From NCBI GenBank assembly GCA_945868505.1, contig CAMBLO010000002.1, positions 82,464 to 146,463 of the forward strand: a stretch of DNA of 64,000 bases. Direction: 5' to 3'. The position numbers were made by a program, and so were the translations under genes. Origin of the DNA: an uncultured Clostridia bacterium. Lineage in GTDB: Bacteria > Bacillota > Clostridia > Lachnospirales > Anaerotignaceae. The notes under the pieces were generated by a model. It was not told the origin of the DNA. It worked only from the letters and a program-made list of their open reading frames with translations, and did not search any database. Positions 1 through 64,000 of this stretch are shown here, one piece after another; within the stretch, counting starts at the first letter, position 1, and the number at the start of each line of letters is the position of its first letter.

Positions 1-768
1 CACTCTCCCCCAGCCGTGTTCCACAGTCTCCCTTTCCTCGCCGTCCATCAGCTCCGTCACCGTCCAATGACCGCATTTGTTGTCTTTCAGGAATTCCCCG
101 TCGCTGTTCTCCGTGTAATAGGTCACATTCTCCGCTGTCCACCATTCCACACGCCGCTTGGTTTTTTCTCTGCCGCCTTCCAACACCTTGATGTCATAGT
201 ATCGAATCACTTCCTTGATATCCTGCTGATAGACCTCATCGTAAACCACGATGACCTCCTCCGCAGGCACAATGCAGTATCGGAACTCCCCTTCTTCGTC
301 ATAGTAAACGTGCAGATATTCCACACCCTTGTTTGCCGCCCCGGTAATCCATTTCTGCAACATACTGTTGAAGCCCTCGTCAGCAAAATCCGTCAGCATA
401 GCTTCAAATTCTCTGCTCTCCTGCCCCCTTACGCTGATGGTAGGCTCTCTCCCCACCAAATAAGCAGTCTTTTGTGCCACCAGCGCATGGTGAAACGGGT
501 TCACACAATGGTGATTGCTTCGGTTGGGGTTGAAAAACATCTGCATCCTTTCTTCCCCGTCTCTCCCCGTTTCAGAAACAGGGCTTCTGCGAAAATCCTT
601 CTGCAAAACGTCATGCTTCCCCTGATAATATCGCTCGCCCTCCTCCATCCTCTTTTTCTTGTCGCTGTTTTTGTCCTCCTGAATGATTTCCTTCAGAATG
701 TGGCTGTCGTTGAGGCTTTTCCCCGCCGCCAGCCTTGCTTTCAGCAGTTCCATTTCTGTGATAAACAA
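1..768 (-). CDS. Phage portal protein, SPP1 gp6-like (partial, runs off left edge)
   Basis: An open frame on the minus strand enters from the left edge and carries the first 256 codons; it is missing from the ORF track because its stop is outside the window. The N-terminus is hydrophilic (ITEMELLKARLAAGKSLNDS). It is followed by the NPF-type segment (HHCVNPFHHALVAQKTAYLVG) and an acidic region (YYDEEGEFRYCIVPAEEVIVVYD), which I recognise from SPP1/PBSX-type portal proteins. Portals form the dodecameric DNA entry ring of the capsid. The start is probably TTG at 768, because GGAGAAGGGG sits just upstream; an in-frame ATG at 753 has no site. It follows terL by 17 nt, the usual order in phage late operons. 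Confidence 0.85.
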   Translation of the reverse strand, partial: MFITEMELLKARLAAGKSLNDSHILKEIIQEDKNSDKKKRMEEGERYYQGKHDVLQKDFRRSPVSETGRDGEERMQMFFNPNRSNHHCVNPFHHALVAQKTAYLVGREPTISVRGQESREFEAMLTDFADEGFNSMLQKWITGAANKGVEYLHVYYDEEGEFRYCIVPAEEVIVVYDEVYQQDIKEVIRYYDIKVLEGGREKTKRRVEWWTAENVTYYTENSDGEFLKDNKCGHWTVTELMDGEERETVEHGWGRV

Positions 769-785
769 TTCCCCTTCTCCTTTCT

Positions 786-2024
786 CTACCTGATTCGTAT
801 GTGTCTCATGTCATCCTCTCGGCTGTAACGCACCGCATCAATGGCATGATTTTCTCTGTCGGGGAATGCGGCCTTCCAGCCGCCTTTTCCGTCCCCTTCA
901 TATTCGTATCCGTAAAATTCCTTTGCCGTCTCCGGGCATCGTTTCGGGTCAATGATGATTTCCTCCAAATCCTGTAACCACTTGATGCCGTAATACACGC
1001 TGTCAGGTCCCTTCTTCGCCCCCACCGCAGCCACCCCATATTCCCGCATCTCCGCAATGGATTTTGGCTCTGCGCTGTCGCAAATCACTGCCCTGTGGTT
1101 GGGGTTCTCCTTCCAAATCTCCTCTGCCAGCCGTCGGTTGCTCATACCCTGTGCCCGCAGTTCAAAGAAAATATACAGCCGCCTTCTGGTCTTGTCGTAG
1201 TGGTTCACCGTGTAATGCAGTGGGTCTACGGCATACCCCCAGTCCAGCCCGCGGCTGATTCTGTCAAAAGCAGCAATTTCCTCGTCAGCGATTTCCCGTA
1301 ACGTCAGGTTGCGAAAAACCTCACCGCCGCCCCCCGTCACTTCCCCTAAGTATTCATGTCGGTACGTCTCCGGGTGCCGCTTCCGAATATATTCCGCCTC
1401 CGCCAAGAATTGGCTGCCCAGCCATTCTTCCGGCATCTCTTTGTAGGTGCTGTGATGTACCAGCCTGTCCTCCCGTCCCTCTGCCATCTCCTGATTCACC
1501 CAGCTTCTGGCGTGCTTGGGCGGATTATAGCTGTAAAAGATGCGAAATTCCTCGCCCCCTCGCATCAGGCTTTGGTTCAGGTTCCGCAATTCCTGCATCC
1601 CGCCAAATTCATCCACCTCTTCATACCAGATAAATTTGGCATACCCCCGCTGAAATTTGATGGATTTCAGCTTTCTCGGGTCGTCGCAGCCCCGAAAGAG
1701 TACCTTCTGCCCGGTGCTTTTCCGCACCAGCTCCATGGGGCTCACCTTTCGCTCCCATTCATCCTCCACACCCAAAGCATGAATGGCCCATGTCATCTGC
1801 TCGAACACGCTGTCCCGCAGATTTGCCGCCACCTTTCGCAGCACAACCGCATTGGCATCCTCGTCCTCCACCAGCCCCAGTATGATTTCAATGGAAAGAA
1901 ACGAAGATTTTCCGCTGCCTCTCCCACCTTTCAGCCAGTAATGGGTATGCTTTCCTTCTCGGATATCTCTGTGCAGTCCGTAAAAACCCTTCCCGATGCA
2001 CTGGCTCAGTCTCGTCACCCTCAT
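786..2024 (-). CDS. Phage terminase large subunit (PBSX/TerL family)
   Basis: The 412-residue protein is the packaging motor ATPase/nuclease that cuts and translocates phage DNA into the prohead. Near residue 35 it has the Walker A loop KGGRGSGKSS, then a Walker B-like stretch (AKFIWYEEVDEF) and a motif-III-like FYSYNPP. The C-terminal half has spaced acidic residues (DRISRGLDWGYAVD, AVICDSAEP, ENHAIDAVRYS) as expected for the RNase H-like nuclease domain of Terminase_6/PBSX TerL. Length is normal for the family. Its ATG overlaps the terS stop (ATGA) and has no clear Shine-Dalgarno site, so translational coupling is likely. Confidence 0.93.
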   Translation of the reverse strand: MRVTRLSQCIGKGFYGLHRDIREGKHTHYWLKGGRGSGKSSFLSIEIILGLVEDEDANAVVLRKVAANLRDSVFEQMTWAIHALGVEDEWERKVSPMELVRKSTGQKVLFRGCDDPRKLKSIKFQRGYAKFIWYEEVDEFGGMQELRNLNQSLMRGGEEFRIFYSYNPPKHARSWVNQEMAEGREDRLVHHSTYKEMPEEWLGSQFLAEAEYIRKRHPETYRHEYLGEVTGGGGEVFRNLTLREIADEEIAAFDRISRGLDWGYAVDPLHYTVNHYDKTRRRLYIFFELRAQGMSNRRLAEEIWKENPNHRAVICDSAEPKSIAEMREYGVAAVGAKKGPDSVYYGIKWLQDLEEIIIDPKRCPETAKEFYGYEYEGDGKGGWKAAFPDRENHAIDAVRYSREDDMRHIRIR

Positions 2025-2422
2025 GGCAGGTCATCCACGATGATGATGGGGCTTTTTTCTTCTGTCTTTTTCCCTTTTTCAAACAAGCTCTCCCGCTTGC
2101 CCAAAAGCTCCGCCGCTTTCATCCGCAACTTCGGGTCATCGTCCTCCCGCATCATTTCCGTCAGGAAACACAGAATTTCTTCCTTCTCTGCCACTGCTGT
2201 CTCCTCTTCCCCTTTCGGCAGGTTTTTTTCCGCCTGCTCTGCCGCCTGCTCCTTCTGCCTTTGGATCTCCTTCTGGATTTTCTCCATCCGCAGCATATCG
2301 CCCACCGTTCTGCTGATGTTCCGATACCCCAACAGCTTCGCCGCATCCAAGGGCTTCATCCCGGCGGCACATAGCCTGCAAAATTCCTTCTGCCGTTCCG
2401 TCAGTGTTTTTCTCTCTGCCAC
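2021..2422 (-). CDS. Phage terminase small subunit-like protein
   Basis: This small protein lies directly upstream of, and overlaps, terL. Its N-terminus (LTERQKEFCRLCAAGMKPLDAAKLLGYRN) matches the helix-turn-helix DNA-recognition region of Terminase_2/PBSX-type small subunits. It is followed by a long charged coiled coil (EKIQKEIQRQKEQAAEQAEKN) that would drive oligomerisation. The ORF can start at GTG 2446, but the best site (AAAGGAGG, 10 nt spacing) points to GTG 2422, giving 133 residues. Position plus the HTH-coiled-coil layout support the call. Confidence 0.82.
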   Translation of the reverse strand: MAERKTLTERQKEFCRLCAAGMKPLDAAKLLGYRNISRTVGDMLRMEKIQKEIQRQKEQAAEQAEKNLPKGEEETAVAEKEEILCFLTEMMREDDDPKLRMKAAELLGKRESLFEKGKKTEEKSPIIIVDDLP

Positions 2423-2475
2423 ATTTGCATCGCCTCCTTTCTCCACTGCTCCCTCAATATATCCCCTTCCAACTC

Positions 2476-2952
2476 TTACATAGTCTCATTCTTCTCCATC
2501 TGCAGCAGCTTTTCCAAAATCCTGTCCTGCATCCGAAACAGCGTTGCTCGGCTCATATGCAGTTTCATCCCAATGAAATCAAAGCCACACCCCTTCTCGT
2601 ATCGCATCTGTATGTATGCCTGCTCTTCCTCTTCCAGCCCCTGCAGCATCTTGTCCATCTGTTTTTTCTGCTCCATGATTTCCATGATCTCCCCCTGCAG
2701 CTTCTCCATGTCTCCTTCATATTGCCTGTCAATCTCCTCCAGCATCTGGGCCACTGCCGCCGAATCATTCTCTTCCATCAGCTCCTTCTGTTCTTCCCGC
2801 CGTTTGATGATCCTCTTCATTGCCTCCTGTCTCCGTCCACATCGCTCCATAGCATCTCCCCAGTCCAACAGCCGTATCTTCATACGCCCTTTGTCGCTGT
2901 CCATTCTTCCTTTCACATATGCCTTCCAACCCAATCTCTTCTCCCCCTCCAT
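2476..2952 (-). CDS. Sigma-70-like / ArpU-family phage late transcription regulator
   Basis: The 158-residue protein is almost entirely helical and charged. It ends in a helix-turn-helix resembling sigma region 4 (AYIQMRYEKGCGFDFIGMKLHMSRATLFRMQDRIL). Small proteins of this type sit immediately before terS in many Firmicute prophages and are thought to switch on the late operon. The function here is inferred from position and the HTH. The start is uncertain: ATG 2952 has no ribosome site, TTG 2934 has GGAGGGGGAG in front, and ATG 2904 follows AAAGGA. Confidence 0.7.
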   Translation of the reverse strand: MEGEKRLGWKAYVKGRMDSDKGRMKIRLLDWGDAMERCGRRQEAMKRIIKRREEQKELMEENDSAAVAQMLEEIDRQYEGDMEKLQGEIMEIMEQKKQMDKMLQGLEEEEQAYIQMRYEKGCGFDFIGMKLHMSRATLFRMQDRILEKLLQMEKNETM

Positions 2953-3097
2953 ATTGCAAACGCATATTCTCGTTTCAAAAGAATATCAGGAATATTTGTT
3001 CTTATTTTTATCTAACATTTTCCCTTCCTTCCTGTCAAGAGCAAATGAGACGATTGAGACTATCTCATACAATGCCGCAGCAGCCTTCCTTTTTTCC

Positions 3098-3138
3098 AAA
3101 AATAGAAAAAGACCCCAAGTCCTTTCGAACTTGAGGTC
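3098..3138 (-). terminator. Rho-independent terminator after the MPN/LysM gene
   Basis: On the minus strand a 10-bp stem (GACCTCAAGT/ACTTGGGGTC, one G-U pair) with an 8-nt loop is followed by TTTTTCTATTTTT, just past the stop of the gene ending at 3148. It separates that chromosomal gene from the phage operon. Confidence 0.85.
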
Positions 3139-3147
3139 CTCTCACCT

Positions 3148-4326
3148 TTATCCTTCGGGAATCCACAGTGCCTGCCCTTCATAGATCATATCCGCATTTT
3201 TCAAATCGTTTGCCTCTATGATCTTTGCAATCCCACTGTTATCTCCATAGAATTTTCTGCTGATATATCCTAAGCTATCCCCGCTTTCCACGATATATTT
3301 TTTGTTTGTCACCTTTTCTGCTGTAGGCTCTGTTGTCTGCCCGTTTTCTGCCTGCTGTACGGCAAAAACGCTTTGCACCTTCACCCCTTCGAAATCTTCT
3401 GCCAAAGTCTGATAGGAAGTCTGCATGGCTAAAAGCTCCGTCTCCACCATCTTTAACCTGTCCAAGCTCTGCATCATAGCCACCCCCATGCAGACGCAAA
3501 CGGCACAAAGCACACAGCTTACCGCCGCCAGCAGTCGGTCATGTTCCTTCTTGGCCTGCTTCACTTCCTTCTCCCGCTTCTGCAATACCCGCCGAATCTC
3601 CTTCGCCGCATCCATCCGTTCCTCCGCCGAGGGCTTTCTTCTCTGCCGCTCTCTGCCCTCCGCCTGTTCTGCCGCAAAAATCTCCGCTTCCGCCTGTGGG
3701 CTTGTCCCTTCCTGCATCTCCTCTCTGGGGCGGATCATGCTGTTTTCCAGCATATATTCCTGCATCTCTCGGTTCCTGTCGTAATATACAAAATACCCTC
3801 TGGCCTGTCGCAGCCCTGTTCCGTCCTCATTGTAAATATAAAAGGTGTCCAGCTTGTCCATGGTATCCACCACAAACAGTACCTGCCATTTTTCCTTGAA
3901 ATATTCTTTATGGAACACCTCGTCCCGGGCCATCAAAAACGACCCAAAGCTGGGCTGACAATGCACCCAACCTACAATGTTCATCCCTTTAAAATAAGTC
4001 TGCATTTGCCCGCCAATATATTCCCATGTCTCTTCGCTAAAGCATTCTACGCCGTTTTGCTGCACTGTTCCTTTTCCCTGAATTGCCCCGGAAATCACCA
4101 GCACATCCTGCCCTTCGACCTCGTAATGCTTCCCAATCAGCGCAGCCAGCTTTTCCTTCCCGCCGCCGCTTCTGCCGTATTGATAGAGATATGTATAAAC
4201 ATAATCCTCCACAAAAATCTTCACATGGTTCTCAATGCTTCCCATCTGCTTCGTCCGGGCAGGCATAGAAAATTCCTTCCCTGCCGTGCCGTATAAATTG
4301 CTGTCGCCATCAAAATAGTATTGCAT
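3148..4326 (-). CDS. Membrane protein: degenerate MPN/JAB-like region, one TM helix, C-terminal LysM
   Basis: The ATG at 4326 is chosen because AAAGGAGG precedes it; the ORF track start is 59 codons too long. The product is 392 residues. Roughly residues 1-215 resemble an MPN/JAMM fold, with GWVHCQPSFGSFLMARDE standing where active enzymes carry HxHP...SxxD. The second histidine is replaced (HCQP), so metal-dependent peptidase activity is doubtful. A charged, Arg/Glu-rich stretch leads to one hydrophobic helix (about 265-285), a short coiled coil and a LysM domain (about 344-392; VESGDSLGYISRKFYGD). LysM binds peptidoglycan, which would put the N-terminal region in the cytoplasm. Function unknown. 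Confidence 0.75.
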   Translation of the reverse strand: MQYYFDGDSNLYGTAGKEFSMPARTKQMGSIENHVKIFVEDYVYTYLYQYGRSGGGKEKLAALIGKHYEVEGQDVLVISGAIQGKGTVQQNGVECFSEETWEYIGGQMQTYFKGMNIVGWVHCQPSFGSFLMARDEVFHKEYFKEKWQVLFVVDTMDKLDTFYIYNEDGTGLRQARGYFVYYDRNREMQEYMLENSMIRPREEMQEGTSPQAEAEIFAAEQAEGRERQRRKPSAEERMDAAKEIRRVLQKREKEVKQAKKEHDRLLAAVSCVLCAVCVCMGVAMMQSLDRLKMVETELLAMQTSYQTLAEDFEGVKVQSVFAVQQAENGQTTEPTAEKVTNKKYIVESGDSLGYISRKFYGDNSGIAKIIEANDLKNADMIYEGQALWIPEG

Positions 4327-4881
4327 GCTGCTTCCTCCTTTTGCGTTGTTCTCGTTGCTCAGACTGAAAATCGTATCTTTCCATTCCTGTCTACAAAGAT
4401 ACCATTTCTTCTTTGCATATCCTGTCAAACGCTGTCGGCGCAGCCCCTTTTTCATCAGCAAAAGCCGCCCTTTTTCGCTGTTGAAAAAGGAGCGGCTCGG
4501 CAATTTATGTGTAACGTTTTATCTGAAGTTTCTCGGCTTCGGAAGTTCTCGAAGTGCGCCCAGTCGGGCGAAACTTACGGTTAAACAAACCGACTGCTCG
4601 CCCGTTTAGAACTACATCGGCAAAACAAAAAGGCTCTTTCTTACTTTTTATGCTAAAAAGTAACAAAAACGTATGGTCGCTTGCGCTCCTATATAGGGGA
4701 TTTCCGCATATCCCCCACACCCCCACAACGGTCTAAGGGGAACAATGTTCCCCTTAGATATCCCTTCCCCCCAGTGCCTTACGGCAAGGAGAAAAGCGGC
4801 GCAGACGAGCCTAAATTTATCATTGACTTTTGAAACGCAAAATGATAATATAATTATGGGTTTCAAAAGTGAGGTGAAAAT
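4327..4881. other. Intergenic region with palindromes, no gene seen
   Basis: No convincing coding frame lies here. A hairpin (GCCGC-CTTTTTC / GAAAAAG-GCGGC, about 4467-4499) lies upstream of the LysM gene. The left copy of an inverted repeat is at 4527-4552. A near-perfect 23-nt palindrome (TAAGGGGAACA a TGTTCCCCTTA) is at 4734-4756. The stretch before 4882 is AT-rich (AATGATAATATAATTATGGG) and may hold the promoter of the ribbon-helix-helix gene. Confidence 0.6.
4527..4552 (-). repeat. Left copy of an imperfect inverted repeat
   Basis: Read on the minus strand this 26-nt segment matches 5583-5608 at 22 of 26 positions (shared core GAAGCCGAGAA). Similarity continues outward (AGATAAAACGTTACACAT against AGCTAAAACTTCACAT) and more weakly inward, so each arm is about 70 nt. 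The arms flank the two small genes at 4882-5423. Confidence 0.65.
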
Positions 4882-5055
4882 ATGCCCGAAAAAAAGAAAA
4901 TGGGTCGCCCAACCAACAGCCCAAAAACAACGCAATTTAGTATTCGTTTCGATGAAAAAACATTGGAAATTTTAGATGCTTATTGCAAAAAGAAAAATCT
5001 GACACGCCCGCAAGCTGTCAGATACGCTGTTCAGCGACTCAAAGAAGAAAAATAA
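4882..5055 (+). CDS. Small ribbon-helix-helix (CopG/Arc-like) DNA-binding protein
   Basis: This 57-residue ORF is too short for the ORF track. It has a GAGGTG ribosome site 6 nt before its ATG. After a basic tail (MPEKKKMGRPTNSPKTT) comes a typical RHH fold: a beta strand (QFSIRFDEKT), helix 1 (LEILDAYCKKKNL) and helix 2 (TRPQAVRYAVQRLKEEK). RHH dimers bind short palindromes, so it may regulate its own cassette, for example through the 23-nt palindrome at 4734-4756. It could be an antitoxin-like repressor, but no toxin family is recognised next to it. Confidence 0.8.
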   Translation: MPEKKKMGRPTNSPKTTQFSIRFDEKTLEILDAYCKKKNLTRPQAVRYAVQRLKEEK

Positions 5056-5180
5056 AAGGAGTTTCGCCCGCCCTGAGAAAGCAAAAACGAAACTCCCACG
5101 CACCAAGCAAGGTACGCAAATAGTATAGCACTGCATACCTCTGTTTGGCAAATCTAAAAATATAAACGGAGGTTATTTTT

Positions 5181-5423
5181 ATGGAAGAAATCAAACAACA
5201 GCTTTATGAACTGCAAAACCTGACCTACCAGCTAGACTATATCAATGGTCTGGTCTATATCCTGCGGGAAGCCCTTCGCATCAATGAGGATGTTTTAAAT
5301 ATCCACTATACCATGTCCTCTGCTTATATCAGCAATCTCATCATGGAATTTGAAGAAAACCTCGATACATTGATGGAAAAAATGTTCCGCTCCTTCTCAA
5401 AGCTGCCAAAACAATCCGCCTAA
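5181..5423 (+). CDS. Small helical protein, unknown function
   Basis: The 80-residue ORF has a strong ribosome site (GGAGG, 10 nt before the ATG). It is entirely helical by eye (MEEIKQQLYELQNLTYQLDY, then NLIMEFEENLDTLMEKMF), with no signal peptide or membrane helix. I do not recognise a family. It lies 125 nt after the RHH gene on the same strand, and both lie between the inverted repeats, so they probably form one accessory cassette. Confidence 0.65.
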   Translation: MEEIKQQLYELQNLTYQLDYINGLVYILREALRINEDVLNIHYTMSSAYISNLIMEFEENLDTLMEKMFRSFSKLPKQSA

Positions 5424-5476
5424 GCCTGCCGGGAGGATAGACAGCCGGTTCTTCCCTGCCCCCGCGCAGGTGGCCT

Positions 5477-5515
5477 GTCGGTGGGAATGTATACTCGTAT
5501 CTCTTTCCCACCGAC
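5477..5515. repeat. 11-bp stem hairpin downstream of the small-gene cassette
   Basis: GTCGGTGGGAA and TTCCCACCGAC form a perfect 11-bp stem around a 17-nt loop. It has no U-tract, so it is more likely a repeat-family hairpin or RNA processing site than a simple terminator. Confidence 0.55.
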
Positions 5516-5582
5516 ACCCACCGAGGGAAGGGGGCATCGAAAGCCATCCCTTTGCCTCCATTTTGGCTCGCTTGAGCCCATC

Positions 5583-5608
5583 TCGAGAACGCCTGAAGCC
5601 GAGAAGCT
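5583..5608 (+). repeat. Right copy of the imperfect inverted repeat
   Basis: Partner of the repeat at 4527-4552 in opposite orientation (22 of 26 identical). It ends about 45 nt before the cardiolipin synthase stop codon. Confidence 0.65.
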
Positions 5609-5652
5609 ATAAGCTAAAACTTCACATGGGAACCGCCATACCAAAACTCCCC

Positions 5653-7233
5653 TTACATCAACGGTGCCAATACCTTCAGCAGCCACCCCTCCAACCGCAG
5701 CAGAAGTGTCCCCTTCTTATAATTTTCCAAGGTAATCTCTTGGCATTTTTCCAGTGTCGCCTGAAAATCCTTCTCAATATTCTCAATTTCATCCACCTGA
5801 TACAAAAACGCCGCACATTCAAAATGCAAATACAAGCTTCTGTAATCCAAATTGATGGTGCCCACCACAGCCTTTTCATCATCACTGGTGAAAACCTTCG
5901 CGTGAACAAATCCGGGTGTATATTCGTAAATCTTCACCCCCGCCTTCAACAGCGCAGGGTAATGGTTCTTCGCCAGAGCAAAGGCAAATTTCTTATCGGG
6001 CACATGGGGCAAAATCAGCTTCACATCCACCCCACGTTTTGCCGCAAAACTCAACGCCGTAATCATCCTCTGGTCGATAATCAGGTATGGTGTCATAATA
6101 TGCACATAGTCCTCCGCCCGGTTCAGGATATCCATGTAAACCGTTTCCCCAATCAGCTCGTCATCAAAGGGGCTGTCCCCATAGGGCATCACAAACCCCG
6201 CAGCCTGCTGGTCTTTCTCTTCCTTCTCCAGATATTCCCCATATTCCGCCTGCTTTTCAGAAACGCTCCACATCTGCAAAAACATCATTGTCAACCCCTG
6301 CACAGCGTCCCCTTTCAGCATCACTGCCGTATCTTTCCAATGGCCATATTTCTCCACGCGGTTGATGTATTCATCCCCGATGTTGATGCCCCCCGTGAAG
6401 CCTACCTTCCCGTCAATGACAAGAATCTTTCGGTGGTCACGGTTGTTGTAGTGGGTAGAAAGAATGGGCTGTATGGGCGCAAACATCTTGCACTGAATCC
6501 CCTTAGCCTTCAATTCCTCCGGATATTTGTAAGGCAGATCAAACATCGCGCAGGTCCCGTCATACATCACCCGCACCTCAACACCTGCCTTCGCCTTTTC
6601 TTCCAAAATCTCAAGGATTTTTTCCCACATATACCCTTCCTTCAGAATAAAATACTCCATAAAGATGAATTTTTCCGCCTTTGCCAGTTCTTCCAGCATG
6701 GCTTCAAATTTATCCTCGCCCAAAGGGAAATATTTCACCTTGGTATTTTGATAAACAGGAAAATTCCCATTTTTATGTACGTAGCCTGCCAGCTTTGCAG
6801 TCCCCATGTCTGCTTCTTCCAATGCCCGCAAAACCTCGGCATCCTGTTTCACAAAATCCTCCGTCTGCTTGTAAATACTGCTCAGCCGCTTCTCTAGAAA
6901 CCGATATCCCGGCTGCATTTTTACATACAAATACAATGCCCCACCCACCAAAGGCAGCAGCATCGTGATGATGGTCCACATCAGCTTTGTCTCTGGGCTC
7001 TCTTCTTTGTTGATGATGATTAGCACAATGCATAGTGCAAAAACCATGTAGCCCCCAAAAACCATGGGTATGTATTGACCGAAAAAGTTCACCATGCAGA
7101 ACATCAATAAAATTTGAACGATAAACAGCAGCGCGATCACCGCAGTCCGCCCATAAACCACCCGCATAGCACTCTGACGCCCTTTTTGCAAAACCGTATT
7201 TTCTTCTAAAATTTTCTTTTCTTCTCTGCTCAT
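5653..7233 (-). CDS. cls: Cardiolipin synthase (two-HKD phospholipase D family)
   Basis: The 526-residue protein condenses two phosphatidylglycerol molecules into cardiolipin at the membrane. Two hydrophobic helices lie at the N-terminus (about residues 28-75, VIALLFIVQILLMFCMVNFF), with the usual short cytoplasmic lead-in. Both phospholipase D motifs are present: HYNNRDHRKILVIDG in the middle and HAKVFTSDD near the C-terminus, each with its downstream GG/N or N residue (FTGGINIGDEY; GTINLDYRS). Length matches ClsA/YwnE. The start overlaps the end of the upstream alarmone synthetase by 4 nt, so the two are translated together. Confidence 0.95.
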   Translation of the reverse strand: MSREEKKILEENTVLQKGRQSAMRVVYGRTAVIALLFIVQILLMFCMVNFFGQYIPMVFGGYMVFALCIVLIIINKEESPETKLMWTIITMLLPLVGGALYLYVKMQPGYRFLEKRLSSIYKQTEDFVKQDAEVLRALEEADMGTAKLAGYVHKNGNFPVYQNTKVKYFPLGEDKFEAMLEELAKAEKFIFMEYFILKEGYMWEKILEILEEKAKAGVEVRVMYDGTCAMFDLPYKYPEELKAKGIQCKMFAPIQPILSTHYNNRDHRKILVIDGKVGFTGGINIGDEYINRVEKYGHWKDTAVMLKGDAVQGLTMMFLQMWSVSEKQAEYGEYLEKEEKDQQAAGFVMPYGDSPFDDELIGETVYMDILNRAEDYVHIMTPYLIIDQRMITALSFAAKRGVDVKLILPHVPDKKFAFALAKNHYPALLKAGVKIYEYTPGFVHAKVFTSDDEKAVVGTINLDYRSLYLHFECAAFLYQVDEIENIEKDFQATLEKCQEITLENYKKGTLLLRLEGWLLKVLAPLM

Positions 7234-7904
7234 TCTCTGCTCGCCTCAATCCGATCCCGCAATGCCTGCATCCGCAGATCCAACATACTGCTGGCTTCTG
7301 CACATTTACTCAATTCTCTGGAGATCTCTTCCGCATTCTCAATATTTTTCTTATATTTCAGCTTGTGTTCCAAACTTGCCCAAAAATCCATGGCAATGGT
7401 TCTAAACTGCACTTCCACCTTCATGTTTTTCTTTTCATTGGATAAAAAGATTGGAATTTCCAAAATCAAATGCAGACTTCTGTATCCATTGGGCTTCGGG
7501 TTCACAATATAATCCTTTACCTCTAAAACTCTGATATCATCCTGATCTGTCAGCATTTTCGCTGTCATATAAATATCATCAGGGAAAGAACAGATCACCC
7601 GGATACCCGCAACATCTGCCAGATTCTCTTCGATCCCTTTCACACTCATCTCATATCCCTTCCGCTGCATCTTTTCAATGATGCTTTTGGGGGATTTGAT
7701 CCTGCTCTTGATGGATTCAAAAGGATTGCGGTTGTTTTTCATAGTAAATTCTGCATTCAAAACATTCAGCTTCGTTTCCACTTCCATCAGCGCACATCTG
7801 TATTGCATCATCAGTTCCATAAAAGGTCTTGCTTGCTGCAGCAGCACCTCAGGAAATTCAGATGTTGTCAATGCTTCCAAATCGAATTCTTTTTTTAATT
7901 CCAT
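7230..7904 (-). CDS. Small alarmone synthetase (RelA/SpoT synthetase domain only)
   Basis: The 224-residue protein is a GTP pyrophosphokinase of the YjbM/YwaC type that makes (p)ppGpp and lacks the hydrolase and TGS/ACT domains of Rel. The synthetase motifs are visible: SIKSRIKSPKSIIEKM, the acidic Mg-binding LADVAGIRVIC, KDYIVNPKPNGYRSLHL, and VEVQFRTIAMDFWASLEHKLKYKK. A GGAGG site precedes the ATG. It is the first gene of a two-gene operon with cls, tying stress alarmone output to membrane lipid composition, at least by co-transcription. Confidence 0.92.
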   Translation of the reverse strand: MELKKEFDLEALTTSEFPEVLLQQARPFMELMMQYRCALMEVETKLNVLNAEFTMKNNRNPFESIKSRIKSPKSIIEKMQRKGYEMSVKGIEENLADVAGIRVICSFPDDIYMTAKMLTDQDDIRVLEVKDYIVNPKPNGYRSLHLILEIPIFLSNEKKNMKVEVQFRTIAMDFWASLEHKLKYKKNIENAEEISRELSKCAEASSMLDLRMQALRDRIEASRE

Positions 7905-7934
7905 CTATTCCGCCTCCTTTTCTATTATGTAAAC

Positions 7935-7963
7935 AGTATAGCATATCCCCCGAATCTTGTCTA
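7935..7963 (-). promoter_or_regulatory. Sigma-A promoter for the alarmone synthetase-cls operon
   Basis: TAGACA-17 nt-TATACT on the minus strand, about 30 nt before the start codon. Five of six -35 bases match consensus. Confidence 0.7.
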
Positions 7964-8070
7964 TTTTCTGTTTCTCCCCGTTGCCATAAAACCTATTGGC
8001 TCCTGCTGCTTCACAGTTTCCCCCGCAGTTCCTCCCCTTTCCTCATTGCGTAAAATTCCATAATAAATAT

Positions 8071-8089
8071 CCACCGGCAAAGCCGGTGG
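8071..8089. repeat. IS200-type end hairpin (right end relative to tnpA)
   Basis: 8-bp stem CCACCGGC/GCCGGTGG with AAA loop, matching the design of the hairpin at 8757-8775. Confidence 0.75.
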
Positions 8090-8244
8090 TTTTAAGAACA
8101 ACCCTAAAGGGTACTTCACCAGCCACCCCTCAAGGGGTACGTTTTAAGCTGAAGCTACCAACCGCAAAGAGTATATCGTTTTATTTATTCTAAAATTGAT
8201 TTAAATGGATCAGTATACTCTTTTAATGCTATTTGGTCATATAT

Positions 8245-8657
8245 TTAATCTTCATGTTCTTGTTCTCTGATATATTTTGCAATACCTTCCTTGTTGCCTC
8301 CGACTGTACTCACATAATATCCTCTACACCAAAAATGTCGGTTCCCATACTTATACTTCAAATTTGAAAACCTTTCAAATATTATCATAGTACTTTTTCC
8401 TTTGAGATACCCCATAAAATCACTTACTCTTTGATTTGGCGGTATCTCCACCAACTGTGGATGTGATCTGGCATTGCATGCGCCTCTATTATGTTTACAT
8501 GTTTGCGCTCACATAACTCTCTTAGTATCGCTCCAATTTCCTTTTTTAACTTTCCGTAGATTACTTTTCTTCTGTATTTAGGCGCAAACACTATGTGATA
8601 TTGACATTTCCAACTTGTATGCGCTAAACTGTATGTGTCATTAGCTTTGTTCTTCAT
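8245..8657 (-). pseudogene. tnpA: IS200/IS605 family Y1 transposase TnpA, broken by a one-base deletion
   Basis: Two overlapping frames together encode a complete TnpA. The first (ATG 8657 after an ACGGAGG site) gives SLAHTSWKCQYHIVFAPKYRRKV and ends near the HUH motif (HAMPDHIH). The second continues with LVEIPPNQRVSDFMGYLKGKS and the catalytic tyrosine region (GYYVSTVGGNKEGIAKYI). At about 8455 the expected CACATGTTGGTG reads CACAGTTGGTG: one T is missing, a -1 shift directly after the HUH histidines. The ORF track start at 8741 is too far upstream. The element could move only with a functional transposase supplied elsewhere, unless the frame is restored by slippage. Confidence 0.85.
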
Positions 8658-8756
8658 TTCTAATGTCCTCCGTTCTGTTTGGTCTCGGTTGGTAGCCGCT
8701 TCCAATATAGCAGAACGGTGTTTTTTTGTATATGCTGACACTAAAGTCCGTACATT

Positions 8757-8775
8757 CCACCTGCATAGCAGGTGG
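8757..8775. repeat. IS200-type end hairpin (left end relative to tnpA)
   Basis: 8-bp stem CCACCTGC/GCAGGTGG with ATA loop, upstream of tnpA. Confidence 0.75.
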
Positions 8776-8790
8776 TTTTTATTCCTGCAT

Positions 8791-8823
8791 AAAAAAAAGA
8801 GACCTCTAAAAGAGGTCTCTTAA
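8791..8823 (-). terminator. Terminator of the acyl-CoA dehydrogenase-etfBA operon
   Basis: On the minus strand AAGAGACCTC/GAGGTCTCTT stem followed by eight T, starting about 20 nt after the etfA stop. Confidence 0.92.
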
Positions 8824-8841
8824 AAACTAATTCAGTTTTCA

Positions 8842-9894
8842 TTAGCTGTTTGCTTTTGCTGCTTTGTATTTTCTTACAGCTTCAGCCAGTTTAGGCAGGA
8901 TCTGTTTCAGGTCGCCAACGATACCCAGGTCAGCTACTTCGAAAATAGGAGCGGATTCGTTTTTGTTGATAGCGATGATCAGTTCAGAGTTTTCCATACC
9001 TGCAACGTGCTGGATAGCACCGGAGATACCGCATGCCATGTACAGGTCAGGGCGTACTGTTTTACCTGTCTGACCAACCTGTCTGTCTTTTTCAATCCAG
9101 CCAGCGTCTACACATGCTCTGGAAGAACCAACTTCTGCGCCCAGTGCATCTGCAACGTCTCTGATGATGTCGAAGCCCTGAGGACCACCGATACCACGAC
9201 CACCGGAAACGATCAGTTTCGCTTCTGTCAGGTCAACGGATTTCTTATCGGATTTAACAGCTTCCAGAATTTCAACGTTCATGTCTTCTGCTGTGAAGTT
9301 TACGTCGAATTTAACCAGTTCGCCTGTTCTTGTTTCGTCTTTCGCGATCATTTTCATAACGCCAGGACGTACTGTAGCCATCTGAGGTTTTGTTCTGGGA
9401 CACATCAGAGTAGCCATGATGTTACCGCCGAATGCGGGACGTGTCATCAGCAGAGCTCTTTCGGGTGTTGCGTTACCCATTTCAGCTTCTTTCGCCAGTT
9501 CAGCTTCTGTTTTAGCCATTCTCAGACCTGTTGTATCGGCAACCAGACCAGTTTTTACACGGCTAGCTACACGAGGAGCAACGTCACGACCGATGGAAGA
9601 AGCACCAAACAGCATGATTTCGGGATCAAATGCTTTGATAACTTCTGTTACAGCTTTTGTGTAGGGTTCTGTTACATAGTTTTCCAGCATGGGATCGTCA
9701 ACCAGGATAACTTTGTCAGCGCCATAGTGGAAGATTTTTGCAACTTCGCCTTCGATGTTGTGACCCAGCAGCACTGCTACTACGTCATCTTTCAGATCTT
9801 CTTTCAGTCTTGTAGCTTCACCAACAAGTTCCAGACCTACGTTCTGAACCTTGCCGTATCTCTGTTCCATTACTACGAAAATACCTTTACTCAT
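8842..9894 (-). CDS. etfA: Electron transfer flavoprotein alpha subunit
   Basis: The 350-residue subunit carries the FAD that passes electrons to or from the acyl-CoA dehydrogenase. The N-terminal domain (MSKGIFVVMEQRYGKVQNVG) is typical, and the C-terminal FAD domain shows the family signature LIVSGGRGIGGPQGFDIIRDVADALGAEVGSSRACVDAGW and the later GISGAIQHVAGM. Last gene of a bcd-etfB-etfA order; codon use is strongly biased toward a few codons, as in the ribosomal genes, which suggests very high expression. Whether this Etf takes part in flavin-based bifurcation cannot be decided by eye. Confidence 0.96.
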   Translation of the reverse strand: MSKGIFVVMEQRYGKVQNVGLELVGEATRLKEDLKDDVVAVLLGHNIEGEVAKIFHYGADKVILVDDPMLENYVTEPYTKAVTEVIKAFDPEIMLFGASSIGRDVAPRVASRVKTGLVADTTGLRMAKTEAELAKEAEMGNATPERALLMTRPAFGGNIMATLMCPRTKPQMATVRPGVMKMIAKDETRTGELVKFDVNFTAEDMNVEILEAVKSDKKSVDLTEAKLIVSGGRGIGGPQGFDIIRDVADALGAEVGSSRACVDAGWIEKDRQVGQTGKTVRPDLYMACGISGAIQHVAGMENSELIIAINKNESAPIFEVADLGIVGDLKQILPKLAEAVRKYKAAKANS

Positions 9895-9951
9895 TGTAGG
9901 GTTTCCTCCTTATATTTCAAATTTTAGTATCCGATTCGTCGTCTAATAAGA

Positions 9952-10743
9952 TTAGATGATGAATTTAGCTTCCAGTTTGTCCATGATAGCTTTAACAGCT
10001 TCGTCTGCAGACAGACCTTCCAGAATTGTACCAGCGCCTTTAACTTCTTTAGTGAAGGACTGATATACGTTTGTAGGGGAACCCTTCAGACCGATCATAT
10101 CCAGTTCCAGGTCGTTTTTCAGTTCTTCGAAGCCCAGAACTTTAATTTCTTTTTCGTAAGCTTCAACGATACCTCTTACGGACATGTATCTGGGTGTAGC
10201 CAGTTCAGCGATTGCTGTCAGCAGGCAAGGTGTTTTGATTTTGATGATGTGGTAACCATCTTCGTACTGTCTCTTAACTACTACGTAGTCAGCTGTAGCT
10301 TCTTTTACTTCTTCTACGTAAGAAACCTGAGGCAGGTGCAGTTTTTCAGCGATCTGGGGACCAACCTGAGCTGTGTCACCGTCGATAGCCTGACGGCCTG
10401 TGATGATCAGATCATAGCCAATGTTTTTCAGAGCTGCTGCGATAATGCCGGATGTAGCATATGTATCGGAACCACCGAATTCTCTAGCGGATACCAGATA
10501 AGCTTCATCACAACCCATAGCCAGAGCTTCTCTCAGTGCAACGTCAGCCTGAGGGGGGCCCATGGAAACTACTGTTACTGTGCCGCCCAGCTGTTCTCTC
10601 AGCTGCAGAGCTGCTTCGATACCTGTTTTGTCATCGTGGTTGATGATAGAGGGAACACCGTCACGGATCAGTGTGCCTGTCTTAGGATCGATTTTAACTT
10701 CTACTGTATCGGGTACCTGTTTAATACATACAACGATTTTCAT
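9952..10743 (-). CDS. etfB: Electron transfer flavoprotein beta subunit
   Basis: The 263-residue subunit partners EtfA. It starts MKIVVCIKQVPDTVEVKIDP and contains the AMP/FAD-binding stretch (YDLIITGRQAIDGDTAQVGPQIAEKL) and the ETF-beta signature region (VVKRQYEDGYHIIKIKTPCLLTAI). It lies between the dehydrogenase and etfA with 57-67 nt spacers and its own ribosome site. Codon bias is again strong. Confidence 0.96.
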   Translation of the reverse strand: MKIVVCIKQVPDTVEVKIDPKTGTLIRDGVPSIINHDDKTGIEAALQLREQLGGTVTVVSMGPPQADVALREALAMGCDEAYLVSAREFGGSDTYATSGIIAAALKNIGYDLIITGRQAIDGDTAQVGPQIAEKLHLPQVSYVEEVKEATADYVVVKRQYEDGYHIIKIKTPCLLTAIAELATPRYMSVRGIVEAYEKEIKVLGFEELKNDLELDMIGLKGSPTNVYQSFTKEVKGAGTILEGLSADEAVKAIMDKLEAKFII

Positions 10744-10810
10744 TATAGTTGTTCTCCTTCCAAATTTTTAGTAATAAGCTTTTTTCAAAATGAACTCTTA
10801 ACTCTCAAGA

Positions 10811-11956
10811 TCAAACTTTCATGGAGCCAGCAACGATCATTCTCATAGCTTCGTTTGTACCTTCGTAGATTTCTGTGATCTTAGCGTCTCTCATAGCTCT
10901 TTCTACGGGGTATTCACGGCAGTAACCGTAGCCACCGAACAGCTGAACAGCCATTCTTGTTACTTCGTTTGCAACTTCGGAAGCAAACATTTTGCACATT
11001 GCAGCGTAAGGAGCGTAGTTGCCATGCAGGTCTTTTTCTGTAGCAGCTCTCCATACCATCAGTCTAGCAGCGTCTGTCTTTGTCTGCATTTCAGCCAGTT
11101 TGAACTGTGTGTTCTGGTATTTGCCGATAGGTTTGCCGCCCTGTTTTCTTTCTTTAACATATTTCAGTGTTTCATCGATAGCACCCTGTGCGATACCTAC
11201 GGACTGAGCACCGATACCGATACGACCGCCACCCAGTGCTGTCATAGCGATTTTGTAGCCCTGGCCTTCTTTGCCCAGCAGGTTTTCAGCGGGAACTTTT
11301 ACGTTTTCATAGATTACTTCACAGTTGGAAGCAGCTCTGATACCCATACGTTCGATGTTGGGACCAACGGACAGACCTTCAAAACCTCTTTCAACGATGA
11401 AAGCGGACATGCCTTTAGGGCCTTTGGATTTGTCTGTCAGAGCAAATACGATGAATGTATCAGCGAAACCGGAGTTTGTTGTGAACATTTTTGTACCGTT
11501 CAGAACATAGTATTTGCCGTCTTCTGTTTTGTCAGCTGTTGTTTTAACACCAGCAGCATCTGTACCAGCACCGGGTTCTGTCAGACCAAAGCAGCCGATC
11601 TTGGAACCGTCAACCAGGGGTCTCAGATATTTCTGTTTCTGTTCTTCTGTACCGAACTCATTGATGCAAGGGCAGCAAAGAGATGTATGTACGGACAGTG
11701 TGATACCTGTGGAAGCATCTACTTTGGACATTTCTTCCATGCACAGTGTGTATGTCAGAACGTCTGCACCCTGGCCGCCGTATTCTCTGCTGTAAGGAAT
11801 ACCAAAAGCACCGATTTTCTGCAGTTTCTGAAGCAGTTCTCTATCGTAATCTTCTGCTTCGTCCATGTCTTTAGCGATTGGTTTAATTTCTGTTTCAGCA
11901 AATTTTCTGAACAACTCTTGCTGAAGCATCTGAGTTTTTGTTAATTTGAAATCCAT
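10811..11956 (-). CDS. bcd: Short-chain acyl-CoA dehydrogenase (butyryl- or propionyl/acryloyl-CoA type)
   Basis: The start is ATG 11956 (TAGGAGGAATATTAGA before it); the ORF track adds 26 spurious codons. The 381-residue flavoprotein shows the family motifs CFGLTEPGAGTDA, the FAD-binding QLFGGYGYCREYPVERAMRDAKITEIYEGTNE with catalytic Glu, and a C-terminal RMIVAG. With etfB and etfA directly downstream it should form a Bcd-Etf or AcrC-AcrAB-type complex reducing crotonyl-CoA or acryloyl-CoA. Genes for crotonase, hydroxyacyl-CoA dehydrogenase or thiolase are absent here, which would fit a stand-alone acrCBA arrangement; the substrate cannot be fixed from sequence alone. Confidence 0.92.
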   Translation of the reverse strand: MDFKLTKTQMLQQELFRKFAETEIKPIAKDMDEAEDYDRELLQKLQKIGAFGIPYSREYGGQGADVLTYTLCMEEMSKVDASTGITLSVHTSLCCPCINEFGTEEQKQKYLRPLVDGSKIGCFGLTEPGAGTDAAGVKTTADKTEDGKYYVLNGTKMFTTNSGFADTFIVFALTDKSKGPKGMSAFIVERGFEGLSVGPNIERMGIRAASNCEVIYENVKVPAENLLGKEGQGYKIAMTALGGGRIGIGAQSVGIAQGAIDETLKYVKERKQGGKPIGKYQNTQFKLAEMQTKTDAARLMVWRAATEKDLHGNYAPYAAMCKMFASEVANEVTRMAVQLFGGYGYCREYPVERAMRDAKITEIYEGTNEAMRMIVAGSMKV

Positions 11957-12130
11957 TCTAATATTCCTCCTATTTTTTAAAAATTTTGAAACATCCACGA
12001 TGAGGCCACATCGGGGTGTTCCATTAAAAAACAACCTACTTCCTTACGACGCTGCCGTATGGACGCAGTTTATCAGCTTCTCATTTTTTGCTTGCGCATA
12101 TCAACGAGAAGCCATAATGCCTCCACAATG

Positions 12131-12160
12131 AATATACCATTTTTGTTTAAAATTTGTCAA
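12131..12160 (-). promoter_or_regulatory. Promoter of the dehydrogenase-etfBA operon with overlapping Rex-like site
   Basis: TTGACA-18 nt-TATATT on the minus strand, about 170 nt before the start codon. The overlapping 18-mer at 12143-12160 (TTGTTTA AAAT TTGTCAA) resembles the redox repressor Rex box TTGTTAA-N4-TTAACAA, with mismatches mainly in the right arm. Rex control of bcd-etf operons is known in clostridia; its use here is inference. Confidence 0.6.
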
Positions 12161-12673
12161 CATCTTTGTCGATAAATATTACATAAAAAACGGCTGCGTT
12201 TGTTGGTAATACCGACATATTTTCCAGTGTCGGCGAATGGAAAAAAACCTACAAAAAAACAGTTCACAAAAACCCCCGTGGCTAGCTGTTCCTACGGGAA
12301 TTTTTTCACACATTTGGATCTTTCCCCTTTTTCTTTGGAATCAGCACCGATTGGCGCCTTTTACGCCGGCAAATCCCATTATTTCGCATGCGAATCATAC
12401 TGCCGAAAAAAAGGCACGCCTCCCATCTTTGCGTGTGTTTCTCTGTTTTTCTGTCTTTCTTCACTTTACACTATTGTCATTTCTCTGTCAATATATTTCG
12501 CATAGAAGTTATTTTATACCCGTCTTATTTGTCTGACAAACAACCGTCATATTACACAATAGACATCATATATTTCTGAAAATCCATCTCTCATTTTAAG
12601 AAATTCCTACATCATTTTCATTCCTTTTCTTACGGCTCCCCTTCCCCACAAGCCTCCACTGTCTCCTCGTACA
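12161..12673. other. Non-coding stretch between tuf and the dehydrogenase operon
   Basis: No convincing gene. It is AT-rich. A second minus-strand promoter, TTGACA-17 nt-TAAAGT (12463-12491), points toward the dehydrogenase operon. Downstream of it, at about 12278-12302, is a 7-bp stem (CCCGTGG/CTACGGG, one G-U or mismatch) followed by AATTTTTT on the plus strand. The plus-strand ORFs listed here have no ribosome sites and low-complexity products. Confidence 0.5.
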
Positions 12674-12703
12674 CAAAAAAAGGAGTACCCTATTGGATAC
12701 TCC
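12674..12703 (-). terminator. Terminator of tuf
   Basis: On the minus strand GGAGTATCC-AATA-GGGTACTCC stem followed by seven T, 33 nt after the tuf stop. Confidence 0.93.
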
Positions 12704-12735
12704 CTTTGATGAGTCACATATTAGATTATCAAAAA

Positions 12736-13929
12736 TTATTCGATAACTTCTACTACGGAACCAGCGCCTACTGTTCTACCACCTTCACGGATAGCGAATC
12801 TCAGACCCTGACCCATAGCTACGGGTGTGATCAGTTCGATTGTCATTTCAACGTTGTCGCCAGGCATGCACATTTCTGTACCTTCGGGCAGAGAGATAAC
12901 GCCTGTTACGTCTGTTGTTCTGAAGTAGAACTGAGGTCTGTAGTTGTTGAAGAAAGGTGTATGACGACCGCCTTCTTCTTTGGACAGAACGTAAACCTGA
13001 GCTTTGAATTTTGTGTGAGGTGTGATGGAACCGGGTTTAGCCAGAACCTGACCTCTTTCGATTTCGTTTCTCTGAACACCTCTCAGCAGAACACCGATGT
13101 TGTCACCAGCTTCAGCCTGATCCAGCAGTTTTCTGAACATTTCTACGCCTGTTACAACAACTTTTCTGATTTCGTCTGTCAGACCAACGATTTCAACTTC
13201 GTCCTGTACTTTAACAACACCGGATTCTACTCTACCTGTTGCTACTGTACCACGACCTGTGATAGAGAATACGTCTTCGACGGGCATCAGGAAAGGTTTG
13301 TCTGTTGCACGTTCGGGTGTAGGAATGTAGTTTTCGATTTCTTCGAACAGTTCCAGAATCTTGTCGCCCCAAGAACCAGCGGGATCCTGCAGAGCCTGGA
13401 AAGCGGAACCTCTGATGATGGGAATATCATCACCGGGGAATTCATATTCGTTCAGCAGTTCTCTGATTTCCATTTCAACCAGATCCAGCAGTTCTTCGTC
13501 TTCAACCATGTCGCATTTGTTCATGAATACAACAATGTAAGGAACGCCTACCTGTCTGGACAGCAGGATGTGTTCTCTTGTCTGAGCCATAGGACCGTCT
13601 GTTGCAGCTACTACCAGGATAGCACCGTCCATCTGAGCAGCACCTGTGATCATGTTTTTAACATAGTCAGCGTGGCCAGGGCAGTCAACGTGTGCGTAGT
13701 GTCTGCTGGGTGTTTCGTATTCAACGTGTGCTGTGGAGATTGTGATACCACGTTCTCTTTCTTCGGGAGCTTTGTCGATGTTTTCGAAAGCTACAGCTTC
13801 ACCGATCTGGTATCTTTCATGCAGTGTCTTTGTGATCGCTGCTGTCAGAGTTGTTTTACCATGGTCAACGTGACCGATAGTACCGATATTCATATGGGGT
13901 TTGGTTCTTTCAAATTTTGCCTTTGCCAT
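12736..13929 (-). CDS. tuf: Elongation factor Tu
   Basis: The 397-residue GTPase delivers aminoacyl-tRNA to the ribosome. G motifs are intact: GHVDHGKT (P-loop), the switch region with [17 protein letters not shown] and a SA-type G5. Domains II and III are complete ([26 protein letters not shown] terminus). Codon use is extremely biased. A GGAGGAG site precedes the ATG. Unlike many str operons, it has its own promoter after fusA. Confidence 0.99.
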
Positions 13930-14012
13930 TGGAATCTCCTCCTAGTAAAAATTTTTAGATTCTTATTTGTGAGTCAAGTTACACCCTTTTTGTGATGCAC
14001 CCATCAACTCTA

Positions 14013-14041
14013 ATTATATTAGACTTCTTGTCTTTTTGCAA
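14013..14041 (-). promoter_or_regulatory. Promoter of tuf
   Basis: TTGCAA-17 nt-TATAAT on the minus strand, in the 181-nt gap between fusA and tuf; the leader is about 75-80 nt. Confidence 0.85.
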
Positions 14042-14110
14042 TACCAAAAAACGATTCTGCATTGTATTTTTTGGCATTTTCCTGCCATTATCGTAAACCG
14101 TAGGACCGGA

Positions 14111-16195
14111 TTACTTTCTGCCTTCCAGTACTTTTTCCTGAACGGATTTAGGGCAGGGTTCGTAGTGGTCAACTTCCATTACGTAGTTACCACGACCCTG
14201 TGTTCTGGAACGCAGGTCTGTGGAGTAACCGAACATTTCTGCCAGAGGAACGTAAGAGTGAATTACCTGTGCGTTGCTTCTAGCTTCCATACCTTCGATA
14301 CGACCACGTCTGGAGTTGATGTCACCGATAACGTCGCCCATGTAATCTTCGGGTACTGTTACTGTTACTTTCATGATGGGTTCAAGCAGTACTGCGTCAC
14401 CTTTTCTCATCGCTTCTTTGAAAGCCATGGAACCAGCGATCTGGTAAGCGGATTCGGAGGAGTCAACGTCATGGTAGGAACCATCGTAAACTTCAGCCTT
14501 AACGCCCAGTACGGGATAGCCGCCCAGGATACCGCTCTGCATTGCCTGCTGGATACCTTTATCGATAGCGGGGATATATTCTTTAGGAATAGAACCACCA
14601 ACTGTCGCATTTACGAATTCGTAGTTGTTTTCCGCATCTGTAGGGATGGGATAGAAACGTACTTTACAGTGACCATACTGACCACGACCACCGGACTGAC
14701 GTACGAATTTACCTTCAACGTCAACCGCCTTGCGGAATGTTTCTTTGTAAGCTACCTGAGGAGCACCAACGTTAGCTTCTACTTTGAATTCTCTCAGCAG
14801 ACGGTCAACGATGATTTCCAGATGCAGTTCACCCATACCGGAAATGATTGTATCGCCAGTTTCCTGATCTGTATATGTTTTGAAAGTGGGATCTTCTTCT
14901 GCCAGTTTTGCCAGAGCGATGCCCATTTTATCACGACCAGCTTTTGTTTTAGGTTCGATCGCAACGGAGATAACGGGTTCGGGGAATACCATGGATTCCA
15001 GGATTACTTCGTGATCTTCGTCACAAATTGTATCACCTGTTGTGGAAATTTTGAAACCTACTGCTGCAGCAATGTCACCGGAGTAAACCTTGTCGATTTC
15101 TTCTCTGTGGTTTGCGTGCATCTGCAGGATACGGCCAACACGTTCTTTTTTGCCACCTTTTGTGGAGTTGTAAACGTATGTGCCTGCGTCCAGTGTACCG
15201 GAGTACACACGGAAGAATGCCAGTTTACCTACGAAGGGGTCATTCATTACTTTGAATACCAGAGCAGAGAAGGGTTCTTCGTCGGAAGAATGTCTTTCTG
15301 TTTCTTCGCCTGTTGCAGGGTCTGTACCCTTAATTGCAGGAATATCTGTAGGTGCGGGCATATATTCAACAACGCCGTCCAGCAGTTTCTGAACGCCTTT
15401 GTTTCTGTAAGCGGAACCACACATTACGGGCATCAGTTCACAAGCGATACATGCCTTACGCAGAGCTGCTTTCAGTTCTGCTTCTGTGATTTCTTCTTCA
15501 GCGAAGAATTTTTCCATCAGTTCTTCATCTGTTTCACAGATTGTTTCAACCATGATTGCTCTGTATTCTTCAGCCTGTTCTGCATATTCTGCGGGGATAT
15601 CTTCTTCGTCTACTTCTGTACCTGTTGCGTTTTCATAGTAGTAAGCTTTCATCTTCATCAGGTCGATGATGCCTTTGAAATCGCTTTCAGCACCGATAGG
15701 CAGAGTAACTGCTACGGGATGGCAGCCCAGTCTGTCTACGATGGATTTCATGGAACCGAAGAAGTCTGCACCCATGATGTCCATTTTGTTAACGAAGATC
15801 ATACGGGGTACATGATAGTTGTCAGCCTGTCTCCAAACTGTTTCTGTCTGAGGTTCAACACCGCCCTTTGCGTCCAGTACGCAAACAGCACCATCCAGTA
15901 CACGCAGAGAACGTTCTACTTCAACTGTGAAGTCAACGTGACCGGGTGTGTCAATGATGTTAATTCTGTTGTCGTTCCAATGACATGTTGTCGCAGCGGA
16001 TGTGATTGTAATACCTCTTTCCTGTTCCTGCTCCATCCAGTCCATTGTTGCTGTACCTTCGTGAGTGTCGCCGATTTTGTAGTTACGGCCTGTGTAGAAC
16101 AGGATACGTTCTGTCAGAGTTGTCTTACCAGCATCGATGTGCGCCATAATACCAATGTTTCTGGTTCTTTCCAGAGGGTATTCTCTGTTTGCCAC
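14111..16195 (-). CDS. fusA: Elongation factor G
   Basis: The 694-residue translocase has all G motifs ([30 protein letters not shown]) and the EF-G domains II-V, ending in the domain IV/V motifs [13 protein letters not shown] and [14 protein letters not shown]. Length is standard. Third gene of the rpsL-rpsG-fusA operon, with a strong ribosome site (AAGGAGG). The very biased codon use leaves a long open frame on the opposite strand, which is not a gene. Confidence 0.99.
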
Positions 16196-16229
16196 TGTGG
16201 AATCCTCCTTTTTTAGTCATAATCAGGTT

Positions 16230-16260
16230 TATGGAAAGACTATGAAATAGCCTTTCCATA
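16230..16260 (-). repeat. Intercistronic hairpin between rpsG and fusA
   Basis: TATGGAAAG-x-CTAT ... ATAG-x-CTTTCCATA forms a 13-bp stem with one mismatch, without a U-tract. It may protect or cleave the operon transcript. Confidence 0.5.
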
Positions 16261-16290
16261 TTACCCGGTTTCCATTCGTTTCTTAAAGCA

Positions 16291-16761
16291 TTACCATTTG
16301 AAATGGGAGAAAGCTTTGTTTGCTTCTGCCATTTTGTGCATTTCGTCTTTTCTCTTGCAAGCGCCGCCGGCGTTGTTCAGAGCGTCCAGGATTTCGCCAG
16401 CCAGACGGTCTACCATTGTCTTTTCGCCGCGTTTTCTGGAGTACAGTGTGATCCATCTCAGGCCCAGTGTCTGTCTTCTTTCGGGTCTGATTTCCATGGG
16501 TACCTGGTAAGTAGCACCACCAACACGGCGTGCTTTAACTTCCAGTACAGGCATTACATTGCCCAGAGCTTCTTCGAAAGCTTCCAGAGCATCTTTACCT
16601 GTTTTTTCTGCTACTTTTTCGAATGCACCGTAAACGATCTTTTCAGCTACACCCTTCTTACCATCCAGCATGATGCTGTTGATCAGCTTTGTCACCAGCT
16701 TGCTGTTGTAAATAGGATCGGCCAAGACCTCTCTTTTTGCTACATGTCCTTTTCTAGGCAC
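16291..16761 (-). CDS. rpsG: 30S ribosomal protein S7
   Basis: The 156-residue protein initiates assembly of the 30S head. It has the typical [20 protein letters not shown] start, the core ([24 protein letters not shown]) and a C-terminal helix ([17 protein letters not shown]). It is second in the str operon after rpsL; a long spacer of about 185 nt separates them, more than usual. In other bacteria S7 represses this operon at its own leader; no recognisable site was found. Confidence 0.99.
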
Positions 16762-16946
16762 GATTCTTCCCTCCTTGATGAATAAATACTATTCTCGGTA
16801 CTTCACGGCCCTTAATGTCCGTGTTTTCATGCCTTATCTTCGTCAACGTATATCTCGTCTAAGCAATCGCAGATTGTATTGATCTGTATAAGGCATTTCT
16901 ACTGATTAGATTTGTCTTTTTGAAAAATTTGTTCCCGCAGCCGGAA

Positions 16947-17369
16947 TTACTTCTTCGCTGCTTTAGGGCGTTTTGCGCCGTATTTGGAACGAGCCTGCAT
17001 TCTGTTTGCAACGCCGGCTGTATCCAATGTACCTCTAACGATGTGGTAACGTACACCGGGAAGGTCTTTTACTCTACCGCCTCTGATCAGAACAACGGAG
17101 TGTTCCTGCAGGTTGTGGCCTTCACCGGGGATATATGCTGTTACTTCGATACCGTTGGACAGACGAACTCTGGCAATCTTTCTCAGAGCAGAGTTAGGCT
17201 TCTTAGGTGTGGAAGTTTTTACCGCTGTACAAACGCCTCTCTTCTGGGGAGAAGATACGTCTGTTGCTTTTTTCTGCAGGGAGTTCAGACCTTTCTGCAG
17301 AGCGGGTGCTGTAGATTTTTTCTCAACAGTTTTTCTGCCTTTTCTTACTAACTGGTTAAACGTAGGCAT
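16947..17369 (-). CDS. rpsL: 30S ribosomal protein S12
   Basis: The start is ATG 17369 ([12 protein letters not shown]), 8 nt after GGAGG; the ORF track start at the upstream GTG overlaps the ribosome site. The 140-residue protein sits in the decoding centre and carries the conserved loops [20 protein letters not shown] and [33 protein letters not shown], where streptomycin resistance changes occur (Lys in PKKPNS is wild type). First gene of the str operon. Confidence 0.99.
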
Positions 17370-17479
17370 TAACTGCACCTCCTTATAAAAAATAATACAT
17401 CTGCAAATTGCAATACTTCTTATCTTGTTCCTGCCCCAAGGACCCGCTTAGAAAAGCCCCTGAAACCGGACACTAGAAA

Positions 17480-17508
17480 ATTCTATCATCGAGAAAATGA
17501 AAAGTCAA
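17480..17508 (-). promoter_or_regulatory. Promoter of the rpsL-rpsG-fusA operon
   Basis: TTGACT-17 nt-TAGAAT on the minus strand between the rpoC terminator and rpsL. Confidence 0.85.
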
Positions 17509-17590
17509 GGATTTTTCTTTGAAATATCAGCTTTTTTCGCTGATTTTTTCCAATGTCTCCACTGAAAAAACACTCGTCTTAAGACGAAAG

Positions 17591-17618
17591 AAAAGTGCCG
17601 CTTTTCAGCGGCACTTTT
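17591..17618 (-). terminator. Terminator of rpoBC
   Basis: AAAAGTGCCGC-TGAAAA-GCGGCACTTTT, 11-bp stem ending in TTTTCTTT, 10 nt after the rpoC stop. It separates rpoBC from the str operon. Confidence 0.93.
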
Positions 17619-17627
17619 TATCTTTAT

Positions 17628-20600
17628 TTATACCAGTTCGTCCTCATCAATGAAAACTGTTTCTTCGGGAGCTTCTGCTTCCTCTGCGCCTTCGGGGGCG
17701 ATTTCGATATTTCTGTATCTTGTCATACCTGTACCGGCAGGAATCAGCTTACCGATGATAACGTTTTCCTTCAGACCGATCAGTGGATCGATCTTACCCT
17801 TGATGGCTGCTTCTGTCAGGACACGGGTTGTTTCCTGGAAGGAAGCGGCAGACAGGAAGGAATCTGTTGCCAAGGATGCCTTTGTGATACCCAGCAGCAC
17901 TCTTGTACCCTTTGCAGGTTCTTTGCCTTCTGCTTCCAGAGCAGCATTTGTATTTTCAAAGGTCAGCCAGTCAACCAGAGAACCGGGCAGGAAATCTGTA
18001 TCGCCGTTTTCTTCAATCTTTACGCGTTTCAGCATCTGACGAACGATAACTTCGATATGCTTGTCACTGATTTCTACACCCTGCAGACGGTAAACACGCT
18101 GTACTTCCTGAATCATATAGTCCTGAACGCCTCTCAGGCCTTTGATCTTCAGGATATCGTGAGGGTTCACGCTACCTTCTGTGATTTCGTCACCGGCTTC
18201 AATGACGTCGCCATCATAAACCTTGATTCTGGAGCCGTAAGGGATCAGATAATCCTTTGTTTCTCCGGTTTCAGGGTTTGTAATGATAACTTCACGTTTT
18301 TTCTTTGTATCATTCAATGTGACACGGCCGCCGAATTCTGCGATGATTGCAAGACCCTTAGGCTTTCTTGCTTCAAACAATTCTTCGACACGGGGAAGAC
18401 CCTGTGTGATGTCATCGCCGGCGATACCGCCTGTGTGGAAGGTACGCATGGTCAGCTGTGTACCGGGTTCACCGATGGACTGAGCTGCAATGATACCTAC
18501 GGATTCACCGATACGTACATATCTGCCGGAAGCCATGTTCGCACCATAGCACTTCGCACAGATACCTACTTCGGAGCGGCAGGTCAGTACAGTTCTGATC
18601 CATACCTTCTTCACGCCTGCTTTTTCCACTGCTTCTGCCTGGTCTACTGTAATCATGGTGTCAGCAGGAACGATGATCTCGCCTGTCTCGGGGTGGATGA
18701 TATCGTAAGCAGACCATCTGCCGCGGATACGGTCCTGCAGACCTTCAATGACTTCGTTGCCATCCATGAATGCGGAGATTTCCATGCAGGGTGTTTCGAT
18801 GTTTCTGCCTTCGCAGCAGTCCCATTCTCTTACGATGATATCCTGAGAAACGTCTACCAGACGACGGGTCAGGTAACCAGAGTCGGCTGTTTTCAGAGCT
18901 GTATCGGTCAGACCTTTACGAGCGCCGTGGGCGGAAATGAAGTATTCCAGTACGGACAGACCTTCACGGAAGTTCGCTTTGATGGGCAGTTCGATGATAC
19001 CGCCGTTAGGGGATGCCATCAGACCACGCATACCTGCCAACTGTTTGATCTGTCTGTTGGAACCACGGGCACCGGAGTTTGCCATCATATAAATGTTGTT
19101 ATATTTACCCAGACCAGCCAGCAGAGCCGCTGTAATCTTATCATCGGCAATGTTCCATGCTTCGATGACTTTCTGGTGACGTTCTTCGTCTGTCATCAGA
19201 CCACGTCTGAATTTTCTTGTAATCAGGTCTACCTTTTCTTCCGCTTCTGCCAGATAATCCGCTTTTTCCTTAGGGATTTCCATATCGGATACGGATACGG
19301 TCATGGCAGCTCTTGTGGAGAATTTGTAGCCCAGAGATTTAATTTTATCCAGAACGGATGCAGTTTCTGTTGCACCGCAGCGGTTGATACATTTGTTGAT
19401 GATCTTACCGATGCCTTTTTTGTCAACCAGGAAACCAATTTCATAATCGAATTTTGTTTCGTCGTTTGTTCTGTCCACATAGCCCAGATTCTGAGGGATT
19501 GCTTCATTAAAGATAATGCGGCCTACAGTTGTTTTTACCATTCTGGATTCCAGAACACCGTCAAATTCCAGTGTTCTTCTAACCTTGATAACCTCCTGCA
19601 GGTAAACCTCATGGTTATCATAAGCCAGCATCGCTTCTTTTTCATCCTTGAAGGATTTGATGATGATATCGCCTGCTTTTTTGATGACATTGCCTTCTGC
19701 ATCAACAATATCTGCTTCGTATTTCTGGTTCAGGTCTTCTCTTTCCAGTGTCAGGTAGTACATACCCAGAATCATATCCTGAGAGGGTACGGTTACGGGG
19801 GCACCGTCGGAAGGTTTCAGCAGGTTATTGGGAGACAGCAGCAGGAAACGACATTCTGCCTGTGCTTCCACGCTCAGGGGAACGTGAACCGCCATCTGGT
19901 CACCATCGAAGTCGGCATTGTACGCGGTACATACCAGAGGATGCAGCTTAATAGCACGGCCTTCTACCAGAACGGGTTCAAATGCCTGAATCCCCAGTCT
20001 GTGCAGAGTCGGCGCACGGTTCAGCATAACAGGATGCTCTTTGATGACATCTTCCAAGATGTCCCAAACTTCTGTCTGCAGTCTTTCTACCATTCTCTTA
20101 GCGGATTTGATGTTGTGAGCCAGACCATCTTCCACCAGCTTCTTCATAACGAAGGGCTTGAACAACTCGATAGCCATTTCCTTGGGCAGACCGCACTGAT
20201 AGATTTTCAGTTCGGGGCCAACAACGATAACGGAACGACCGGAATAATCAACACGTTTGCCCAGCAGGTTCTGACGGAAACGACCCTGTTTCCCTTTCAG
20301 CATATCGGACAGGGATTTCAGCGCTCTGTTACCGGGGCCTGTTACGGGACGACCACGACGACCGTTATCGATCAGAGCATCAACTGCTTCCTGCAGCATT
20401 CTCTTTTCGTTTCTTACGATGATATCGGGAGCGCCCAGATCCAGCAGTCTTTTCAGACGGTTGTTTCTGTTGATAACTCTTCTATACAAATCGTTCAGGT
20501 CACTGGTTGCGAAACGACCGCCGTCCAGCTGTACCATAGGACGGATATCGGGAGGGATAACGGGAATAGCATCCAGAATCATCCATTCAGGTTTATTGCC

Positions 20601-21272
20601 GGAAAGGCGGAAGCTTTCGATAACTTCCAGCTTTTTGATGATACGAACACGTTTCTGACCTGTAGTATCCTGCAGCTGTGCTTTCAGTTCTACGGATTCC
20701 TTTTCCAAGTCGATATCCTGCAGCAGCTTTTTGATAGCTTCTGCGCCCATGGCTGCTTCGAAAGCATTGCCATATTTATCATAAGCTTCTCTGTATTCTC
20801 TTTCTGTCAAGAGCTGTTTGTACTGCAGCTCTGTATCGCCTGCATCCAGTACGATATAGGAAGCAAAGTACAGAACCTTTTCCAGAGCTCTGGGGCTCAT
20901 GGAAAGGATCAGACCCATTCTGGAAGGGATACCCTTGAAGTACCAGATATGGGAAACGGGAGCAGCCAGTTCGATATGGCCCATTCTCTCACGTCTTACT
21001 TTTGCTTTTGTTACTTCAACGCCGCAGCGGTCGCAGACAACGCCTTTGTAACGGATTCTTTTATATTTACCACAATGACATTCCCAGTCTTTTGTGGGCC
21101 CGAAAATTCTTTCGCAGAACAGACCGTCCTTTTCAGGTTTCAGTGTTCTATAGTTGATGGTTTCAGGTTTTTTTACTTCACCTCTGGACCATTCATGGAT
21201 TTTTTCGGGAGATGCCAAACCAATCTTAATGGAATCAAATACGATTCCCTGATCTGTATTCTGTGTGCTCAT
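17628..21272 (-). CDS. rpoC: DNA-directed RNA polymerase beta' subunit
   Basis: The 1214-residue subunit has the N-terminal zinc finger ([23 protein letters not shown]), the catalytic Mg site [16 protein letters not shown], the bridge helix/trigger loop region ([19 protein letters not shown]) and a second Zn cluster ([13 protein letters not shown]). Standard Firmicute length. It follows rpoB by 17 nt with its own ribosome site. Its opposite strand is open over its whole length because of codon bias; those frames are not genes. Confidence 0.99.
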
Positions 21273-21289
21273 GGGTTTGTTCTCCTTTC

Positions 21290-24200
21290 TTATACTTCAT
21301 CCTCATAGTCGTCGTAATCATCCTCATCGCCGACATAATCATCGGAAAGCAAATCGCTGTTGTCAGCCATTACGCCTTCTTCATCGTCGAAGAGGAAGTC
21401 TCTCAGCTCTTCTTCTTCTGTTCTGGGACGAGGACGAGGGAAATCATCATCTTCGTAGCCGTCGATGTTTACATTCAGATCATCCACATCTTCGATGCAT
21501 TCCTTAATTTCTACTTCTGTCTGGTCTTCCCGCAGGACACGGATATCCAGTGCCAGAGACTGCAGTTCTTTCAGCAGAACCTTGAAGGATTCGGGAACGC
21601 CGGGTTCGGGGATATTTTCGCCCTTTACGATCGCTTCGTAGGTCTTTACACGACCAACGATATCGTCGGATTTTACTGTCAGGATTTCCTGCAGAGTGTA
21701 AGCTGCGCCGTATGCTTCCAGCGCCCAAACTTCCATTTCACCGAAACGCTGACCGCCGAACTGGGCTTTACCACCCAGAGGCTGCTGTGTAACCAGAGAG
21801 TAAGGACCTGTGGAACGTGCGTGGATCTTTTCATCTACCAGATGGTGCAGCTTCAGGTAGTGCATGAAGCCGATGGTGACACGGTTGTCGAAGGGTTCGC
21901 CGCTGCGGCCGTCTCTCAACTGAACCTTACCATCTCTGCCAAGGGCAACGCCCTTCCATTCTTCTCTGTGGTCTCTGTTTGCATACAGTTCATCATAAAT
22001 GTCGCCATTCAGCAGGGGTTTCCATTTTTCGGAGAATTCTTCCCAGCTTGTGTTGACATAGTCGTTTGCCATTTCCAGTGTATCCATGATGTCGATTTCG
22101 TTGGCACCATCGAATACGGGTGTGCTGATCTTCCAGCCCAGTGCCTTCGCAGCCAAGGACAGGTGGGTTTCCAATACCTGCCCGATATTCATACGGGAAG
22201 GAATACCCAGAGGGTTCAGCACGATGTCCAGAGGACGACCGTTGGGCAGGAAAGGCATATCTTCTACAGGCAGTACACGGGAAACAACACCCTTGTTACC
22301 GTGACGACCAGCCATCTTGTCACCAACGGAGATTTTACGTTTCTGGGCGATATAAACACGAACCAGCTGGTTTACGCCGGGGCCTACATCGTCGCCGTTT
22401 TCTCTTGTGAATACTTTTACATCCACGATGATACCTGTTTCACCGTGAGGCACACGCAGGGAAGTATCTCTGACTTCTCTTGCTTTTTCGCCGAAGATGG
22501 CACGCAGCAGTCTTTCTTCTGCTGTCAGTTCTGTTTCACCCTTAGGTGTTACCTTACCAACCAGAATATCATTGGGGCGAACCTCCGCACCGATGCGGAT
22601 GATACCTCTTTCATCCAAGTCTTTCAGAGCATCTTCACCAACGTTGGGGATATCTCTTGTGATTTCTTCAGGTCCCAGTTTCGTATCTCTGGCATCTGCT
22701 TCAAATTCACTGATATGAACAGAGGTGTAAACGTCTTCCTGCACCAGTTTTTCACTCAGCAAAACGGCGTCTTCGTAGTTGTAACCTTCCCATGTCATGA
22801 AACCGATCAGAGGGTTTTTACCCAGTGCCAGTTCACCCTTGCAGGTGGAAGCACCATCGGCGATGATCTGACCAGCTTCTACTCTCTGACCCAGATCAAC
22901 GATAGGCTTCTGGTTCAGGCAGGTACTCTGGTTACTTCTCTGGTATTTTACCAATTTATATACATCTCTCTGAGAGTTATCGTTTCTGACAACGATTTCA
23001 TCAGCGGAAACTCTTTCAACGATACCGCTGTTCTTTGCAATAGCGCAGATACCGGAGTCCTTCGCTGTTTTATATTCCATACCTGTGCCGACGATAGGAG
23101 AATCCGTCACCAGCAGAGGAACGGCCTGACGCTGCATGTTGGAACCCATCAGCGCACGGTTCGCGTCGTCGTTTTCAAGGAAGGGAATCAGCGCTGTGGC
23201 AACGGAAACCATCTGCTTAGGAGATACGTCCATCAGCTGAACCTGACTTCTGTCCACTTCGATGATGTCTTCTTTATGACGACCGGATACTTTCTTATGC
23301 ACGAAGTGACCTTCTTCATCCAGAGGTTCATTCGCCTGTGCTACGTTGTAGTTTTCTTCTTCATCTGCTGTTACGTAGATGAATTCATCTGTTACACGGG
23401 GTTCATCGCCGCTGTGGTCAACCACTCTGTAGGGTGCTTCGATGAAGCCGTATTCGTTGATGCGGGCAAATGTTGCCAGTGTATTGATCAAACCGATGTT
23501 AGGACCTTCTGGTGTTTCGATAGGACACATTCTGCCGTAGTGAGAATGGTGAACGTCTCGCACTTCGAAGCCGGCTCTTTCTCTGGACAGACCGCCGGGG
23601 CCCAATGCGGACAGTCTTCTCTTATGAGTCAGTTCGGACAGAGGGTTGTTCTGGTCCATGAACTGAGACAGCTGAGAGCTGCCGAAGAATTCCTTGATAG
23701 CCGCTGTAACAGGACGCACGTTGATCAGCGCCTGAGGAGTTACTACTGCCAAATCCTGTGTGGTCATTCTTTCACGAACCACTCTTTCCATCCTGGACAG
23801 ACCGATACGGAACTGGTTCTGCAGCAGTTCGCCAACGGAACGGATACGTCTGTTGCCCAGATGGTCGATATCGTCCACGTTGCCGTAGCCGTAATCCAGA
23901 TGGATCACATAGTTGATGGAAGCGAAGATATCTTCCAGTGTGATGTGTTTGGGCAGCAGTTCGTGGATGTTTTCCTTGATGGCTGCTTTCAGTTCTTCTG
24001 CTGTTGCGTTTTCTTCCAGAATCTTCGCCAGAACGGGGTAGTAAACTCTTTCCTTGATGCCCAGTTCTTCTGCGTTCAGACCAAATTCTTCAATATAAGA
24101 ATCGATAGCAACAGCCTGATTGCTCAGAATCTTCACTTTCTTATCTTCTACTGCAATATACAGGCTGTCAACACCGGTATCCTGAATCTGGTCGCACAGT

Positions 24201-25147
24201 TCCATTGTCAGGACAGCGCCTTCTTCTGCCACAACTTCGCCAGTCATGGGGTCAACAACGTTTTCAGCCAGCACTGCGCCGCGGATACGGTTTCTCAGTG
24301 CCAGTTTTTTGTTGAATTTATAACGACCTACTTTTGCCAGGTCATATCTCTTAGGATCGAAGAACATCCCATTCAGCAGGGAAGCGGAGCTTTCTACTGT
24401 AGGGGGTTCACCGGGACGCAACTTTTTGTAAATCTCAATCAGACCTTCTTCTGTGGATTTTGCCACGTCTTTTTCCAGAGTTGCCAGAATCTTGGGTTCT
24501 TCGCCAAACAGGTCGATGATTTCCGCATCGGTGCCAACACCCATGGCTCTGATCAGAACAGATACGGGAACCTTTCTGGTACGGTCAACTCTTACATAAA
24601 ATACGTCGTTGGAATCTGTTTCATATTCCAGCCAAGCACCTCTGTTGGGGATGACTGTGGAGGAAAGCAGCTTTTTGCCGACTTTATCGAAATCAGATGC
24701 ATAGTAGATACCGGGGGAACGAACCAACTGGCTGACGATAACACGTTCCGCACCATTGATGATGAAGGTACCTGTTTCTGTCATCAGAGGAAAATCGCCC
24801 ATGAAGATTTCCTGTTCCTTCAGTTCATCCAGTTCTCTATTGTAAAGTCTTGCCTTCACCTTCAGGGATGCGGCATAAGTCGCGTCTCTTTCCTTGCATT
24901 CTTCAATAGAGTATTTGGGTTCGGAATCCAAAGAAAAATCGACAAATTCCAGTATCAGATTGCCGCTGAAATCTGTAATGGGGGAAATATCCTCAAATAC
25001 TTCTTTCAGACCTTCGTCCAAAAACCACTGATAGCTGTTCTTCTGCACTTCAATCAGGTTGGGCATTTCCAGAACTTCGTTGATTTTGGAATAACTGATT
25101 CTGGTTGTGTCACCAAGCTGGAGCGCACGAATTCTGTTTTTTTCCAT
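21290..25147 (-). CDS. rpoB: DNA-directed RNA polymerase beta subunit
   Basis: The 1285-residue subunit shows the rifampicin region with wild-type residues ([33 protein letters not shown]), [10 protein letters not shown], and the C-terminal anchor (LALDIRVL...), followed by a long acidic tail. rplJ and rplL, which normally precede rpoB, are absent: the next gene upstream is queH on the other strand, and rpoB has its own promoter and a long leader. Confidence 0.99.
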
Positions 25148-25681
25148 CTTGTCACCTCTCGTAATCTAAACTGCACCGACAAAATCGCCACTGTAAAGCG
25201 GATAAAAGAAATTGCAGGATTGCAAAATCATTTTATTTCTTACACATTCTGAAAGAAGATGTCTTCGCATCCGCCCTCCATTCGCAATCCTTCCTTTGGT
25301 CGGATTGCTCATTGAGACAATCGCCATATATCCGCCTGCACTTCCGTGCAAGCACGATGTACCAGCGGCTGCATGGCTCTCTTTCAGACAAAAATTTAGA
25401 ATTTTCCAAACAAATCTAGACCTTTGCCTGCACCTCCTTTGATCAGAGGTCGTGACAAAAGCCTGTTCATTCAAAAAATTCTATTTCAAAAACCTTGAGC
25501 AAACCGCCAAAACAGCCTGCTCTTATATAGTTTGAACAAAAACCGCACCGTTTCAGACCATTTTCAAGGCATTTTGCCTGTAAAATGTGCCAATTTCCAA
25601 AATTCCTGTTGAAAATTGGAAGCCCCTGTGCTATACTCAATTGCAACATGGGTTGATGTGCGTGTTCGCTAATGTGGAGAT
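25148..25681 (-). other. Long untranslated leader of rpoBC
   Basis: About 530 nt lie between the promoter at 25682-25710 and the rpoB ATG. It holds short inverted pairs (CCAATTT...AAATTGG, about 25598-25624; GCTTGCACGGAAGTGC near 25340) and an unused strong ribosome-site-like AAAGGAGGTG near 25435. No convincing gene is seen; the minus ORFs here (25166-25474, 25467-25691) lack good starts. It may be a regulatory leader, but I recognise no riboswitch or L10-leader core. Confidence 0.55.
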
Positions 25682-25710
25682 ATTTTACCATAGCGAGCGG
25701 GCTCTGTCAA
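25682..25710 (-). promoter_or_regulatory. Promoter of rpoBC
   Basis: TTGACA-17 nt-TAAAAT on the minus strand, perfect -35. Confidence 0.8.
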
Positions 25711-26052
25711 GCCCTTTTTTTGTGCCTATCCCCTGAAATTACAAGGATTTCAGCTTCCGACGAAGCCCCTTTTCCACCTTTGTTTTCTTTCCAGGTTTGG
25801 CGTCATATCCATAAGCAGTTTCCTTTTTCTGTCATGATTGACACTTGATTTTTTGCCGAAATTTCAATTTATACAAAAACAACCACATTTTATTCGAAAA
25901 GTTCATTAAATATTTTTCATTTCACTATTTCAAAAAATCACAACTTTGTGAATTATTTTTGTACTTTTTTTTGTACAATCTAACTTTCCTTTACTTCCGA
26001 CCGATTTCTTGTTAAACTGGGTAAGATGTATTTTAGAAAAGAGGCGACTGAT
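25711..26052. other. Divergent intergenic region before queH
   Basis: AT-rich, no gene. Several T-tracts and a TGTACAAT element near 25970 could be part of a queH promoter, but no properly spaced -35 was found. Confidence 0.4.
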
Positions 26053-26676
26053 TTGAAGCAAAACTATCAGCTTGTGCTGGAAAAGACTATCCAAACACTG
26101 CAAAAGGAAGGCAAACGCCCCTCTCTGCTGCTCCATAGCTGCTGCGGGCCTTGTTCTTCCTATGTAATGGAATATCTGGCACAGTATTTCGATATCACGA
26201 TTTATTATTATAATCCCAATATTGCTCCCGAAGCGGAGTTTCGTTTTCGGGCAGAGGAACAGGAACGTCTCATCGACGAAATGGGGCTGGGCGTAAAGTT
26301 CATTCTGGGGAAATATGCCCCGGAACGATTCTTCTCCTTGGCAAAGGGGCATGAAACCGAGCCGGAAGGCGGCGAACGCTGCTTCAAATGCTATCGCCTG
26401 CGGCTGGAAGAGGCGGCAAAAGCGGCGAAGGAAGGCAGATTCGACTATTTCACCACCACCCTTTCCATCAGCCCCCATAAAAATGCCCAAGTCCTGAATG
26501 AATTGGGCAAGGAGATTTCCGACGCCTACGGTGTCCCTTATCTCTTCTCGGATTTTAAGAAAAAGAACGGCTATCGCCGCTCCTGTGAGCTTTCTGTAGA
26601 GTACAACCTCTACCGGCAGGACTACTGCGGCTGCCCTTATTCCAAAGCCGAAGCCGAAAACCGTCGAAAACCTTGA
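26053..26676 (+). CDS. queH: Epoxyqueuosine reductase QueH
   Basis: QueH performs the last step of queuosine synthesis, reducing epoxyqueuosine in tRNA, and is unrelated to cobalamin-dependent QueG. Visible hallmarks are the CCGPCSS motif after LLLHS, the YYYNPNIAPEAEF segment, CFKCYRLRLEEAA, and the C-terminal CGCPYS; these cysteines bind the Fe-S cluster and adjacent metal site. TTG 26053 (after AGAGG) gives 207 residues and the family-like start KQNYQLVLEK; ATG 26026 has no ribosome site. It stands alone on the plus strand. Confidence 0.93.
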   Translation: MKQNYQLVLEKTIQTLQKEGKRPSLLLHSCCGPCSSYVMEYLAQYFDITIYYYNPNIAPEAEFRFRAEEQERLIDEMGLGVKFILGKYAPERFFSLAKGHETEPEGGERCFKCYRLRLEEAAKAAKEGRFDYFTTTLSISPHKNAQVLNELGKEISDAYGVPYLFSDFKKKNGYRRSCELSVEYNLYRQDYCGCPYSKAEAENRRKP

Positions 26677-26754
26677 GGGTTTCACCCTCAAACTCCTACC
26701 AAGGGGGTCACCCCCTTGGAACCCGATACCGCAGCAAAATGTTCATTTTGCTGC
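26673..26754. repeat. Three consecutive hairpins downstream of queH
   Basis: Three perfect palindromes follow each other: TTGAGGGT/ACCCTCAA (26673-26691, overlapping the queH stop), CCAAGGGGG/CCCCCTTGG (26699-26719) and GCAGCAAAATG/CATTTTGCTGC (26731-26754). None has a U-tract. They look like a dispersed intergenic repeat (REP-like) or mRNA-stabilising cluster. Confidence 0.65.
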
Positions 26755-26901
26755 AAATGAGGGTCAAGGGGATTTGAGCACCGCCAAGATAAAGGCGGCA
26801 GCGTTAGCCGTCTTCCCGCAGGGAAGATGCTTGACCTATTCCCCTTGCAGGGTTTGGGACAGCGTCCCAAGGTTTTGGCATTTAGAAAGGAAGTATCAAC
26901 T

Positions 26902-27768
26902 ATGACACAAAAGAATAAAGGGGTCTGCTGTATCCTGCTCTCCTCTTTCTCCTTCGCCCTCATGAATATGTTCGTCCGCCTGTCGGGCGACCTGCCCTCT
27001 ATCCAGAAAAGCTTCTTCCGCAACTTCGTGGCAATGCTTTTTGCCCTAATCATCCTGCTGAAAGAACGCCCCGAGATCAAGCTGGATCGAGACTCAAAAA
27101 AATTTCTGTTGCTCCGCTCTATATGCGGCACGTTGGGTATCCTCTGTAACTTTTATGCCGTAGACCATCTGGTGCTGGCGGACGCTTCCATGCTGAATAA
27201 AATGTCCCCCTTCTTCGCCATCCTCTTCGGCATCCTGATTTTAAAGGAAAAAATCAATCTCTTTCAGGGACTTTGCGTGGTAGCCGCTTTCACGGGCACC
27301 CTCTTCGTCATCAAGCCCACACCTTCCAATCTAGCATGCTTCCCTGCCCTGATCGGTCTGTTAGGTGGTCTTGGTGCCGGGGTGGCATACACTTATGTTC
27401 GTGCATTGGGGATGCGTGGGGTAAAAGGCCCCTTCATCGTGTTCTTTTTCTCCGCCTTCTCCTGCTTGGTGACACTGCCCTATTTGGTCTTCTGCTATCA
27501 TCCCATGACTATGGCGCAGCTGGGCACACTGCTTCTGGCTGGTTTGGCAGCCGCCGGCGGGCAATTCACCATCACTGCGGCATATACCTATGCCCCCGCT
27601 CGGGAAATTTCTGTTTACGACTACAGCCAGATCATTTTCTCCGCCATCTTGGGCTATTTCATTTTCGGACAGGTTTCCGATGCCTTCAGCTGGCTGGGGT
27701 ATATCATCATCACATCCACCGCTGTGGCAATGTTTATCCACAACAACCGTCCTAATGCAAAGGCATAA
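26902..27768 (+). CDS. EamA family transporter (drug/metabolite transporter superfamily)
   Basis: ATG 26902 has an AGAAAGGAAG site; the ORF track start is 25 codons upstream without one. The 288-residue membrane protein has about ten hydrophobic helices in two EamA repeats (first MNMFVRLSGDLPSIQKSFFRNF; second AGVAYTYVRALGMRG...). The loop Ser-x-Phe-x-Arg-N after helix 2 and LNKMSPFFAILFGILILKEKI are family-typical. Substrate unknown. It is 12 nt from the next gene, so probably co-transcribed with it. Confidence 0.88.
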   Translation: MTQKNKGVCCILLSSFSFALMNMFVRLSGDLPSIQKSFFRNFVAMLFALIILLKERPEIKLDRDSKKFLLLRSICGTLGILCNFYAVDHLVLADASMLNKMSPFFAILFGILILKEKINLFQGLCVVAAFTGTLFVIKPTPSNLACFPALIGLLGGLGAGVAYTYVRALGMRGVKGPFIVFFFSAFSCLVTLPYLVFCYHPMTMAQLGTLLLAGLAAAGGQFTITAAYTYAPAREISVYDYSQIIFSAILGYFIFGQVSDAFSWLGYIIITSTAVAMFIHNNRPNAKA

Positions 27769-27780
27769 ACAGGAGATACT

Positions 27781-28422
27781 ATGTTATTAGAAAGAACTTT
27801 TGAAACATTAAAAAAGATTGGCAACCAACGACTGCAGCTGCCAATCTTCTATGAAAGCCCCGTATCCCTACGGTTTGAAACAGGTGACCCCACTATGGAA
27901 ATCTTTCTGGATGAAAAGCACCTGAACCCCCGCTATCTGAAAAGCGCCCAGTGGCGGGCTTCCTTCCTCTATGGAAAAACAGCCCCCTTCGATACGCTGC
28001 TTTGGGTACTGTATCGCACACCGGACTTGGATACGGATATCGATGAAATTATTGAGAAATTCTGCCGTTTGGCTCATCTACCCTCCCCCGAGGAGGTCTA
28101 TCAGCAGGAAGTGACGACGGCAAACGAAGAACCCATGACCCGCATCCTGCTTTTCTGGGATATGGCACAAACGCCGCCCAGGATCACACCCCTGTTGGAA
28201 GCCATCATGTCCTGCGATTTCAAGGGATTGGGCTTTCGGGAATTGTCCTCCGCCGTATTCTTTTTCGATACCACCCGCAATCTATTGTTCCACCCTTACG
28301 ATGATAGGGGCGCAGATGTGGTAGCAGAAAAAACCGAGGATATCCGCTTCCTTTACGAGGATTGCCAAAACTGGTTGCTGGAATATGATATGGAGCGGAT
28401 GAAACAAATCTTCGAAAAATAA
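27781..28422 (+). CDS. DUF3885-like cytoplasmic protein
   Basis: The 213-residue soluble protein contains the C-terminal pattern AVFFFDTTRNLLFHPYDDRGADVVAE...IRFLYEDCQNWLLEYD, which I associate with DUF3885. The N-terminal part (LRFETGDP, YLKSAQWRASFLYGKTAPFDTLLWVLYR) looks like a compact alpha/beta domain. There is no signal peptide. Function is unknown; related proteins sometimes act as immunity proteins, which I cannot support here. It ends at a bidirectional terminator. Confidence 0.7.
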   Translation: MLLERTFETLKKIGNQRLQLPIFYESPVSLRFETGDPTMEIFLDEKHLNPRYLKSAQWRASFLYGKTAPFDTLLWVLYRTPDLDTDIDEIIEKFCRLAHLPSPEEVYQQEVTTANEEPMTRILLFWDMAQTPPRITPLLEAIMSCDFKGLGFRELSSAVFFFDTTRNLLFHPYDDRGADVVAEKTEDIRFLYEDCQNWLLEYDMERMKQIFEK

Positions 28423-28448
28423 AAGACCCATTTGGGTCTTTTATTTTT
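28421..28448 (+). terminator. Bidirectional terminator between convergent genes
   Basis: AAAAGACCCA-TT-TGGGTCTTTT, 10-bp stem, T-rich on both strands. It ends the EamA/DUF3885 operon and, from the other side, the sigma/anti-sigma operon, whose last codons overlap it. Confidence 0.88.
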
Positions 28449-29052
28449 CTGCTATCTCCAGCAATTCCCCTAATGTATAGGTCATTTTTTCTTTACCGTA
28501 GTCGATCACAACCGGATACTCCATGATATCCTCTGTCTCTCCACCTTCTCTCATCCATTCCAAACTGATACCATACTCAAATCGACCGGGATATTTTCCT
28601 CTGTCATCCCCTGGAAATTGAAGCATCTGTTTTAAACCGATTCGCATTTCCATCTGATCCCCCATCCCCCATGCATTGAGTACATGTCCATTCAGCAACT
28701 CAAATCGCAGCAAAACTTCTCCTTCCTCCCATGCAACATTCATTTCCACATCCTTCGGATCAATGCTCCATCCCTTTACAAAGGCCGTCCAAAAAGCCCC
28801 GCCCAAAGCAACACAAACCACTACCACCGCCAGAATAGTCATCTTCATCCTCTGGTTTAGCTTACGAAAAGGATGTATCTTCTTTTTTTCCCCTTCCTCT
28901 ATACCTTTACTTTCTTCTGCCTGCATTTCCTGCAATATTTCTCTACAAGCTTCGCAACCTTCCATGTGAGCAAGGATCTCCTGATTACTTGCTTCGCTGG
29001 TCAGCCCATCAATGTAGCTGGGCAGCAAATCCCTGATAATTTCACATTTCAT
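28441..29052 (-). CDS. Anti-sigma factor with zinc-binding N-terminus
   Basis: The 203-residue protein has an N-terminal zf-HC2/ZAS region (CEIIRDLLPSYIDG...ILAHMEGCEACREIL, giving H-x3-C-x2-C), one membrane helix (about 69-92, MTILAVVVVCVALGGAFWTAF) and an extracytoplasmic domain of about 110 residues. It would hold the partner ECF sigma factor at the membrane until a signal arrives. The gene overlaps the sigma gene by 11 nt. Confidence 0.87.
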   Translation of the reverse strand: MKCEIIRDLLPSYIDGLTSEASNQEILAHMEGCEACREILQEMQAEESKGIEEGEKKKIHPFRKLNQRMKMTILAVVVVCVALGGAFWTAFVKGWSIDPKDVEMNVAWEEGEVLLRFELLNGHVLNAWGMGDQMEMRIGLKQMLQFPGDDRGKYPGRFEYGISLEWMREGGETEDIMEYPVVIDYGKEKMTYTLGELLEIAEK

Positions 29053-29527
29053 CTTTTCCGACCTCCTCCATAATCTTCTGTTTTGCCCGGTAAAAAGTCA
29101 CCCGGGCCCAATTCTCATTTCTCCCGCAAATCTCACCAATCTCCTTAAAGGAGAATCCACCGGTGATGCGCAGAAGAAAAACCTCTTTGGCATTTTCCTC
29201 TAAGATATGCACCGCTTTCATCACTTCCATGGTCTGTTCCTTCCTGCAATAGGCACTTTCCAAACCATCTCTCGCCCCATTTTCCTGCAATGGTTCTTCT
29301 TTCCTTCGCCTGCGTTTGTCCAATTCCTGATACCAGATATGCTTTGCGATTTGGCAAAGCCATGTGGAAACCTTACAGCTCCCATCAAATCTCCCCGAAG
29401 AACGGATCGCCCGATAAAAGGTTTCCTGGGTCAATTCCTCTGCCCAATCTGCGTCACCGCATAGGCTCATCAAATATTTGAATACAAACATCCCATATTC
29501 CGCAAAATCCTTTTCGGGCTGAAACAT
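29042..29527 (-). CDS. ECF-type RNA polymerase sigma factor
   Basis: The 161-residue protein contains region 2 (YGMFVFKYLMSLCGDADWAEELTQETFYRAIRSSGRFDG...STWLCQIAKHIWYQELDKRRRR) and region 4 (VHILEENAKEVFLLRITGGFSFKEIGEICGRNENWARVTFYRAKQKI). The translationally coupled anti-sigma gene follows, so the pair should sense an envelope signal. Its target promoters, perhaps including its own, are not identified. The GGAGGAGAG site precedes the ATG. Confidence 0.93.
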   Translation of the reverse strand: MFQPEKDFAEYGMFVFKYLMSLCGDADWAEELTQETFYRAIRSSGRFDGSCKVSTWLCQIAKHIWYQELDKRRRRKEEPLQENGARDGLESAYCRKEQTMEVMKAVHILEENAKEVFLLRITGGFSFKEIGEICGRNENWARVTFYRAKQKIMEEVGKDEM

Positions 29528-29660
29528 CCTCTCTCCTCCTCTCTTGTGGATTCATCTATATATCCGGTTCAGACCGATTTCGTTACACACTTTTTCAGAT
29601 TTATCATAGCATTTTTTCTTCCTTCTTGCTTTTTATGAATCTTTTAATCTTTTTGGCAAT

Positions 29661-29691
29661 AAAAAAAGTCCATTCTCTAAAATGGACTTTT
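29661..29691 (-). terminator. Distal terminator after gdhA
   Basis: AAAGTCCATT/AATGGACTTT stem followed on the minus strand by TTTTTTTATT. It also faces the sigma-factor promoter region. Confidence 0.8.
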
Positions 29692-29705
29692 CAGACACAG
29701 GAAAA

Positions 29706-29725
29706 GGGACGGATTTCTCCGTCCC
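29706..29725 (-). repeat. GC-rich hairpin between gdhA and its terminator
   Basis: GGGACGGA-TTTC-TCCGTCCC, 8-bp stem; likely acts with the terminator at 29661-29691. Confidence 0.65.
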
Positions 29726-29783
29726 TCCCGAGTTTTTGCTTATCGTCTTATGTAATCGAACGTAATTTTTCAATTAGGTTAAA

Positions 29784-31133
29784 TTATACCAGACCCTGAG
29801 CCATCATAGCAGCTGCAACTTTCTTGAAGCCAGCGATGTTAGCACCAGCTACCAGGTTGTAGCCCAGACCAGCACCTTCTGCAGCTTCTACAGAGATCTT
29901 GTGGATGTTCTTCATGATGCCAACCAGTTTAGCGTCAACTTCTTCGCCATCCCAGCTGTATCTCATGGAGTTCTGAGCCATTTCCAGAGCGGAAACTGCT
30001 ACACCACCAGCGTTAACTGCTTTAGAAGGAGCAACGATCATGCCAGGTTCTGCCATAGCGCGAGCCAGACCTGCGTTTGTTGTAGGCATGTTAGCTACTT
30101 CGATGTAGTATTTTGTGCCGTTAGCGATGATCTGTTCAATTTCGGGAACATCCAGTTCGTTCTGGTATGCTGCGGGCATGCAGATATCAACTTTCTGGCC
30201 CCAAGGTTTCTGTTTAGGGAAGAATTCTACGCCGAATTTGTCAGCATAGTCCTGAGCACGGTTTCTGCCGGAGCTTCTCATTTCCAGCATGAAATCGAAT
30301 TTTTCCTGAGTTGTGATACCGTCGGGATCGTAGCAGTAGCCGTCGGGGCCGGACAGTGTAACAACTTTACCACCCAGCTGAGCTACTTTCATAGCGATAC
30401 CCCAAGCTACGTTACCGAAACCGGACATAGCTACTGTTTTGCCTTCGAATGTGTCGCCTTCATGCAGCAGTACTTCGTTTGCATAGTATGTAGCGCCGTA
30501 GCCTGTTGCTTCGGGTCTGAACAGGGAACCGCCGTATTCCAGACCTTTACCTGTCAGTACGCCATTTTCCCAGCAACCTTTGATTCTCTTGTACTGGCCA
30601 TACAGGAAACCGATTTCTCTGCCGCCTACGCCGATGTCACCAGCGGGAACGTCAACGTCGGGACCGATGTGTCTGTACAGTTCTGTCATGAATGCCTGGC
30701 AGAATCTCATGATTTCCATATCGGATTTACCGTTGGGATCGAAGTCGGAACCACCTTTACCGCCGCCGATAGGCAGACCTGTCAGGGAGTTTTTGAAGAT
30801 CTGTTCGAAGCCCAGGAATTTAACTACGCCAGAGTATACATTGGGAGCAAAACGCAGACCGCCTTTGTAGGGACCGATAGCGCTGGAGAACTGTACTCTG
30901 AAACCACGGTTTACCTGTACTTTACCAGCATCGTCTACCCATGTTACTCTGAAGGATACCTGTCTTTCAGGTTCAACCAGTCTTTCCAGCAGACCCATTT
31001 TTTCATATTCGGGGTGCAGTTCAACTTCTTTTTCGATAGAAGCGAATACTTCTTCTACTGTCTGGATGAATTCGGGTTCGTGTGCGTCACGCTTTTTAAC
31101 CTGTTCGATTACTCTTTCAATATAAGCGTTCAT
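29784..31133 (-). CDS. gdhA: Glutamate dehydrogenase (NADP-specific type)
   Basis: The 449-residue enzyme interconverts glutamate and 2-oxoglutarate plus ammonia. The catalytic region FKNSLTGLPIGGGKGGSDFDP carries the active lysines, and MSGFGNVAWG is the dinucleotide-binding loop. Length and the RVTWVDDAGKVQVNRGFRVQ start match the hexameric 450-residue family typical of NADP enzymes, though clostridial members can use NAD. Codon bias indicates strong expression, which fits amino acid fermentation. Single-gene unit with its own promoter and terminators. Confidence 0.97.
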   Translation of the reverse strand: MNAYIERVIEQVKKRDAHEPEFIQTVEEVFASIEKEVELHPEYEKMGLLERLVEPERQVSFRVTWVDDAGKVQVNRGFRVQFSSAIGPYKGGLRFAPNVYSGVVKFLGFEQIFKNSLTGLPIGGGKGGSDFDPNGKSDMEIMRFCQAFMTELYRHIGPDVDVPAGDIGVGGREIGFLYGQYKRIKGCWENGVLTGKGLEYGGSLFRPEATGYGATYYANEVLLHEGDTFEGKTVAMSGFGNVAWGIAMKVAQLGGKVVTLSGPDGYCYDPDGITTQEKFDFMLEMRSSGRNRAQDYADKFGVEFFPKQKPWGQKVDICMPAAYQNELDVPEIEQIIANGTKYYIEVANMPTTNAGLARAMAEPGMIVAPSKAVNAGGVAVSALEMAQNSMRYSWDGEEVDAKLVGIMKNIHKISVEAAEGAGLGYNLVAGANIAGFKKVAAAMMAQGLV

Positions 31134-31293
31134 AACTCTTTGACCTCCTATTGTTTATACATTAACAATTAGTTTTTTCCGCACCGCTGGATGCGGATTT
31201 GCCCCATGCGGTTAGGGCAAATTGAAGAAAAAGCTTCGTGGATTTCGTTATTCTTTTGGAACATACTACTCCCACTCGCTTCTTTCATGGATT

Positions 31294-31302
31294 ATTATAA
31301 CA
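31294..31302 (-). promoter_or_regulatory. Extended -10 promoter of gdhA
   Basis: TGT-TATAAT on the minus strand about 160 nt before gdhA. The -35 is poor, but the TGn extension compensates. The remainder of the 31134-31557 gap is AT-rich with no gene seen. Confidence 0.65.
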
Positions 31303-31557
31303 CATATTTTGGACTTGTGTAGTATTTTTTTCAAGTTTTGGAATTATTTTTACACAAATTTTCATGTTAAAAATTATGCAAAAAAAACCCTTGCCTTCTT
31401 TTTTTGTGCATCGTTGCAGAAAGCATTTACACTATCAAGGTTTTGCAATACTTTTTTACAGTTCTTTCAACAAACTGCACAATTTTTCATCGAAAAGCAG
31501 GATGTACACTTTGTCCGTCAATCGGATATTGTTATTTAAATGACGATTCTTTTCTTG

Positions 31558-31588
31558 CAAAACAAAAGAGGACGCTTTCCACGTCCTC
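31558..31588 (-). terminator. Terminator of mreB
   Basis: GAGGACG-TGGAAAG-CGTCCTC followed by TTTTGTTTTG on the minus strand, just after the mreB stop. Confidence 0.8.
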
Positions 31589-31594
31589 CTTCTC

Positions 31595-32653
31595 TTATTT
31601 CTTTTTGAAAAAGCTCCCGACATCAAAGCCTCGTTTTTCCTGATGCTCCTCTTCGCCGCCTTCGGAAATGAATTCGATATAACGGCCTGTACCAATGGCA
31701 ACACAGCTGACTGCATCCTCTGCCACCATGGCATGAATGCCCGTTTTACTTTGGATCAGTTTATCCAAGCCATAGAGCAGGCTGCCGCCGCCGGTCATAA
31801 CAATGCCCCGTTCATAGATATCTGCCGCCAATTCGGGAGGTGTGCGTTCCAAAACGCCATGTACCGCATCTGCAATGGCTTCCACGGATTCCTGCAGTGC
31901 TTCCAGCATTTCATCGGAAGTAACCGTGATATTCTTAGGCAAACCTGTGATGAGGTTTCTGCCCCGCACATCCAGCGTAACGGGAATGGTACGTTCAAAA
32001 GCCGTACCGATATTGATCTTCAGTTCCTCGGCAGTTCTTTCGCCGATCAAAACGTTGTGTTTCTTTCTCATATAACGAATAATGGCATCATCAAAGTTAT
32101 CCCCTGCGATCTTCAGGGAATAGCTGACTACGGTGCCACCCAAAGAAATGACTGCGATATCCGTGGTGCCGCCGCCGATATCCACCACCATACTGCCGCA
32201 GGCTCTGGAAATATCGATGCCGGAACCGATGGCTGCTGCAATGGGTTCTTCGATAATATGCACGCGTCTTGCCCCCGCCTGACGGGTCGCATCTTCTACT
32301 GCTCTTTTTTCTACTTCCGTAACACTGCTGGGTACGCAAACAGCAATGGTAGGCTTCACGAAGGAACGCTTGCCCATAGCCTTTTCGATAAAGTACTGCA
32401 GCATTTTTTCTGTCACATCATAATTGGAGATAACACCCTCTCGCAGAGGACGGATGGCAACGATATTGCCGGGTGTTCTGCCCAACATACGTCTTGCTTC
32501 TTCGCCCACAGCCAGAATGGTGTTGCTGTCCTTATCAATGGCAACAACGGACGGTTCGCGGATCACAATGCCCTGCCCCTTGATATATACCAGAACAGTG
32601 GCAGTCCCCAGGTCGATGCCGATATTTTCGCCAAAACTCATAAAATTAAACAT
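31595..32653 (-). CDS. mreB: Rod shape-determining protein MreB/Mbl
   Basis: ATG 32653 (MFNFMSFGENIGIDLGTATV) follows AAAGGAGCGG; the product has 352 residues. It is the bacterial actin that guides cell-wall synthesis along the membrane. Phosphate-1 (GIDLGTATVLVY), phosphate-2 (VVDIGGGTTDIAVISLGG) and adenosine (IVMTGGGSLLYGLDKL) motifs are intact. mreC and mreD are not adjacent, so this is a stand-alone paralogue of the Mbl type, near ftsEX and ctpA. The C-terminus continues beyond the usual actin end with a short charged tail. Confidence 0.95.
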   Translation of the reverse strand: MFNFMSFGENIGIDLGTATVLVYIKGQGIVIREPSVVAIDKDSNTILAVGEEARRMLGRTPGNIVAIRPLREGVISNYDVTEKMLQYFIEKAMGKRSFVKPTIAVCVPSSVTEVEKRAVEDATRQAGARRVHIIEEPIAAAIGSGIDISRACGSMVVDIGGGTTDIAVISLGGTVVSYSLKIAGDNFDDAIIRYMRKKHNVLIGERTAEELKINIGTAFERTIPVTLDVRGRNLITGLPKNITVTSDEMLEALQESVEAIADAVHGVLERTPPELAADIYERGIVMTGGGSLLYGLDKLIQSKTGIHAMVAEDAVSCVAIGTGRYIEFISEGGEEEHQEKRGFDVGSFFKKK

Positions 32654-32703
32654 ACCGCCGCTCCTTTGTTCTTTTTGAACCAAAAATTTTCCTGTGTCTT
32701 TTC

Positions 32704-32732
32704 AGTATACTTGAATCTACGTCCCTTGAAAA
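32704..32732 (-). promoter_or_regulatory. Probable mreB promoter
   Basis: TTTTCA-17 nt-TATACT on the minus strand, 50 nt before mreB; the -35 is weak. Confidence 0.55.
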
Positions 32733-32749
32733 GCTGTTTCTGAAAAAAT

Positions 32750-32782
32750 TAAGAAAATTCTTCCTATTTTGAATAGGAAGAA
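32750..32782 (-). terminator. Terminator of the ftsEX-ctpA operon
   Basis: TTCTTCCTATT-CAA-AATAGGAAGAA, 11-bp stem, followed by TTTTC on the minus strand, 20 nt after ctpA. Confidence 0.82.
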
Positions 32783-32801
32783 CCTCTTTCTGATATGTGA
32801 T

Positions 32802-34007
32802 TTATTCTCCGATCTGTTTTTTCAACACTTCCATGCCCTTCTGCAGCTGAGTATCTGCCCTTTCGGGAATATTCTTCAGGGCTGTATTCTGATATTCCGC
32901 CGGCAGTTCTACCACTTCATCGGGCTCGATCCCTATGCCATGGATGGATGTGCCGTTGGGTGTATAATATTTCTGAATGGTGATATTCAAGCCGGAACCA
33001 TCGGGTAGGGTAAACAGCCGCTGCACCAAGCCCTTGCCAAAGGTCTGAGTCCCAATTAGGGTTCCTCTGCCCGTATCCTTCACTGCACCGGCAAAAATTT
33101 CCGATGCACTGGCGCTGTTGGCATTGACCAGCACTGCCAGAGGGATATCCAAATAGTTCCCATCGCATTTCAAATCGTTTCGCTTCTCATTTTTATCCAA
33201 GGTATAGACCATGGTGCCTTCCGGCAGCAGCTCTTCCCCGATTTCATAAACAGAATGCACCAGACCACCGGGATTATCTCTCAAATCCAGAATCAGCCCC
33301 TTCATGCCTGCCTTCTGCAGTTCATCCAAGGCTTCCTTGAACTGGGCATAGGTATTCTCCTTAAACCCACTGATGGAAATATAGCCAATATTTTCATCCA
33401 TCATACGGCAGGAAACACTTTCCACCACCACCGTTGTCCGTTCCATGGTAAATTCTAAGGTCTCTCCCGTGCTTCTGCGGAGAACCCGGATGGTCACTTC
33501 TGTGCCTTCCTTGCCGCGGATTTTCGCCGCCACATCGGAAAGCAGCTTTCCCCGCATATCCTCGCCATCTACGCCAATGATCACATCGCCGGCTTTCATG
33601 CCGGCTGCCTCCGCAGGCTGCCCCACCATTACGCTGCTGACAACGACTTCCCCTTCTTGGGTGCTGTAGACCTCGATGCCGATGCCGTCAAAATTCCCGT
33701 TGGAATTATCCATATACTGTTTCAGATTTTCCTTCGTCAGGTAATATGTATATCTGTCCCCAACGCCTGCCATCATGCCCGCATAGATCATCTCTTCCAC
33801 TTGTTTTTCATCCAGATCGTCCACATAATATTTATCCAGATAGCTTTGGATGATATCGATCTTTGCTTCCCGGCTCATGCCCACCTGAAAGGGCAGAATA
33901 TGCCATGGAATGATGCGGCAGATGGGGTTCCATGCCACACTGACCACAAGAACCAGCGCCAGTGCTGCCCCAAAGCCTTTCCAAAAATCCTTTCGTTTCA
34001 CATTCAT
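32802..34007 (-). CDS. ctpA: Carboxy-terminal processing protease (S41 family, CtpA-like)
   Basis: The 401-residue exported serine protease has an N-terminal signal anchor (about 10-28), a PDZ domain (about 100-180, GIGIEVYSTQEGEVVVSSVMVGQPAEAAGMKAGDVIIGVDG) and the S41 core with DLRDNPGG, the catalytic serine in NANSASASEIF and the lysine in TFGKGLVQ. It probably trims proteins involved in wall growth or sporulation. It lies downstream of ftsX, a common arrangement, but the PcsB/M23-type hydrolase gene often found between them is missing. Confidence 0.94.
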   Translation of the reverse strand: MNVKRKDFWKGFGAALALVLVVSVAWNPICRIIPWHILPFQVGMSREAKIDIIQSYLDKYYVDDLDEKQVEEMIYAGMMAGVGDRYTYYLTKENLKQYMDNSNGNFDGIGIEVYSTQEGEVVVSSVMVGQPAEAAGMKAGDVIIGVDGEDMRGKLLSDVAAKIRGKEGTEVTIRVLRRSTGETLEFTMERTTVVVESVSCRMMDENIGYISISGFKENTYAQFKEALDELQKAGMKGLILDLRDNPGGLVHSVYEIGEELLPEGTMVYTLDKNEKRNDLKCDGNYLDIPLAVLVNANSASASEIFAGAVKDTGRGTLIGTQTFGKGLVQRLFTLPDGSGLNITIQKYYTPNGTSIHGIGIEPDEVVELPAEYQNTALKNIPERADTQLQKGMEVLKKQIGE

Positions 34008-34170
34008 CGCCTCATTTTTCTCAGACTTTCTCTTTATCCTATGTTTTTCCGAAAAAAATTATCCTATAGAAAAGGGGGAAGCATTGCAAGGTATTCTCCC
34101 AATGTTCCCCCTTTGACTTTCAGCGGCACTGCCGAAAGGGATATTTGATTTTTTCCGTTTTCTTTCTATT

Positions 34171-35070
34171 TTATACGCGCAGATGCTTACGAATGGAAGT
34201 CACACTGCCGATGACCCCCAGACCGATACCAAAAACGATACCAAAGGGAATCAGGAAACCAAATACATCCCCCGTCAAGCGGAACTGGATGAATTTGATG
34301 ACGGGCAAATATTGGAAAATCGCACTTGTCACCTTCGCATAGACAGGGAACCCGATAATCAGCGGAACCATGGCTCCCACCAGGCCAATGATGATACCCT
34401 CAATGATAAAGGGCCAGCGGATGAACCAGTCGGTAGCACCCACATATTTCATAATGTTGATTTCCACTCTTCTGTTTACCACGGAAATACGAATGGTATT
34501 CATGATAATCATAACAGAAATGGCACCCAGAAGCAGCATAACGATCACACTGGCTACGCTAAAGATACGGCTTGCCTTCATCAGCAGTTCTGTTTCTGTC
34601 TGCCCATGGCGCACGTTTTCAATGCCGTCTACATTTTCCAGAGCAGTCAAAACACCATTCTGGTTTTCAATGCTGTCCAGAGAAATCTGGAAGGAATGGG
34701 ACAGGGGATTGTTTTCATTATCCAAGCCCACAAAGATATCCTCATCGGCACCCCAATCCTGCTTCAGTTCATCCAAAGCATCGGTGGGAGAGATATATTC
34801 CACGCTTTGCACATGGTCGATCTTGCCGATTTCTTTTTTCATATTTTCGATCTGTTCCCCTGTCAACTCCCCTTTCAGGAAAACAGAGATACCGATGGAA
34901 TCCTCCATCTGATCCAACATATATTGCAGGTTGCTTCCTACGCAGTAGGAAAAAGACAAAATGGAGATACAGGCAGCAACGGCAACCATAGAAGCCATCG
35001 TCATCAGCAGGTTCTTTTTCAGCCCGCTCAAGCCTTCTCTCACAAAATATTTGATCGTACTAGGCCTCAT
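34171..35070 (-). CDS. ftsX: Cell division ABC transporter permease FtsX
   Basis: ATG 35070 (MRPSTIKYFVREGLSGLKKN) has AAAGGTGG upstream, giving 299 residues. The protein has an N-terminal helix, an extracellular loop (about 60-160, SVFLKGELTGEQIENMKKEIGKIDHV) and three C-terminal helices, the standard FtsX layout. With FtsE it transmits ATP-driven shape changes to periplasmic or wall hydrolases. It overlaps the ftsE end by 11 nt. Confidence 0.95.
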   Translation of the reverse strand: MRPSTIKYFVREGLSGLKKNLLMTMASMVAVAACISILSFSYCVGSNLQYMLDQMEDSIGISVFLKGELTGEQIENMKKEIGKIDHVQSVEYISPTDALDELKQDWGADEDIFVGLDNENNPLSHSFQISLDSIENQNGVLTALENVDGIENVRHGQTETELLMKASRIFSVASVIVMLLLGAISVMIIMNTIRISVVNRRVEINIMKYVGATDWFIRWPFIIEGIIIGLVGAMVPLIIGFPVYAKVTSAIFQYLPVIKFIQFRLTGDVFGFLIPFGIVFGIGLGVIGSVTSIRKHLRV

Positions 35071-35746
35071 CGCTATAACCACCTTTTTCAATATCTCTTA
35101 CAATGTGTCCATGCTGCAGGGTAACGACACGCTTCTGCATAGCGTCTACGATATCTCTTGCGTGGGTCGCCATAACAATGGTGGTACCACGTTTGTTGAT
35201 ATCGTCCAAAAGCTGCATGATACCGTCTGCCGTTTCAGGGTCCAGATTCCCTGTAGGCTCGTCGCAGATAAGGATGGGGGGATTGTTTACAATGGCTCTG
35301 GCCAAAGCAGTTCTCTGCTGTTCCCCGCCGGAAAGCTGGTTGGGATAGCTTCTGCCTTTTTTGCCAAGACCCACCAGTGCCAGTACCGCAGGCACGTTTC
35401 TGCGGATGATACGGCTGGGGGCTTCGATGACACGCATGGCAAAGGCCACGTTTTCGTATACGGTCTTATTGGGCAGCAGACGGAAATCTTGGAATACCAC
35501 GCCCAGATTACGGCGCAGATAAGGGATCTGCTTTCTGCTCAATTCATTTGTTTTCACTCTGTTGATAATGATATCCCCTTCGGTAGGATCCAGCTCCTTC
35601 AAAAGGAGCTTCATCAGCGTGGATTTACCGGAACCACTGGAACCAACGATGAATACAAATTCACCCTTGTTGATATGCAGGTTGATATTTTCCACACCGG
35701 TGGAACCATTGGGATATACTTTTGTTACGTTATTCATGTGAATCAT
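35060..35746 (-). CDS. ftsE: Cell division ATP-binding protein FtsE
   Basis: The 228-residue ABC ATPase has Walker A (GSSGSGKSTLMK), the Q-loop, signature (LSGGEQQRTALARAI), Walker B (PPILICDEPTGNLDP) and H-loop (MATHAR). It begins MIHMNNVTKVYPNG, a typical FtsE start, with an AGGGAGA site. First gene of ftsE-ftsX-ctpA. Confidence 0.96.
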   Translation of the reverse strand: MIHMNNVTKVYPNGSTGVENINLHINKGEFVFIVGSSGSGKSTLMKLLLKELDPTEGDIIINRVKTNELSRKQIPYLRRNLGVVFQDFRLLPNKTVYENVAFAMRVIEAPSRIIRRNVPAVLALVGLGKKGRSYPNQLSGGEQQRTALARAIVNNPPILICDEPTGNLDPETADGIMQLLDDINKRGTTIVMATHARDIVDAMQKRVVTLQHGHIVRDIEKGGYSDEA

Positions 35747-36047
35747 AACGTATCTCCCTCTTTCTGAAAATTTTCAATATCTATCATGATTTGACGAATT
35801 TCTTCTCTTTTCGCATCTCAATCCGAAGCGGAAACCCTCGAAAAACTTCGTTTTCCTCGTTCGCGTTGCTCCTTCAGGTCAAAAAAACAAGCCCTTTCGT
35901 CTGCAAACAGCCGAATGGCTTTCTTTTTTGCCTTGTCTCCGCTTCTTCGCGGATATTATACCATAAACAAAAAATCCTAACAAGGGGCATAACCGTCGGA
36001 AACCCTCGATTTTTATTAAAAACACCTTAATTTTGCAGATTTTCCAT
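35747..36047. other. Intergenic region upstream of ftsE
   Basis: No gene. It contains the ftsE promoter and GC-rich short repeats (CGAAGC, GAAACCCTCGA twice, at about 35829 and 35999). Confidence 0.5.
35955..35983 (-). promoter_or_regulatory. Promoter of ftsEX-ctpA
   Basis: TTGTTA-17 nt-TATAAT on the minus strand, giving a leader of roughly 200 nt. Confidence 0.7.
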
Positions 36048-36076
36048 GAAAAAAGAGCGAGAATGTACTCGCCCTT
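36048..36076 (-). terminator. Terminator of the CdaR-like regulator
   Basis: AAGGGCGAG-TACATT-CTCGCTCTT stem (one G-U) followed by TTTT on the minus strand. Confidence 0.8.
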
Positions 36077-36117
36077 TCCCTTCTAAATATGAAATTTTGA
36101 CTCTGCCGAAGGCTGCA

Positions 36118-37209
36118 TCAATATGCCATTTTATCCATATAGATCATATATTTGCTTACCATCAGTGTAATCTTGAAGATGATGGCATCATCGAAGTTCC
36201 GCAAATCCAGACCTGTCATTTTCTGCAGCTTATCCAGTCTGTAAACCAGTGTATTTCTATGGATATAGAGCTGACGGCTGGTTTCAGAAACGTTCAGGTT
36301 ATTTTCAAAGAATTTATTGACTGTTGCCAAGGTTTCATCATCGAAATCATCCATTGTCAGTCCGTGGAGCACTTCCTTGATGAACATACGGCACAGAGGC
36401 AGAGGCAGCTGATAAATCAGACGACCGATGCCCAGCTTTTCGTAATTTACGATAAATTTATCTGTTTCAAAAATCTTGCCGACCTCCAGAGCCATCTTCG
36501 CTTCCTTATAGGAACGGGAAACATCCTTCAGGTCGCTGACGATGGTACCGCTGGAAATATAAACATGGCTGTTGGTTTCCGCATTCAGCGTTTCTTCAAT
36601 GGTCTTTGCAATACGGTCGATTTCTTCTGCTGTTTCTTTTTCCCGCAGTTCTTTCACCAGAATGATGCTGTGTTCATCCACCGCAGTGACAAAATCCTTT
36701 GTTTTGGCAGGGAAAATGCTCCGCACAATCTCTACCACATTCATTTCCTTATCAATATGGGTTTCGATCAGATAAACGATGCGATGTACGTTATTTTCGA
36801 TGTGCAGTTTTTTCGCACGGCTATAAATATCCACCAGCAGCAGGTTATCCAGCAGCAGGTTTTTGATGAAGTTATCTTTATCGTATCTTTCCTTATATGC
36901 CACCAGCAGGCTCTGAATCTGGAATGCGGCGATTTTACCAATCTGATAGCCGGCTTCATCCTCGCCTTTCACCTGGATGACATATTCGGGCACACCATTA
37001 TCGTAAATCTTAAAATACTGATAGCCCAAGATTAGCTGGCTTTCCGCAGGGGAACTGATGAAGTTTTCCACAGCGTCGATCTGACGACCGATCATATTTT
37101 CTTCCGTTGTGGCAATTACCTTGCCCTCTTTTTCCACTACGCTCAATTCCTTGCGTGTGATGTTTTTCAATCCATCAATAGTGCTCTGCAAAATCTGATT
37201 TGAAATCAT
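36118..37209 (-). CDS. CdaR/PucR-type transcriptional regulator
   Basis: ATG 37209 (MISNQILQSTIDGLKNITRKE) follows TTGAGGTGAGG; 363 residues. The N-terminal part resembles the sugar diacid recognition domain (VVEKEGKVIATT...ILGYQYFKIYDNGVPEYVIQVKGEDEAGY). A GGDEF-like central domain (about 150-255) follows, and the C-terminus is the PucR helix-turn-helix (FFENNLNVSETSRQLYIHRNTLVYRLDKLQKMTGLDLR). CdaR proteins control glycerate/galactarate-type genes, but none is adjacent here, so the regulon and ligand are unknown. Confidence 0.88.
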   Translation of the reverse strand: MISNQILQSTIDGLKNITRKELSVVEKEGKVIATTEENMIGRQIDAVENFISSPAESQLILGYQYFKIYDNGVPEYVIQVKGEDEAGYQIGKIAAFQIQSLLVAYKERYDKDNFIKNLLLDNLLLVDIYSRAKKLHIENNVHRIVYLIETHIDKEMNVVEIVRSIFPAKTKDFVTAVDEHSIILVKELREKETAEEIDRIAKTIEETLNAETNSHVYISSGTIVSDLKDVSRSYKEAKMALEVGKIFETDKFIVNYEKLGIGRLIYQLPLPLCRMFIKEVLHGLTMDDFDDETLATVNKFFENNLNVSETSRQLYIHRNTLVYRLDKLQKMTGLDLRNFDDAIIFKITLMVSKYMIYMDKMAY

Positions 37210-37501
37210 CGCCCTCACCTCAATACTTTTTTCTGATTCTTTTCCCGACACTTTTTTATTTTCAAAGAATACTGTATAAAATGCCTAAAAACCTCTTTCT
37301 GACGAGGTATCAAATTCACCTAAACTCATTTTATAACAAAATGCCAAAAAAAGAAAGAGGAAATCGAAAAAAAACAGTCAAAATCTCTTTGAGTTTGATT
37401 TTTCCATAAAAACCAAACCCTTTTTTTATGGAAACTGACTCTTGATTTCCTCTGATTGGGATAAAAAAAGTATATTTCCAAACCAAATCAGGCATCATTT
37501 T
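37210..37501. other. AT-rich spacer between the YitT gene and the CdaR-like gene
   Basis: No gene. A 12-bp AT-rich hairpin (TTTCCATAAAAA / TTTTTATGGAAA, 37401-37434) may end the yitT transcript. Confidence 0.5.
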
Positions 37502-38356
37502 TTACTTTTCCGGAAATCCCTTACCCAAAACTTCTCGTACATCTGTCAAAAGGAAAAAGGCGTTTCGGTCGATATTCATAATAATGCTTTTGACGGAGTG
37601 GACTTCCTTTTGAGAAAAAACACAAAAGAGTACTTCCCGTTCCTGATCGGTGTACTTTCCCGTTGCCGGAAATGCCGTCACCCCTCTGCACAATTCTGAC
37701 AAAAGTGCCGCCGCGATTTCATCATTTTTATCGGAAATGATCCATGCCGCTTTGGCATAATTCATCCCTTCGATCACCAGACCGATGAACTGATCGGTGA
37801 CATAGACCGCCAAAATCGCATAGAGCCCCATTTCCACCCCGAAAAGGGCGATGCCTGCCAAAATAACAGCCGCATCCAATATGAAAATAAATTTGGGAAT
37901 AGAAACAGAGCGGAATTTTGTATGCAGCAATGTAGCCGCCAGATCCACGCCACCCGTTGTGGCATCCACCGAAAGCACCAGCCCCAAGCCGACCCCCAGA
38001 AAGACCCCGCCGAATACTGCCGCCAGCAGCGGGTCTTTGCTATACAAAGGGAACAATTCCTCCACATAAAGCATCAGTGAAAACAAGGATGCCGTCAAAA
38101 CACTGCGCACCATAAATTCCTTTCCCTTTCGCTTCCATGCCAATAAAAAAAGAGGGGCGTTCAGCACGATGTTCACGAACCAAAGGGGTATATGCAGCCC
38201 GAACCTTGCCTGTGTCCATGCATCCAGCATGATGCCGATGCCTGTGATGCCGCCGGCAACCAGATCCGCATGTTCGAAAAACCCCTCTGCGCCAATGGCC
38301 ATCAAGGCCGTACCGGCGATCAGATAGAACCAATCCCTCTTTTTTAATATTTTCAT
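37502..38356 (-). CDS. YitT family membrane protein
   Basis: The 284-residue protein has about five or six helices (AGGITGIGIMLDAW; GGVFLGVGLGLVLSVDATTGGVDLAATLL) and a C-terminal soluble DUF2179 domain (AWIISDKNDEIAAALLSELCRGVTAFPATGKYT...REVLFCVFSQKEVHSVKSIIMNIDRNAFFLLTDVREVLGKGF). Both are typical of the YitT/YqfU/YpjC group, of unknown function. It follows the TagA-like gene at 42 nt and may be the tail of the envelope operon. Confidence 0.92.
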   Translation of the reverse strand: MKILKKRDWFYLIAGTALMAIGAEGFFEHADLVAGGITGIGIMLDAWTQARFGLHIPLWFVNIVLNAPLFLLAWKRKGKEFMVRSVLTASLFSLMLYVEELFPLYSKDPLLAAVFGGVFLGVGLGLVLSVDATTGGVDLAATLLHTKFRSVSIPKFIFILDAAVILAGIALFGVEMGLYAILAVYVTDQFIGLVIEGMNYAKAAWIISDKNDEIAAALLSELCRGVTAFPATGKYTDQEREVLFCVFSQKEVHSVKSIIMNIDRNAFFLLTDVREVLGKGFPEK

Positions 38357-38397
38357 ATCCTCACGTCCCTTTCAGGACGCTTTTGCTCCAAAGTCCA

Positions 38398-39126
38398 TCA
38401 ACGTCCCTTTGTTTTCAGGACTGTCAGCGCAAATTTTGGCAAACGCATCATACGTCTCCATCTTGTAGGCTGTGTGATAAGGCGATGGAACCATTCCAGA
38501 CCCAGTCTCTGGAAAATCTTCGGTGCCCGCTTCACATTGCCCGCCATAACGTCGAAGCTGCCGCCAACGCCAATGGCTACCTTCGCCCCAACCAGACGAA
38601 TATTATCATAAATCCATTTTTCCTGCTTGGGGGCGCCCAATCCTACTAACAGTATGGACGGGGATTTTGTTTTTATGTCTTGGATGATCTTCTTTTCTTC
38701 TTTTTCATCGAAGTAGCCGTTGTGTACGCCGACCACCTTCAGACCGGGGTATTTTTTCATCATCATCCTTGCGGCTGCAGATGCCACGCCGGGGGCACCG
38801 CCGAAGAAATAGAAGGTTTCCCCTGTTGCCGCCAGCTCTGCCATCAGGTTCTGGGTCAGGTCGTAACCTGCCACCCTCTCCTTCAGGCGGATCTCGCTGT
38901 ATCTGGATGCCCAGACCACACCGATGCCGTCAGGGATCACCATATCTGCCTCATGCAGGATGTTCATTAAATCTTTATCCTTCTGGGCTTCCATCACGAT
39001 TTCGGGATTTGGTGTGCAGATGAAATGCTGTCCTTCTTCCGCAAGCATCTTTTTCGCCTTTGCCACAGCCTGTTCCATTGTAACTGCATCAAAAGGTACC
39101 CCTAATACATGTGTTTTTTTGCTCAT
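38398..39126 (-). CDS. WecG/TagA/CpsF family glycosyltransferase
   Basis: ATG 39126 (MSKKTHVLGVPFDAVTMEQAV) has AAGGGGTG before it. The 242-residue enzyme resembles TagA, which transfers N-acetylmannosamine onto undecaprenyl-PP-GlcNAc. Family motifs are HFICTPNPEIVMEAQKD, MVIPDGIGVVWASR, GGAPGVASAAA and LVGLGAPKQEKW. The sugar used here is not known. It immediately follows the GT4-CsaB gene (12 nt), so it should act in the same wall-polymer pathway. Confidence 0.93.
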   Translation of the reverse strand: MSKKTHVLGVPFDAVTMEQAVAKAKKMLAEEGQHFICTPNPEIVMEAQKDKDLMNILHEADMVIPDGIGVVWASRYSEIRLKERVAGYDLTQNLMAELAATGETFYFFGGAPGVASAAARMMMKKYPGLKVVGVHNGYFDEKEEKKIIQDIKTKSPSILLVGLGAPKQEKWIYDNIRLVGAKVAIGVGGSFDVMAGNVKRAPKIFQRLGLEWFHRLITQPTRWRRMMRLPKFALTVLKTKGR

Positions 39127-39138
39127 ACCAAACACCCC

Positions 39139-41382
39139 TTATTTCTTTCTGCGTTCCAACAGTTTCGCCAGATATTTTTCGTTTCTGTGAGCCATCTTTT
39201 CCAGTTCAATTTCCTTCTGTTCCAGCTTCGCCACATAGACGTCCTTATGGTTGATGACATCATCCACCAATGCCAGCGTCTCTTCCTTGTCAAATTCCTT
39301 CAGCTTGCCGCCGCTGGGCATATCCAGTTTTTCCAGATAATATTCGATCTTGGGATCGTAAATAAAGCCGATGAGAGGCACCCGCTGTCTTGCGGCGAAG
39401 ATCAGGGTATGCAGACGCATACTCAGAATGAAATCTGCTTGGGAAATGATGCCCATCACTTCATAGGGAGAATAATTTCCCTTTAAAATATAAGCGTTCT
39501 GCTTCATTTTCTTTCGTACTTTTTCGCTAACTGTGATATCATTGGGCATCTGCATCCCCAAGAACACAATGTTTCTGTCATATTTTTCCACGATGATATC
39601 GCACATTTCCGCGAATCTGCCGATAAATTTATCCATATCCTTCCAGTTGCGGACGGAAACCACTACCATAGGCTTGTCCATAGGCACGCCTTCTGCTTTC
39701 AGGATATCCTGCGCCTGTTCCGCACTAATGCCATCCATGGTAAATACAGGGTCGGCTGTAACGAAGCATTTCTTGGGGTTTACGCCCATAGAAAGCAATT
39801 CTTCATAGGAATTTTCTTCTCGCAATGTAATCAGATCAGCTTTATTGACCACTTGCTTCACCAGCCTGCGGTTGCGTTCTCCACTGACAGGACCGATGCC
39901 GTTGGCATAGAGCATAACTTTTTTCCGCATCATCTTCGCCGTAGCTGTGATGGAAAGATAATACATCAGGGAACGGGTGGAGGTGCTGTCCTGCAAAAGG
40001 GAGCCGCCGCCGGAAAGAAGCACATCACAGTTTTTGATGGCACGAAGCACATCCCTCACACCGAAGCGATACACGGCTTCGATGCCGTATTTTTCCTTAG
40101 TTTCCTGAGGTTTGTTGGACAGGACGGTGATATGGTAATTATCGCCCATTTCCTGAATGTTCTTGTGCATGGAAAGCATGATGGCTTCGTCACCGGTGTT
40201 ATTAAAACCGTAATATCCGCTCATCACAACGTTATACTGGGGCACATGGTTCTCCTTCCATGCCGCATCGTAGGCTTTCACGCAGTCCCCAGCCATTTTT
40301 GTTACAGAATAATATTCGAAGATAACCTTTCTGCCATAAGCACCCATTTTCTGACGTTCCTCGTCGGTCAGGTCGTTGAAGGCATGAACCACATCTTTGT
40401 AAAGCAATGCTTCACTGGAAAGCTCGCAGCCACGACAGCAGAAGTTATTTTCCTGAGCCAGTTCCAGCTTATCCTCTGCAAACAAACCGATATAACCTTC
40501 GTTCCCCGCTACAATAACGGGTTTTTCCGCCGCCATGGCTTCCAGTGCTGCACGGCTGACGCCAACGAATACATCGCCCACAGCCACCAGTTCATTGATA
40601 TCTGTTCTGCCGCCGGTCATGGTGATACATTCCCTGCCGATGGCAGCATTGGCTTCCTTGGTTTTTTCCAGCAGTTCATCATATACATCACCGCCGCCGA
40701 CAATCAGCATTCTCAGCCCGGGGATGGCTTTCGCCAGCTTGGGCCCCAAAGCGATCAGCTGTCTTGCCACCAATGCACGGCTTTCATCCATACGGCTGAC
40801 ATAAACCAGTGTAGGTTCTTCTTCCTTCAGGTCAAATTCTGCGCGGATTCTGCTCTGGTCTGTATTGGGAGAAAATTTTTCTGTATCGATGCCGTTGATG
40901 GTTACAAAAATATCTTCGTAACGCACACGGTAATTTTCCATCAGATAATCGCGGATATCATCACTGACGGCAACCACCTTCTGCCCCCAGTTGGAAAGGT
41001 ATTTCAGACCCATGCCTGTATAGAATACCCAATGGGCAGAGGTCACAAAGGTAAAGGCATTTTTCATACGGACCTTCAGCAGACCGCAGACAAAGCTGGG
41101 GATACGGGCATGGGAATGGACAATATCCACCTTTTCCTTCTTGATGATCTTTTTCAGCATGAAATAGGAGCGAGCCATTTTCAGCACGTTTCTCTGGTTC
41201 AGAGGCACCTGATAATGGCGGATGCCCGCTTCTGCCAGTTCCTTTTCATATACGCCGCCGTTGGAAGCAACAACGATATCATAGCCCTGTTTTTTCAGTT
41301 CCTTGGAAAGCTCTACCACGTGGGTCTCCGCCCCGCCGATCTCCAACCCCATCAGAGCCATTAAAATTTTATACTTTTTCAT
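39139..41382 (-). CDS. csaB: Fusion of GT4 glycosyltransferase and CsaB polysaccharide pyruvyl transferase
   Basis: The 747-residue protein joins two enzymes. Residues 1-375 form a GT-B glycosyltransferase (GLEIGGAETHVVELSKEL, VSRMDESRALVARQLI, SRAALEAMAAEKPVI). Residues about 385-725 form a CsaB-type pyruvyl transferase (VVMSGYYGFNNTGDEAIMLSMHK, LLSGGGSLLQDSTSTRSLMYY, MRLHTLIFAARQRVPLIGF). CsaB adds pyruvate ketals to secondary wall polymers, the ligand for SLH-domain proteins. CsaB is usually a separate protein of about 360 residues; here donor sugar transfer and pyruvylation may be coupled. The C-terminus ends in a charged coiled coil (LEQKEIELEKMAHRNEKYLAKLLERRKK). Confidence 0.9.
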   Translation of the reverse strand: MKKYKILMALMGLEIGGAETHVVELSKELKKQGYDIVVASNGGVYEKELAEAGIRHYQVPLNQRNVLKMARSYFMLKKIIKKEKVDIVHSHARIPSFVCGLLKVRMKNAFTFVTSAHWVFYTGMGLKYLSNWGQKVVAVSDDIRDYLMENYRVRYEDIFVTINGIDTEKFSPNTDQSRIRAEFDLKEEEPTLVYVSRMDESRALVARQLIALGPKLAKAIPGLRMLIVGGGDVYDELLEKTKEANAAIGRECITMTGGRTDINELVAVGDVFVGVSRAALEAMAAEKPVIVAGNEGYIGLFAEDKLELAQENNFCCRGCELSSEALLYKDVVHAFNDLTDEERQKMGAYGRKVIFEYYSVTKMAGDCVKAYDAAWKENHVPQYNVVMSGYYGFNNTGDEAIMLSMHKNIQEMGDNYHITVLSNKPQETKEKYGIEAVYRFGVRDVLRAIKNCDVLLSGGGSLLQDSTSTRSLMYYLSITATAKMMRKKVMLYANGIGPVSGERNRRLVKQVVNKADLITLREENSYEELLSMGVNPKKCFVTADPVFTMDGISAEQAQDILKAEGVPMDKPMVVVSVRNWKDMDKFIGRFAEMCDIIVEKYDRNIVFLGMQMPNDITVSEKVRKKMKQNAYILKGNYSPYEVMGIISQADFILSMRLHTLIFAARQRVPLIGFIYDPKIEYYLEKLDMPSGGKLKEFDKEETLALVDDVINHKDVYVAKLEQKEIELEKMAHRNEKYLAKLLERRKK

Positions 41383-41397
41383 AAGCTGTCCCCCTGT

Positions 41398-41886
41398 TTA
41401 TTCGTGAATGCTTGTGATCTTCATAACGGGTTTCGCATATTTTGTTACCACATTCATTTCAGAATTTGCCTTCATTTCCACGATGCCTTCCACGAAATAG
41501 CCCTCTTCCTTTTCAATGACAGGGCCTTCGATGGTCAGTGTCACGCTATAGTAATCGGGAAATTCCACTGCCTTGATGGTGCCATCGTTCTGCAGAACGT
41601 TTTTCAGAAAAGGCTTGTAATCCACCTTGGTGATGGTGCCCAGGCAAATGCCTGTTTTTTCATCAAAAATCTTATCCCCTTCGTGGAGGGCATTGACCGT
41701 CGCCATACGCACTTCATCAATAAAAGCCGTATAGGTTCTCTGTTCTGCGGAGGCATCCACCCCTGCGGATTCCTGCTTATTCACCACGCCGAATTTCAGC
41801 ACCGCTACGGCGCAAAGGGCAACGATGACAACGATAATGAGGATATCTACAATATTCGGTCTTTTCTTTGCCATATCACTCACCAT
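41398..41886 (-). CDS. DUF4330-like single-pass membrane protein (copy 2)
   Basis: The 162-residue protein has a membrane anchor (NIVDILIIVVIVALCAVAVLKF), then an extracytoplasmic domain with a repeated pattern (KIFDEKTGICLGTITKVDYKPF...PDYYSVTLTIEGPVIEKEEGYFVEGIVEMKANSEMNV). It is a diverged duplicate of the preceding gene (same layout, TIEG and VGMELNVKG-like motifs). Start may be ATG 41874 (MAKKRPN), which lies just after the upstream stop. Function unknown; the position between glycosyltransferases suggests a role in exporting or assembling the polymer. Confidence 0.75.
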   Translation of the reverse strand: MVSDMAKKRPNIVDILIIVVIVALCAVAVLKFGVVNKQESAGVDASAEQRTYTAFIDEVRMATVNALHEGDKIFDEKTGICLGTITKVDYKPFLKNVLQNDGTIKAVEFPDYYSVTLTIEGPVIEKEEGYFVEGIVEMKANSEMNVVTKYAKPVMKITSIHE

Positions 41887-42364
41887 CCCTTACTTCCATG
41901 ACAATGCCCTTAAAAGCATAGCCCTTGCCCTTGACATTCAGCTCCATGCCCACCTTCACTGTGGTGCCTTCCACTGTGATGTCCTTTTCCGTTTCTGTGC
42001 CATTGCCTTCAATGGTCACATAAATATCGCTGTAACCGCTTACAGGCACCTTTTCATATTTTCCTGTGGTGCGGTTGAACATGGTCTCTGTGAAAGGTTC
42101 TGCCTTTACGTCCGTCACCACGCCCAGATAAGTGGAAGTGGAGCTTTCATAGGCATTTCCCCCAACCACAGGGAAGTTTGCCGTTTCCTCTACGACCTCT
42201 TTCCCCATAACCACATAGGAATAGGTCTTTGTTTCCGCCGCTGTATCCACCTGACTGCCGCCGCCCAGGAACATCTTCGCCCCGATGATGCCCGCAGCGA
42301 TGACCAGCAGGATCAGTATCATATCCACGATATTGAAAATACCGAATAGTTTTCTGTTTTTCAT
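41876..42364 (-). CDS. DUF4330-like single-pass membrane protein (copy 1)
   Basis: The 162-residue protein has the same plan as its neighbour: cytoplasmic basic start (MKNRKLFGIFN), one helix (IVDMILILLVIAAGIIGAKMFL), then a beta-rich outer domain (TYLGVVTDVKAEPFTE...YSDIYVTIEGNGTETEKDITVEGTTVKVGMELNVKGKGYAFKGIVMEV). It overlaps the GT4 gene upstream by 4 nt and copy 2 downstream by 11 nt, so the three are tightly coupled. Confidence 0.78.
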   Translation of the reverse strand: MKNRKLFGIFNIVDMILILLVIAAGIIGAKMFLGGGSQVDTAAETKTYSYVVMGKEVVEETANFPVVGGNAYESSTSTYLGVVTDVKAEPFTETMFNRTTGKYEKVPVSGYSDIYVTIEGNGTETEKDITVEGTTVKVGMELNVKGKGYAFKGIVMEVRDGE

Positions 42365-43470
42365 TTTCTTGCCTCCAGATAGAGTTTTTCGATTCTTCTT
42401 GTCATCTTATCTGCCAAAAAGGTCTTTTCCGCATCCTTTTTTGCCTGTTCGCCAAAGGCTTTACGCTTGGCATCATCCGCCAACAGCTCCTCTAATCGTT
42501 CCGCCAAAGCGTCGCTGTCGCCAATGGGAATCAGAAAGCCGTTTTCGCCGTGTTTGATGACCTCTGCCACACCGCCGCTGTCTGTACCCACGGCAGGAAT
42601 GCCCGCAATCATGCTTTCCAGAATAGACAGACACAACGCCTCCGCCTTGGAGGTGATAACAGCAATATCCAATGCTGCCTCGATTTTTTCCACATCCTGC
42701 AAAAAGCCTGTGAATGTTACGTTTTCGCTGATGCCCAGTTCTGCCGCTCTTCTTTCCAGTTCCTTCCGCAGGCTGCCGTCGCCAATGATATAGAAGCGGA
42801 CATCCCTGCGGTGTTCCAGCACCTTTTGTGCCCCCAGCAGGAAAGTCTCATGGTCTTTGACCTCTTCCAATCTGGCAACCATGCCTACGGCCTTTTCCCC
42901 TTCCTTGCCGCCGAAGGATACCAAGAGTGCCGCTTTTTCCTCCGCCGTAGGGATGGGAATGGGCTCGATGCCGTTATAAACCACGGCAATCTGCTCCGGA
43001 GAGGTGCCGCCATGTACCATACTGCGGCGTACCGCCCGGCTAACCGCAATAATTTTATCGCTGAAAACTGCGTTGACCTCTCTGCGGAGGATTTTCTTGG
43101 GCAGGACCCCAGGTGCCCCTTCCATGCAGTGCTTCGTATTGAAGATATATGGCACTCTTGCCAATCTTGCCGCCATGCGGGCAGTCATGCTGGCATGGGT
43201 ATGGACGATATCTGGCTTTTCCTGCCGAAATACCTTTGCCAATGCCTTCATAGCCTTTTTATCGAAGGATTTATCCTCCATTTCTTCCATGGCGATGACA
43301 GGCACATCCAGTGCTTCCACCGCCCCCACCAACAGGCTGTCATGGGGCAGCAGCACCTTTACCTGGAATTTTCCTCTGTCATGATATTTCAAATAATACA
43401 ACAGCCAGCGCCCTGCGCCGCCGATATTTCTGTCCGTCAAAACATGGAGGACTTTCATTTTTTTCTCCAT
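42361..43470 (-). CDS. GT4 family glycosyltransferase
   Basis: ATG 43470 (MEKKMKVLHVLTDRNIGGAGRW) follows a GGAGG site; the ORF track start is 26 codons further out. The 369-residue enzyme has the GT-B fold with donor-binding C-terminal motifs (GMVARLEEVKDHETFLLGAQKVL, FIIG-type DGSLRKEL, and SKAEALCLSILESMIAGIPAVGTDSGGVAEVI with the EX7E pattern). Sugar and acceptor unknown. It stands between the flippase/ligase gene and the DUF4330 pair in the envelope operon. Confidence 0.93.
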   Translation of the reverse strand: MEKKMKVLHVLTDRNIGGAGRWLLYYLKYHDRGKFQVKVLLPHDSLLVGAVEALDVPVIAMEEMEDKSFDKKAMKALAKVFRQEKPDIVHTHASMTARMAARLARVPYIFNTKHCMEGAPGVLPKKILRREVNAVFSDKIIAVSRAVRRSMVHGGTSPEQIAVVYNGIEPIPIPTAEEKAALLVSFGGKEGEKAVGMVARLEEVKDHETFLLGAQKVLEHRRDVRFYIIGDGSLRKELERRAAELGISENVTFTGFLQDVEKIEAALDIAVITSKAEALCLSILESMIAGIPAVGTDSGGVAEVIKHGENGFLIPIGDSDALAERLEELLADDAKRKAFGEQAKKDAEKTFLADKMTRRIEKLYLEARK

Positions 43471-43472
43471 TT

Positions 43473-46400
43473 TTATCTTGCCTCCGTTTCTCTTTCGCCC
43501 TTTCTTTCCCCCACACGCACTGCTGCCATGCCGATGCCGATGAAGCACCAGAAGAACAGCACGATGTGGTAATCAAACCACAGATGGTCTGTCAAGCCCT
43601 GTAACAAAAGCCCCGCAAAGCCGCCGAAGACTGCCCCTAAGAGGAATTTGAACCTTCTTGGTACGGTTCTCATGGCAGAATAGAGCTTCTGGAAGAAGAA
43701 CAGGAACAGCAGTACCATCACGATGAAACCAACCACACCCAGTTCGATGAATTCCTGCAGGAACAGGTTATGGGCGTGATATGCGTTGGCTGCCTCGAAG
43801 GAGAACAGGGGATAAATCTGGTTGAAGGCACCAATGCCAATCCCCGTTGTCCAATAATGCTGAATAATATCGAAAGAAGCGCTATAAATGGACATACGAT
43901 ACAGGGAAGAAGAGTCGCTCATGGTTACGGAGCTGGCAATTCTCGCCCAAAGGCTTGCCGGCAGGATAAAAGGCATCAGCAACAGCAGGATAATCCCCAG
44001 AGGGATGAGCCTCTTTTCCGAAAGCAGAACAAACAGCCCTGCGGAGAACATCAGACCCAGCATAGCCCCACGGGAGCCCGTTGCCACCAAGCCCAAGCAG
44101 ATGACACCGAAGCAGCCGGTGTAATACAATCTGCCGAACCAATGCCGCATCTTCCACATCATGCCCGCCGCTAGAGAGCCAACCAAAATCAGGTATTCCC
44201 CCAGAACGTTGGGGTTATTGAAGGTAGCATAAGCACGGGTGGTAATGTCGAAGCTTTCCGCATCCACCCAAGCGGCATCCATTTCTACGCCGACGATATA
44301 CTGATAAACCGCATACAGGGCAATCAATGCCCCCATGCTGATGAGTACCCAAAGGATGAAATCCAGTTTTTCTTCTGTATCAATGGCATCCTTTGCCACA
44401 AAGAACACCGCCATCAAAATCAGGAACAGGCAGGTTGCCAAAATCGCCGTAGGGAAGGCATAGCTTGTCATCCCTGCGTAAAGGATGCAGGCTGCGAAAC
44501 AGCCCAGCAACACGCTGACCATGCTGGTTCTCTGCACCCGAATCCGCCCTAAGAAAAGCTGCACGAAATACAGGGCAAAGGTTCCCAGACACAATACCGC
44601 CAACAGCATCGTCGGGAAAATGGGAATGGCCGCCACAATGCCCGCCAAGCAAAGAATCAGGAAATTCTGATTGAACACACGGAAAAGGAAGCTTTCCCCC
44701 ATGGCAACCGCCAAACCGTTACTTCTTCTGCGCACCGCCATGCCGCTCCAATGGGTCAGGTTGTGCCAGAAGCGGGGCAAAATCCCATGCTGTGTATGGA
44801 GATACTTGTCCCAGTTTGCCCGCAGGAAATTCAGGATGGCACTGTTTTCAAAGGCATTTTTCCAGCTTCTGCAAACCCTTGCATATATGCTGTAGGCAAT
44901 GCTGTTCATCCACAGCATCATCAGTACATTCCAAATTCGCTCGATGACACGGAAACAGAAACTATCTTCGATGATAAAAGAAATTTTTTCTACCATAGAG
45001 TTTGTTCTCCATTTTTTCTTTCTCTTGTAAGAGGAAACTGCAGTATTTTTCACAACGGTTTCGCCATTGCCGTTTCCTCTTTTCAAAACCTTTTTGATGA
45101 TATCAAATACAAAATCACTTTCTTCGATTTTGAGAAGCTTTGCAAAAACCATGTAGGATACGATGCCCACGCCGCCGCAAACACACAGCAGGATAATCTG
45201 CCCGATTAAGCCGCCCATGACAGACACCACCGCCATTTTACAACCCAAAACCAGCACCAACATCCCCACTGCCGCCAGAAGCATCTTGCCAATCTGCCCC
45301 ACCAATGACTTATCCAGAATATCGGGATATTGCTTCACAGCAGGAACCAGCAGAACTACTGCCGCCGCCGTGGAAGAAACTGCCGCCGCAAAGGCCAGAC
45401 CGCCGATGCCCATAGGCTCTAAGAGCAGCCAGCAAAGCACTGCATTGATGCCAATGGAAACCAGCCCGGAATAAAAAGGGGTTTTCCCATCCTGATTGGC
45501 ATAAAAGGCACGGCTCAGGATATTCTGCACGCCATAGCCCACCATGCCCAGCGCAAAGAAGAACAGGGCTTTGGAGGTCAGCTCCGTTGCCAGCAGGTCA
45601 AATTCCCCACGCTTATAAATCAGCGTTACCACAGGCTCCGCCAAAACCATCAACCCCACTGTCATGGGAATCAACAGGAAGATCATGGCTTTCAGGGTTC
45701 CTCTGACCGCCAGACCAAAGCCCTTCTTATCTTCCGTTATGCGGGAAAATTTCGGGAATACCATATTGGCAATGGCAAGCACGAACACCCCAACGATGAT
45801 GGTATACAGATTATTGGCATAGCCCAGAGAGGTTACCCCCAGCTCCCCATTGGAAAGCTGAGAAGCAAACCTTGCGTTAATCATATAGTTAATGGGCTGA
45901 ATCCATGTCCCTACCATAACAGGCAGCATCAGTTTGCCGATTTTTTTCAGCCCATCGTCCCTGAAATGAAAATCGGGACGATAGTGATAGCCCTTTTTGT
46001 GCAAAGCAGGAATCTGCATCACAGCCTGCATGGCCCAGCCGATGAGGAATGCTACCGCCAAGCCATACACCCCAAATTTATCATTCAGGAAAATATAATA
46101 AAAGATCAAAATACCATTGGACACAACGCTCAGCGCCGCAGGAATATTAAATTCATCCAAAGACTGCAAAATCCCTACAAAAGAAAAGGCCACTGCCGTA
46201 AACAGCATCGTAGGGAACAGCATCCGCAGCAGAGGCACCGCCAATTCGATGGTCTGCACCTCATAACCGGGGGCAAAAAGCCATGCCAAAGGCTCTGCCA
46301 AAACCATACATCCCAGCATGACAATGACCGTTCCCGTGGAAATGATCGTGATAAAACGGTTTGCCAGCGCAAAAGCCTCTTCTTTCCCTTTTTTCTGCAT

Positions 46401-46628
46401 ATATTCTACAAAAATAGGGATAAAGCTGGCTGAAATCGCCGATGCAAAAACCACATCAAAGAAGGTGCGGGGAATCTGGCTGGCAATATAAAACGCTGCG
46501 CCGGCAGTACTATATCCATACTTTGCCGCCAAAAACTGGTCTCGCACCAGACCTAATATTTTCCCAACAAGGGTAATCAACATCATAAAGCTGACGGTTT
46601 TCACCGCCCGATTGCCTTTTTCCGACAT
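43473..46628 (-). CDS. MurJ/MviN-like flippase fused to an O-antigen ligase-like membrane protein
   Basis: The 1051-residue frame is uninterrupted. Residues about 1-520 form a MurJ/MviN MATE-type flippase (FMMLITLVGKILGLVRDQFLAAKYG, FYANQDGKTPFYSGLVSIGINAVLCW) with about 14 helices. A basic linker follows (SSYKRKKKWRTNS). Residues about 640-1040 form a Wzy/O-antigen ligase-like protein (TFNNPNVLGEYLILVG, LVATGSRGAMLGL, GIGIGAFNQIYPLFSFEAANAYHAHNLFLQEFIELG). One protein could thus flip and then polymerise or attach lipid-linked glycans. An internal ATG at 44996, with GGAGAAC upstream, could also give a separate 507-residue ligase. First gene of the envelope operon. Confidence 0.88.
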   Translation of the reverse strand: MSEKGNRAVKTVSFMMLITLVGKILGLVRDQFLAAKYGYSTAGAAFYIASQIPRTFFDVVFASAISASFIPIFVEYMQKKGKEEAFALANRFITIISTGTVIVMLGCMVLAEPLAWLFAPGYEVQTIELAVPLLRMLFPTMLFTAVAFSFVGILQSLDEFNIPAALSVVSNGILIFYYIFLNDKFGVYGLAVAFLIGWAMQAVMQIPALHKKGYHYRPDFHFRDDGLKKIGKLMLPVMVGTWIQPINYMINARFASQLSNGELGVTSLGYANNLYTIIVGVFVLAIANMVFPKFSRITEDKKGFGLAVRGTLKAMIFLLIPMTVGLMVLAEPVVTLIYKRGEFDLLATELTSKALFFFALGMVGYGVQNILSRAFYANQDGKTPFYSGLVSIGINAVLCWLLLEPMGIGGLAFAAAVSSTAAAVVLLVPAVKQYPDILDKSLVGQIGKMLLAAVGMLVLVLGCKMAVVSVMGGLIGQIILLCVCGGVGIVSYMVFAKLLKIEESDFVFDIIKKVLKRGNGNGETVVKNTAVSSYKRKKKWRTNSMVEKISFIIEDSFCFRVIERIWNVLMMLWMNSIAYSIYARVCRSWKNAFENSAILNFLRANWDKYLHTQHGILPRFWHNLTHWSGMAVRRRSNGLAVAMGESFLFRVFNQNFLILCLAGIVAAIPIFPTMLLAVLCLGTFALYFVQLFLGRIRVQRTSMVSVLLGCFAACILYAGMTSYAFPTAILATCLFLILMAVFFVAKDAIDTEEKLDFILWVLISMGALIALYAVYQYIVGVEMDAAWVDAESFDITTRAYATFNNPNVLGEYLILVGSLAAGMMWKMRHWFGRLYYTGCFGVICLGLVATGSRGAMLGLMFSAGLFVLLSEKRLIPLGIILLLLMPFILPASLWARIASSVTMSDSSSLYRMSIYSASFDIIQHYWTTGIGIGAFNQIYPLFSFEAANAYHAHNLFLQEFIELGVVGFIVMVLLFLFFFQKLYSAMRTVPRRFKFLLGAVFGGFAGLLLQGLTDHLWFDYHIVLFFWCFIGIGMAAVRVGERKGERETEAR

Positions 46629-46706
46629 AATAAACTCCTAAAATCCATTTCAAAATTTATTTCTTTTGTGCCAATGGGTAAAAATACTCATCGTAATCCA
46701 CCCTAT

Positions 46707-46735
46707 ATAGTACCTTATTTCCCGCTGTTTTACAA
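46707..46735 (-). promoter_or_regulatory. Promoter of the envelope polysaccharide operon
   Basis: TTGTAA-17 nt-TACTAT on the minus strand, about 75 nt before the flippase gene. Confidence 0.65.
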
Positions 46736-46754
46736 CAAAAAGCGGATATCCTGC

Positions 46755-46794
46755 GCAAAAAAAATGTTTTCAGAGAATCCCCTGAAAACATTTT
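46755..46794 (-). terminator. Terminator of the phosphodiester glycosidase-like gene
   Basis: AAAATGTTTTCAG/CTGAAAACATTTT, 13-bp stem followed by TTTT on the minus strand. Confidence 0.9.
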
Positions 46795-46800
46795 TTCTTC

Positions 46801-49167
46801 TTATTTAATATTGACTGCTTCGTAAGTCACATTGCCGTCCTTCACACGGAAACGGAGCATAGTGTAATTCTGGTTTACCGTGCCGTCTGCTCTCCAAAGA
46901 TTGGGCAGGTTGATATAACGAACGCCATCCTTTGTAGAGGTCCAATAGCCTGTGTTGTAGCAGGAGATGACAAATACCGTCTTGCCCTGTTCCACATATT
47001 TATTCAAAATCGCACGGAAATAGTTGGCTTCTGCCGCGGATGTGAAATCGGAAGGCGTCTTATCCATTACCAAAACGATGGTATCGTTGCCTGCATTGTC
47101 GATATCCCTTGTGAAGCTTGCCCACTGGGAAGGGTTTGTGGCGGTGATGCCGCCCTTTGCCGCAGAAAGCATGGCAAGGCTGACGCCGCCTCTGTTCAGG
47201 AAACGATAGCTTCCGTTCCAGCTCAGGGAATCCAGCTTTTTCGCAGACTGGATATCGTTGGCACCGCCATAGATAGCAACATCCGCATTGGCATCCACAT
47301 AGGATTTCACCTTGCTTCTTGCATTGTTATATGTTTCCGCCGCAATTTTTTTATCTCCTGTATATGCAATTTTGCCCGCTACATTGAAGTAGTAAGCACC
47401 GTCATTTTTCTTTGTCACAGGCTGATTCAGCACATCCTTCGCCGCAGGAGCAGCAGGTGCTTTCACCGCTGTGGCATTGCCGACAGTTACCGTGATATAG
47501 GCCACAGCACCATCTTTTTCACATTTGATATAGGTAGAGCCTTCCTTCTTGGCTGTGAAAACATTGCCGGAAACGGAACCGATTTCAGGATTTGCCACGG
47601 AATAGTTGGTGCTGGTGGATGCCCAGTAGGAGAAACCGTCCTGGTCATAGGCATTCATGGCGATGGTTGCCGTATCCCCTGCCTTTGCCAGCTTGATGCT
47701 GTCGCTGGTGGGTTTCAGTCTGGAAACCTTGGCGCTGACCACATTATTCTGATATGCCGCCAAGTTTCCATACATGGCTACCACCGCAAAGCTGCCGCTG
47801 GTTTTGGGGGTAAAGGTATAGCCGTCCCATGTACCTTCCATGCCCACTGCATCCAGATCCACTTCGCTTGCGGGAATTTCAATACGGTTATAATATTCAT
47901 CCAGACCATAAACTGTAAATGTGATGGGCTTTCCTGCCAGTGTTCTTGTCATAGAGGGCTGAATGGCAATCTGTTCAATTTCGCCCTGCTTTGCATTCTG
48001 GAAAACGCCTACGGCATTGATAACTTTTCGTTCAGAGCCTTCGGAAACATCATTCTGCACAACGGGTGCTTTGTCCTCCACTGTCTGGACAGCCATGGTG
48101 GAAGAGCCGCCGCCGTCCAAATGCATTGCTTCATAAGCACCATATTCCTGCATCAGCAGACCCATTTCCCAGTGGGTGGCACCGATGCTGTCCCCTCTGC
48201 CGTCCACCACCATGAAAATGGCTGTGTTTCCGTCCTTAGAAACGCCAAAGGCTGTTCTGGGCTGTCTGCCGCCAGCAACGATGGAGTTTGCCGTTGTAAT
48301 CTTGCCGTCTACCAGCAGCTTGCCGCCGCCGCCAAAGGCTGTATCAATCTCATCCAAGTCAACAGAGGATGTGATATCCAAGTTGACGGCATCCCCTGCC
48401 GCAAACATATTCGCCGCATTGGTGTAATAATCGCCGCTCATGACAATCAGATAGCCGTTTTCAGGCACTGCCACCGTTTCGCCCTTCTGAGAAACGTATG
48501 TAATGGTATCATCCTCTACCACGAATTTCACCAGATTCTGGAACCGCTTATCCAGACTAGATGTGCTACTCATGGCGTTTCTGTCCAGATAAATAGGGAA
48601 TACCATGGATGTGACTTTATTCAGGGAAGCCAGCTCAATGGTCTTTTTTTCATTGCCGAATCTGGCTGTCATGGTGAAATAATCGAAGAAGGGGTTGCCA
48701 TCCTCATCCATAAAAAATGCCGCATACTGTCCTTCCCCCTTATTCAGGCTCGTCCCTGCGGAAATCACTTCCCCGTCACGAACGATTGGCCCAAAAGCTG
48801 CAGAATAAGAACCGCTCAGGCCGAAAAAGTCAGAGTTTACCCCTGCCACTGCGCCATTGTCTGTCAGCAGTTTTTTCACAGTCTCCTTCAGACCATACTC
48901 GCTTTTGCTTTCCACTTCCCGAATCTCCAGAGTGCTTTCCGTCAGGTCTACCTTCAGCACATGGATATTCTGAATGCCCGCATCGGTCATACGGCTGCTT
49001 TTTTCATAAGTCACCCCACGGGTCACTGTTTTTTCTGTTTTCTGGTCATAATAGGTAGTTGCCCCATAGGCTGTTTCCGTTCCGAAATAGCTCAGGGGAG
49101 AAATCAGCATGGCAGCCGCCAGCACCGTCCCGACGGTACGCTTTGCCAGTTTTTTATTTCTGTTCAT
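46801..49167 (-). CDS. Secreted phosphodiester glycosidase (NAGPA) family protein with Big-like domain
   Basis: The 788-residue protein has a signal peptide (KKLAKRTVGTVLAAAMLISPLSYFGTETAYGA). Residues about 100-400 form the NAGPA/phosphodiester glycosidase domain (VAGVNSDFFGLSGSYSAAFGPIVRDGEV, ARQPRTAFGVSKDG-type, MHLDGGGSSTMAV). Beta-rich regions follow, including a Big-like segment (AKAGDTATIAMNAYDQDGFSYW...YITVTVGNA). The C-terminal 190 residues (VAIYGGANDIQSAKKLDSLSWNGSYRFL...DTIVLVMDKTPSDF...FVISCYNTGYW) look like a separate metallophosphatase- or hydrolase-like fold that I cannot name with confidence. There are no SLH repeats or LPXTG. It could remodel wall or teichoic polymers. Confidence 0.85.
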   Translation of the reverse strand: MNRNKKLAKRTVGTVLAAAMLISPLSYFGTETAYGATTYYDQKTEKTVTRGVTYEKSSRMTDAGIQNIHVLKVDLTESTLEIREVESKSEYGLKETVKKLLTDNGAVAGVNSDFFGLSGSYSAAFGPIVRDGEVISAGTSLNKGEGQYAAFFMDEDGNPFFDYFTMTARFGNEKKTIELASLNKVTSMVFPIYLDRNAMSSTSSLDKRFQNLVKFVVEDDTITYVSQKGETVAVPENGYLIVMSGDYYTNAANMFAAGDAVNLDITSSVDLDEIDTAFGGGGKLLVDGKITTANSIVAGGRQPRTAFGVSKDGNTAIFMVVDGRGDSIGATHWEMGLLMQEYGAYEAMHLDGGGSSTMAVQTVEDKAPVVQNDVSEGSERKVINAVGVFQNAKQGEIEQIAIQPSMTRTLAGKPITFTVYGLDEYYNRIEIPASEVDLDAVGMEGTWDGYTFTPKTSGSFAVVAMYGNLAAYQNNVVSAKVSRLKPTSDSIKLAKAGDTATIAMNAYDQDGFSYWASTSTNYSVANPEIGSVSGNVFTAKKEGSTYIKCEKDGAVAYITVTVGNATAVKAPAAPAAKDVLNQPVTKKNDGAYYFNVAGKIAYTGDKKIAAETYNNARSKVKSYVDANADVAIYGGANDIQSAKKLDSLSWNGSYRFLNRGGVSLAMLSAAKGGITATNPSQWASFTRDIDNAGNDTIVLVMDKTPSDFTSAAEANYFRAILNKYVEQGKTVFVISCYNTGYWTSTKDGVRYINLPNLWRADGTVNQNYTMLRFRVKDGNVTYEAVNIK

Positions 49168-49345
49168 TCCCTCACATCTCCTTACTCAAAATACCTTCTT
49201 ATTCAGACGGAACTTCTCTCCAAAAGTTCCTGTTTTCAGCAAAATTTCTTCATTATGTAAAGTATCATACCACAAAGGACTGAACTTTTGTTCATTTTAA
49301 AAAAATTTTAAGAAAACTGTAAAGATTCAAGAAAATACTTCCATG

Positions 49346-49374
49346 AGAAAAGGACATAGCCATAGCTATGTCCT
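49346..49374 (-). terminator. Probable terminator of the decarboxylase gene
   Basis: AGGACATAGC-TATG-GCTATGTCCT, 10-bp stem, 6 nt after the stop; the T-tract (TTTC) is short. Confidence 0.65.
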
Positions 49375-49380
49375 GCATTT

Positions 49381-50730
49381 TTATCGTACAACTTTGATTT
49401 TTTCCACACCATAGGCACGAAACAATACCGCCATTTCCGCCGTGATTTCCTCTCCGCTGGCGGCAATGGGGATGGCAGGGGGACAGGAAACACAAGGGCT
49501 TGCACAAATGCGCCCCACGGCATCCTGACAGTCCACTTCCTCCCACTGGCTGAAAATGGCCTCTCGGATAGATAATTTCTGTTTCGGCAAGGTCAAGGGC
49601 ATCTGTATAGTCGCGGGCTTTTCTTTTTTCAGGGGCAGGCTGCCCAGCGCCGCCGCCACCTTTGCAAAATCCCCTTCCCGATTCTCCGGCGTTGCCATCA
49701 GCACCACTGCATCCAAATCGGCAAATTCACATTCCACACCGTTTTTCCGCAAGGCTTCCGCCGCTTCTTCCCCGGTATAGCCCATTTTTCCAGTAAAAAT
49801 GGTCAGCTTCAAGGGGTCGCCATCCATAATTTTCCAGCCCTGTTTTCCCAAGGTATCTTTCAAGCGTTTTACCCTTTCGATAGTCTGGGGCAGTCTTTCG
49901 GGGTAGCCCTCCGCCAGATACTGATTGCATCTATCCAAGGACTGCAAAATAAGATAGGAAGGGCTGGTGGAACCAAAAAGCTCCATAGCCTTTTTCGCCT
50001 GACCGCCAACCTTTTCCGCCCATTCCCGAGAAAGCTGCAAATACGCGCCCCCCGTCAGCACAGGCAGGGTCTTATGGGCAGAATCGCAACTCATGGCAGC
50101 CCCAAGGTCGATGGGGTGCAAAGAAGGCTGTAAAAATTTCAGATAGGCTCCATGGGCATTATCCACCAGCAATGGGATATCCGCTTTTTTGCAGACTGCC
50201 GCCAAAGCCTTGATATCGGGGCGATAGCCCAGATAATCAGGGGCAGTGATGTATACCGCAAAGGGCTTTCGCTCCATTTTTGCCAGCTTTTGCGCCACCT
50301 GTGCCGCCGTGATAGGGCAGGTACAAAGGGAGCTTCTCTCTCCCTCCTCCGGCATCAGCCATTCCACATCCAAATCCAATAAAGCACAGCTATACAAAAA
50401 CGCCTTGTGGGCATTTCTCGCCGCCAAAACCACGGGACGCTCCGCCTTTCTTTCTGCCTGCTGCAAAGCAAGAAACAGCATCGTGCGAATGCACTGGGAA
50501 GAGCCCTCCGTGCTGTAAATGGTCTTTCCGAAGCCAAACAAACGGCTGGCATTTTCTTCGCTTTCTGCAATGATACCCTCTGCGTCGTAAAGCTCGTCAG
50601 CCCCGCTGATTTCCGTAATATCCATTTTTTCGCAGCCTAAAAAGGACACGCCCTTGTGTCCCGGCATGTGGAAACGGGTCGTGTCCTTTTCTGTATACTG
50701 TTTTACAAAATCGCAAATGGGCGTTTTCAT
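49381..50730 (-). CDS. Orn/Lys/Arg decarboxylase family PLP enzyme
   Basis: ATG 50730 (MKTPICDFVKQYTEKDTTRFHMPGHKG) follows GAAGGGG; the ORF track start adds 42 codons. The 449-residue fold-type I enzyme has family motifs FHMPGHKG, ITEISGADELYDAEGII, YSTEGSSQCIR, PLLVDNAHGAYL and the PLP lysine in SCDSAHKTLPVLTGGAYL. It lacks the N-terminal response-regulator-like wing, like Bacillus YaaO/SpeA. The substrate (arginine, lysine or ornithine) is not certain. The C-terminal domain has an unusual Cys/Pro-rich segment (ICASPCVSCPPAIPIAASGEE), which is conserved in the group. Confidence 0.92.
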   Translation of the reverse strand: MKTPICDFVKQYTEKDTTRFHMPGHKGVSFLGCEKMDITEISGADELYDAEGIIAESEENASRLFGFGKTIYSTEGSSQCIRTMLFLALQQAERKAERPVVLAARNAHKAFLYSCALLDLDVEWLMPEEGERSSLCTCPITAAQVAQKLAKMERKPFAVYITAPDYLGYRPDIKALAAVCKKADIPLLVDNAHGAYLKFLQPSLHPIDLGAAMSCDSAHKTLPVLTGGAYLQLSREWAEKVGGQAKKAMELFGSTSPSYLILQSLDRCNQYLAEGYPERLPQTIERVKRLKDTLGKQGWKIMDGDPLKLTIFTGKMGYTGEEAAEALRKNGVECEFADLDAVVLMATPENREGDFAKVAAALGSLPLKKEKPATIQMPLTLPKQKLSIREAIFSQWEEVDCQDAVGRICASPCVSCPPAIPIAASGEEITAEMAVLFRAYGVEKIKVVR

Positions 50731-50848
50731 TATAACCCCTTCTTTCTTGAGTCCGGTCGCTCCGTTGCAAAGCAACTCTCGCGCCCACCGCAATTCGCAG
50801 TTCCGAGCATACTCTACACTGCTCATGCTGTCCGCTCGTAAAATATCC

Positions 50849-50877
50849 GGATTCATTCATGCAAGCATGTTGAATCC
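50849..50877. repeat. Hairpin between the SCIFF maturase and decarboxylase genes
   Basis: GGATTCA-x-CATGC ... GCATG-x-TGAATCC, two nested stems around an AA loop, no U-tract. Confidence 0.5.
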
Positions 50878-50884
50878 GTCTGCT

Positions 50885-52249
50885 TTACTCGCTTGCCTCA
50901 CTCACCTTCATCATAATCGCACATTCGATTCTCTTCTTGAACAGGTCACAGCCATATTCATAAATGCCTGTGATGCTGCCTGTTTCATGGTATGCGTTGG
51001 CCGCACAGCCGCCGGAGCAATAGAGCTTCGCCCAGCAATCCTTGCAGCCTTCTCTGGCATAAGCGTTGCAGCATTTGAATTCATTCTGCACTTCTGTATT
51101 TTTCACGCCTTCCCAGATATCGCCCATGCTATATTTTTCATCCCCAACAAACTGGTGACAAGGGTACAATTCGCCCCAAGGGGTCACTGCCATATATTCT
51201 GTGCCGCTGCCGCAGCCGGAAATTCTCTTGTAGATGCAGGGGCCATGCTCCAAATCCAGCATATAGTGATAGAAAGTGATGGGCTTGCCGTCTCTTTTTC
51301 TCTGGAGCATTTCCTTCGCCAGAATTTCATACTGTTCAAAGAGGATAGGTTTATCCTCTTCTGTCAGGGCATAAGGGTCTGCAGGGTCGCAAACAACAGG
51401 CTCCATGCTCAGTTCTGTAAAGCCCAAATCTGCCATGTGGAACAGGTCCTTTGTGAAATCTACATTATTATGGGTAAAAGTCCCACGCATATAGTAGTTC
51501 TTATCGCCGCGGGCTTCCACGAATTTCTGGAATTTGGGCACGATGATATCGTAGCTGCCTTCCCCTGCGTAATTCTTTCTCAGGTGGTCGTGGACTTCTT
51601 TTCTGCCGTCCAAAGAAAGCACCACGTTGTGCATTTCCTTGTTGGCAAATTCGATCACTTCATCATCCACCAAAATACCGTTAGTCGTCAAAGTAAAACG
51701 GAAATTTTTATTATGGATTTTCTCCTGTTCTCTGGCATAAGCCACAATCTGCTTTACCACATCCCAGTTCATCAAAGGTTCGCCGCCAAAGAAATCCACT
51801 TCCAGATTCCGTCTTGTGCCGGAATTTTCAATCAGGAAATCGATGGCACGTTTGCCCACTTCAAAAGTCATCAGTGCCCGTTCCCCCTGATATTTGCCCT
51901 GACTGGCAAAGCAGTAGGAGCAATTCAGGTTGCAGGTGTGGGCCACATGGAGGCACAGCGCCTTGATGACTGTATTTCTTGCCTTGAAATCATAGGCCAG
52001 ATATTCATAATTGTCAGGGGTGAAAAGCTTGCCTGCTTTTCTCAGCTCCACCACATCATCGATACATTCCTGTACGTCCTCCGCTGTGACACCATCGTAT
52101 TTTTTCACCATGGCATCGATGATATCTCCCTGTGTATTTTCCCGAATCATGCTGATCACGTCATAAGCCAGCTCGTCCACACTATGGATAGAGCCGCTGC
52201 AGGTATCCAGCACGATGTTATAACCATTCAATTGATATTGATGTACCAT
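50885..52249 (-). CDS. scfB: Radical SAM SCIFF maturase (thioether-forming, SPASM)
   Basis: The 454-residue enzyme cross-links cysteines of the SCIFF peptide to acceptor carbons, making a ranthipeptide. An N-terminal RRE/PqqD-like region binds the precursor (MVHQYQLNGYNIVLDTCSGSIHSVDE). The radical SAM cluster motif is CLHVAHTCNLNCSYCFASQG, followed by the GGEPLM motif (FFGGEPLMNW). The C-terminal SPASM domain carries auxiliary Fe-S cysteines (GCGSGTEYMAVTPWGELYPCHQFVG, CCNAYAREGCKDCWAKLYCSGGC). Its substrate gene lies 230 nt upstream in the same direction. Confidence 0.96.
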   Translation of the reverse strand: MVHQYQLNGYNIVLDTCSGSIHSVDELAYDVISMIRENTQGDIIDAMVKKYDGVTAEDVQECIDDVVELRKAGKLFTPDNYEYLAYDFKARNTVIKALCLHVAHTCNLNCSYCFASQGKYQGERALMTFEVGKRAIDFLIENSGTRRNLEVDFFGGEPLMNWDVVKQIVAYAREQEKIHNKNFRFTLTTNGILVDDEVIEFANKEMHNVVLSLDGRKEVHDHLRKNYAGEGSYDIIVPKFQKFVEARGDKNYYMRGTFTHNNVDFTKDLFHMADLGFTELSMEPVVCDPADPYALTEEDKPILFEQYEILAKEMLQRKRDGKPITFYHYMLDLEHGPCIYKRISGCGSGTEYMAVTPWGELYPCHQFVGDEKYSMGDIWEGVKNTEVQNEFKCCNAYAREGCKDCWAKLYCSGGCAANAYHETGSITGIYEYGCDLFKKRIECAIMMKVSEASE

Positions 52250-52342
52250 TTTTCTACCTCATACTCTACTCTTTTCTATGGAAACAGATCAAAAAGCATT
52301 GGTAAGGCTTCGCCTTACTCATGGATTTGCTCCGCAAATCTC

Positions 52343-52402
52343 TTTCAATCCCTGTATGAACTGGCGCCTTGCAAGCAAAGCCTGCCCATACAGGGATTGA
52401 AA
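52343..52402. repeat. 16-bp perfect stem-loop between SCIFF and its maturase
   Basis: TTTCAATCCCTGTATG and its exact complement (52343-52358, 52387-52402) enclose 28 nt. Smaller hairpins lie beside it (GTAAGGCTTCGCCTTAC, GATTTGCTCCGCAAATC, near 52300-52340). They lie between the attenuator and the maturase start and could set its expression or protect the mRNA. Confidence 0.75.
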
Positions 52403-52424
52403 TGCTTTTCTCCGCTTTTACAAC

Positions 52425-52449
52425 AAAAAAGGGCTGTTTGCTACAGCCC
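52425..52449 (-). terminator. Intrinsic terminator/attenuator directly after the SCIFF gene
   Basis: GGGCTGT-AGCAA-ACAGCCC followed by six T on the minus strand, about 30 nt after the stop. Read-through would be needed to reach the maturase, giving excess peptide over enzyme. Confidence 0.85.
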
Positions 52450-52479
52450 CTTTCTAGGTTTTTCTGATTCAGTTCGCGA

Positions 52480-52620
52480 TTACTGTTTTTCGCAAGGCTG
52501 GTTTGCTACGCCGCAAGATGTTTTGCAAGCGGACTGGCAAGATGTCTGGCATTCGCCGCAGCCACCGTTCTGTACGCTCTTGTTCAGGTCGCGAGTTGCG
52601 ATTGTTTTGATTCTGCTCAT
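52480..52620 (-). CDS. scfA: SCIFF ranthipeptide precursor (six cysteines in forty-five residues)
   Basis: This 46-residue ORF is too short for the ORF track. It starts MSRIKTIATRDLNKSVQNGG, the conserved SCIFF leader, and has exactly six cysteines in its C-terminal half, spaced C-x2-C-x3-C-x3-C-x3-C-x6-C, ending in CEKQ. A strong site (GGGGAGGT) precedes the ATG. SCIFF peptides are nearly universal in Clostridia and are modified by the adjacent maturase; quorum-sensing-like effects have been proposed. No transporter gene is adjacent. Confidence 0.97.
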   Translation of the reverse strand: MSRIKTIATRDLNKSVQNGGCGECQTSCQSACKTSCGVANQPCEKQ

Positions 52621-52676
52621 ATCGTTTACCTCCCCTAAAGTTCATGGATTTTTTATTGAATCATAAGTTCCTTCCC

Positions 52677-52705
52677 ATTATACCCTAACCATCCAAAATA
52701 ATCAA
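52677..52705 (-). promoter_or_regulatory. Promoter of the SCIFF locus
   Basis: TTGATT-17 nt-TATAAT on the minus strand, about 57 nt before scfA. It makes the minus ORF 52653-52847 unlikely to be a gene. Confidence 0.8.
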
Positions 52706-52884
52706 GTAAAACCTCTGGATACCGTCCCGTACCATGCATCCCCTGCCACTGTTTTGCGAAGCTGTCCACAAGGCTTTTCCCCCTCTCCGCTCCTTCTTTT
52801 TGCCATTTTCCCTGAAATCTCCATACTACTTTTTCGTCCGATTTCATAGATTGAAATAAATCATATTTTCAGGAGGAATTTTAT

Positions 52885-53511
52885 ATGAAACGAATCCTCT
52901 CATTTTTATTATCCATGGGTCTTATTTTAGCCGTTGCTGCCTGCAGCAGGGAAGGCTCCCTGACAGAACTGGAATCCATCCAAAAGCAACTGGCGGAAAT
53001 GGAGGGCTATGCCTGCACCGCCACCCTGACCCGTACCTCCGAAAAAGGCGAAAAAGTCTACGAAACCAAGCAATATTACAAATCCACCGGGGAATACCGT
53101 CTGGAACTGACCGCCCCCGAAAACGTGGCAGGAAACTATACTGTTTTCGACGGGGAACGCATCTGCCAGCATAACCCCAAGCTGGACAGCAGCATCATCA
53201 AAAGCGTGCCGGAATCCCAGCATAGAAACGAACTGTTTTTGGGGCAGTTTGTCCAAAATTATATGCAGTCCGAAGGGGTCAGCGTGGAAACTGCCGCTCT
53301 GGATGAATCCAAATGCGTCGTTTTGGAAGCTGTCATCCCCGGCAACGACCCTGCCCTTTCTACAGAAAAGCTCTGGGCAGACCGAGAGACTCTCCTGCCT
53401 GTCCGCTTCGTTATCTACGATGCCAACGGCAAGGAACGCTACCAAATGGATTATCACGAATTTACATTCAATCCCCAGTTTGACGCATCCCTTTTCACCG
53501 TCGAAGAATAA
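52885..53511 (+). CDS. LolA-like lipoprotein, GerS family candidate
   Basis: The 208-residue protein has a lipoprotein signal ending in a lipobox (LILAVAACS, Cys about 20). It continues with an outer-surface LolA-like beta domain (ESIQKQLAEMEGYACTATLTRTSEKGEKVYETKQYYKSTGEYRLELTAPENVAGNYTVFDGERI, LPVRFVIYDANGKERYQMDYHEFTFNP). In Clostridioides this group includes GerS, needed for cortex hydrolase activity in germination. In many clostridia such a gene is followed by alr and a mazEF pair; here alr and the antitoxin are missing and mazF follows 104 nt later. AGGAGGAA precedes the ATG. Confidence 0.8.
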   Translation: MKRILSFLLSMGLILAVAACSREGSLTELESIQKQLAEMEGYACTATLTRTSEKGEKVYETKQYYKSTGEYRLELTAPENVAGNYTVFDGERICQHNPKLDSSIIKSVPESQHRNELFLGQFVQNYMQSEGVSVETAALDESKCVVLEAVIPGNDPALSTEKLWADRETLLPVRFVIYDANGKERYQMDYHEFTFNPQFDASLFTVEE

Positions 53512-53581
53512 ATCCCCCTGTTTCTGTCCATACTGAGAACAGTCAGCAGGGAAGTTTTTCAAATTATACATATTTCTTCCG

Positions 53582-53606
53582 CCGCTGACCAATCCAAACA
53601 GCGGAG
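53582..53606 (+). promoter_or_regulatory. Hairpin overlapping the mazF ribosome site
   Basis: CCGCTG/CAGCGG pair around an 11-nt loop; the last bases of the stem are also the first of the Shine-Dalgarno GGAG (53603-53606). Folding would limit mazF translation. Confidence 0.5.
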
Positions 53607-53615
53607 TGTGAGAAC

Positions 53616-53960
53616 ATGATTGTCAGAAGAGGAGATATCTATTTTGCAGACCTGAGCCCTGTGGTAGGCAGCGAACAGGGGGGCATCCGCCCTGTCCTCA
53701 TCGTGCAGAATGATGTGGGCAATAAGCATAGCCCCACCGTCATCTGCGCTGCCATCACATCCCAGATGAATAAGGCGAAGCTGCCCACCCATATCGCCCT
53801 TTCCTCCGCTGTTTATGCCCTGCCAAAGGATTCTGTGGTCCTGCTGGAGCAGATCCGAACCATCGATAAACAGCGATTGAAAGAAAAGCTCTGCCATCTG
53901 GATGATGCCATGATGAAGCGGGTGGATCAAAGCCTGATTATCAGCTTGGGTTTAAAATAA
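53616..53960 (+). CDS. mazF: MazF/PemK family endoribonuclease toxin without adjacent antitoxin
   Basis: The 114-residue protein is an EndoA/MazF homologue that cuts mRNA at short sequences. Typical elements are [44 protein letters not shown] (catalytic Thr region) and [28 protein letters not shown]. The start is ATG after GGAG. The upstream 104 nt has no room for the usual CopG/RHH antitoxin, which normally precedes it. The RHH gene at 4882 is 49 kb away, and pairing with it is speculation. Confidence 0.93.
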
Positions 53961-53994
53961 AATAGGGCTGAAAATACAGCCCGAAAGCCATAAC

Positions 53995-54029
53995 AAAAGC
54001 CTTGGGCAAACGCTCTGTCCAAGGCTTTT
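53995..54029 (+). terminator. Bidirectional terminator after mazF
   Basis: AAAAGCCTTGG/CCAAGGCTTTT stem, T-rich on both strands. It serves mazF and, in reverse, the small membrane-protein/LCP operon. A second hairpin (GGGCTG/CAGCCC) precedes it at 53965-53982. Confidence 0.82.
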
Positions 54030-54042
54030 CTCTGTTTCTGTC

Positions 54043-54234
54043 TTATCTTTTTCCGCCCTTGCCGGCACTGACCAGCACCAACCACAGGAAATACAGCAGG
54101 ATAAACACCACTGTGAAAACCACTACCTGCTTCAAGGTAACGGCTGCCCCTGTGATGAGCATGAATCCGTGATAAAAGATACTGCAAAGGCAGCCGGATT
54201 TTGCCGCACGGATAAAAAGTTCTTTTACATCCAT
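54043..54234 (-). CDS. Small two-helix membrane protein
   Basis: ATG 54234 (MDVKELFIRAAKSGCLC) follows ATAGGAGAAATAAAA; the ORF track start is 19 codons too early. The 63-residue product has two hydrophobic segments (SIFYHGFMLITGAAV; VVVFTVVFILLYFLWLVLV) and a basic tail (SAGKGGKR). No family recognised. It follows the LCP gene and may be its partner. Confidence 0.6.
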   Translation of the reverse strand: MDVKELFIRAAKSGCLCSIFYHGFMLITGAAVTLKQVVVFTVVFILLYFLWLVLVSAGKGGKR

Positions 54235-54290
54235 TTTTATTTCTCCTATCATTTCCAAATCAAACCATGCACACTCTTTGGATAAAACCA

Positions 54291-55586
54291 TCAGGATTCG
54301 TTTGTCCCAAGGATGATGCGGATATCTGCACTGCCCATATCGGACGGTGCCTGTTCCACCTTGGCATTATCGAAATATTTCACTAAATCTTTTCCCGCCC
54401 CCTGGGTCTTGACCTGAATCCGGGTATAATTCACCTGTTCACCGTTATAAGTCGTGGGGTCTGTCAGGCGATAGCCCTCCTGACTCAGCATTTCCGTAAA
54501 TCTGCCTGCCAAGCCTGTCACATTGCCCCCATTGGAAACCTCGATCAGAAGGCTCTTGCTGTCAATGGAGCCATCTTCGTTCACCACAGGAGCCACACTG
54601 TAGAAAATGCGGTCTACCATTTCCTGTGTGGCAGCGGGATCATGGATAAAGTAAGATACGCCGCCTACATACTGCCCCACACCGGGCAGGGTTTCCATAG
54701 TCATTTTGCTCATATCAATCTTGGTGATATAGTTTGCATATTTCAAGGCATCCGTCAGGCTGACATCCGTTTCCACATGTTTATACATAACCTTGATATA
54801 ATCGCCCAGATTCTTTACAATGCTTTCCGTACTCAGAACCTTCTCCGCCAGAGCCTTCAGGAACATCTGCTGCACCTGAATACGGCCAACGTCCCCGTTT
54901 GCATAGCCTTTCCGATAACGCACCAGCTGCAGTGCCTTATTGCCATCCAGTGTTTGCAGGCCTTTTTTCAGGTCGATTTTGATATCGCCTGTATCGCTCA
55001 TATCCCATTTCATGTCCTGGGGAACATCTACCTCTACACCGCCGACAGCATCAACGATTTCCACCAGTGCATCAAAATCCACTTTTACATAATGGTCGAT
55101 GCTGATGCCCAGCAAATCCTCCAACTGCAGAACTGCCGCCTGAGGGCCGTATTTTTCACCGCCGATAGCATGGACTGCGTTGAATTTCATCACACCGTAG
55201 CTTTTCCCCAACAAATCTTCCACCTCATCACAGACGGAAACACGGGTATCTCTGGGAATAGAGATCAAGCTCAGGCTTTCCTGTGCGCTGTCATAATGCA
55301 CCACAAAAGCCACATCCGTTCTGGTGCCGTCCTTATCCACGCCGAAAACCGCCACGTTCATCTTGATATTTCTGCCCAGCAGCGCATCCAGCATATTCAT
55401 ATCCGTTGCATTTGTGGTGATACCCAAATTGGAAAAGGGCATATTACCCGTCACCTTATGATAAGCAAAGCACGCCCCGCCCGCCAAAATCACGAACACC
55501 AGCACAATGGAGCATACGATTTTAAAAAAGGTCTTGATCGGATTAAAAGTTTTCCTTTTCTTCGGTACTCTTCTTTTTCCACTCAT
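54291..55586 (-). CDS. LCP (LytR-CpsA-Psr) family wall polymer ligase with LytR_C domain
   Basis: The 431-residue protein has a basic N-terminus, one membrane anchor (about 23-43), an LCP domain with the phosphate-binding arginines (DKDGTRTDVAFVVHYD, LSLISIPRDTRVSV, GKSYGVMKFNAVHAIGG, LVRYRKGYANGDVGRIQVQQ), and a C-terminal LytR_C domain (about 340-431, SLLIEVSNGGNVTGLAGRFTEML...YTRIQV...DIRIILGT). It would attach lipid-linked polymers, such as the operon product at 38398-46628, to peptidoglycan. It follows the next LCP gene by 9 nt. Confidence 0.93.
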   Translation of the reverse strand: MSGKRRVPKKRKTFNPIKTFFKIVCSIVLVFVILAGGACFAYHKVTGNMPFSNLGITTNATDMNMLDALLGRNIKMNVAVFGVDKDGTRTDVAFVVHYDSAQESLSLISIPRDTRVSVCDEVEDLLGKSYGVMKFNAVHAIGGEKYGPQAAVLQLEDLLGISIDHYVKVDFDALVEIVDAVGGVEVDVPQDMKWDMSDTGDIKIDLKKGLQTLDGNKALQLVRYRKGYANGDVGRIQVQQMFLKALAEKVLSTESIVKNLGDYIKVMYKHVETDVSLTDALKYANYITKIDMSKMTMETLPGVGQYVGGVSYFIHDPAATQEMVDRIFYSVAPVVNEDGSIDSKSLLIEVSNGGNVTGLAGRFTEMLSQEGYRLTDPTTYNGEQVNYTRIQVKTQGAGKDLVKYFDNAKVEQAPSDMGSADIRIILGTNES

Positions 55587-55595
55587 TTATTCTTC

Positions 55596-56801
55596 TCACC
55601 CATTCATCAGTTCTTCATCCATAGTCTGTGCATCTTCTGCCGGTTCGATTCCGTTGATCCTCCAGTCGATCAGTTCCTTGATACCTTCTTCATCCAGATA
55701 AACATATTTCCCCGGATCGCCCACATAGGGCACCGTATCGCTGGTAATCTTATCCGGATCAAAATCCTTCACATATTTTACGTATTTCAACGCTTCCGAT
55801 ACGGAAATATTGCTTTCTGTGCAATCCAATGCAACTTCAACCAGATTGTTCAGGTTTTTCATCAATGTTTCGGAACTGCAGACCTTTTCGATCAGCGCCT
55901 GGATAAATTCCTGCTGCACTTCGATACGCTTCAGGTCCTTCTGGGCATAGCCCTCACGGAAACGCACCAGCTGTTCCGCCTTTTCCCCGTCCAAATGCTG
56001 CATACCGGGATACAGGTCGATATACAGATCCTGATAGGGGTCTACATAATACAATCTCTGTTCTACTTCGAAATCCACACCATCTACAGCGTCTACAATT
56101 TCTTTGAAAGCGTTCAAATCCACCTTTACATAATAATCCATTTTAACGCCAAGAATTTCCTCCAGCATTGCAACAGAAAAAGCACAGCGGTTGCCCTTGC
56201 CGGCATAGGCGTGTACCTCCGTCAGCTTGCACTGCCCATATACACCATTCTGCTGGGGTACATATTGATTATCTTTTTCCAGAAAGGCGATCATCTCATC
56301 CGTCATCGTTACACAGCTATCCCTGGGAACGGAAATGAAATGCAGCTCCTTCGTATTGGTATTGAAGCTGGCTACCATATTGACATCGGCACGGAAACCA
56401 TCCTCGTCCGTCCCCAAAATCGCCACATTGATGACTTCTTTGATCTTGGACTGATCTGCCGTAGAAACGACAAAGTCGGATTTTTCCGCCTTGCCCTGCC
56501 ATCGATCCATGGCTACCCAAACCTTTGCGGCAGCGTATGTACCGCTCAAAATCAAGAGCAGCGCGATCACCAGCAAAACGCCCCTGCGCCGTTTCTTTTT
56601 CTGCTCTGCTCTCCGCTGGGACATCCTTCTGCCCTGGGCCACTCTTCTGGGGTCGATATAGGTCTGTTCGTCATATCCCCTTCTTTGCTGCTGTTCTTCG
56701 GGATAAGGGGCGCGGGTCTGTCTGCGGCGCGCCTGACGCTGGCGCAGCTCCATATCATCGGGGGGTCTGCGGCGTCTTCTGTATTCTCTCTTTTCACCCA
56801 T
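55596..56801 (-). CDS. LCP family wall polymer ligase
   Basis: The 401-residue protein has a long Arg-rich cytoplasmic start (EYRRRRRPPDDMELRQRQARRRQTR), a membrane helix (GVLLVIALLLILSGTYAAAKVWV) and the LCP domain (GTDEDGFRADVNMVASF, LHFISVPRDSCVTM, LTEVHAYAGKGNRC, LVRFREGYAQKDLKRIEVQQ). It lacks the LytR_C domain of its neighbour. Tandem LCP genes with different tails are common and imply partial redundancy. Confidence 0.92.
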   Translation of the reverse strand: MGEKREYRRRRRPPDDMELRQRQARRRQTRAPYPEEQQQRRGYDEQTYIDPRRVAQGRRMSQRRAEQKKKRRRGVLLVIALLLILSGTYAAAKVWVAMDRWQGKAEKSDFVVSTADQSKIKEVINVAILGTDEDGFRADVNMVASFNTNTKELHFISVPRDSCVTMTDEMIAFLEKDNQYVPQQNGVYGQCKLTEVHAYAGKGNRCAFSVAMLEEILGVKMDYYVKVDLNAFKEIVDAVDGVDFEVEQRLYYVDPYQDLYIDLYPGMQHLDGEKAEQLVRFREGYAQKDLKRIEVQQEFIQALIEKVCSSETLMKNLNNLVEVALDCTESNISVSEALKYVKYVKDFDPDKITSDTVPYVGDPGKYVYLDEEGIKELIDWRINGIEPAEDAQTMDEELMNG

Positions 56802-57065
56802 GATTTCTATTCTCCTCTAGTTCAGAGTTTACTGACAATATCATGTCTATTTCTTTGCAACTCTATAATTATAGCAAATCTGACAAACCCTGACAATAAC
56901 AGAATGGGTCGCTCTTCCATTTTTTCACCATTTTTATCCTTTTGCATGGATTTTTCATAGTTCCCATACAAAATTTGGGTTTCTCCTATTTTATTATACA
57001 CGATTTCACTCACATGAAAAGGGACAAAATTCTTAATTTTCCAACCTTCCCCCTCTCCGTCTTTC
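56802..57065. other. Divergent intergenic region between LCP and LTA synthase genes
   Basis: No gene. It contains the LCP promoter and a T-rich strip; the minus-strand 63-residue ORF 56822-57013 has no ribosome site. Confidence 0.5.
56868..56896 (-). promoter_or_regulatory. Promoter of the LCP operon
   Basis: TTGTCA-17 nt-TATAAT on the minus strand, 67 nt before the first LCP gene. Confidence 0.78.
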
Positions 57066-57094
57066 TTTACTTTTCCGACAAATTCTCGTATAAT
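57066..57094 (+). promoter_or_regulatory. Promoter of the LTA synthase-like gene
   Basis: TTTACT-17 nt-TATAAT, 54 nt before the ATG. Confidence 0.65.
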
Positions 57095-57148
57095 CCCTAT
57101 TTATAAGGAAAAAACCATCCAAAATTCGATTTGCGAGGAGGAATTTAT

Positions 57149-59059
57149 ATGAAGGAACAGGCTTCCGAAAAAACTTCTTTTTTATATAAAGCAAAGAAAT
57201 TTTCAGGCACCCCTCAGGGCATCGCTGCGATTCTTCTGTTCAGTGCCGTTTTCATTACAGGTCTGGTCTATCTCATCACCACGACCAAGATTTTGCACGT
57301 AGGCTGGGAAATTCTCCATGCCCCTTCCATGCTGCTGCTGAATATCCTGCCGGTGCTGCTGGTATTGCTGCTGCTGTTTTTCCTGACGAAGCGGCTGTTT
57401 TTCTCTGTTAGCTGCACAGAGGTAGTTCTCGTCTTTTTCGCCATTGCAGACCGCATGAAGGTCTCCATGCGGCAGGAGCCCCTGCTCCCAACCGACCTGA
57501 CACTGGTAAAGGAAGTCATTGCTATTCTAAAGACCTTCCCCATTTATCAGTTGGTACTCATTGGTGTACTGCTTGTCCTTTTTGCAGTACTGCTGGTGCT
57601 GAGCTTCAAAAAATCCACAAGGGCAGCGCTGGGTGTTGTCCCCCGCATCACAGGCATTGTGCTGGTCATCGCCTGCACCTTTGGTGCGAATCATCTCTGG
57701 TATGCCGACAAAGCCCTCTACGACGGCTATCCTACTGTAGACAACCCCTATTTTCAGGTGAACCAATACAACACCCGCGGGATGATTTATTCCTTCCTGC
57801 ATCAGTTCAACATCACCCAGATGAAAGCCCCCGAGGGCTATGATGCAACCTATTTTGCCCAAATGGAAGATACAGACTGGGCAGCCCCTGAAGCCGCCCC
57901 CGGCGAAGGGACGCAGTATCCCCACATTGTCATGATTATGGGAGAGGCCTTCTCCGATTTGAGCGAAAACGAACATCTGGATTTCACCAACTATCGTGAC
58001 CCTCTGCAAAACTTCAAGGAAATTTGCAGCGAGGAGGACACCATCAGTGGACATCTCGTGGTGCCTAACTTCGGCGGCGGCACCTCCAATACGGAATACG
58101 ATGTGCTGACGGGCTGTGCCACCCGCTATCTGGACAGCTCCCTGCCCTCCTATAATTTTATCCACAGCGATTTTGACGGTATGCCCCGTCAGCTTGCAAA
58201 GCTGGGCTACGAAACATTGTCCATCCACCCCGGCTATGCTTGGTTCTATAACCGTCAAAACGTTTATCCCGATCTGGGCTTTGAAACCTGCTATTTTCTG
58301 GAGAATTCCTTTGATTTGGCAACCCAGGGCTATGGCGGCTATATCAACGAAGAAGCGACAATGGACAAGATCATCGAGACTCTGGATACCCATATTAAGG
58401 AAAAGGATACACCTCTTTTCTCCTTCACCGTGACCATCCAGAACCACGGTCCCTATGAAAAGAAATACGGCACGTTGCCCGCCAATTTCTCCACAGATGT
58501 TCCTCTGGATGAAGCCCAGACAGATCTCCTGACCCAGTATTTCCAAGGCATTATCGATGCGGACGAGCAAATCGGTCGCCTGAAGGAATATGCGGAACAT
58601 TCCGATGAGCCCATCGTGCTGGTTTATTTTGGCGACCACCTGCCCGGCTTCTCCAATGGCATGGAATTTTTCGACCTGCTGGATTACCCCATTGATGCCA
58701 ACGGCACGGCGGAAGAACAGCTTGCTGTTTATGAAACACCCTACTTTATCTGGCAGAATGACAGCGCAAAGGCTCTGGAAAATATGCAGACTGCCAAAGA
58801 AATCGGCTTCCCCGAAGATGGTCTCATCAGCTCTCAGTTCCTCGGTTCTGCCGTGCTGGAACTGTTCGTCCCCGGTTATGAGTCCTCTCTCCACGGCTAT
58901 AACAACAGACTGATGAAAGAACTGCCCGTCTGTGCAGAAAATATTTACGTGGACAGCAAAGGGAATTTCACAAATATCATTTCCGAAGAACAGGCGGAAT
59001 TGGTGAAACTCCTGAAAAACTGGCAGTATTACAAGCTTTTCGACGAAAAACTGCCCTGA
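57149..59059 (+). CDS. LTA synthase family membrane sulfatase (phosphoglycerol transferase-like)
   Basis: ATG 57149 follows GAGGAGGAA, giving 636 residues. Five hydrophobic helices fill the first 200 residues, followed by the extracellular alkaline phosphatase-like domain (from about 250). The metal and active-site motifs are present: IVMIMGEAFSDLSE, the nucleophile Thr in FGGGTSNTEYDVLTG, NHGPYE and VYFGDHLPG. Family enzymes transfer glycerol phosphate from phosphatidylglycerol onto wall or lipid anchors. The exact substrate is unknown. It sits next to the LCP genes. Confidence 0.92.
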   Translation: MKEQASEKTSFLYKAKKFSGTPQGIAAILLFSAVFITGLVYLITTTKILHVGWEILHAPSMLLLNILPVLLVLLLLFFLTKRLFFSVSCTEVVLVFFAIADRMKVSMRQEPLLPTDLTLVKEVIAILKTFPIYQLVLIGVLLVLFAVLLVLSFKKSTRAALGVVPRITGIVLVIACTFGANHLWYADKALYDGYPTVDNPYFQVNQYNTRGMIYSFLHQFNITQMKAPEGYDATYFAQMEDTDWAAPEAAPGEGTQYPHIVMIMGEAFSDLSENEHLDFTNYRDPLQNFKEICSEEDTISGHLVVPNFGGGTSNTEYDVLTGCATRYLDSSLPSYNFIHSDFDGMPRQLAKLGYETLSIHPGYAWFYNRQNVYPDLGFETCYFLENSFDLATQGYGGYINEEATMDKIIETLDTHIKEKDTPLFSFTVTIQNHGPYEKKYGTLPANFSTDVPLDEAQTDLLTQYFQGIIDADEQIGRLKEYAEHSDEPIVLVYFGDHLPGFSNGMEFFDLLDYPIDANGTAEEQLAVYETPYFIWQNDSAKALENMQTAKEIGFPEDGLISSQFLGSAVLELFVPGYESSLHGYNNRLMKELPVCAENIYVDSKGNFTNIISEEQAELVKLLKNWQYYKLFDEKLP

Positions 59060-59080
59060 TTTTACCCTTTGATATATTTC

Positions 59081-59108
59081 GTGTCGGGAAACTTTCCCGA
59101 CACTTTTT
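59081..59108 (+). terminator. Terminator of the LTA synthase-like gene
   Basis: GTGTCGGGAA-ACT-TTCCCGACAC followed by TTTTTCTTTT. Confidence 0.92.
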
Positions 59109-59355
59109 CTTTTGCGTAAAATTTCAAACCCTCAAATCAGTAAACTTTTTTCTATAAAATCCACTGTCACTCCTGACACTATTTTCCTTTATTTTCCATT
59201 TATGTAATAAATTTATTGTAAAAATTTTCCATTTGATATAAAAATTGATTCGCAAAATCAAGGCTGTTTTTTGCGAAATTATGCGCTTTTCGGCAATGTA
59301 TTTATTTAAATACACACATATGAACAAAAAAAAGGCAATTTTTTGAAAATTTTTA

Positions 59356-59384
59356 TTGAAATTATTTAATATATAGGGTAGAAT
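59356..59384 (+). promoter_or_regulatory. Promoter of the first NSS transporter
   Basis: TTGAAA-17 nt-TAGAAT, giving a leader of about 175 nt. Confidence 0.75.
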
Positions 59385-59401
59385 AGTGTTGACCCTAATC
59401 A

Positions 59402-59470
59402 CTGTTGCAGTTTTTATTTCCTGATATGCTCTTTGGCAGAAAGGAAATTTGAGGGAGGGAATTGCAACAG
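59402..59470 (+). promoter_or_regulatory. Structured leader element before the first NSS transporter
   Basis: CTGTTGCA (59402) pairs with TGCAACAG (59463), and inside it ATTTCC (59416) pairs with GGAAAT (59443), forming a two-part stem with internal loops. It is followed by a purine-rich tract. It is not a riboswitch class I can identify. Confidence 0.4.
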
Positions 59471-59563
59471 GAAAAAGTTTCGTTTCGCGAAATTTTTTCA
59501 CCACAGGAATGGATTTTCCATTCATGCTATTATCATTATTTTTTTATGTAAGGAGGAATTCTT

Positions 59564-60946
59564 ATGACAGCAACTGAAAATCGTGGTCAATTTGGTTCCA
59601 AGCTAGGCTTTATCCTGTCTGCAGCTGGTTCTGCTGTAGGTCTGGGTAACATCTGGAAGTTCCCCGGCAAAGCTTACAACTGCGGCGGCGGCGCTTTCCT
59701 GATCGTTTACATCCTGATGGTTGCCATTATCGGTACAACTGTTATGATGGCCGAATTCACAGTTGGTCGTAAAACACACAAAAACGCCATCGGTGCTTTC
59801 CGTGAGATCAACGAAAAATGGGCCTTTGCAGGTGGTCTGGGTGTCCTGACCGGTTTCATCATCCTGTGCTACTATTGCCAGGTTGGTGGTTGGACAATGA
59901 AATACATCTATGCTTACATCGTAGAAGCAAAGACTGTATATGCTGACCCTATGGCTTACTTCTTGGGTATGCTGGGTGCTAATGGCTTCCCTCTGCAGGG
60001 TGCTATTATCTTCCCTCTGATCTTCCTGCTGCTGACATGCTTCATCATCAGCCATGGTACTGCTGGTATTGAAAAAATGTCTAAAGTTCTGATGCCTCTG
60101 CTGTTCGTGCTGCTGATCGGTCTGATGATTCGTTCCTGCACACTGCCCGGCGCTGACGAAGGTCTGAAATACATGCTGCATGTAGACTTCTCTACAATCG
60201 GTACAAACGCAATTCTGGTTGCTCTGGGTCAGGCATTCTTCTCTCTGTCCCTTGGTATGGGCGTAATGGTTACATATGCTTCTTACCTGTCCAGCGAAGA
60301 TAACCTGGTTTCCAATACCGGTATCGTCTGCGTACTGGATACTCTGGTAGCTCTGTTCGCAGGCTTCATGATCATCCCCGCTGTATTCGCTACAGGTATT
60401 GACCCCGGTATGGGCGGCGGCTTCGCATTCGCAACACTGGCAGGCGTATTCCAGGCAATCCCCGGTGGTACACTGTTTGGTCTGCTGTTCTACTTCCTGC
60501 TGTTCTTCGCAGCTGTAACATCCTCCACATCCATTCTGGAAGGTACTGTTGCATTCCTGGTTGAAGAAAAAGGTATCGCAAGAAACAAAGCTCTGGTTGG
60601 TACAGCTGTTATCCTGTTCATCGTTGGTGTATTCTACACACTGTCTCAGGCTTACATGAACATCAAAGGTATCTGGATCTCCAAGAACGGTCTGGAATAC
60701 CCTATCTTCGGCGACTTCCTGGAATACCTGACAGACAGACTGCTGCTGCCTCTGGGCGCATTCTTCTCTGTACTGTTTGTTGGCTGGGTATGGGGTCCCG
60801 ACAACGCTGTGGAAGAAGCTACTTCCAACGGCAAGTACAAATTCGCACTGGGTCCTGTATGGAAAGTTCTGGTTAAATTTGTAGCACCTATCGCTATCAT
60901 CTGTATCATCGTAGCTGGTATGGTATTTGGTATGTCCATTTCCTAA
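59564..60946 (+). CDS. Sodium-dependent transporter, NSS (SLC6) family, copy 1
   Basis: The 460-residue membrane protein matches bacterial NSS amino acid symporters such as MhsT (about 11 helices). It contains the Na+/substrate region in helix 1 (FILSAAGSAVGLGNIWKFPGKAYNCGGGAFL) and the helix 6 unwinding region (ALGQAFFSLSLGMGVMVTYASYL). Likely substrates are small or aromatic amino acids; this cannot be settled by eye. AAGGAGG precedes the ATG. It is almost identical to the gene at 61419; codon use is biased as in highly expressed genes. Confidence 0.94.
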   Translation: MTATENRGQFGSKLGFILSAAGSAVGLGNIWKFPGKAYNCGGGAFLIVYILMVAIIGTTVMMAEFTVGRKTHKNAIGAFREINEKWAFAGGLGVLTGFIILCYYCQVGGWTMKYIYAYIVEAKTVYADPMAYFLGMLGANGFPLQGAIIFPLIFLLLTCFIISHGTAGIEKMSKVLMPLLFVLLIGLMIRSCTLPGADEGLKYMLHVDFSTIGTNAILVALGQAFFSLSLGMGVMVTYASYLSSEDNLVSNTGIVCVLDTLVALFAGFMIIPAVFATGIDPGMGGGFAFATLAGVFQAIPGGTLFGLLFYFLLFFAAVTSSTSILEGTVAFLVEEKGIARNKALVGTAVILFIVGVFYTLSQAYMNIKGIWISKNGLEYPIFGDFLEYLTDRLLLPLGAFFSVLFVGWVWGPDNAVEEATSNGKYKFALGPVWKVLVKFVAPIAIICIIVAGMVFGMSIS

Positions 60947-61418
60947 TCGAGAACAGTTTCTTAACAAGAGATCAAAAGCATATCTTTGCATAAGAGATCG
61001 TGCAACAAGGTCGGAGGCTCCCCCTCCGACCTTCTTTTTTTCCCATTCCTTTGGCATTTTTCCACTTTGAAATGCCAATTTTTTATTGTTTTTTTATTCA
61101 TGCCATACAATCGATCCACATATTTTTCCTTTGTGTTAAGAGAAACAATCCTAAATCTTAACGGGATTTTTATAGATATTTACATGGTTTTACGCTATCC
61201 TTATTTTAGGATATATATGGAAATTATTGGAAGCTCATACAAATTCTTCTTATTTTGGGGTGAAATATCCATTAGACGTCAGACAAACTGCAGGAGGGAA
61301 CAGTTTTGTGTGCCGCAAGAAGAAGGCAATCATTATTCCACATATCCTTCCAATTTTTCCTATCCTCGGAAACAATCAGATTTCCGTCTTATTGTTCTTT
61401 TGTAAAGGAGGTATACTT
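60947..61418. other. Spacer between the twin NSS transporter genes
   Basis: It contains the terminator of copy 1 (61007-61041), then an AT-rich region and a probable leader of copy 2 (ribosome-site-like GCAGGAGGG at about 61289, far from the true start). No gene. The plus ORF 60986-61405 has no ribosome site. The spacer differs from the region upstream of copy 1, so only the coding part was duplicated or homogenised. Confidence 0.55.
61007..61041 (+). terminator. Terminator after NSS copy 1
   Basis: AAGGTCGGAGG/CCTCCGACCTT stem followed by CTTTTTTT. Confidence 0.92.
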
Positions 61419-62801
61419 ATGTCTACAACTGAAAATCGTGTTGAGTTTGGTTCCAAGCTAGGCTTTATCCTGTCTGCTGCCGGTTCTGCAGTTGGTCTGG
61501 GTAACATCTGGAAATTCCCCGGCAAAGCTTACAACTGCGGCGGCGGCGCTTTCCTGATCGTTTACATCCTGATGGTTGCCATTATCGGTACAACTGTTAT
61601 GATGGCCGAATTCACAGTTGGTCGTAAAACACACAAAAACGCCATCGGTGCTTTCCGTGAGATCAACGAAAAATGGGCCTTTGCAGGTGGTCTGGGTGTC
61701 CTGACCGGTTTCATCATCCTGTGCTACTATTGCCAGGTTGGTGGTTGGACAATGAAATACATCTATGCTTACATCGTGGAAGCAAAGACTGTATATGCTG
61801 ACCCCATGGCTTACTTCCTTGGCATGCTGGGTGCTAATGGCTTCCCTCTGCAGGGCGCTATTATCTTCCCTCTGATCTTCCTGTTCCTGACAGCTTTCAT
61901 CATCAGCCACGGTACTGCTGGTATTGAAAAAATGTCTAAGGTTCTGATGCCTCTGCTGTTTGTGCTGCTGATTGGTCTGATGATCCGTTCCTGCACACTG
62001 CCCGGTGCTGACGAAGGTCTGAAATACATGCTGCATGTAGATTTCTCTACGATCGGTACAAATGCAATTCTGGTTGCTTTGGGTCAGGCGTTCTTCTCCC
62101 TGTCCCTTGGTATGGGCGTAATGGTAACATACGCTTCCTATCTGTCCAGCGAAGATAACCTGGTTTCCAATACCGGTATCGTCTGCGTACTGGATACTCT
62201 GGTAGCTCTGTTCGCAGGCTTCATGATCATCCCCGCTGTATTCGCTACAGGTATTGACCCCGGTATGGGCGGCGGCTTCGCATTCGCAACACTGGCAGGC
62301 GTATTCCAGTCTATCCCCGGCGGTACACTGTTTGGTCTGCTGTTCTACTTCCTGCTGTTCTTCGCAGCGGTAACCTCTTCCACATCCATTCTGGAAGGTA
62401 CGATTGCATTCCTGGTTGAAGAAAAGGGCTTCGAAAGAAAGAAAGCCTTGGTGGGTACATCCATCATCCTCTTCATCATTGGTGTATTCTACACATTGTC
62501 TCAGGCTTACATGAACATCAAAGGTATCTGGATCTCCAAAGACGGGCTCATGTATCCTATCTTCGGCGACTTCTTGGAATACCTGACAGACAGACTGCTG
62601 CTGCCTCTGGGCGCATTCTTCTCTGTACTGTTTGTTGGCTGGGTATGGGGTCCCGACAATGCCATCGAAGAAGCTACTTCCAACGGCAAGTATAAATTCA
62701 GCCTTGCCCCTGTATGGAAGGTACTGGTGAAATACATTGCGCCTATCGCTATCATCTGTATCATCGTAGCCGGTATGGTATTCGGTATGGCTATTTCCTA
62801 A
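61419..62801 (+). CDS. Sodium-dependent transporter, NSS (SLC6) family, copy 2
   Basis: ATG 61419 follows AAAGGAGG; the ORF track start is 64 codons too early. The 460-residue product differs from copy 1 at about 22 positions (my count), mostly near the start (STTENRVEF against TATENRGQF), around KGFERKK/KGIARNK and in the last 60 residues. A central block of more than 200 nt is identical even at silent sites, which indicates recent duplication or gene conversion. It is separated by a terminator, so the copies may be expressed independently. Confidence 0.94.
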   Translation: MSTTENRVEFGSKLGFILSAAGSAVGLGNIWKFPGKAYNCGGGAFLIVYILMVAIIGTTVMMAEFTVGRKTHKNAIGAFREINEKWAFAGGLGVLTGFIILCYYCQVGGWTMKYIYAYIVEAKTVYADPMAYFLGMLGANGFPLQGAIIFPLIFLFLTAFIISHGTAGIEKMSKVLMPLLFVLLIGLMIRSCTLPGADEGLKYMLHVDFSTIGTNAILVALGQAFFSLSLGMGVMVTYASYLSSEDNLVSNTGIVCVLDTLVALFAGFMIIPAVFATGIDPGMGGGFAFATLAGVFQSIPGGTLFGLLFYFLLFFAAVTSSTSILEGTIAFLVEEKGFERKKALVGTSIILFIIGVFYTLSQAYMNIKGIWISKDGLMYPIFGDFLEYLTDRLLLPLGAFFSVLFVGWVWGPDNAIEEATSNGKYKFSLAPVWKVLVKYIAPIAIICIIVAGMVFGMAIS

Positions 62802-62933
62802 GCAAAGATTTTTTAGCCACGAAAATGGCTCTTGAGCCATAAAAATAAAACGGCGGCGTTATACTGGGGAAGGGAATCCATCCCCTCCCCGGCTTCCCTT
62901 CTCACACGTCCCATGATTACGCGGCAAAAAAAA

Positions 62934-62970
62934 GCGGCAGCATTCAAAAGAATGTTGCCGTTTTTCTTTT
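62934..62970 (+). terminator. Terminator after NSS copy 2
   Basis: CGGCAGCATTC-AAAA-GAATGTTGCCG followed by TTTTTCTTTTT. Confidence 0.92.
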
Positions 62971-63044
62971 TATCTTTTTCTTTCGCACCATAATTGGCAT
63001 TTTCCATAGAATGGTTATTGTAAATGCCTAAAGGAGGAAATCTT

Positions 63045-63338
63045 ATGAAAGAAATGTGCAGAAACTTCGTCTGCAATACAGGCAGATGCCCGCAGCAGTC
63101 TGCCAATACACAACGTTCCATGCCCTCTGCAGCGGCAAACAACGCCGCCGCCATCCCCAATCCATGCAACGCCTGCGTCATCGAACGGGTCGGTCTGGCA
63201 CAGGCGATGGTCCCCTTCCAGCCCTATGAAGCACCTATGGAACAGGAACAGAGCCTGGTCTGCGGCACTGCCTTTGCCGATCTGGCGATGCCCTATTGCT
63301 CCGGCTGGAATCTTTATCGTTTTAGAAGGGAGGATTGA
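63045..63338 (+). CDS. cotJA: Spore coat-associated protein CotJA
   Basis: ATG 63045 follows AAAGGAGG (the ORF track start at 63024 covers that site). The 97-residue product has a Cys/Ala-rich N-terminal part (MCRNFVCNTGRCPQQS) and the CotJA core (VGLAQAMVPFQPYEAPMEQEQSLVCGTAFADLAMPY). It belongs to the cotJABC operon of the spore inner coat. A weak sigma-E/K-like -10 (CATAGAAT, 63005) precedes it, but the -35 is unclear. The cysteine-rich N-terminus is longer than in Bacillus. Confidence 0.93.
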   Translation: MKEMCRNFVCNTGRCPQQSANTQRSMPSAAANNAAAIPNPCNACVIERVGLAQAMVPFQPYEAPMEQEQSLVCGTAFADLAMPYCSGWNLYRFRRED

Positions 63339-63340
63339 AC

Positions 63341-63625
63341 ATGGATCGCGATGAACTGCTGAAAACATTGACCGAACTGGATTTTATCGCCGTAGACCTG
63401 GGTCTGTTCCTGAATACGCACCCCGACAATATGGAAGCCATCATGGCTTATAATCAGGTTATCACCGCCGCCGATGCCGTTCGCATGAAATACGAAGAAG
63501 CTTTTGGCCCCCTGTGTTCTTTCCGCAGCTATGCTTCCAATACCCAGGATTGGCAGTGGAAAGACAATCCTTGGCCTTGGCAGACCGATGCGAATTTTTC
63601 TCTTGCCGGAAAGGAGTGTAGATAA
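63341..63625 (+). CDS. cotJB: Spore coat protein CotJB
   Basis: ATG 63341, after GGGAGG, gives 94 residues. Family motifs are DRDELLKTLTELDFIAVDLGLFLNTHPDNMEAI and YEEAFGPLCSFRSYASNTQDWQWKDNPWPW. It starts 2 nt after the cotJA stop, and its stop directly abuts the cotJC ATG. Confidence 0.95.
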   Translation: MDRDELLKTLTELDFIAVDLGLFLNTHPDNMEAIMAYNQVITAADAVRMKYEEAFGPLCSFRSYASNTQDWQWKDNPWPWQTDANFSLAGKECR

Positions 63626-63739
63626 ATGTGGATCTATGAAAAAAAATTGGAATTTCCTGTGAAAATCACACAACCCGATGCTCGTCTGGCAAAGATCATG
63701 ATTGAGCAATACGGTGGTGCTTATTACATTATGGTATAG
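63626..63739 (+). pseudogene. cotJC: Interrupted CotJC (N-terminal fragment)
   Basis: The 37-residue frame begins exactly like the manganese catalase-like coat protein CotJC: MWIYEKKLEFPVKITQPDAR, then LAKIMIEQYGG. In intact proteins the next residues are xDGELAAALRY, with about 155 more to the C-terminus. Here the sequence changes after GGTGGTGC to unrelated DNA, adding AYYIMV and a stop. AAGGAG precedes the ATG, so the start of the gene is still functional. No CotJC remainder is seen in the last 260 nt in any frame. Either an element is inserted in the gene or the 3' part is lost. Confidence 0.9.
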
Positions 63740-64000
63740 CAACAACCCTTGTTGTGCGTCTATCCGTTTTATCCAAAAGAATTGATAGATACATAACAGG
63801 AGGTAACAACATGAAGAAAATCGCGGGTTTATATCAAAGCTATCTCAGAGAAAGAGAAGAAGAATTCAAAGAATATTGCACAGGAGGAGATAAATTGAAA
63901 GAATTACAGGAATTTTTAAAAATTAAACTAAACGCTGATGATTATTTCACAGCAGAAGAAATGCTGAATGATCTGATTGTGGAAATCGAAGAGAAAGGCT
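63740..64000 (+). other. Foreign DNA following the cotJC break (left end of a possible inserted element)
   Basis: Directly after the break there is a small inverted repeat (CAACAA-CCC-TTGTTG, 63740-63754), then an AT-richer stretch leading to a new ORF. An attachment site of a serine or tyrosine recombinase would be expected near 63715-63760. The rest of the element is outside the window. Confidence 0.6.
63811..64000 (+). CDS. Unknown small acidic protein, first gene of the inserted DNA (partial)
   Basis: ATG 63811 has a strong AGGAGG site and opens a frame of at least 63 codons to the window edge. It is acidic and helical (MKKIAGLYQSYLREREEEFK, ELQEFLKIKLNADDYFTAEE, ILNDLIVEIEEKG-like end). 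No family recognised; it resembles small phage or plasmid proteins in composition. No recombinase is visible yet. Confidence 0.55.
   Translation, partial: MKKIAGLYQSYLREREEEFKEYCTGGDKLKELQEFLKIKLNADDYFTAEEMLNDLIVEIEEKG

Follow-up and report, generated by a model that had tools for sequence, protein, structure and literature searches.

Three site-specific elements, with one large serine recombinase apiece, split the sporulation gene cotJC of an Anaerotignaceae bacterium: a probable skin-like system

The question raised by the end of the window, i.e., the whole 64,000-nucleotide stretch analysed here from contig C2 of an uncultured Anaerotignaceae bacterium, is why the cotJC gene breaks off after about 32 codons, directly behind an intact cotJA and cotJB. 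The first-pass annotation had reported this interruption, and it is real: the break comes after an in-frame cotJA, an in-frame cotJB and 31-32 in-frame codons of cotJC (Table 1; the start codon of cotJA was picked from the sequence, downstream of AAAGGAGG). The cotJC frame is family-like up to MIEQYGG, the match to CotJC ends after GGTGGTGC (63713-63720), and the stop codon of the interrupted frame lies at 63737-63739, 19 bp past GGTGGTGC. The window cannot show the rest of the gene, since its end is also the end of C2 (C2:146463), 280 bp after the first piece stops. The genome, designated G000, is a draft of 69 contigs, among them C2, C5, C15, C39 and C59, and contig ends were traced via shared 55-mers; the last 55 bp of C2 are the end of C59, a small phage-like contig. 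As a separate observation, the region 59603-62801 of the window looks like a tandem transporter gene pair: its plus strand at 61227-62801 reads as a sodium-dependent transporter-like protein, and minus-strand open frames of 460 and 491 aa overlap the two similar stretches.

The remainder of cotJC was found outside the window. A whole-genome search for the Mn-catalase family gave matches in four places, and neither an intact Mn-catalase gene nor a further cotJC copy was detected in the rest of G000. The missing 3' parts, which the first-pass annotation had proposed to look for, are thus represented by three further in-frame pieces, two on C15 and one on C5. The gene consists of four pieces on three contigs, which encode amino acids 1-32, 33-65, 65-135 and 135-200, and when fused at their shared cores these give a single 200-aa frame with zero stops. 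The intact cotJC of the congener G002 is colinear with the four pieces and overlaps them by 8, 3 and 9 bp at the joints, so that recombination at the short shared cores would restore the frame exactly. In the congener G005, the DNA 5' of cotJC matches the window and the DNA 3' of it matches C5; therefore, C2 and C5 represent the native flanks of the gene. The insertions are accordingly placed within the coding region of a sporulation gene, in its cotJA-cotJB context.

Table 1. Location of the cotJ genes, the cotJC pieces, the att sequences and the three elements in G000 (positions without a contig name are those of the window)
Feature	Location	Strand	Description and evidence
cotJA	63045-63338	+	intact, first gene of the cotJ operon; open reading frame and Pfam PF11007, 4.2e-10
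cotJB	63341-63625	+	intact; open reading frame and Pfam PF12652, 3.8e-25
cotJC piece 1 of 4	63626-63720	+	codons 1-31 and part of 32; Mn-catalase profile (Pfam PF05067) positions 1-32, 3.7e-8
att core of site 1, attL half	63713-63720	+	GGTGGTGC; the intact gene of G002 overlaps by 8 bp here
attP arm, site 1	63727-63739	+	CATTATGGTATAG
Element 1, left end	63721-64000	+	phage-like; C2 ends at 64000 and the path enters C59
Element 1, far end	C15:52560-55592		carries LSR_1 (486 aa)
cotJC piece 2	C15:52446-52559	-	outside the window; Mn-catalase profile positions 28-66
Element 2	C15, between pieces 2 and 3		42.6 kb; the LSR_2 gene (527 aa) stops about 35 bp short of piece 3
cotJC piece 3	C15:9554-9790	-	outside the window; Mn-catalase profile positions 61-152
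Element 3	between C15:9554 and C5:99129		LSR_3 (516 aa) at C15:6157-7707
cotJC piece 4	C5:98925-99128	-	outside the window; Mn-catalase profile positions 148-197, matched at C5:98976-99125

The DNA that separates the pieces has the properties of site-specific elements. Large serine recombinases (LSRs) were found at the far junctions, as had been anticipated, and all three (LSR_1, LSR_2 and LSR_3) carry the Resolvase, Recombinase and Zn-ribbon domains (Pfam). Each lies near an end of its element: the LSR_1 gene ends about 10-16 bp from the piece 2 junction, LSR_2 lies 35 bp from an end, and LSR_3 sits 1.8 kb inside element 3 in G000 and 73 bp from the junction in G005. The LSR_3 family carries DUF4368, a domain that is commoner in multi-targeting LSRs (PMC10083194). 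This domain and the inward position of LSR_3 in G000 weigh against the reading favoured below. The bases of the site-1 core GGTGGTGC also start piece 2 on C15, as GGGGGTGC. On the same contig, the attR end of element 1 carries CTATACCATAATG, which matches the arm CATTATGGTATAG exactly in inverted orientation (13/13 bp). The att arms of site 2 form the inverted repeat AGTACGTTAACCTTATCAAT, with 19/20 bp paired. The CAACAA/TTGTTG repeat, which had earlier been pointed out at the junction, was set aside as an att repeat and is not relevant, the att arms being located elsewhere. The att sites are directly oriented for deletion, pieces 2 and 3 occupying one strand of C15, and same-strand pieces were also observed in G005, G013, G019, G021, G024 and G026. 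The proposal of a skin-like element in cotJC was therefore supported and withstood the attempts to refute it, but not in its form of a single element, as the genome has three.

The three elements differ in content. Element 2 is an apparently complete prophage, with PHROGs matches to terminase, portal, major head/capsid, holin, endolysin, DnaB helicase, SSB and repressor genes, and the C59 part of the element 1 path contains antirepressor and endolysin genes. Elements 1 and 3 are broken by assembly gaps in G000, and their linkage is proposed from att arms that match, from the gene order in G005 and from the closed genomes of relatives. Element 3 also contains an AraC regulator and an aspartokinase-like protein of 246 aa without the C-terminal region (G000:C15:8737-9477), and the same truncated protein occurs in G005 (L094:3925-4839). 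A chromosomal rearrangement at this truncated gene was considered and rejected, since it is element cargo shared by G005 and G000 and an intact aspartokinase is present at C5:58982-60178.

The points of insertion are related to the active site of the enzyme. In an alignment to solved Mn catalases (1jku and others), residues E35, E65, H68, E135 and H168 of CotJC fall on conserved positions, which we take to be the manganese ligands of the family. Site 1 lies three codons before E35, site 2 in the E65 codon, and site 3 corresponds to codons 133-135. Since the sites fall at or near codons for metal-ligand glutamates, the integrases target those parts of the gene whose DNA is most conserved. Moreover, an LSR gene end adjoins a cotJC junction at about 55 loci, and in a tree of 47 of these recombinases the site labels require 5 changes, with a minimum of 4, whereas shuffled labels required 19.5 on average and none of 200 shuffles was as low. 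The site-3 recombinases form a single group with full support. The LSR clade thus predicts the insertion site in cotJC. Four phage contigs of IMG/VR (L261, L215, L258 and L201) have an LSR_2-type integrase and no cotJC alongside; just behind the integrase, each carries a perfect or near-perfect palindrome of 18-22 bp with a GACGAA-type centre. As the palindromic attP is seen there without adjoining cotJC, LSR_2-type phages exist with an unsplit attP. A palindromic attP may likewise be proposed for elements 1 and 2 of G000, judging from the pairing of their arms (13/13 and 19/20 bp). LSR_1-type recombinases also occur just beyond the 3' end of cotJC, off the junction (L357 and L358, in G057 and G056).

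Selection on the split gene was assessed as dN/dS on the joined cotJC codons, with the junction codons excluded. Between G000 and G005, dN was 0.003 and dS 0.44 (dN/dS about 0.007), between G019 and G021 dN/dS was 0.035, and values among closely related split genes ranged from 0.007 to 0.05. The medians were 0.036 for split-split, 0.067 for split-intact and 0.087 for intact-intact pairs. The elements in these pairs are themselves orthologous: the site-3 elements of G000 and G005 share the AraC and kinase cargo with 86.5% nucleotide identity over 1787 bp, and the site-1 elements of G019 and G021 have most of the 4-5 kb element in common. The LSRs are also under purifying selection (dN/dS 0.08-0.13, where computable). 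The sharing of orthologous elements, together with the very low dN/dS, indicates that cotJC has been selected while interrupted; therefore, it must be rebuilt often, and the host gene has been functional over evolutionary time. From how strictly the pieces are conserved among relatives it follows, as far as sequence comparison can tell, that the elements must be taken out and the gene restored. The timing of this removal is most likely that of the sporulating mother cell.

We consider it highly probable that cotJC carries three independent site-specific elements, each with its own LSR, which are deleted in the mother cell so that CotJC is restored. Each LSR would recognise one short target in cotJC, next to or in the codons for E35, E65 and E135; acting with a directionality factor on an attL and an attR in direct orientation, it would delete its own element. 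All three deletions would take place in the mother cell, where the loss would be harmless because its genome is discarded anyway, and full CotJC would be made after all three. The region upstream of LSR_1 is consistent with such timing. In G000, G019, G021 and G026, a conserved hairpin (AAGACC...GGTCTT) that would enclose the ribosome site precedes the recombinase gene; its stems vary in sequence and still pair (z-scores -4.5, -2.3, -7.2 and -4.2, respectively). The loop contains CATACA or TATACA, with ATA 16 bp before, a motif that was compared with the sigma-E promoter consensus. In these four related genes the loop motif resembles a sigma-E promoter, and the suggestion is that only RNA started in the loop would be translatable. 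The combination of the hairpin and the sigma-E-like ATA-N16-CATACA suggests that expression of the LSR_1 family may be limited to the mother cell. A sporulation promoter or hairpin feature was also sought upstream of LSR_2 and LSR_3 and was not found there.

Another sporulation gene of G000 is interrupted in a comparable way. The spoIVA gene is intact, and sigK is broken: C39:3332-3928(-) (L362) reads as SigK to LTQQEIAERLGISRSYV and then stops. The break follows LGISRSYV, near the C-terminus, and a gene for a 559-aa large serine recombinase ends about 80 bp away, which points to a putative skin-like element at a C-terminal position. If so, excision in the mother cell is probably already a part of sporulation in G000.

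The same observations may be read differently. The gene could simply offer temperate phages and similar elements a safe place to integrate; they would excise only on prophage induction and not under sporulation control, CotJC being lost or dispensable in lysogens. The apparently complete prophage at site 2 and the existence of attP-bearing phage contigs would agree with this, and loss or mutation of a CotJC-type protein has been described with little effect on the coat (PMC12122855; PMC11222575). However, orthologous, small and partly non-phage elements persist across species under strong purifying selection on cotJC. A dispensable gene that was split before the species separated would drift; therefore, the observed constraint counts against this explanation, which we regard as improbable. 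Plain degradation, the alternative named in the first-pass annotation, is still less favoured. It would make cotJC a pseudogene broken by insertions, which could be reconciled with CotJC being non-essential in model species (PMC12122855; PMC11222575) and with the stop within the aligned codons of the split gene of G039. Against it, the pieces are without stop or frameshift in 12 of the 13 split genomes examined, dN/dS is far below 1, the cores at the three sites are exact and in frame, and the recombinases are conserved and the sites reused by matching recombinase clades. Decay is thus largely refuted and very unlikely to account for the locus.

The split gene is not peculiar to G000. Among 58 genomes of the family, which is taken to be Anaerotignaceae, about 25 are split at at least one of the three sites, 23 have an intact cotJC, and the rest are without the gene or unclear (these counts, like those by site, were read by eye from a table). 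The uninterrupted sites are present in the relatives with an intact gene. The number of breaks varies: G007 has all three, G013 two of them (sites 1 and 3), and G005 the one at site 3 only. Of the 71 internal fragment ends, 63 fall no more than 6 codons from one of the three sites, where about 21% would be expected, the ends being typed by hand and non-independent through shared descent. Among 393 sampled Lachnospirales genomes, further split genes occur in several other families, and IMG/VR contigs share the same junctions; in L232, L242 and L283-L285, amino acids 61-136 of CotJC are found between LSR_2 and LSR_3. An assembly artefact or chimera could have been suspected in a draft of 69 contigs with piece 1 ending 280 bp from a contig end. 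Pieces 2 and 3 are, however, ordered on one 55.6-kb contig, the same structure recurs in other assemblies and independent IMG/VR contigs, and the single-contig closed chromosomes G021, G026, G264 and G347, with pieces ordered on one strand, refute this explanation. Separate expression of the pieces as a split protein, or their joining at the RNA level, is scarcely credible: the spread of active-site residues over all pieces speaks for it, but at the junctions none of pieces 2-4 has its own start codon or ribosome site, phage DNA of 43 kb stands between two of them, and the associated enzymes are DNA recombinases, not components of introns or inteins.

Several variations on this arrangement were also noted. 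Additional breakpoints occur in another family of the order (G220, G103, G135, G158 and G204), near amino acids 98-100 in the closed genome G220 (C1:80770-81069 and 95137-95427; L321) and near amino acids 128-130, in G204 with an LSR_2-type recombinase. In G129:C3:116130-134009, G198:C70:32458-37332 and G167:C68, several additional cotJC 3' parts (amino acids 98-194 or 59-197) follow one another; they may be replacement ends borne by elements or tandem elements. A nuclease pair judged by eye to be SbcD-SbcC-like lies beside the recombinase at site 3 of G007 and at site 2 of G027 and G029 (L095, L105 and L106).

These data are best read as a skin-like system in which a single gene holds three elements. 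Like skin in sigK of B. subtilis and C. difficile, the cotJC elements carry a serine recombinase, have a short core repeat and reside in a mother-cell gene, and their excision, which restores the frame in skin, would do so here; they differ in the target, which is cotJC rather than sigK, and in their number. SP-beta in spsM is likewise an LSR prophage inside a spore-envelope gene, but it is single and in another gene, and its excision and the SprB directionality factor were determined experimentally, whereas excision from cotJC is inferred (PMC4191935). The gin element in gerE of Bacillus cereus is non-phage, uses serine recombinases and resembles the small cargo elements of G005, G019 and G021; gin, however, has three recombinases in one element, whereas cotJC has three elements with one recombinase each at three sites (PMC5595907). 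The yin element in yabG of Clostridium botulinum, whose integrated and circular forms coexist, is also prophage-like and in a clostridial sporulation gene, but it is a single element in a different gene (PMC10747680). Spore genes thus had one element each in spsM (PMC4191935), gerE (PMC5595907) and yabG (PMC10747680). In cyanobacteria, the heterocyst interruption elements are similarly excised from genes that only a terminal cell type requires, but the lineage, genes and cell type are others (PMC4874684). The phage phi027 of C. difficile lies next to cotG, a CotJC homologue; it adjoins this gene without interrupting it and was therefore rejected as a precedent (PMC11222575; PMC12122855). No mention of cotJ was found in PMC5595907 or PMC10747680, and cotJC is not named as an LSR target in the main text of PMC10083194. 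A literature search on cotJC with excision, prophage or integrase, and on sporulation genes with multiple elements, found no description of such a system; it covered few subscription papers or preprints, and novelty is unproven.

Summarizing, a broader interpretation is more plausible than its opposite, with less assurance than the reading of G000 itself: throughout Lachnospirales, cotJC may be a conserved hub for integration at several sites. Up to three unrelated recombinase clades would each have a site of their own at a metal-glutamate codon, and the enzyme would be made only after three excisions in one and the same mother cell. The elements would have been repeatedly domesticated, with host-like cargo (SbcCD, AraC regulator), and a hairpin that keeps read-through transcripts from being translated would confine the recombinase to the mother cell. 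In a large order of gut bacteria, one gene of 600 bp has been hit again and again at three or more exact points, and each point is matched to its own recombinase clade. Dozens of recombinases thereby become available together with their natural pairs of att sites, and it is a warning that cotJC will seem absent or broken in many draft genomes. The system also lends itself to testing how the excisions are coordinated, why phages settle in mother-cell genes, and whether the elements persist for the reason that excising themselves from a dying cell does no harm.
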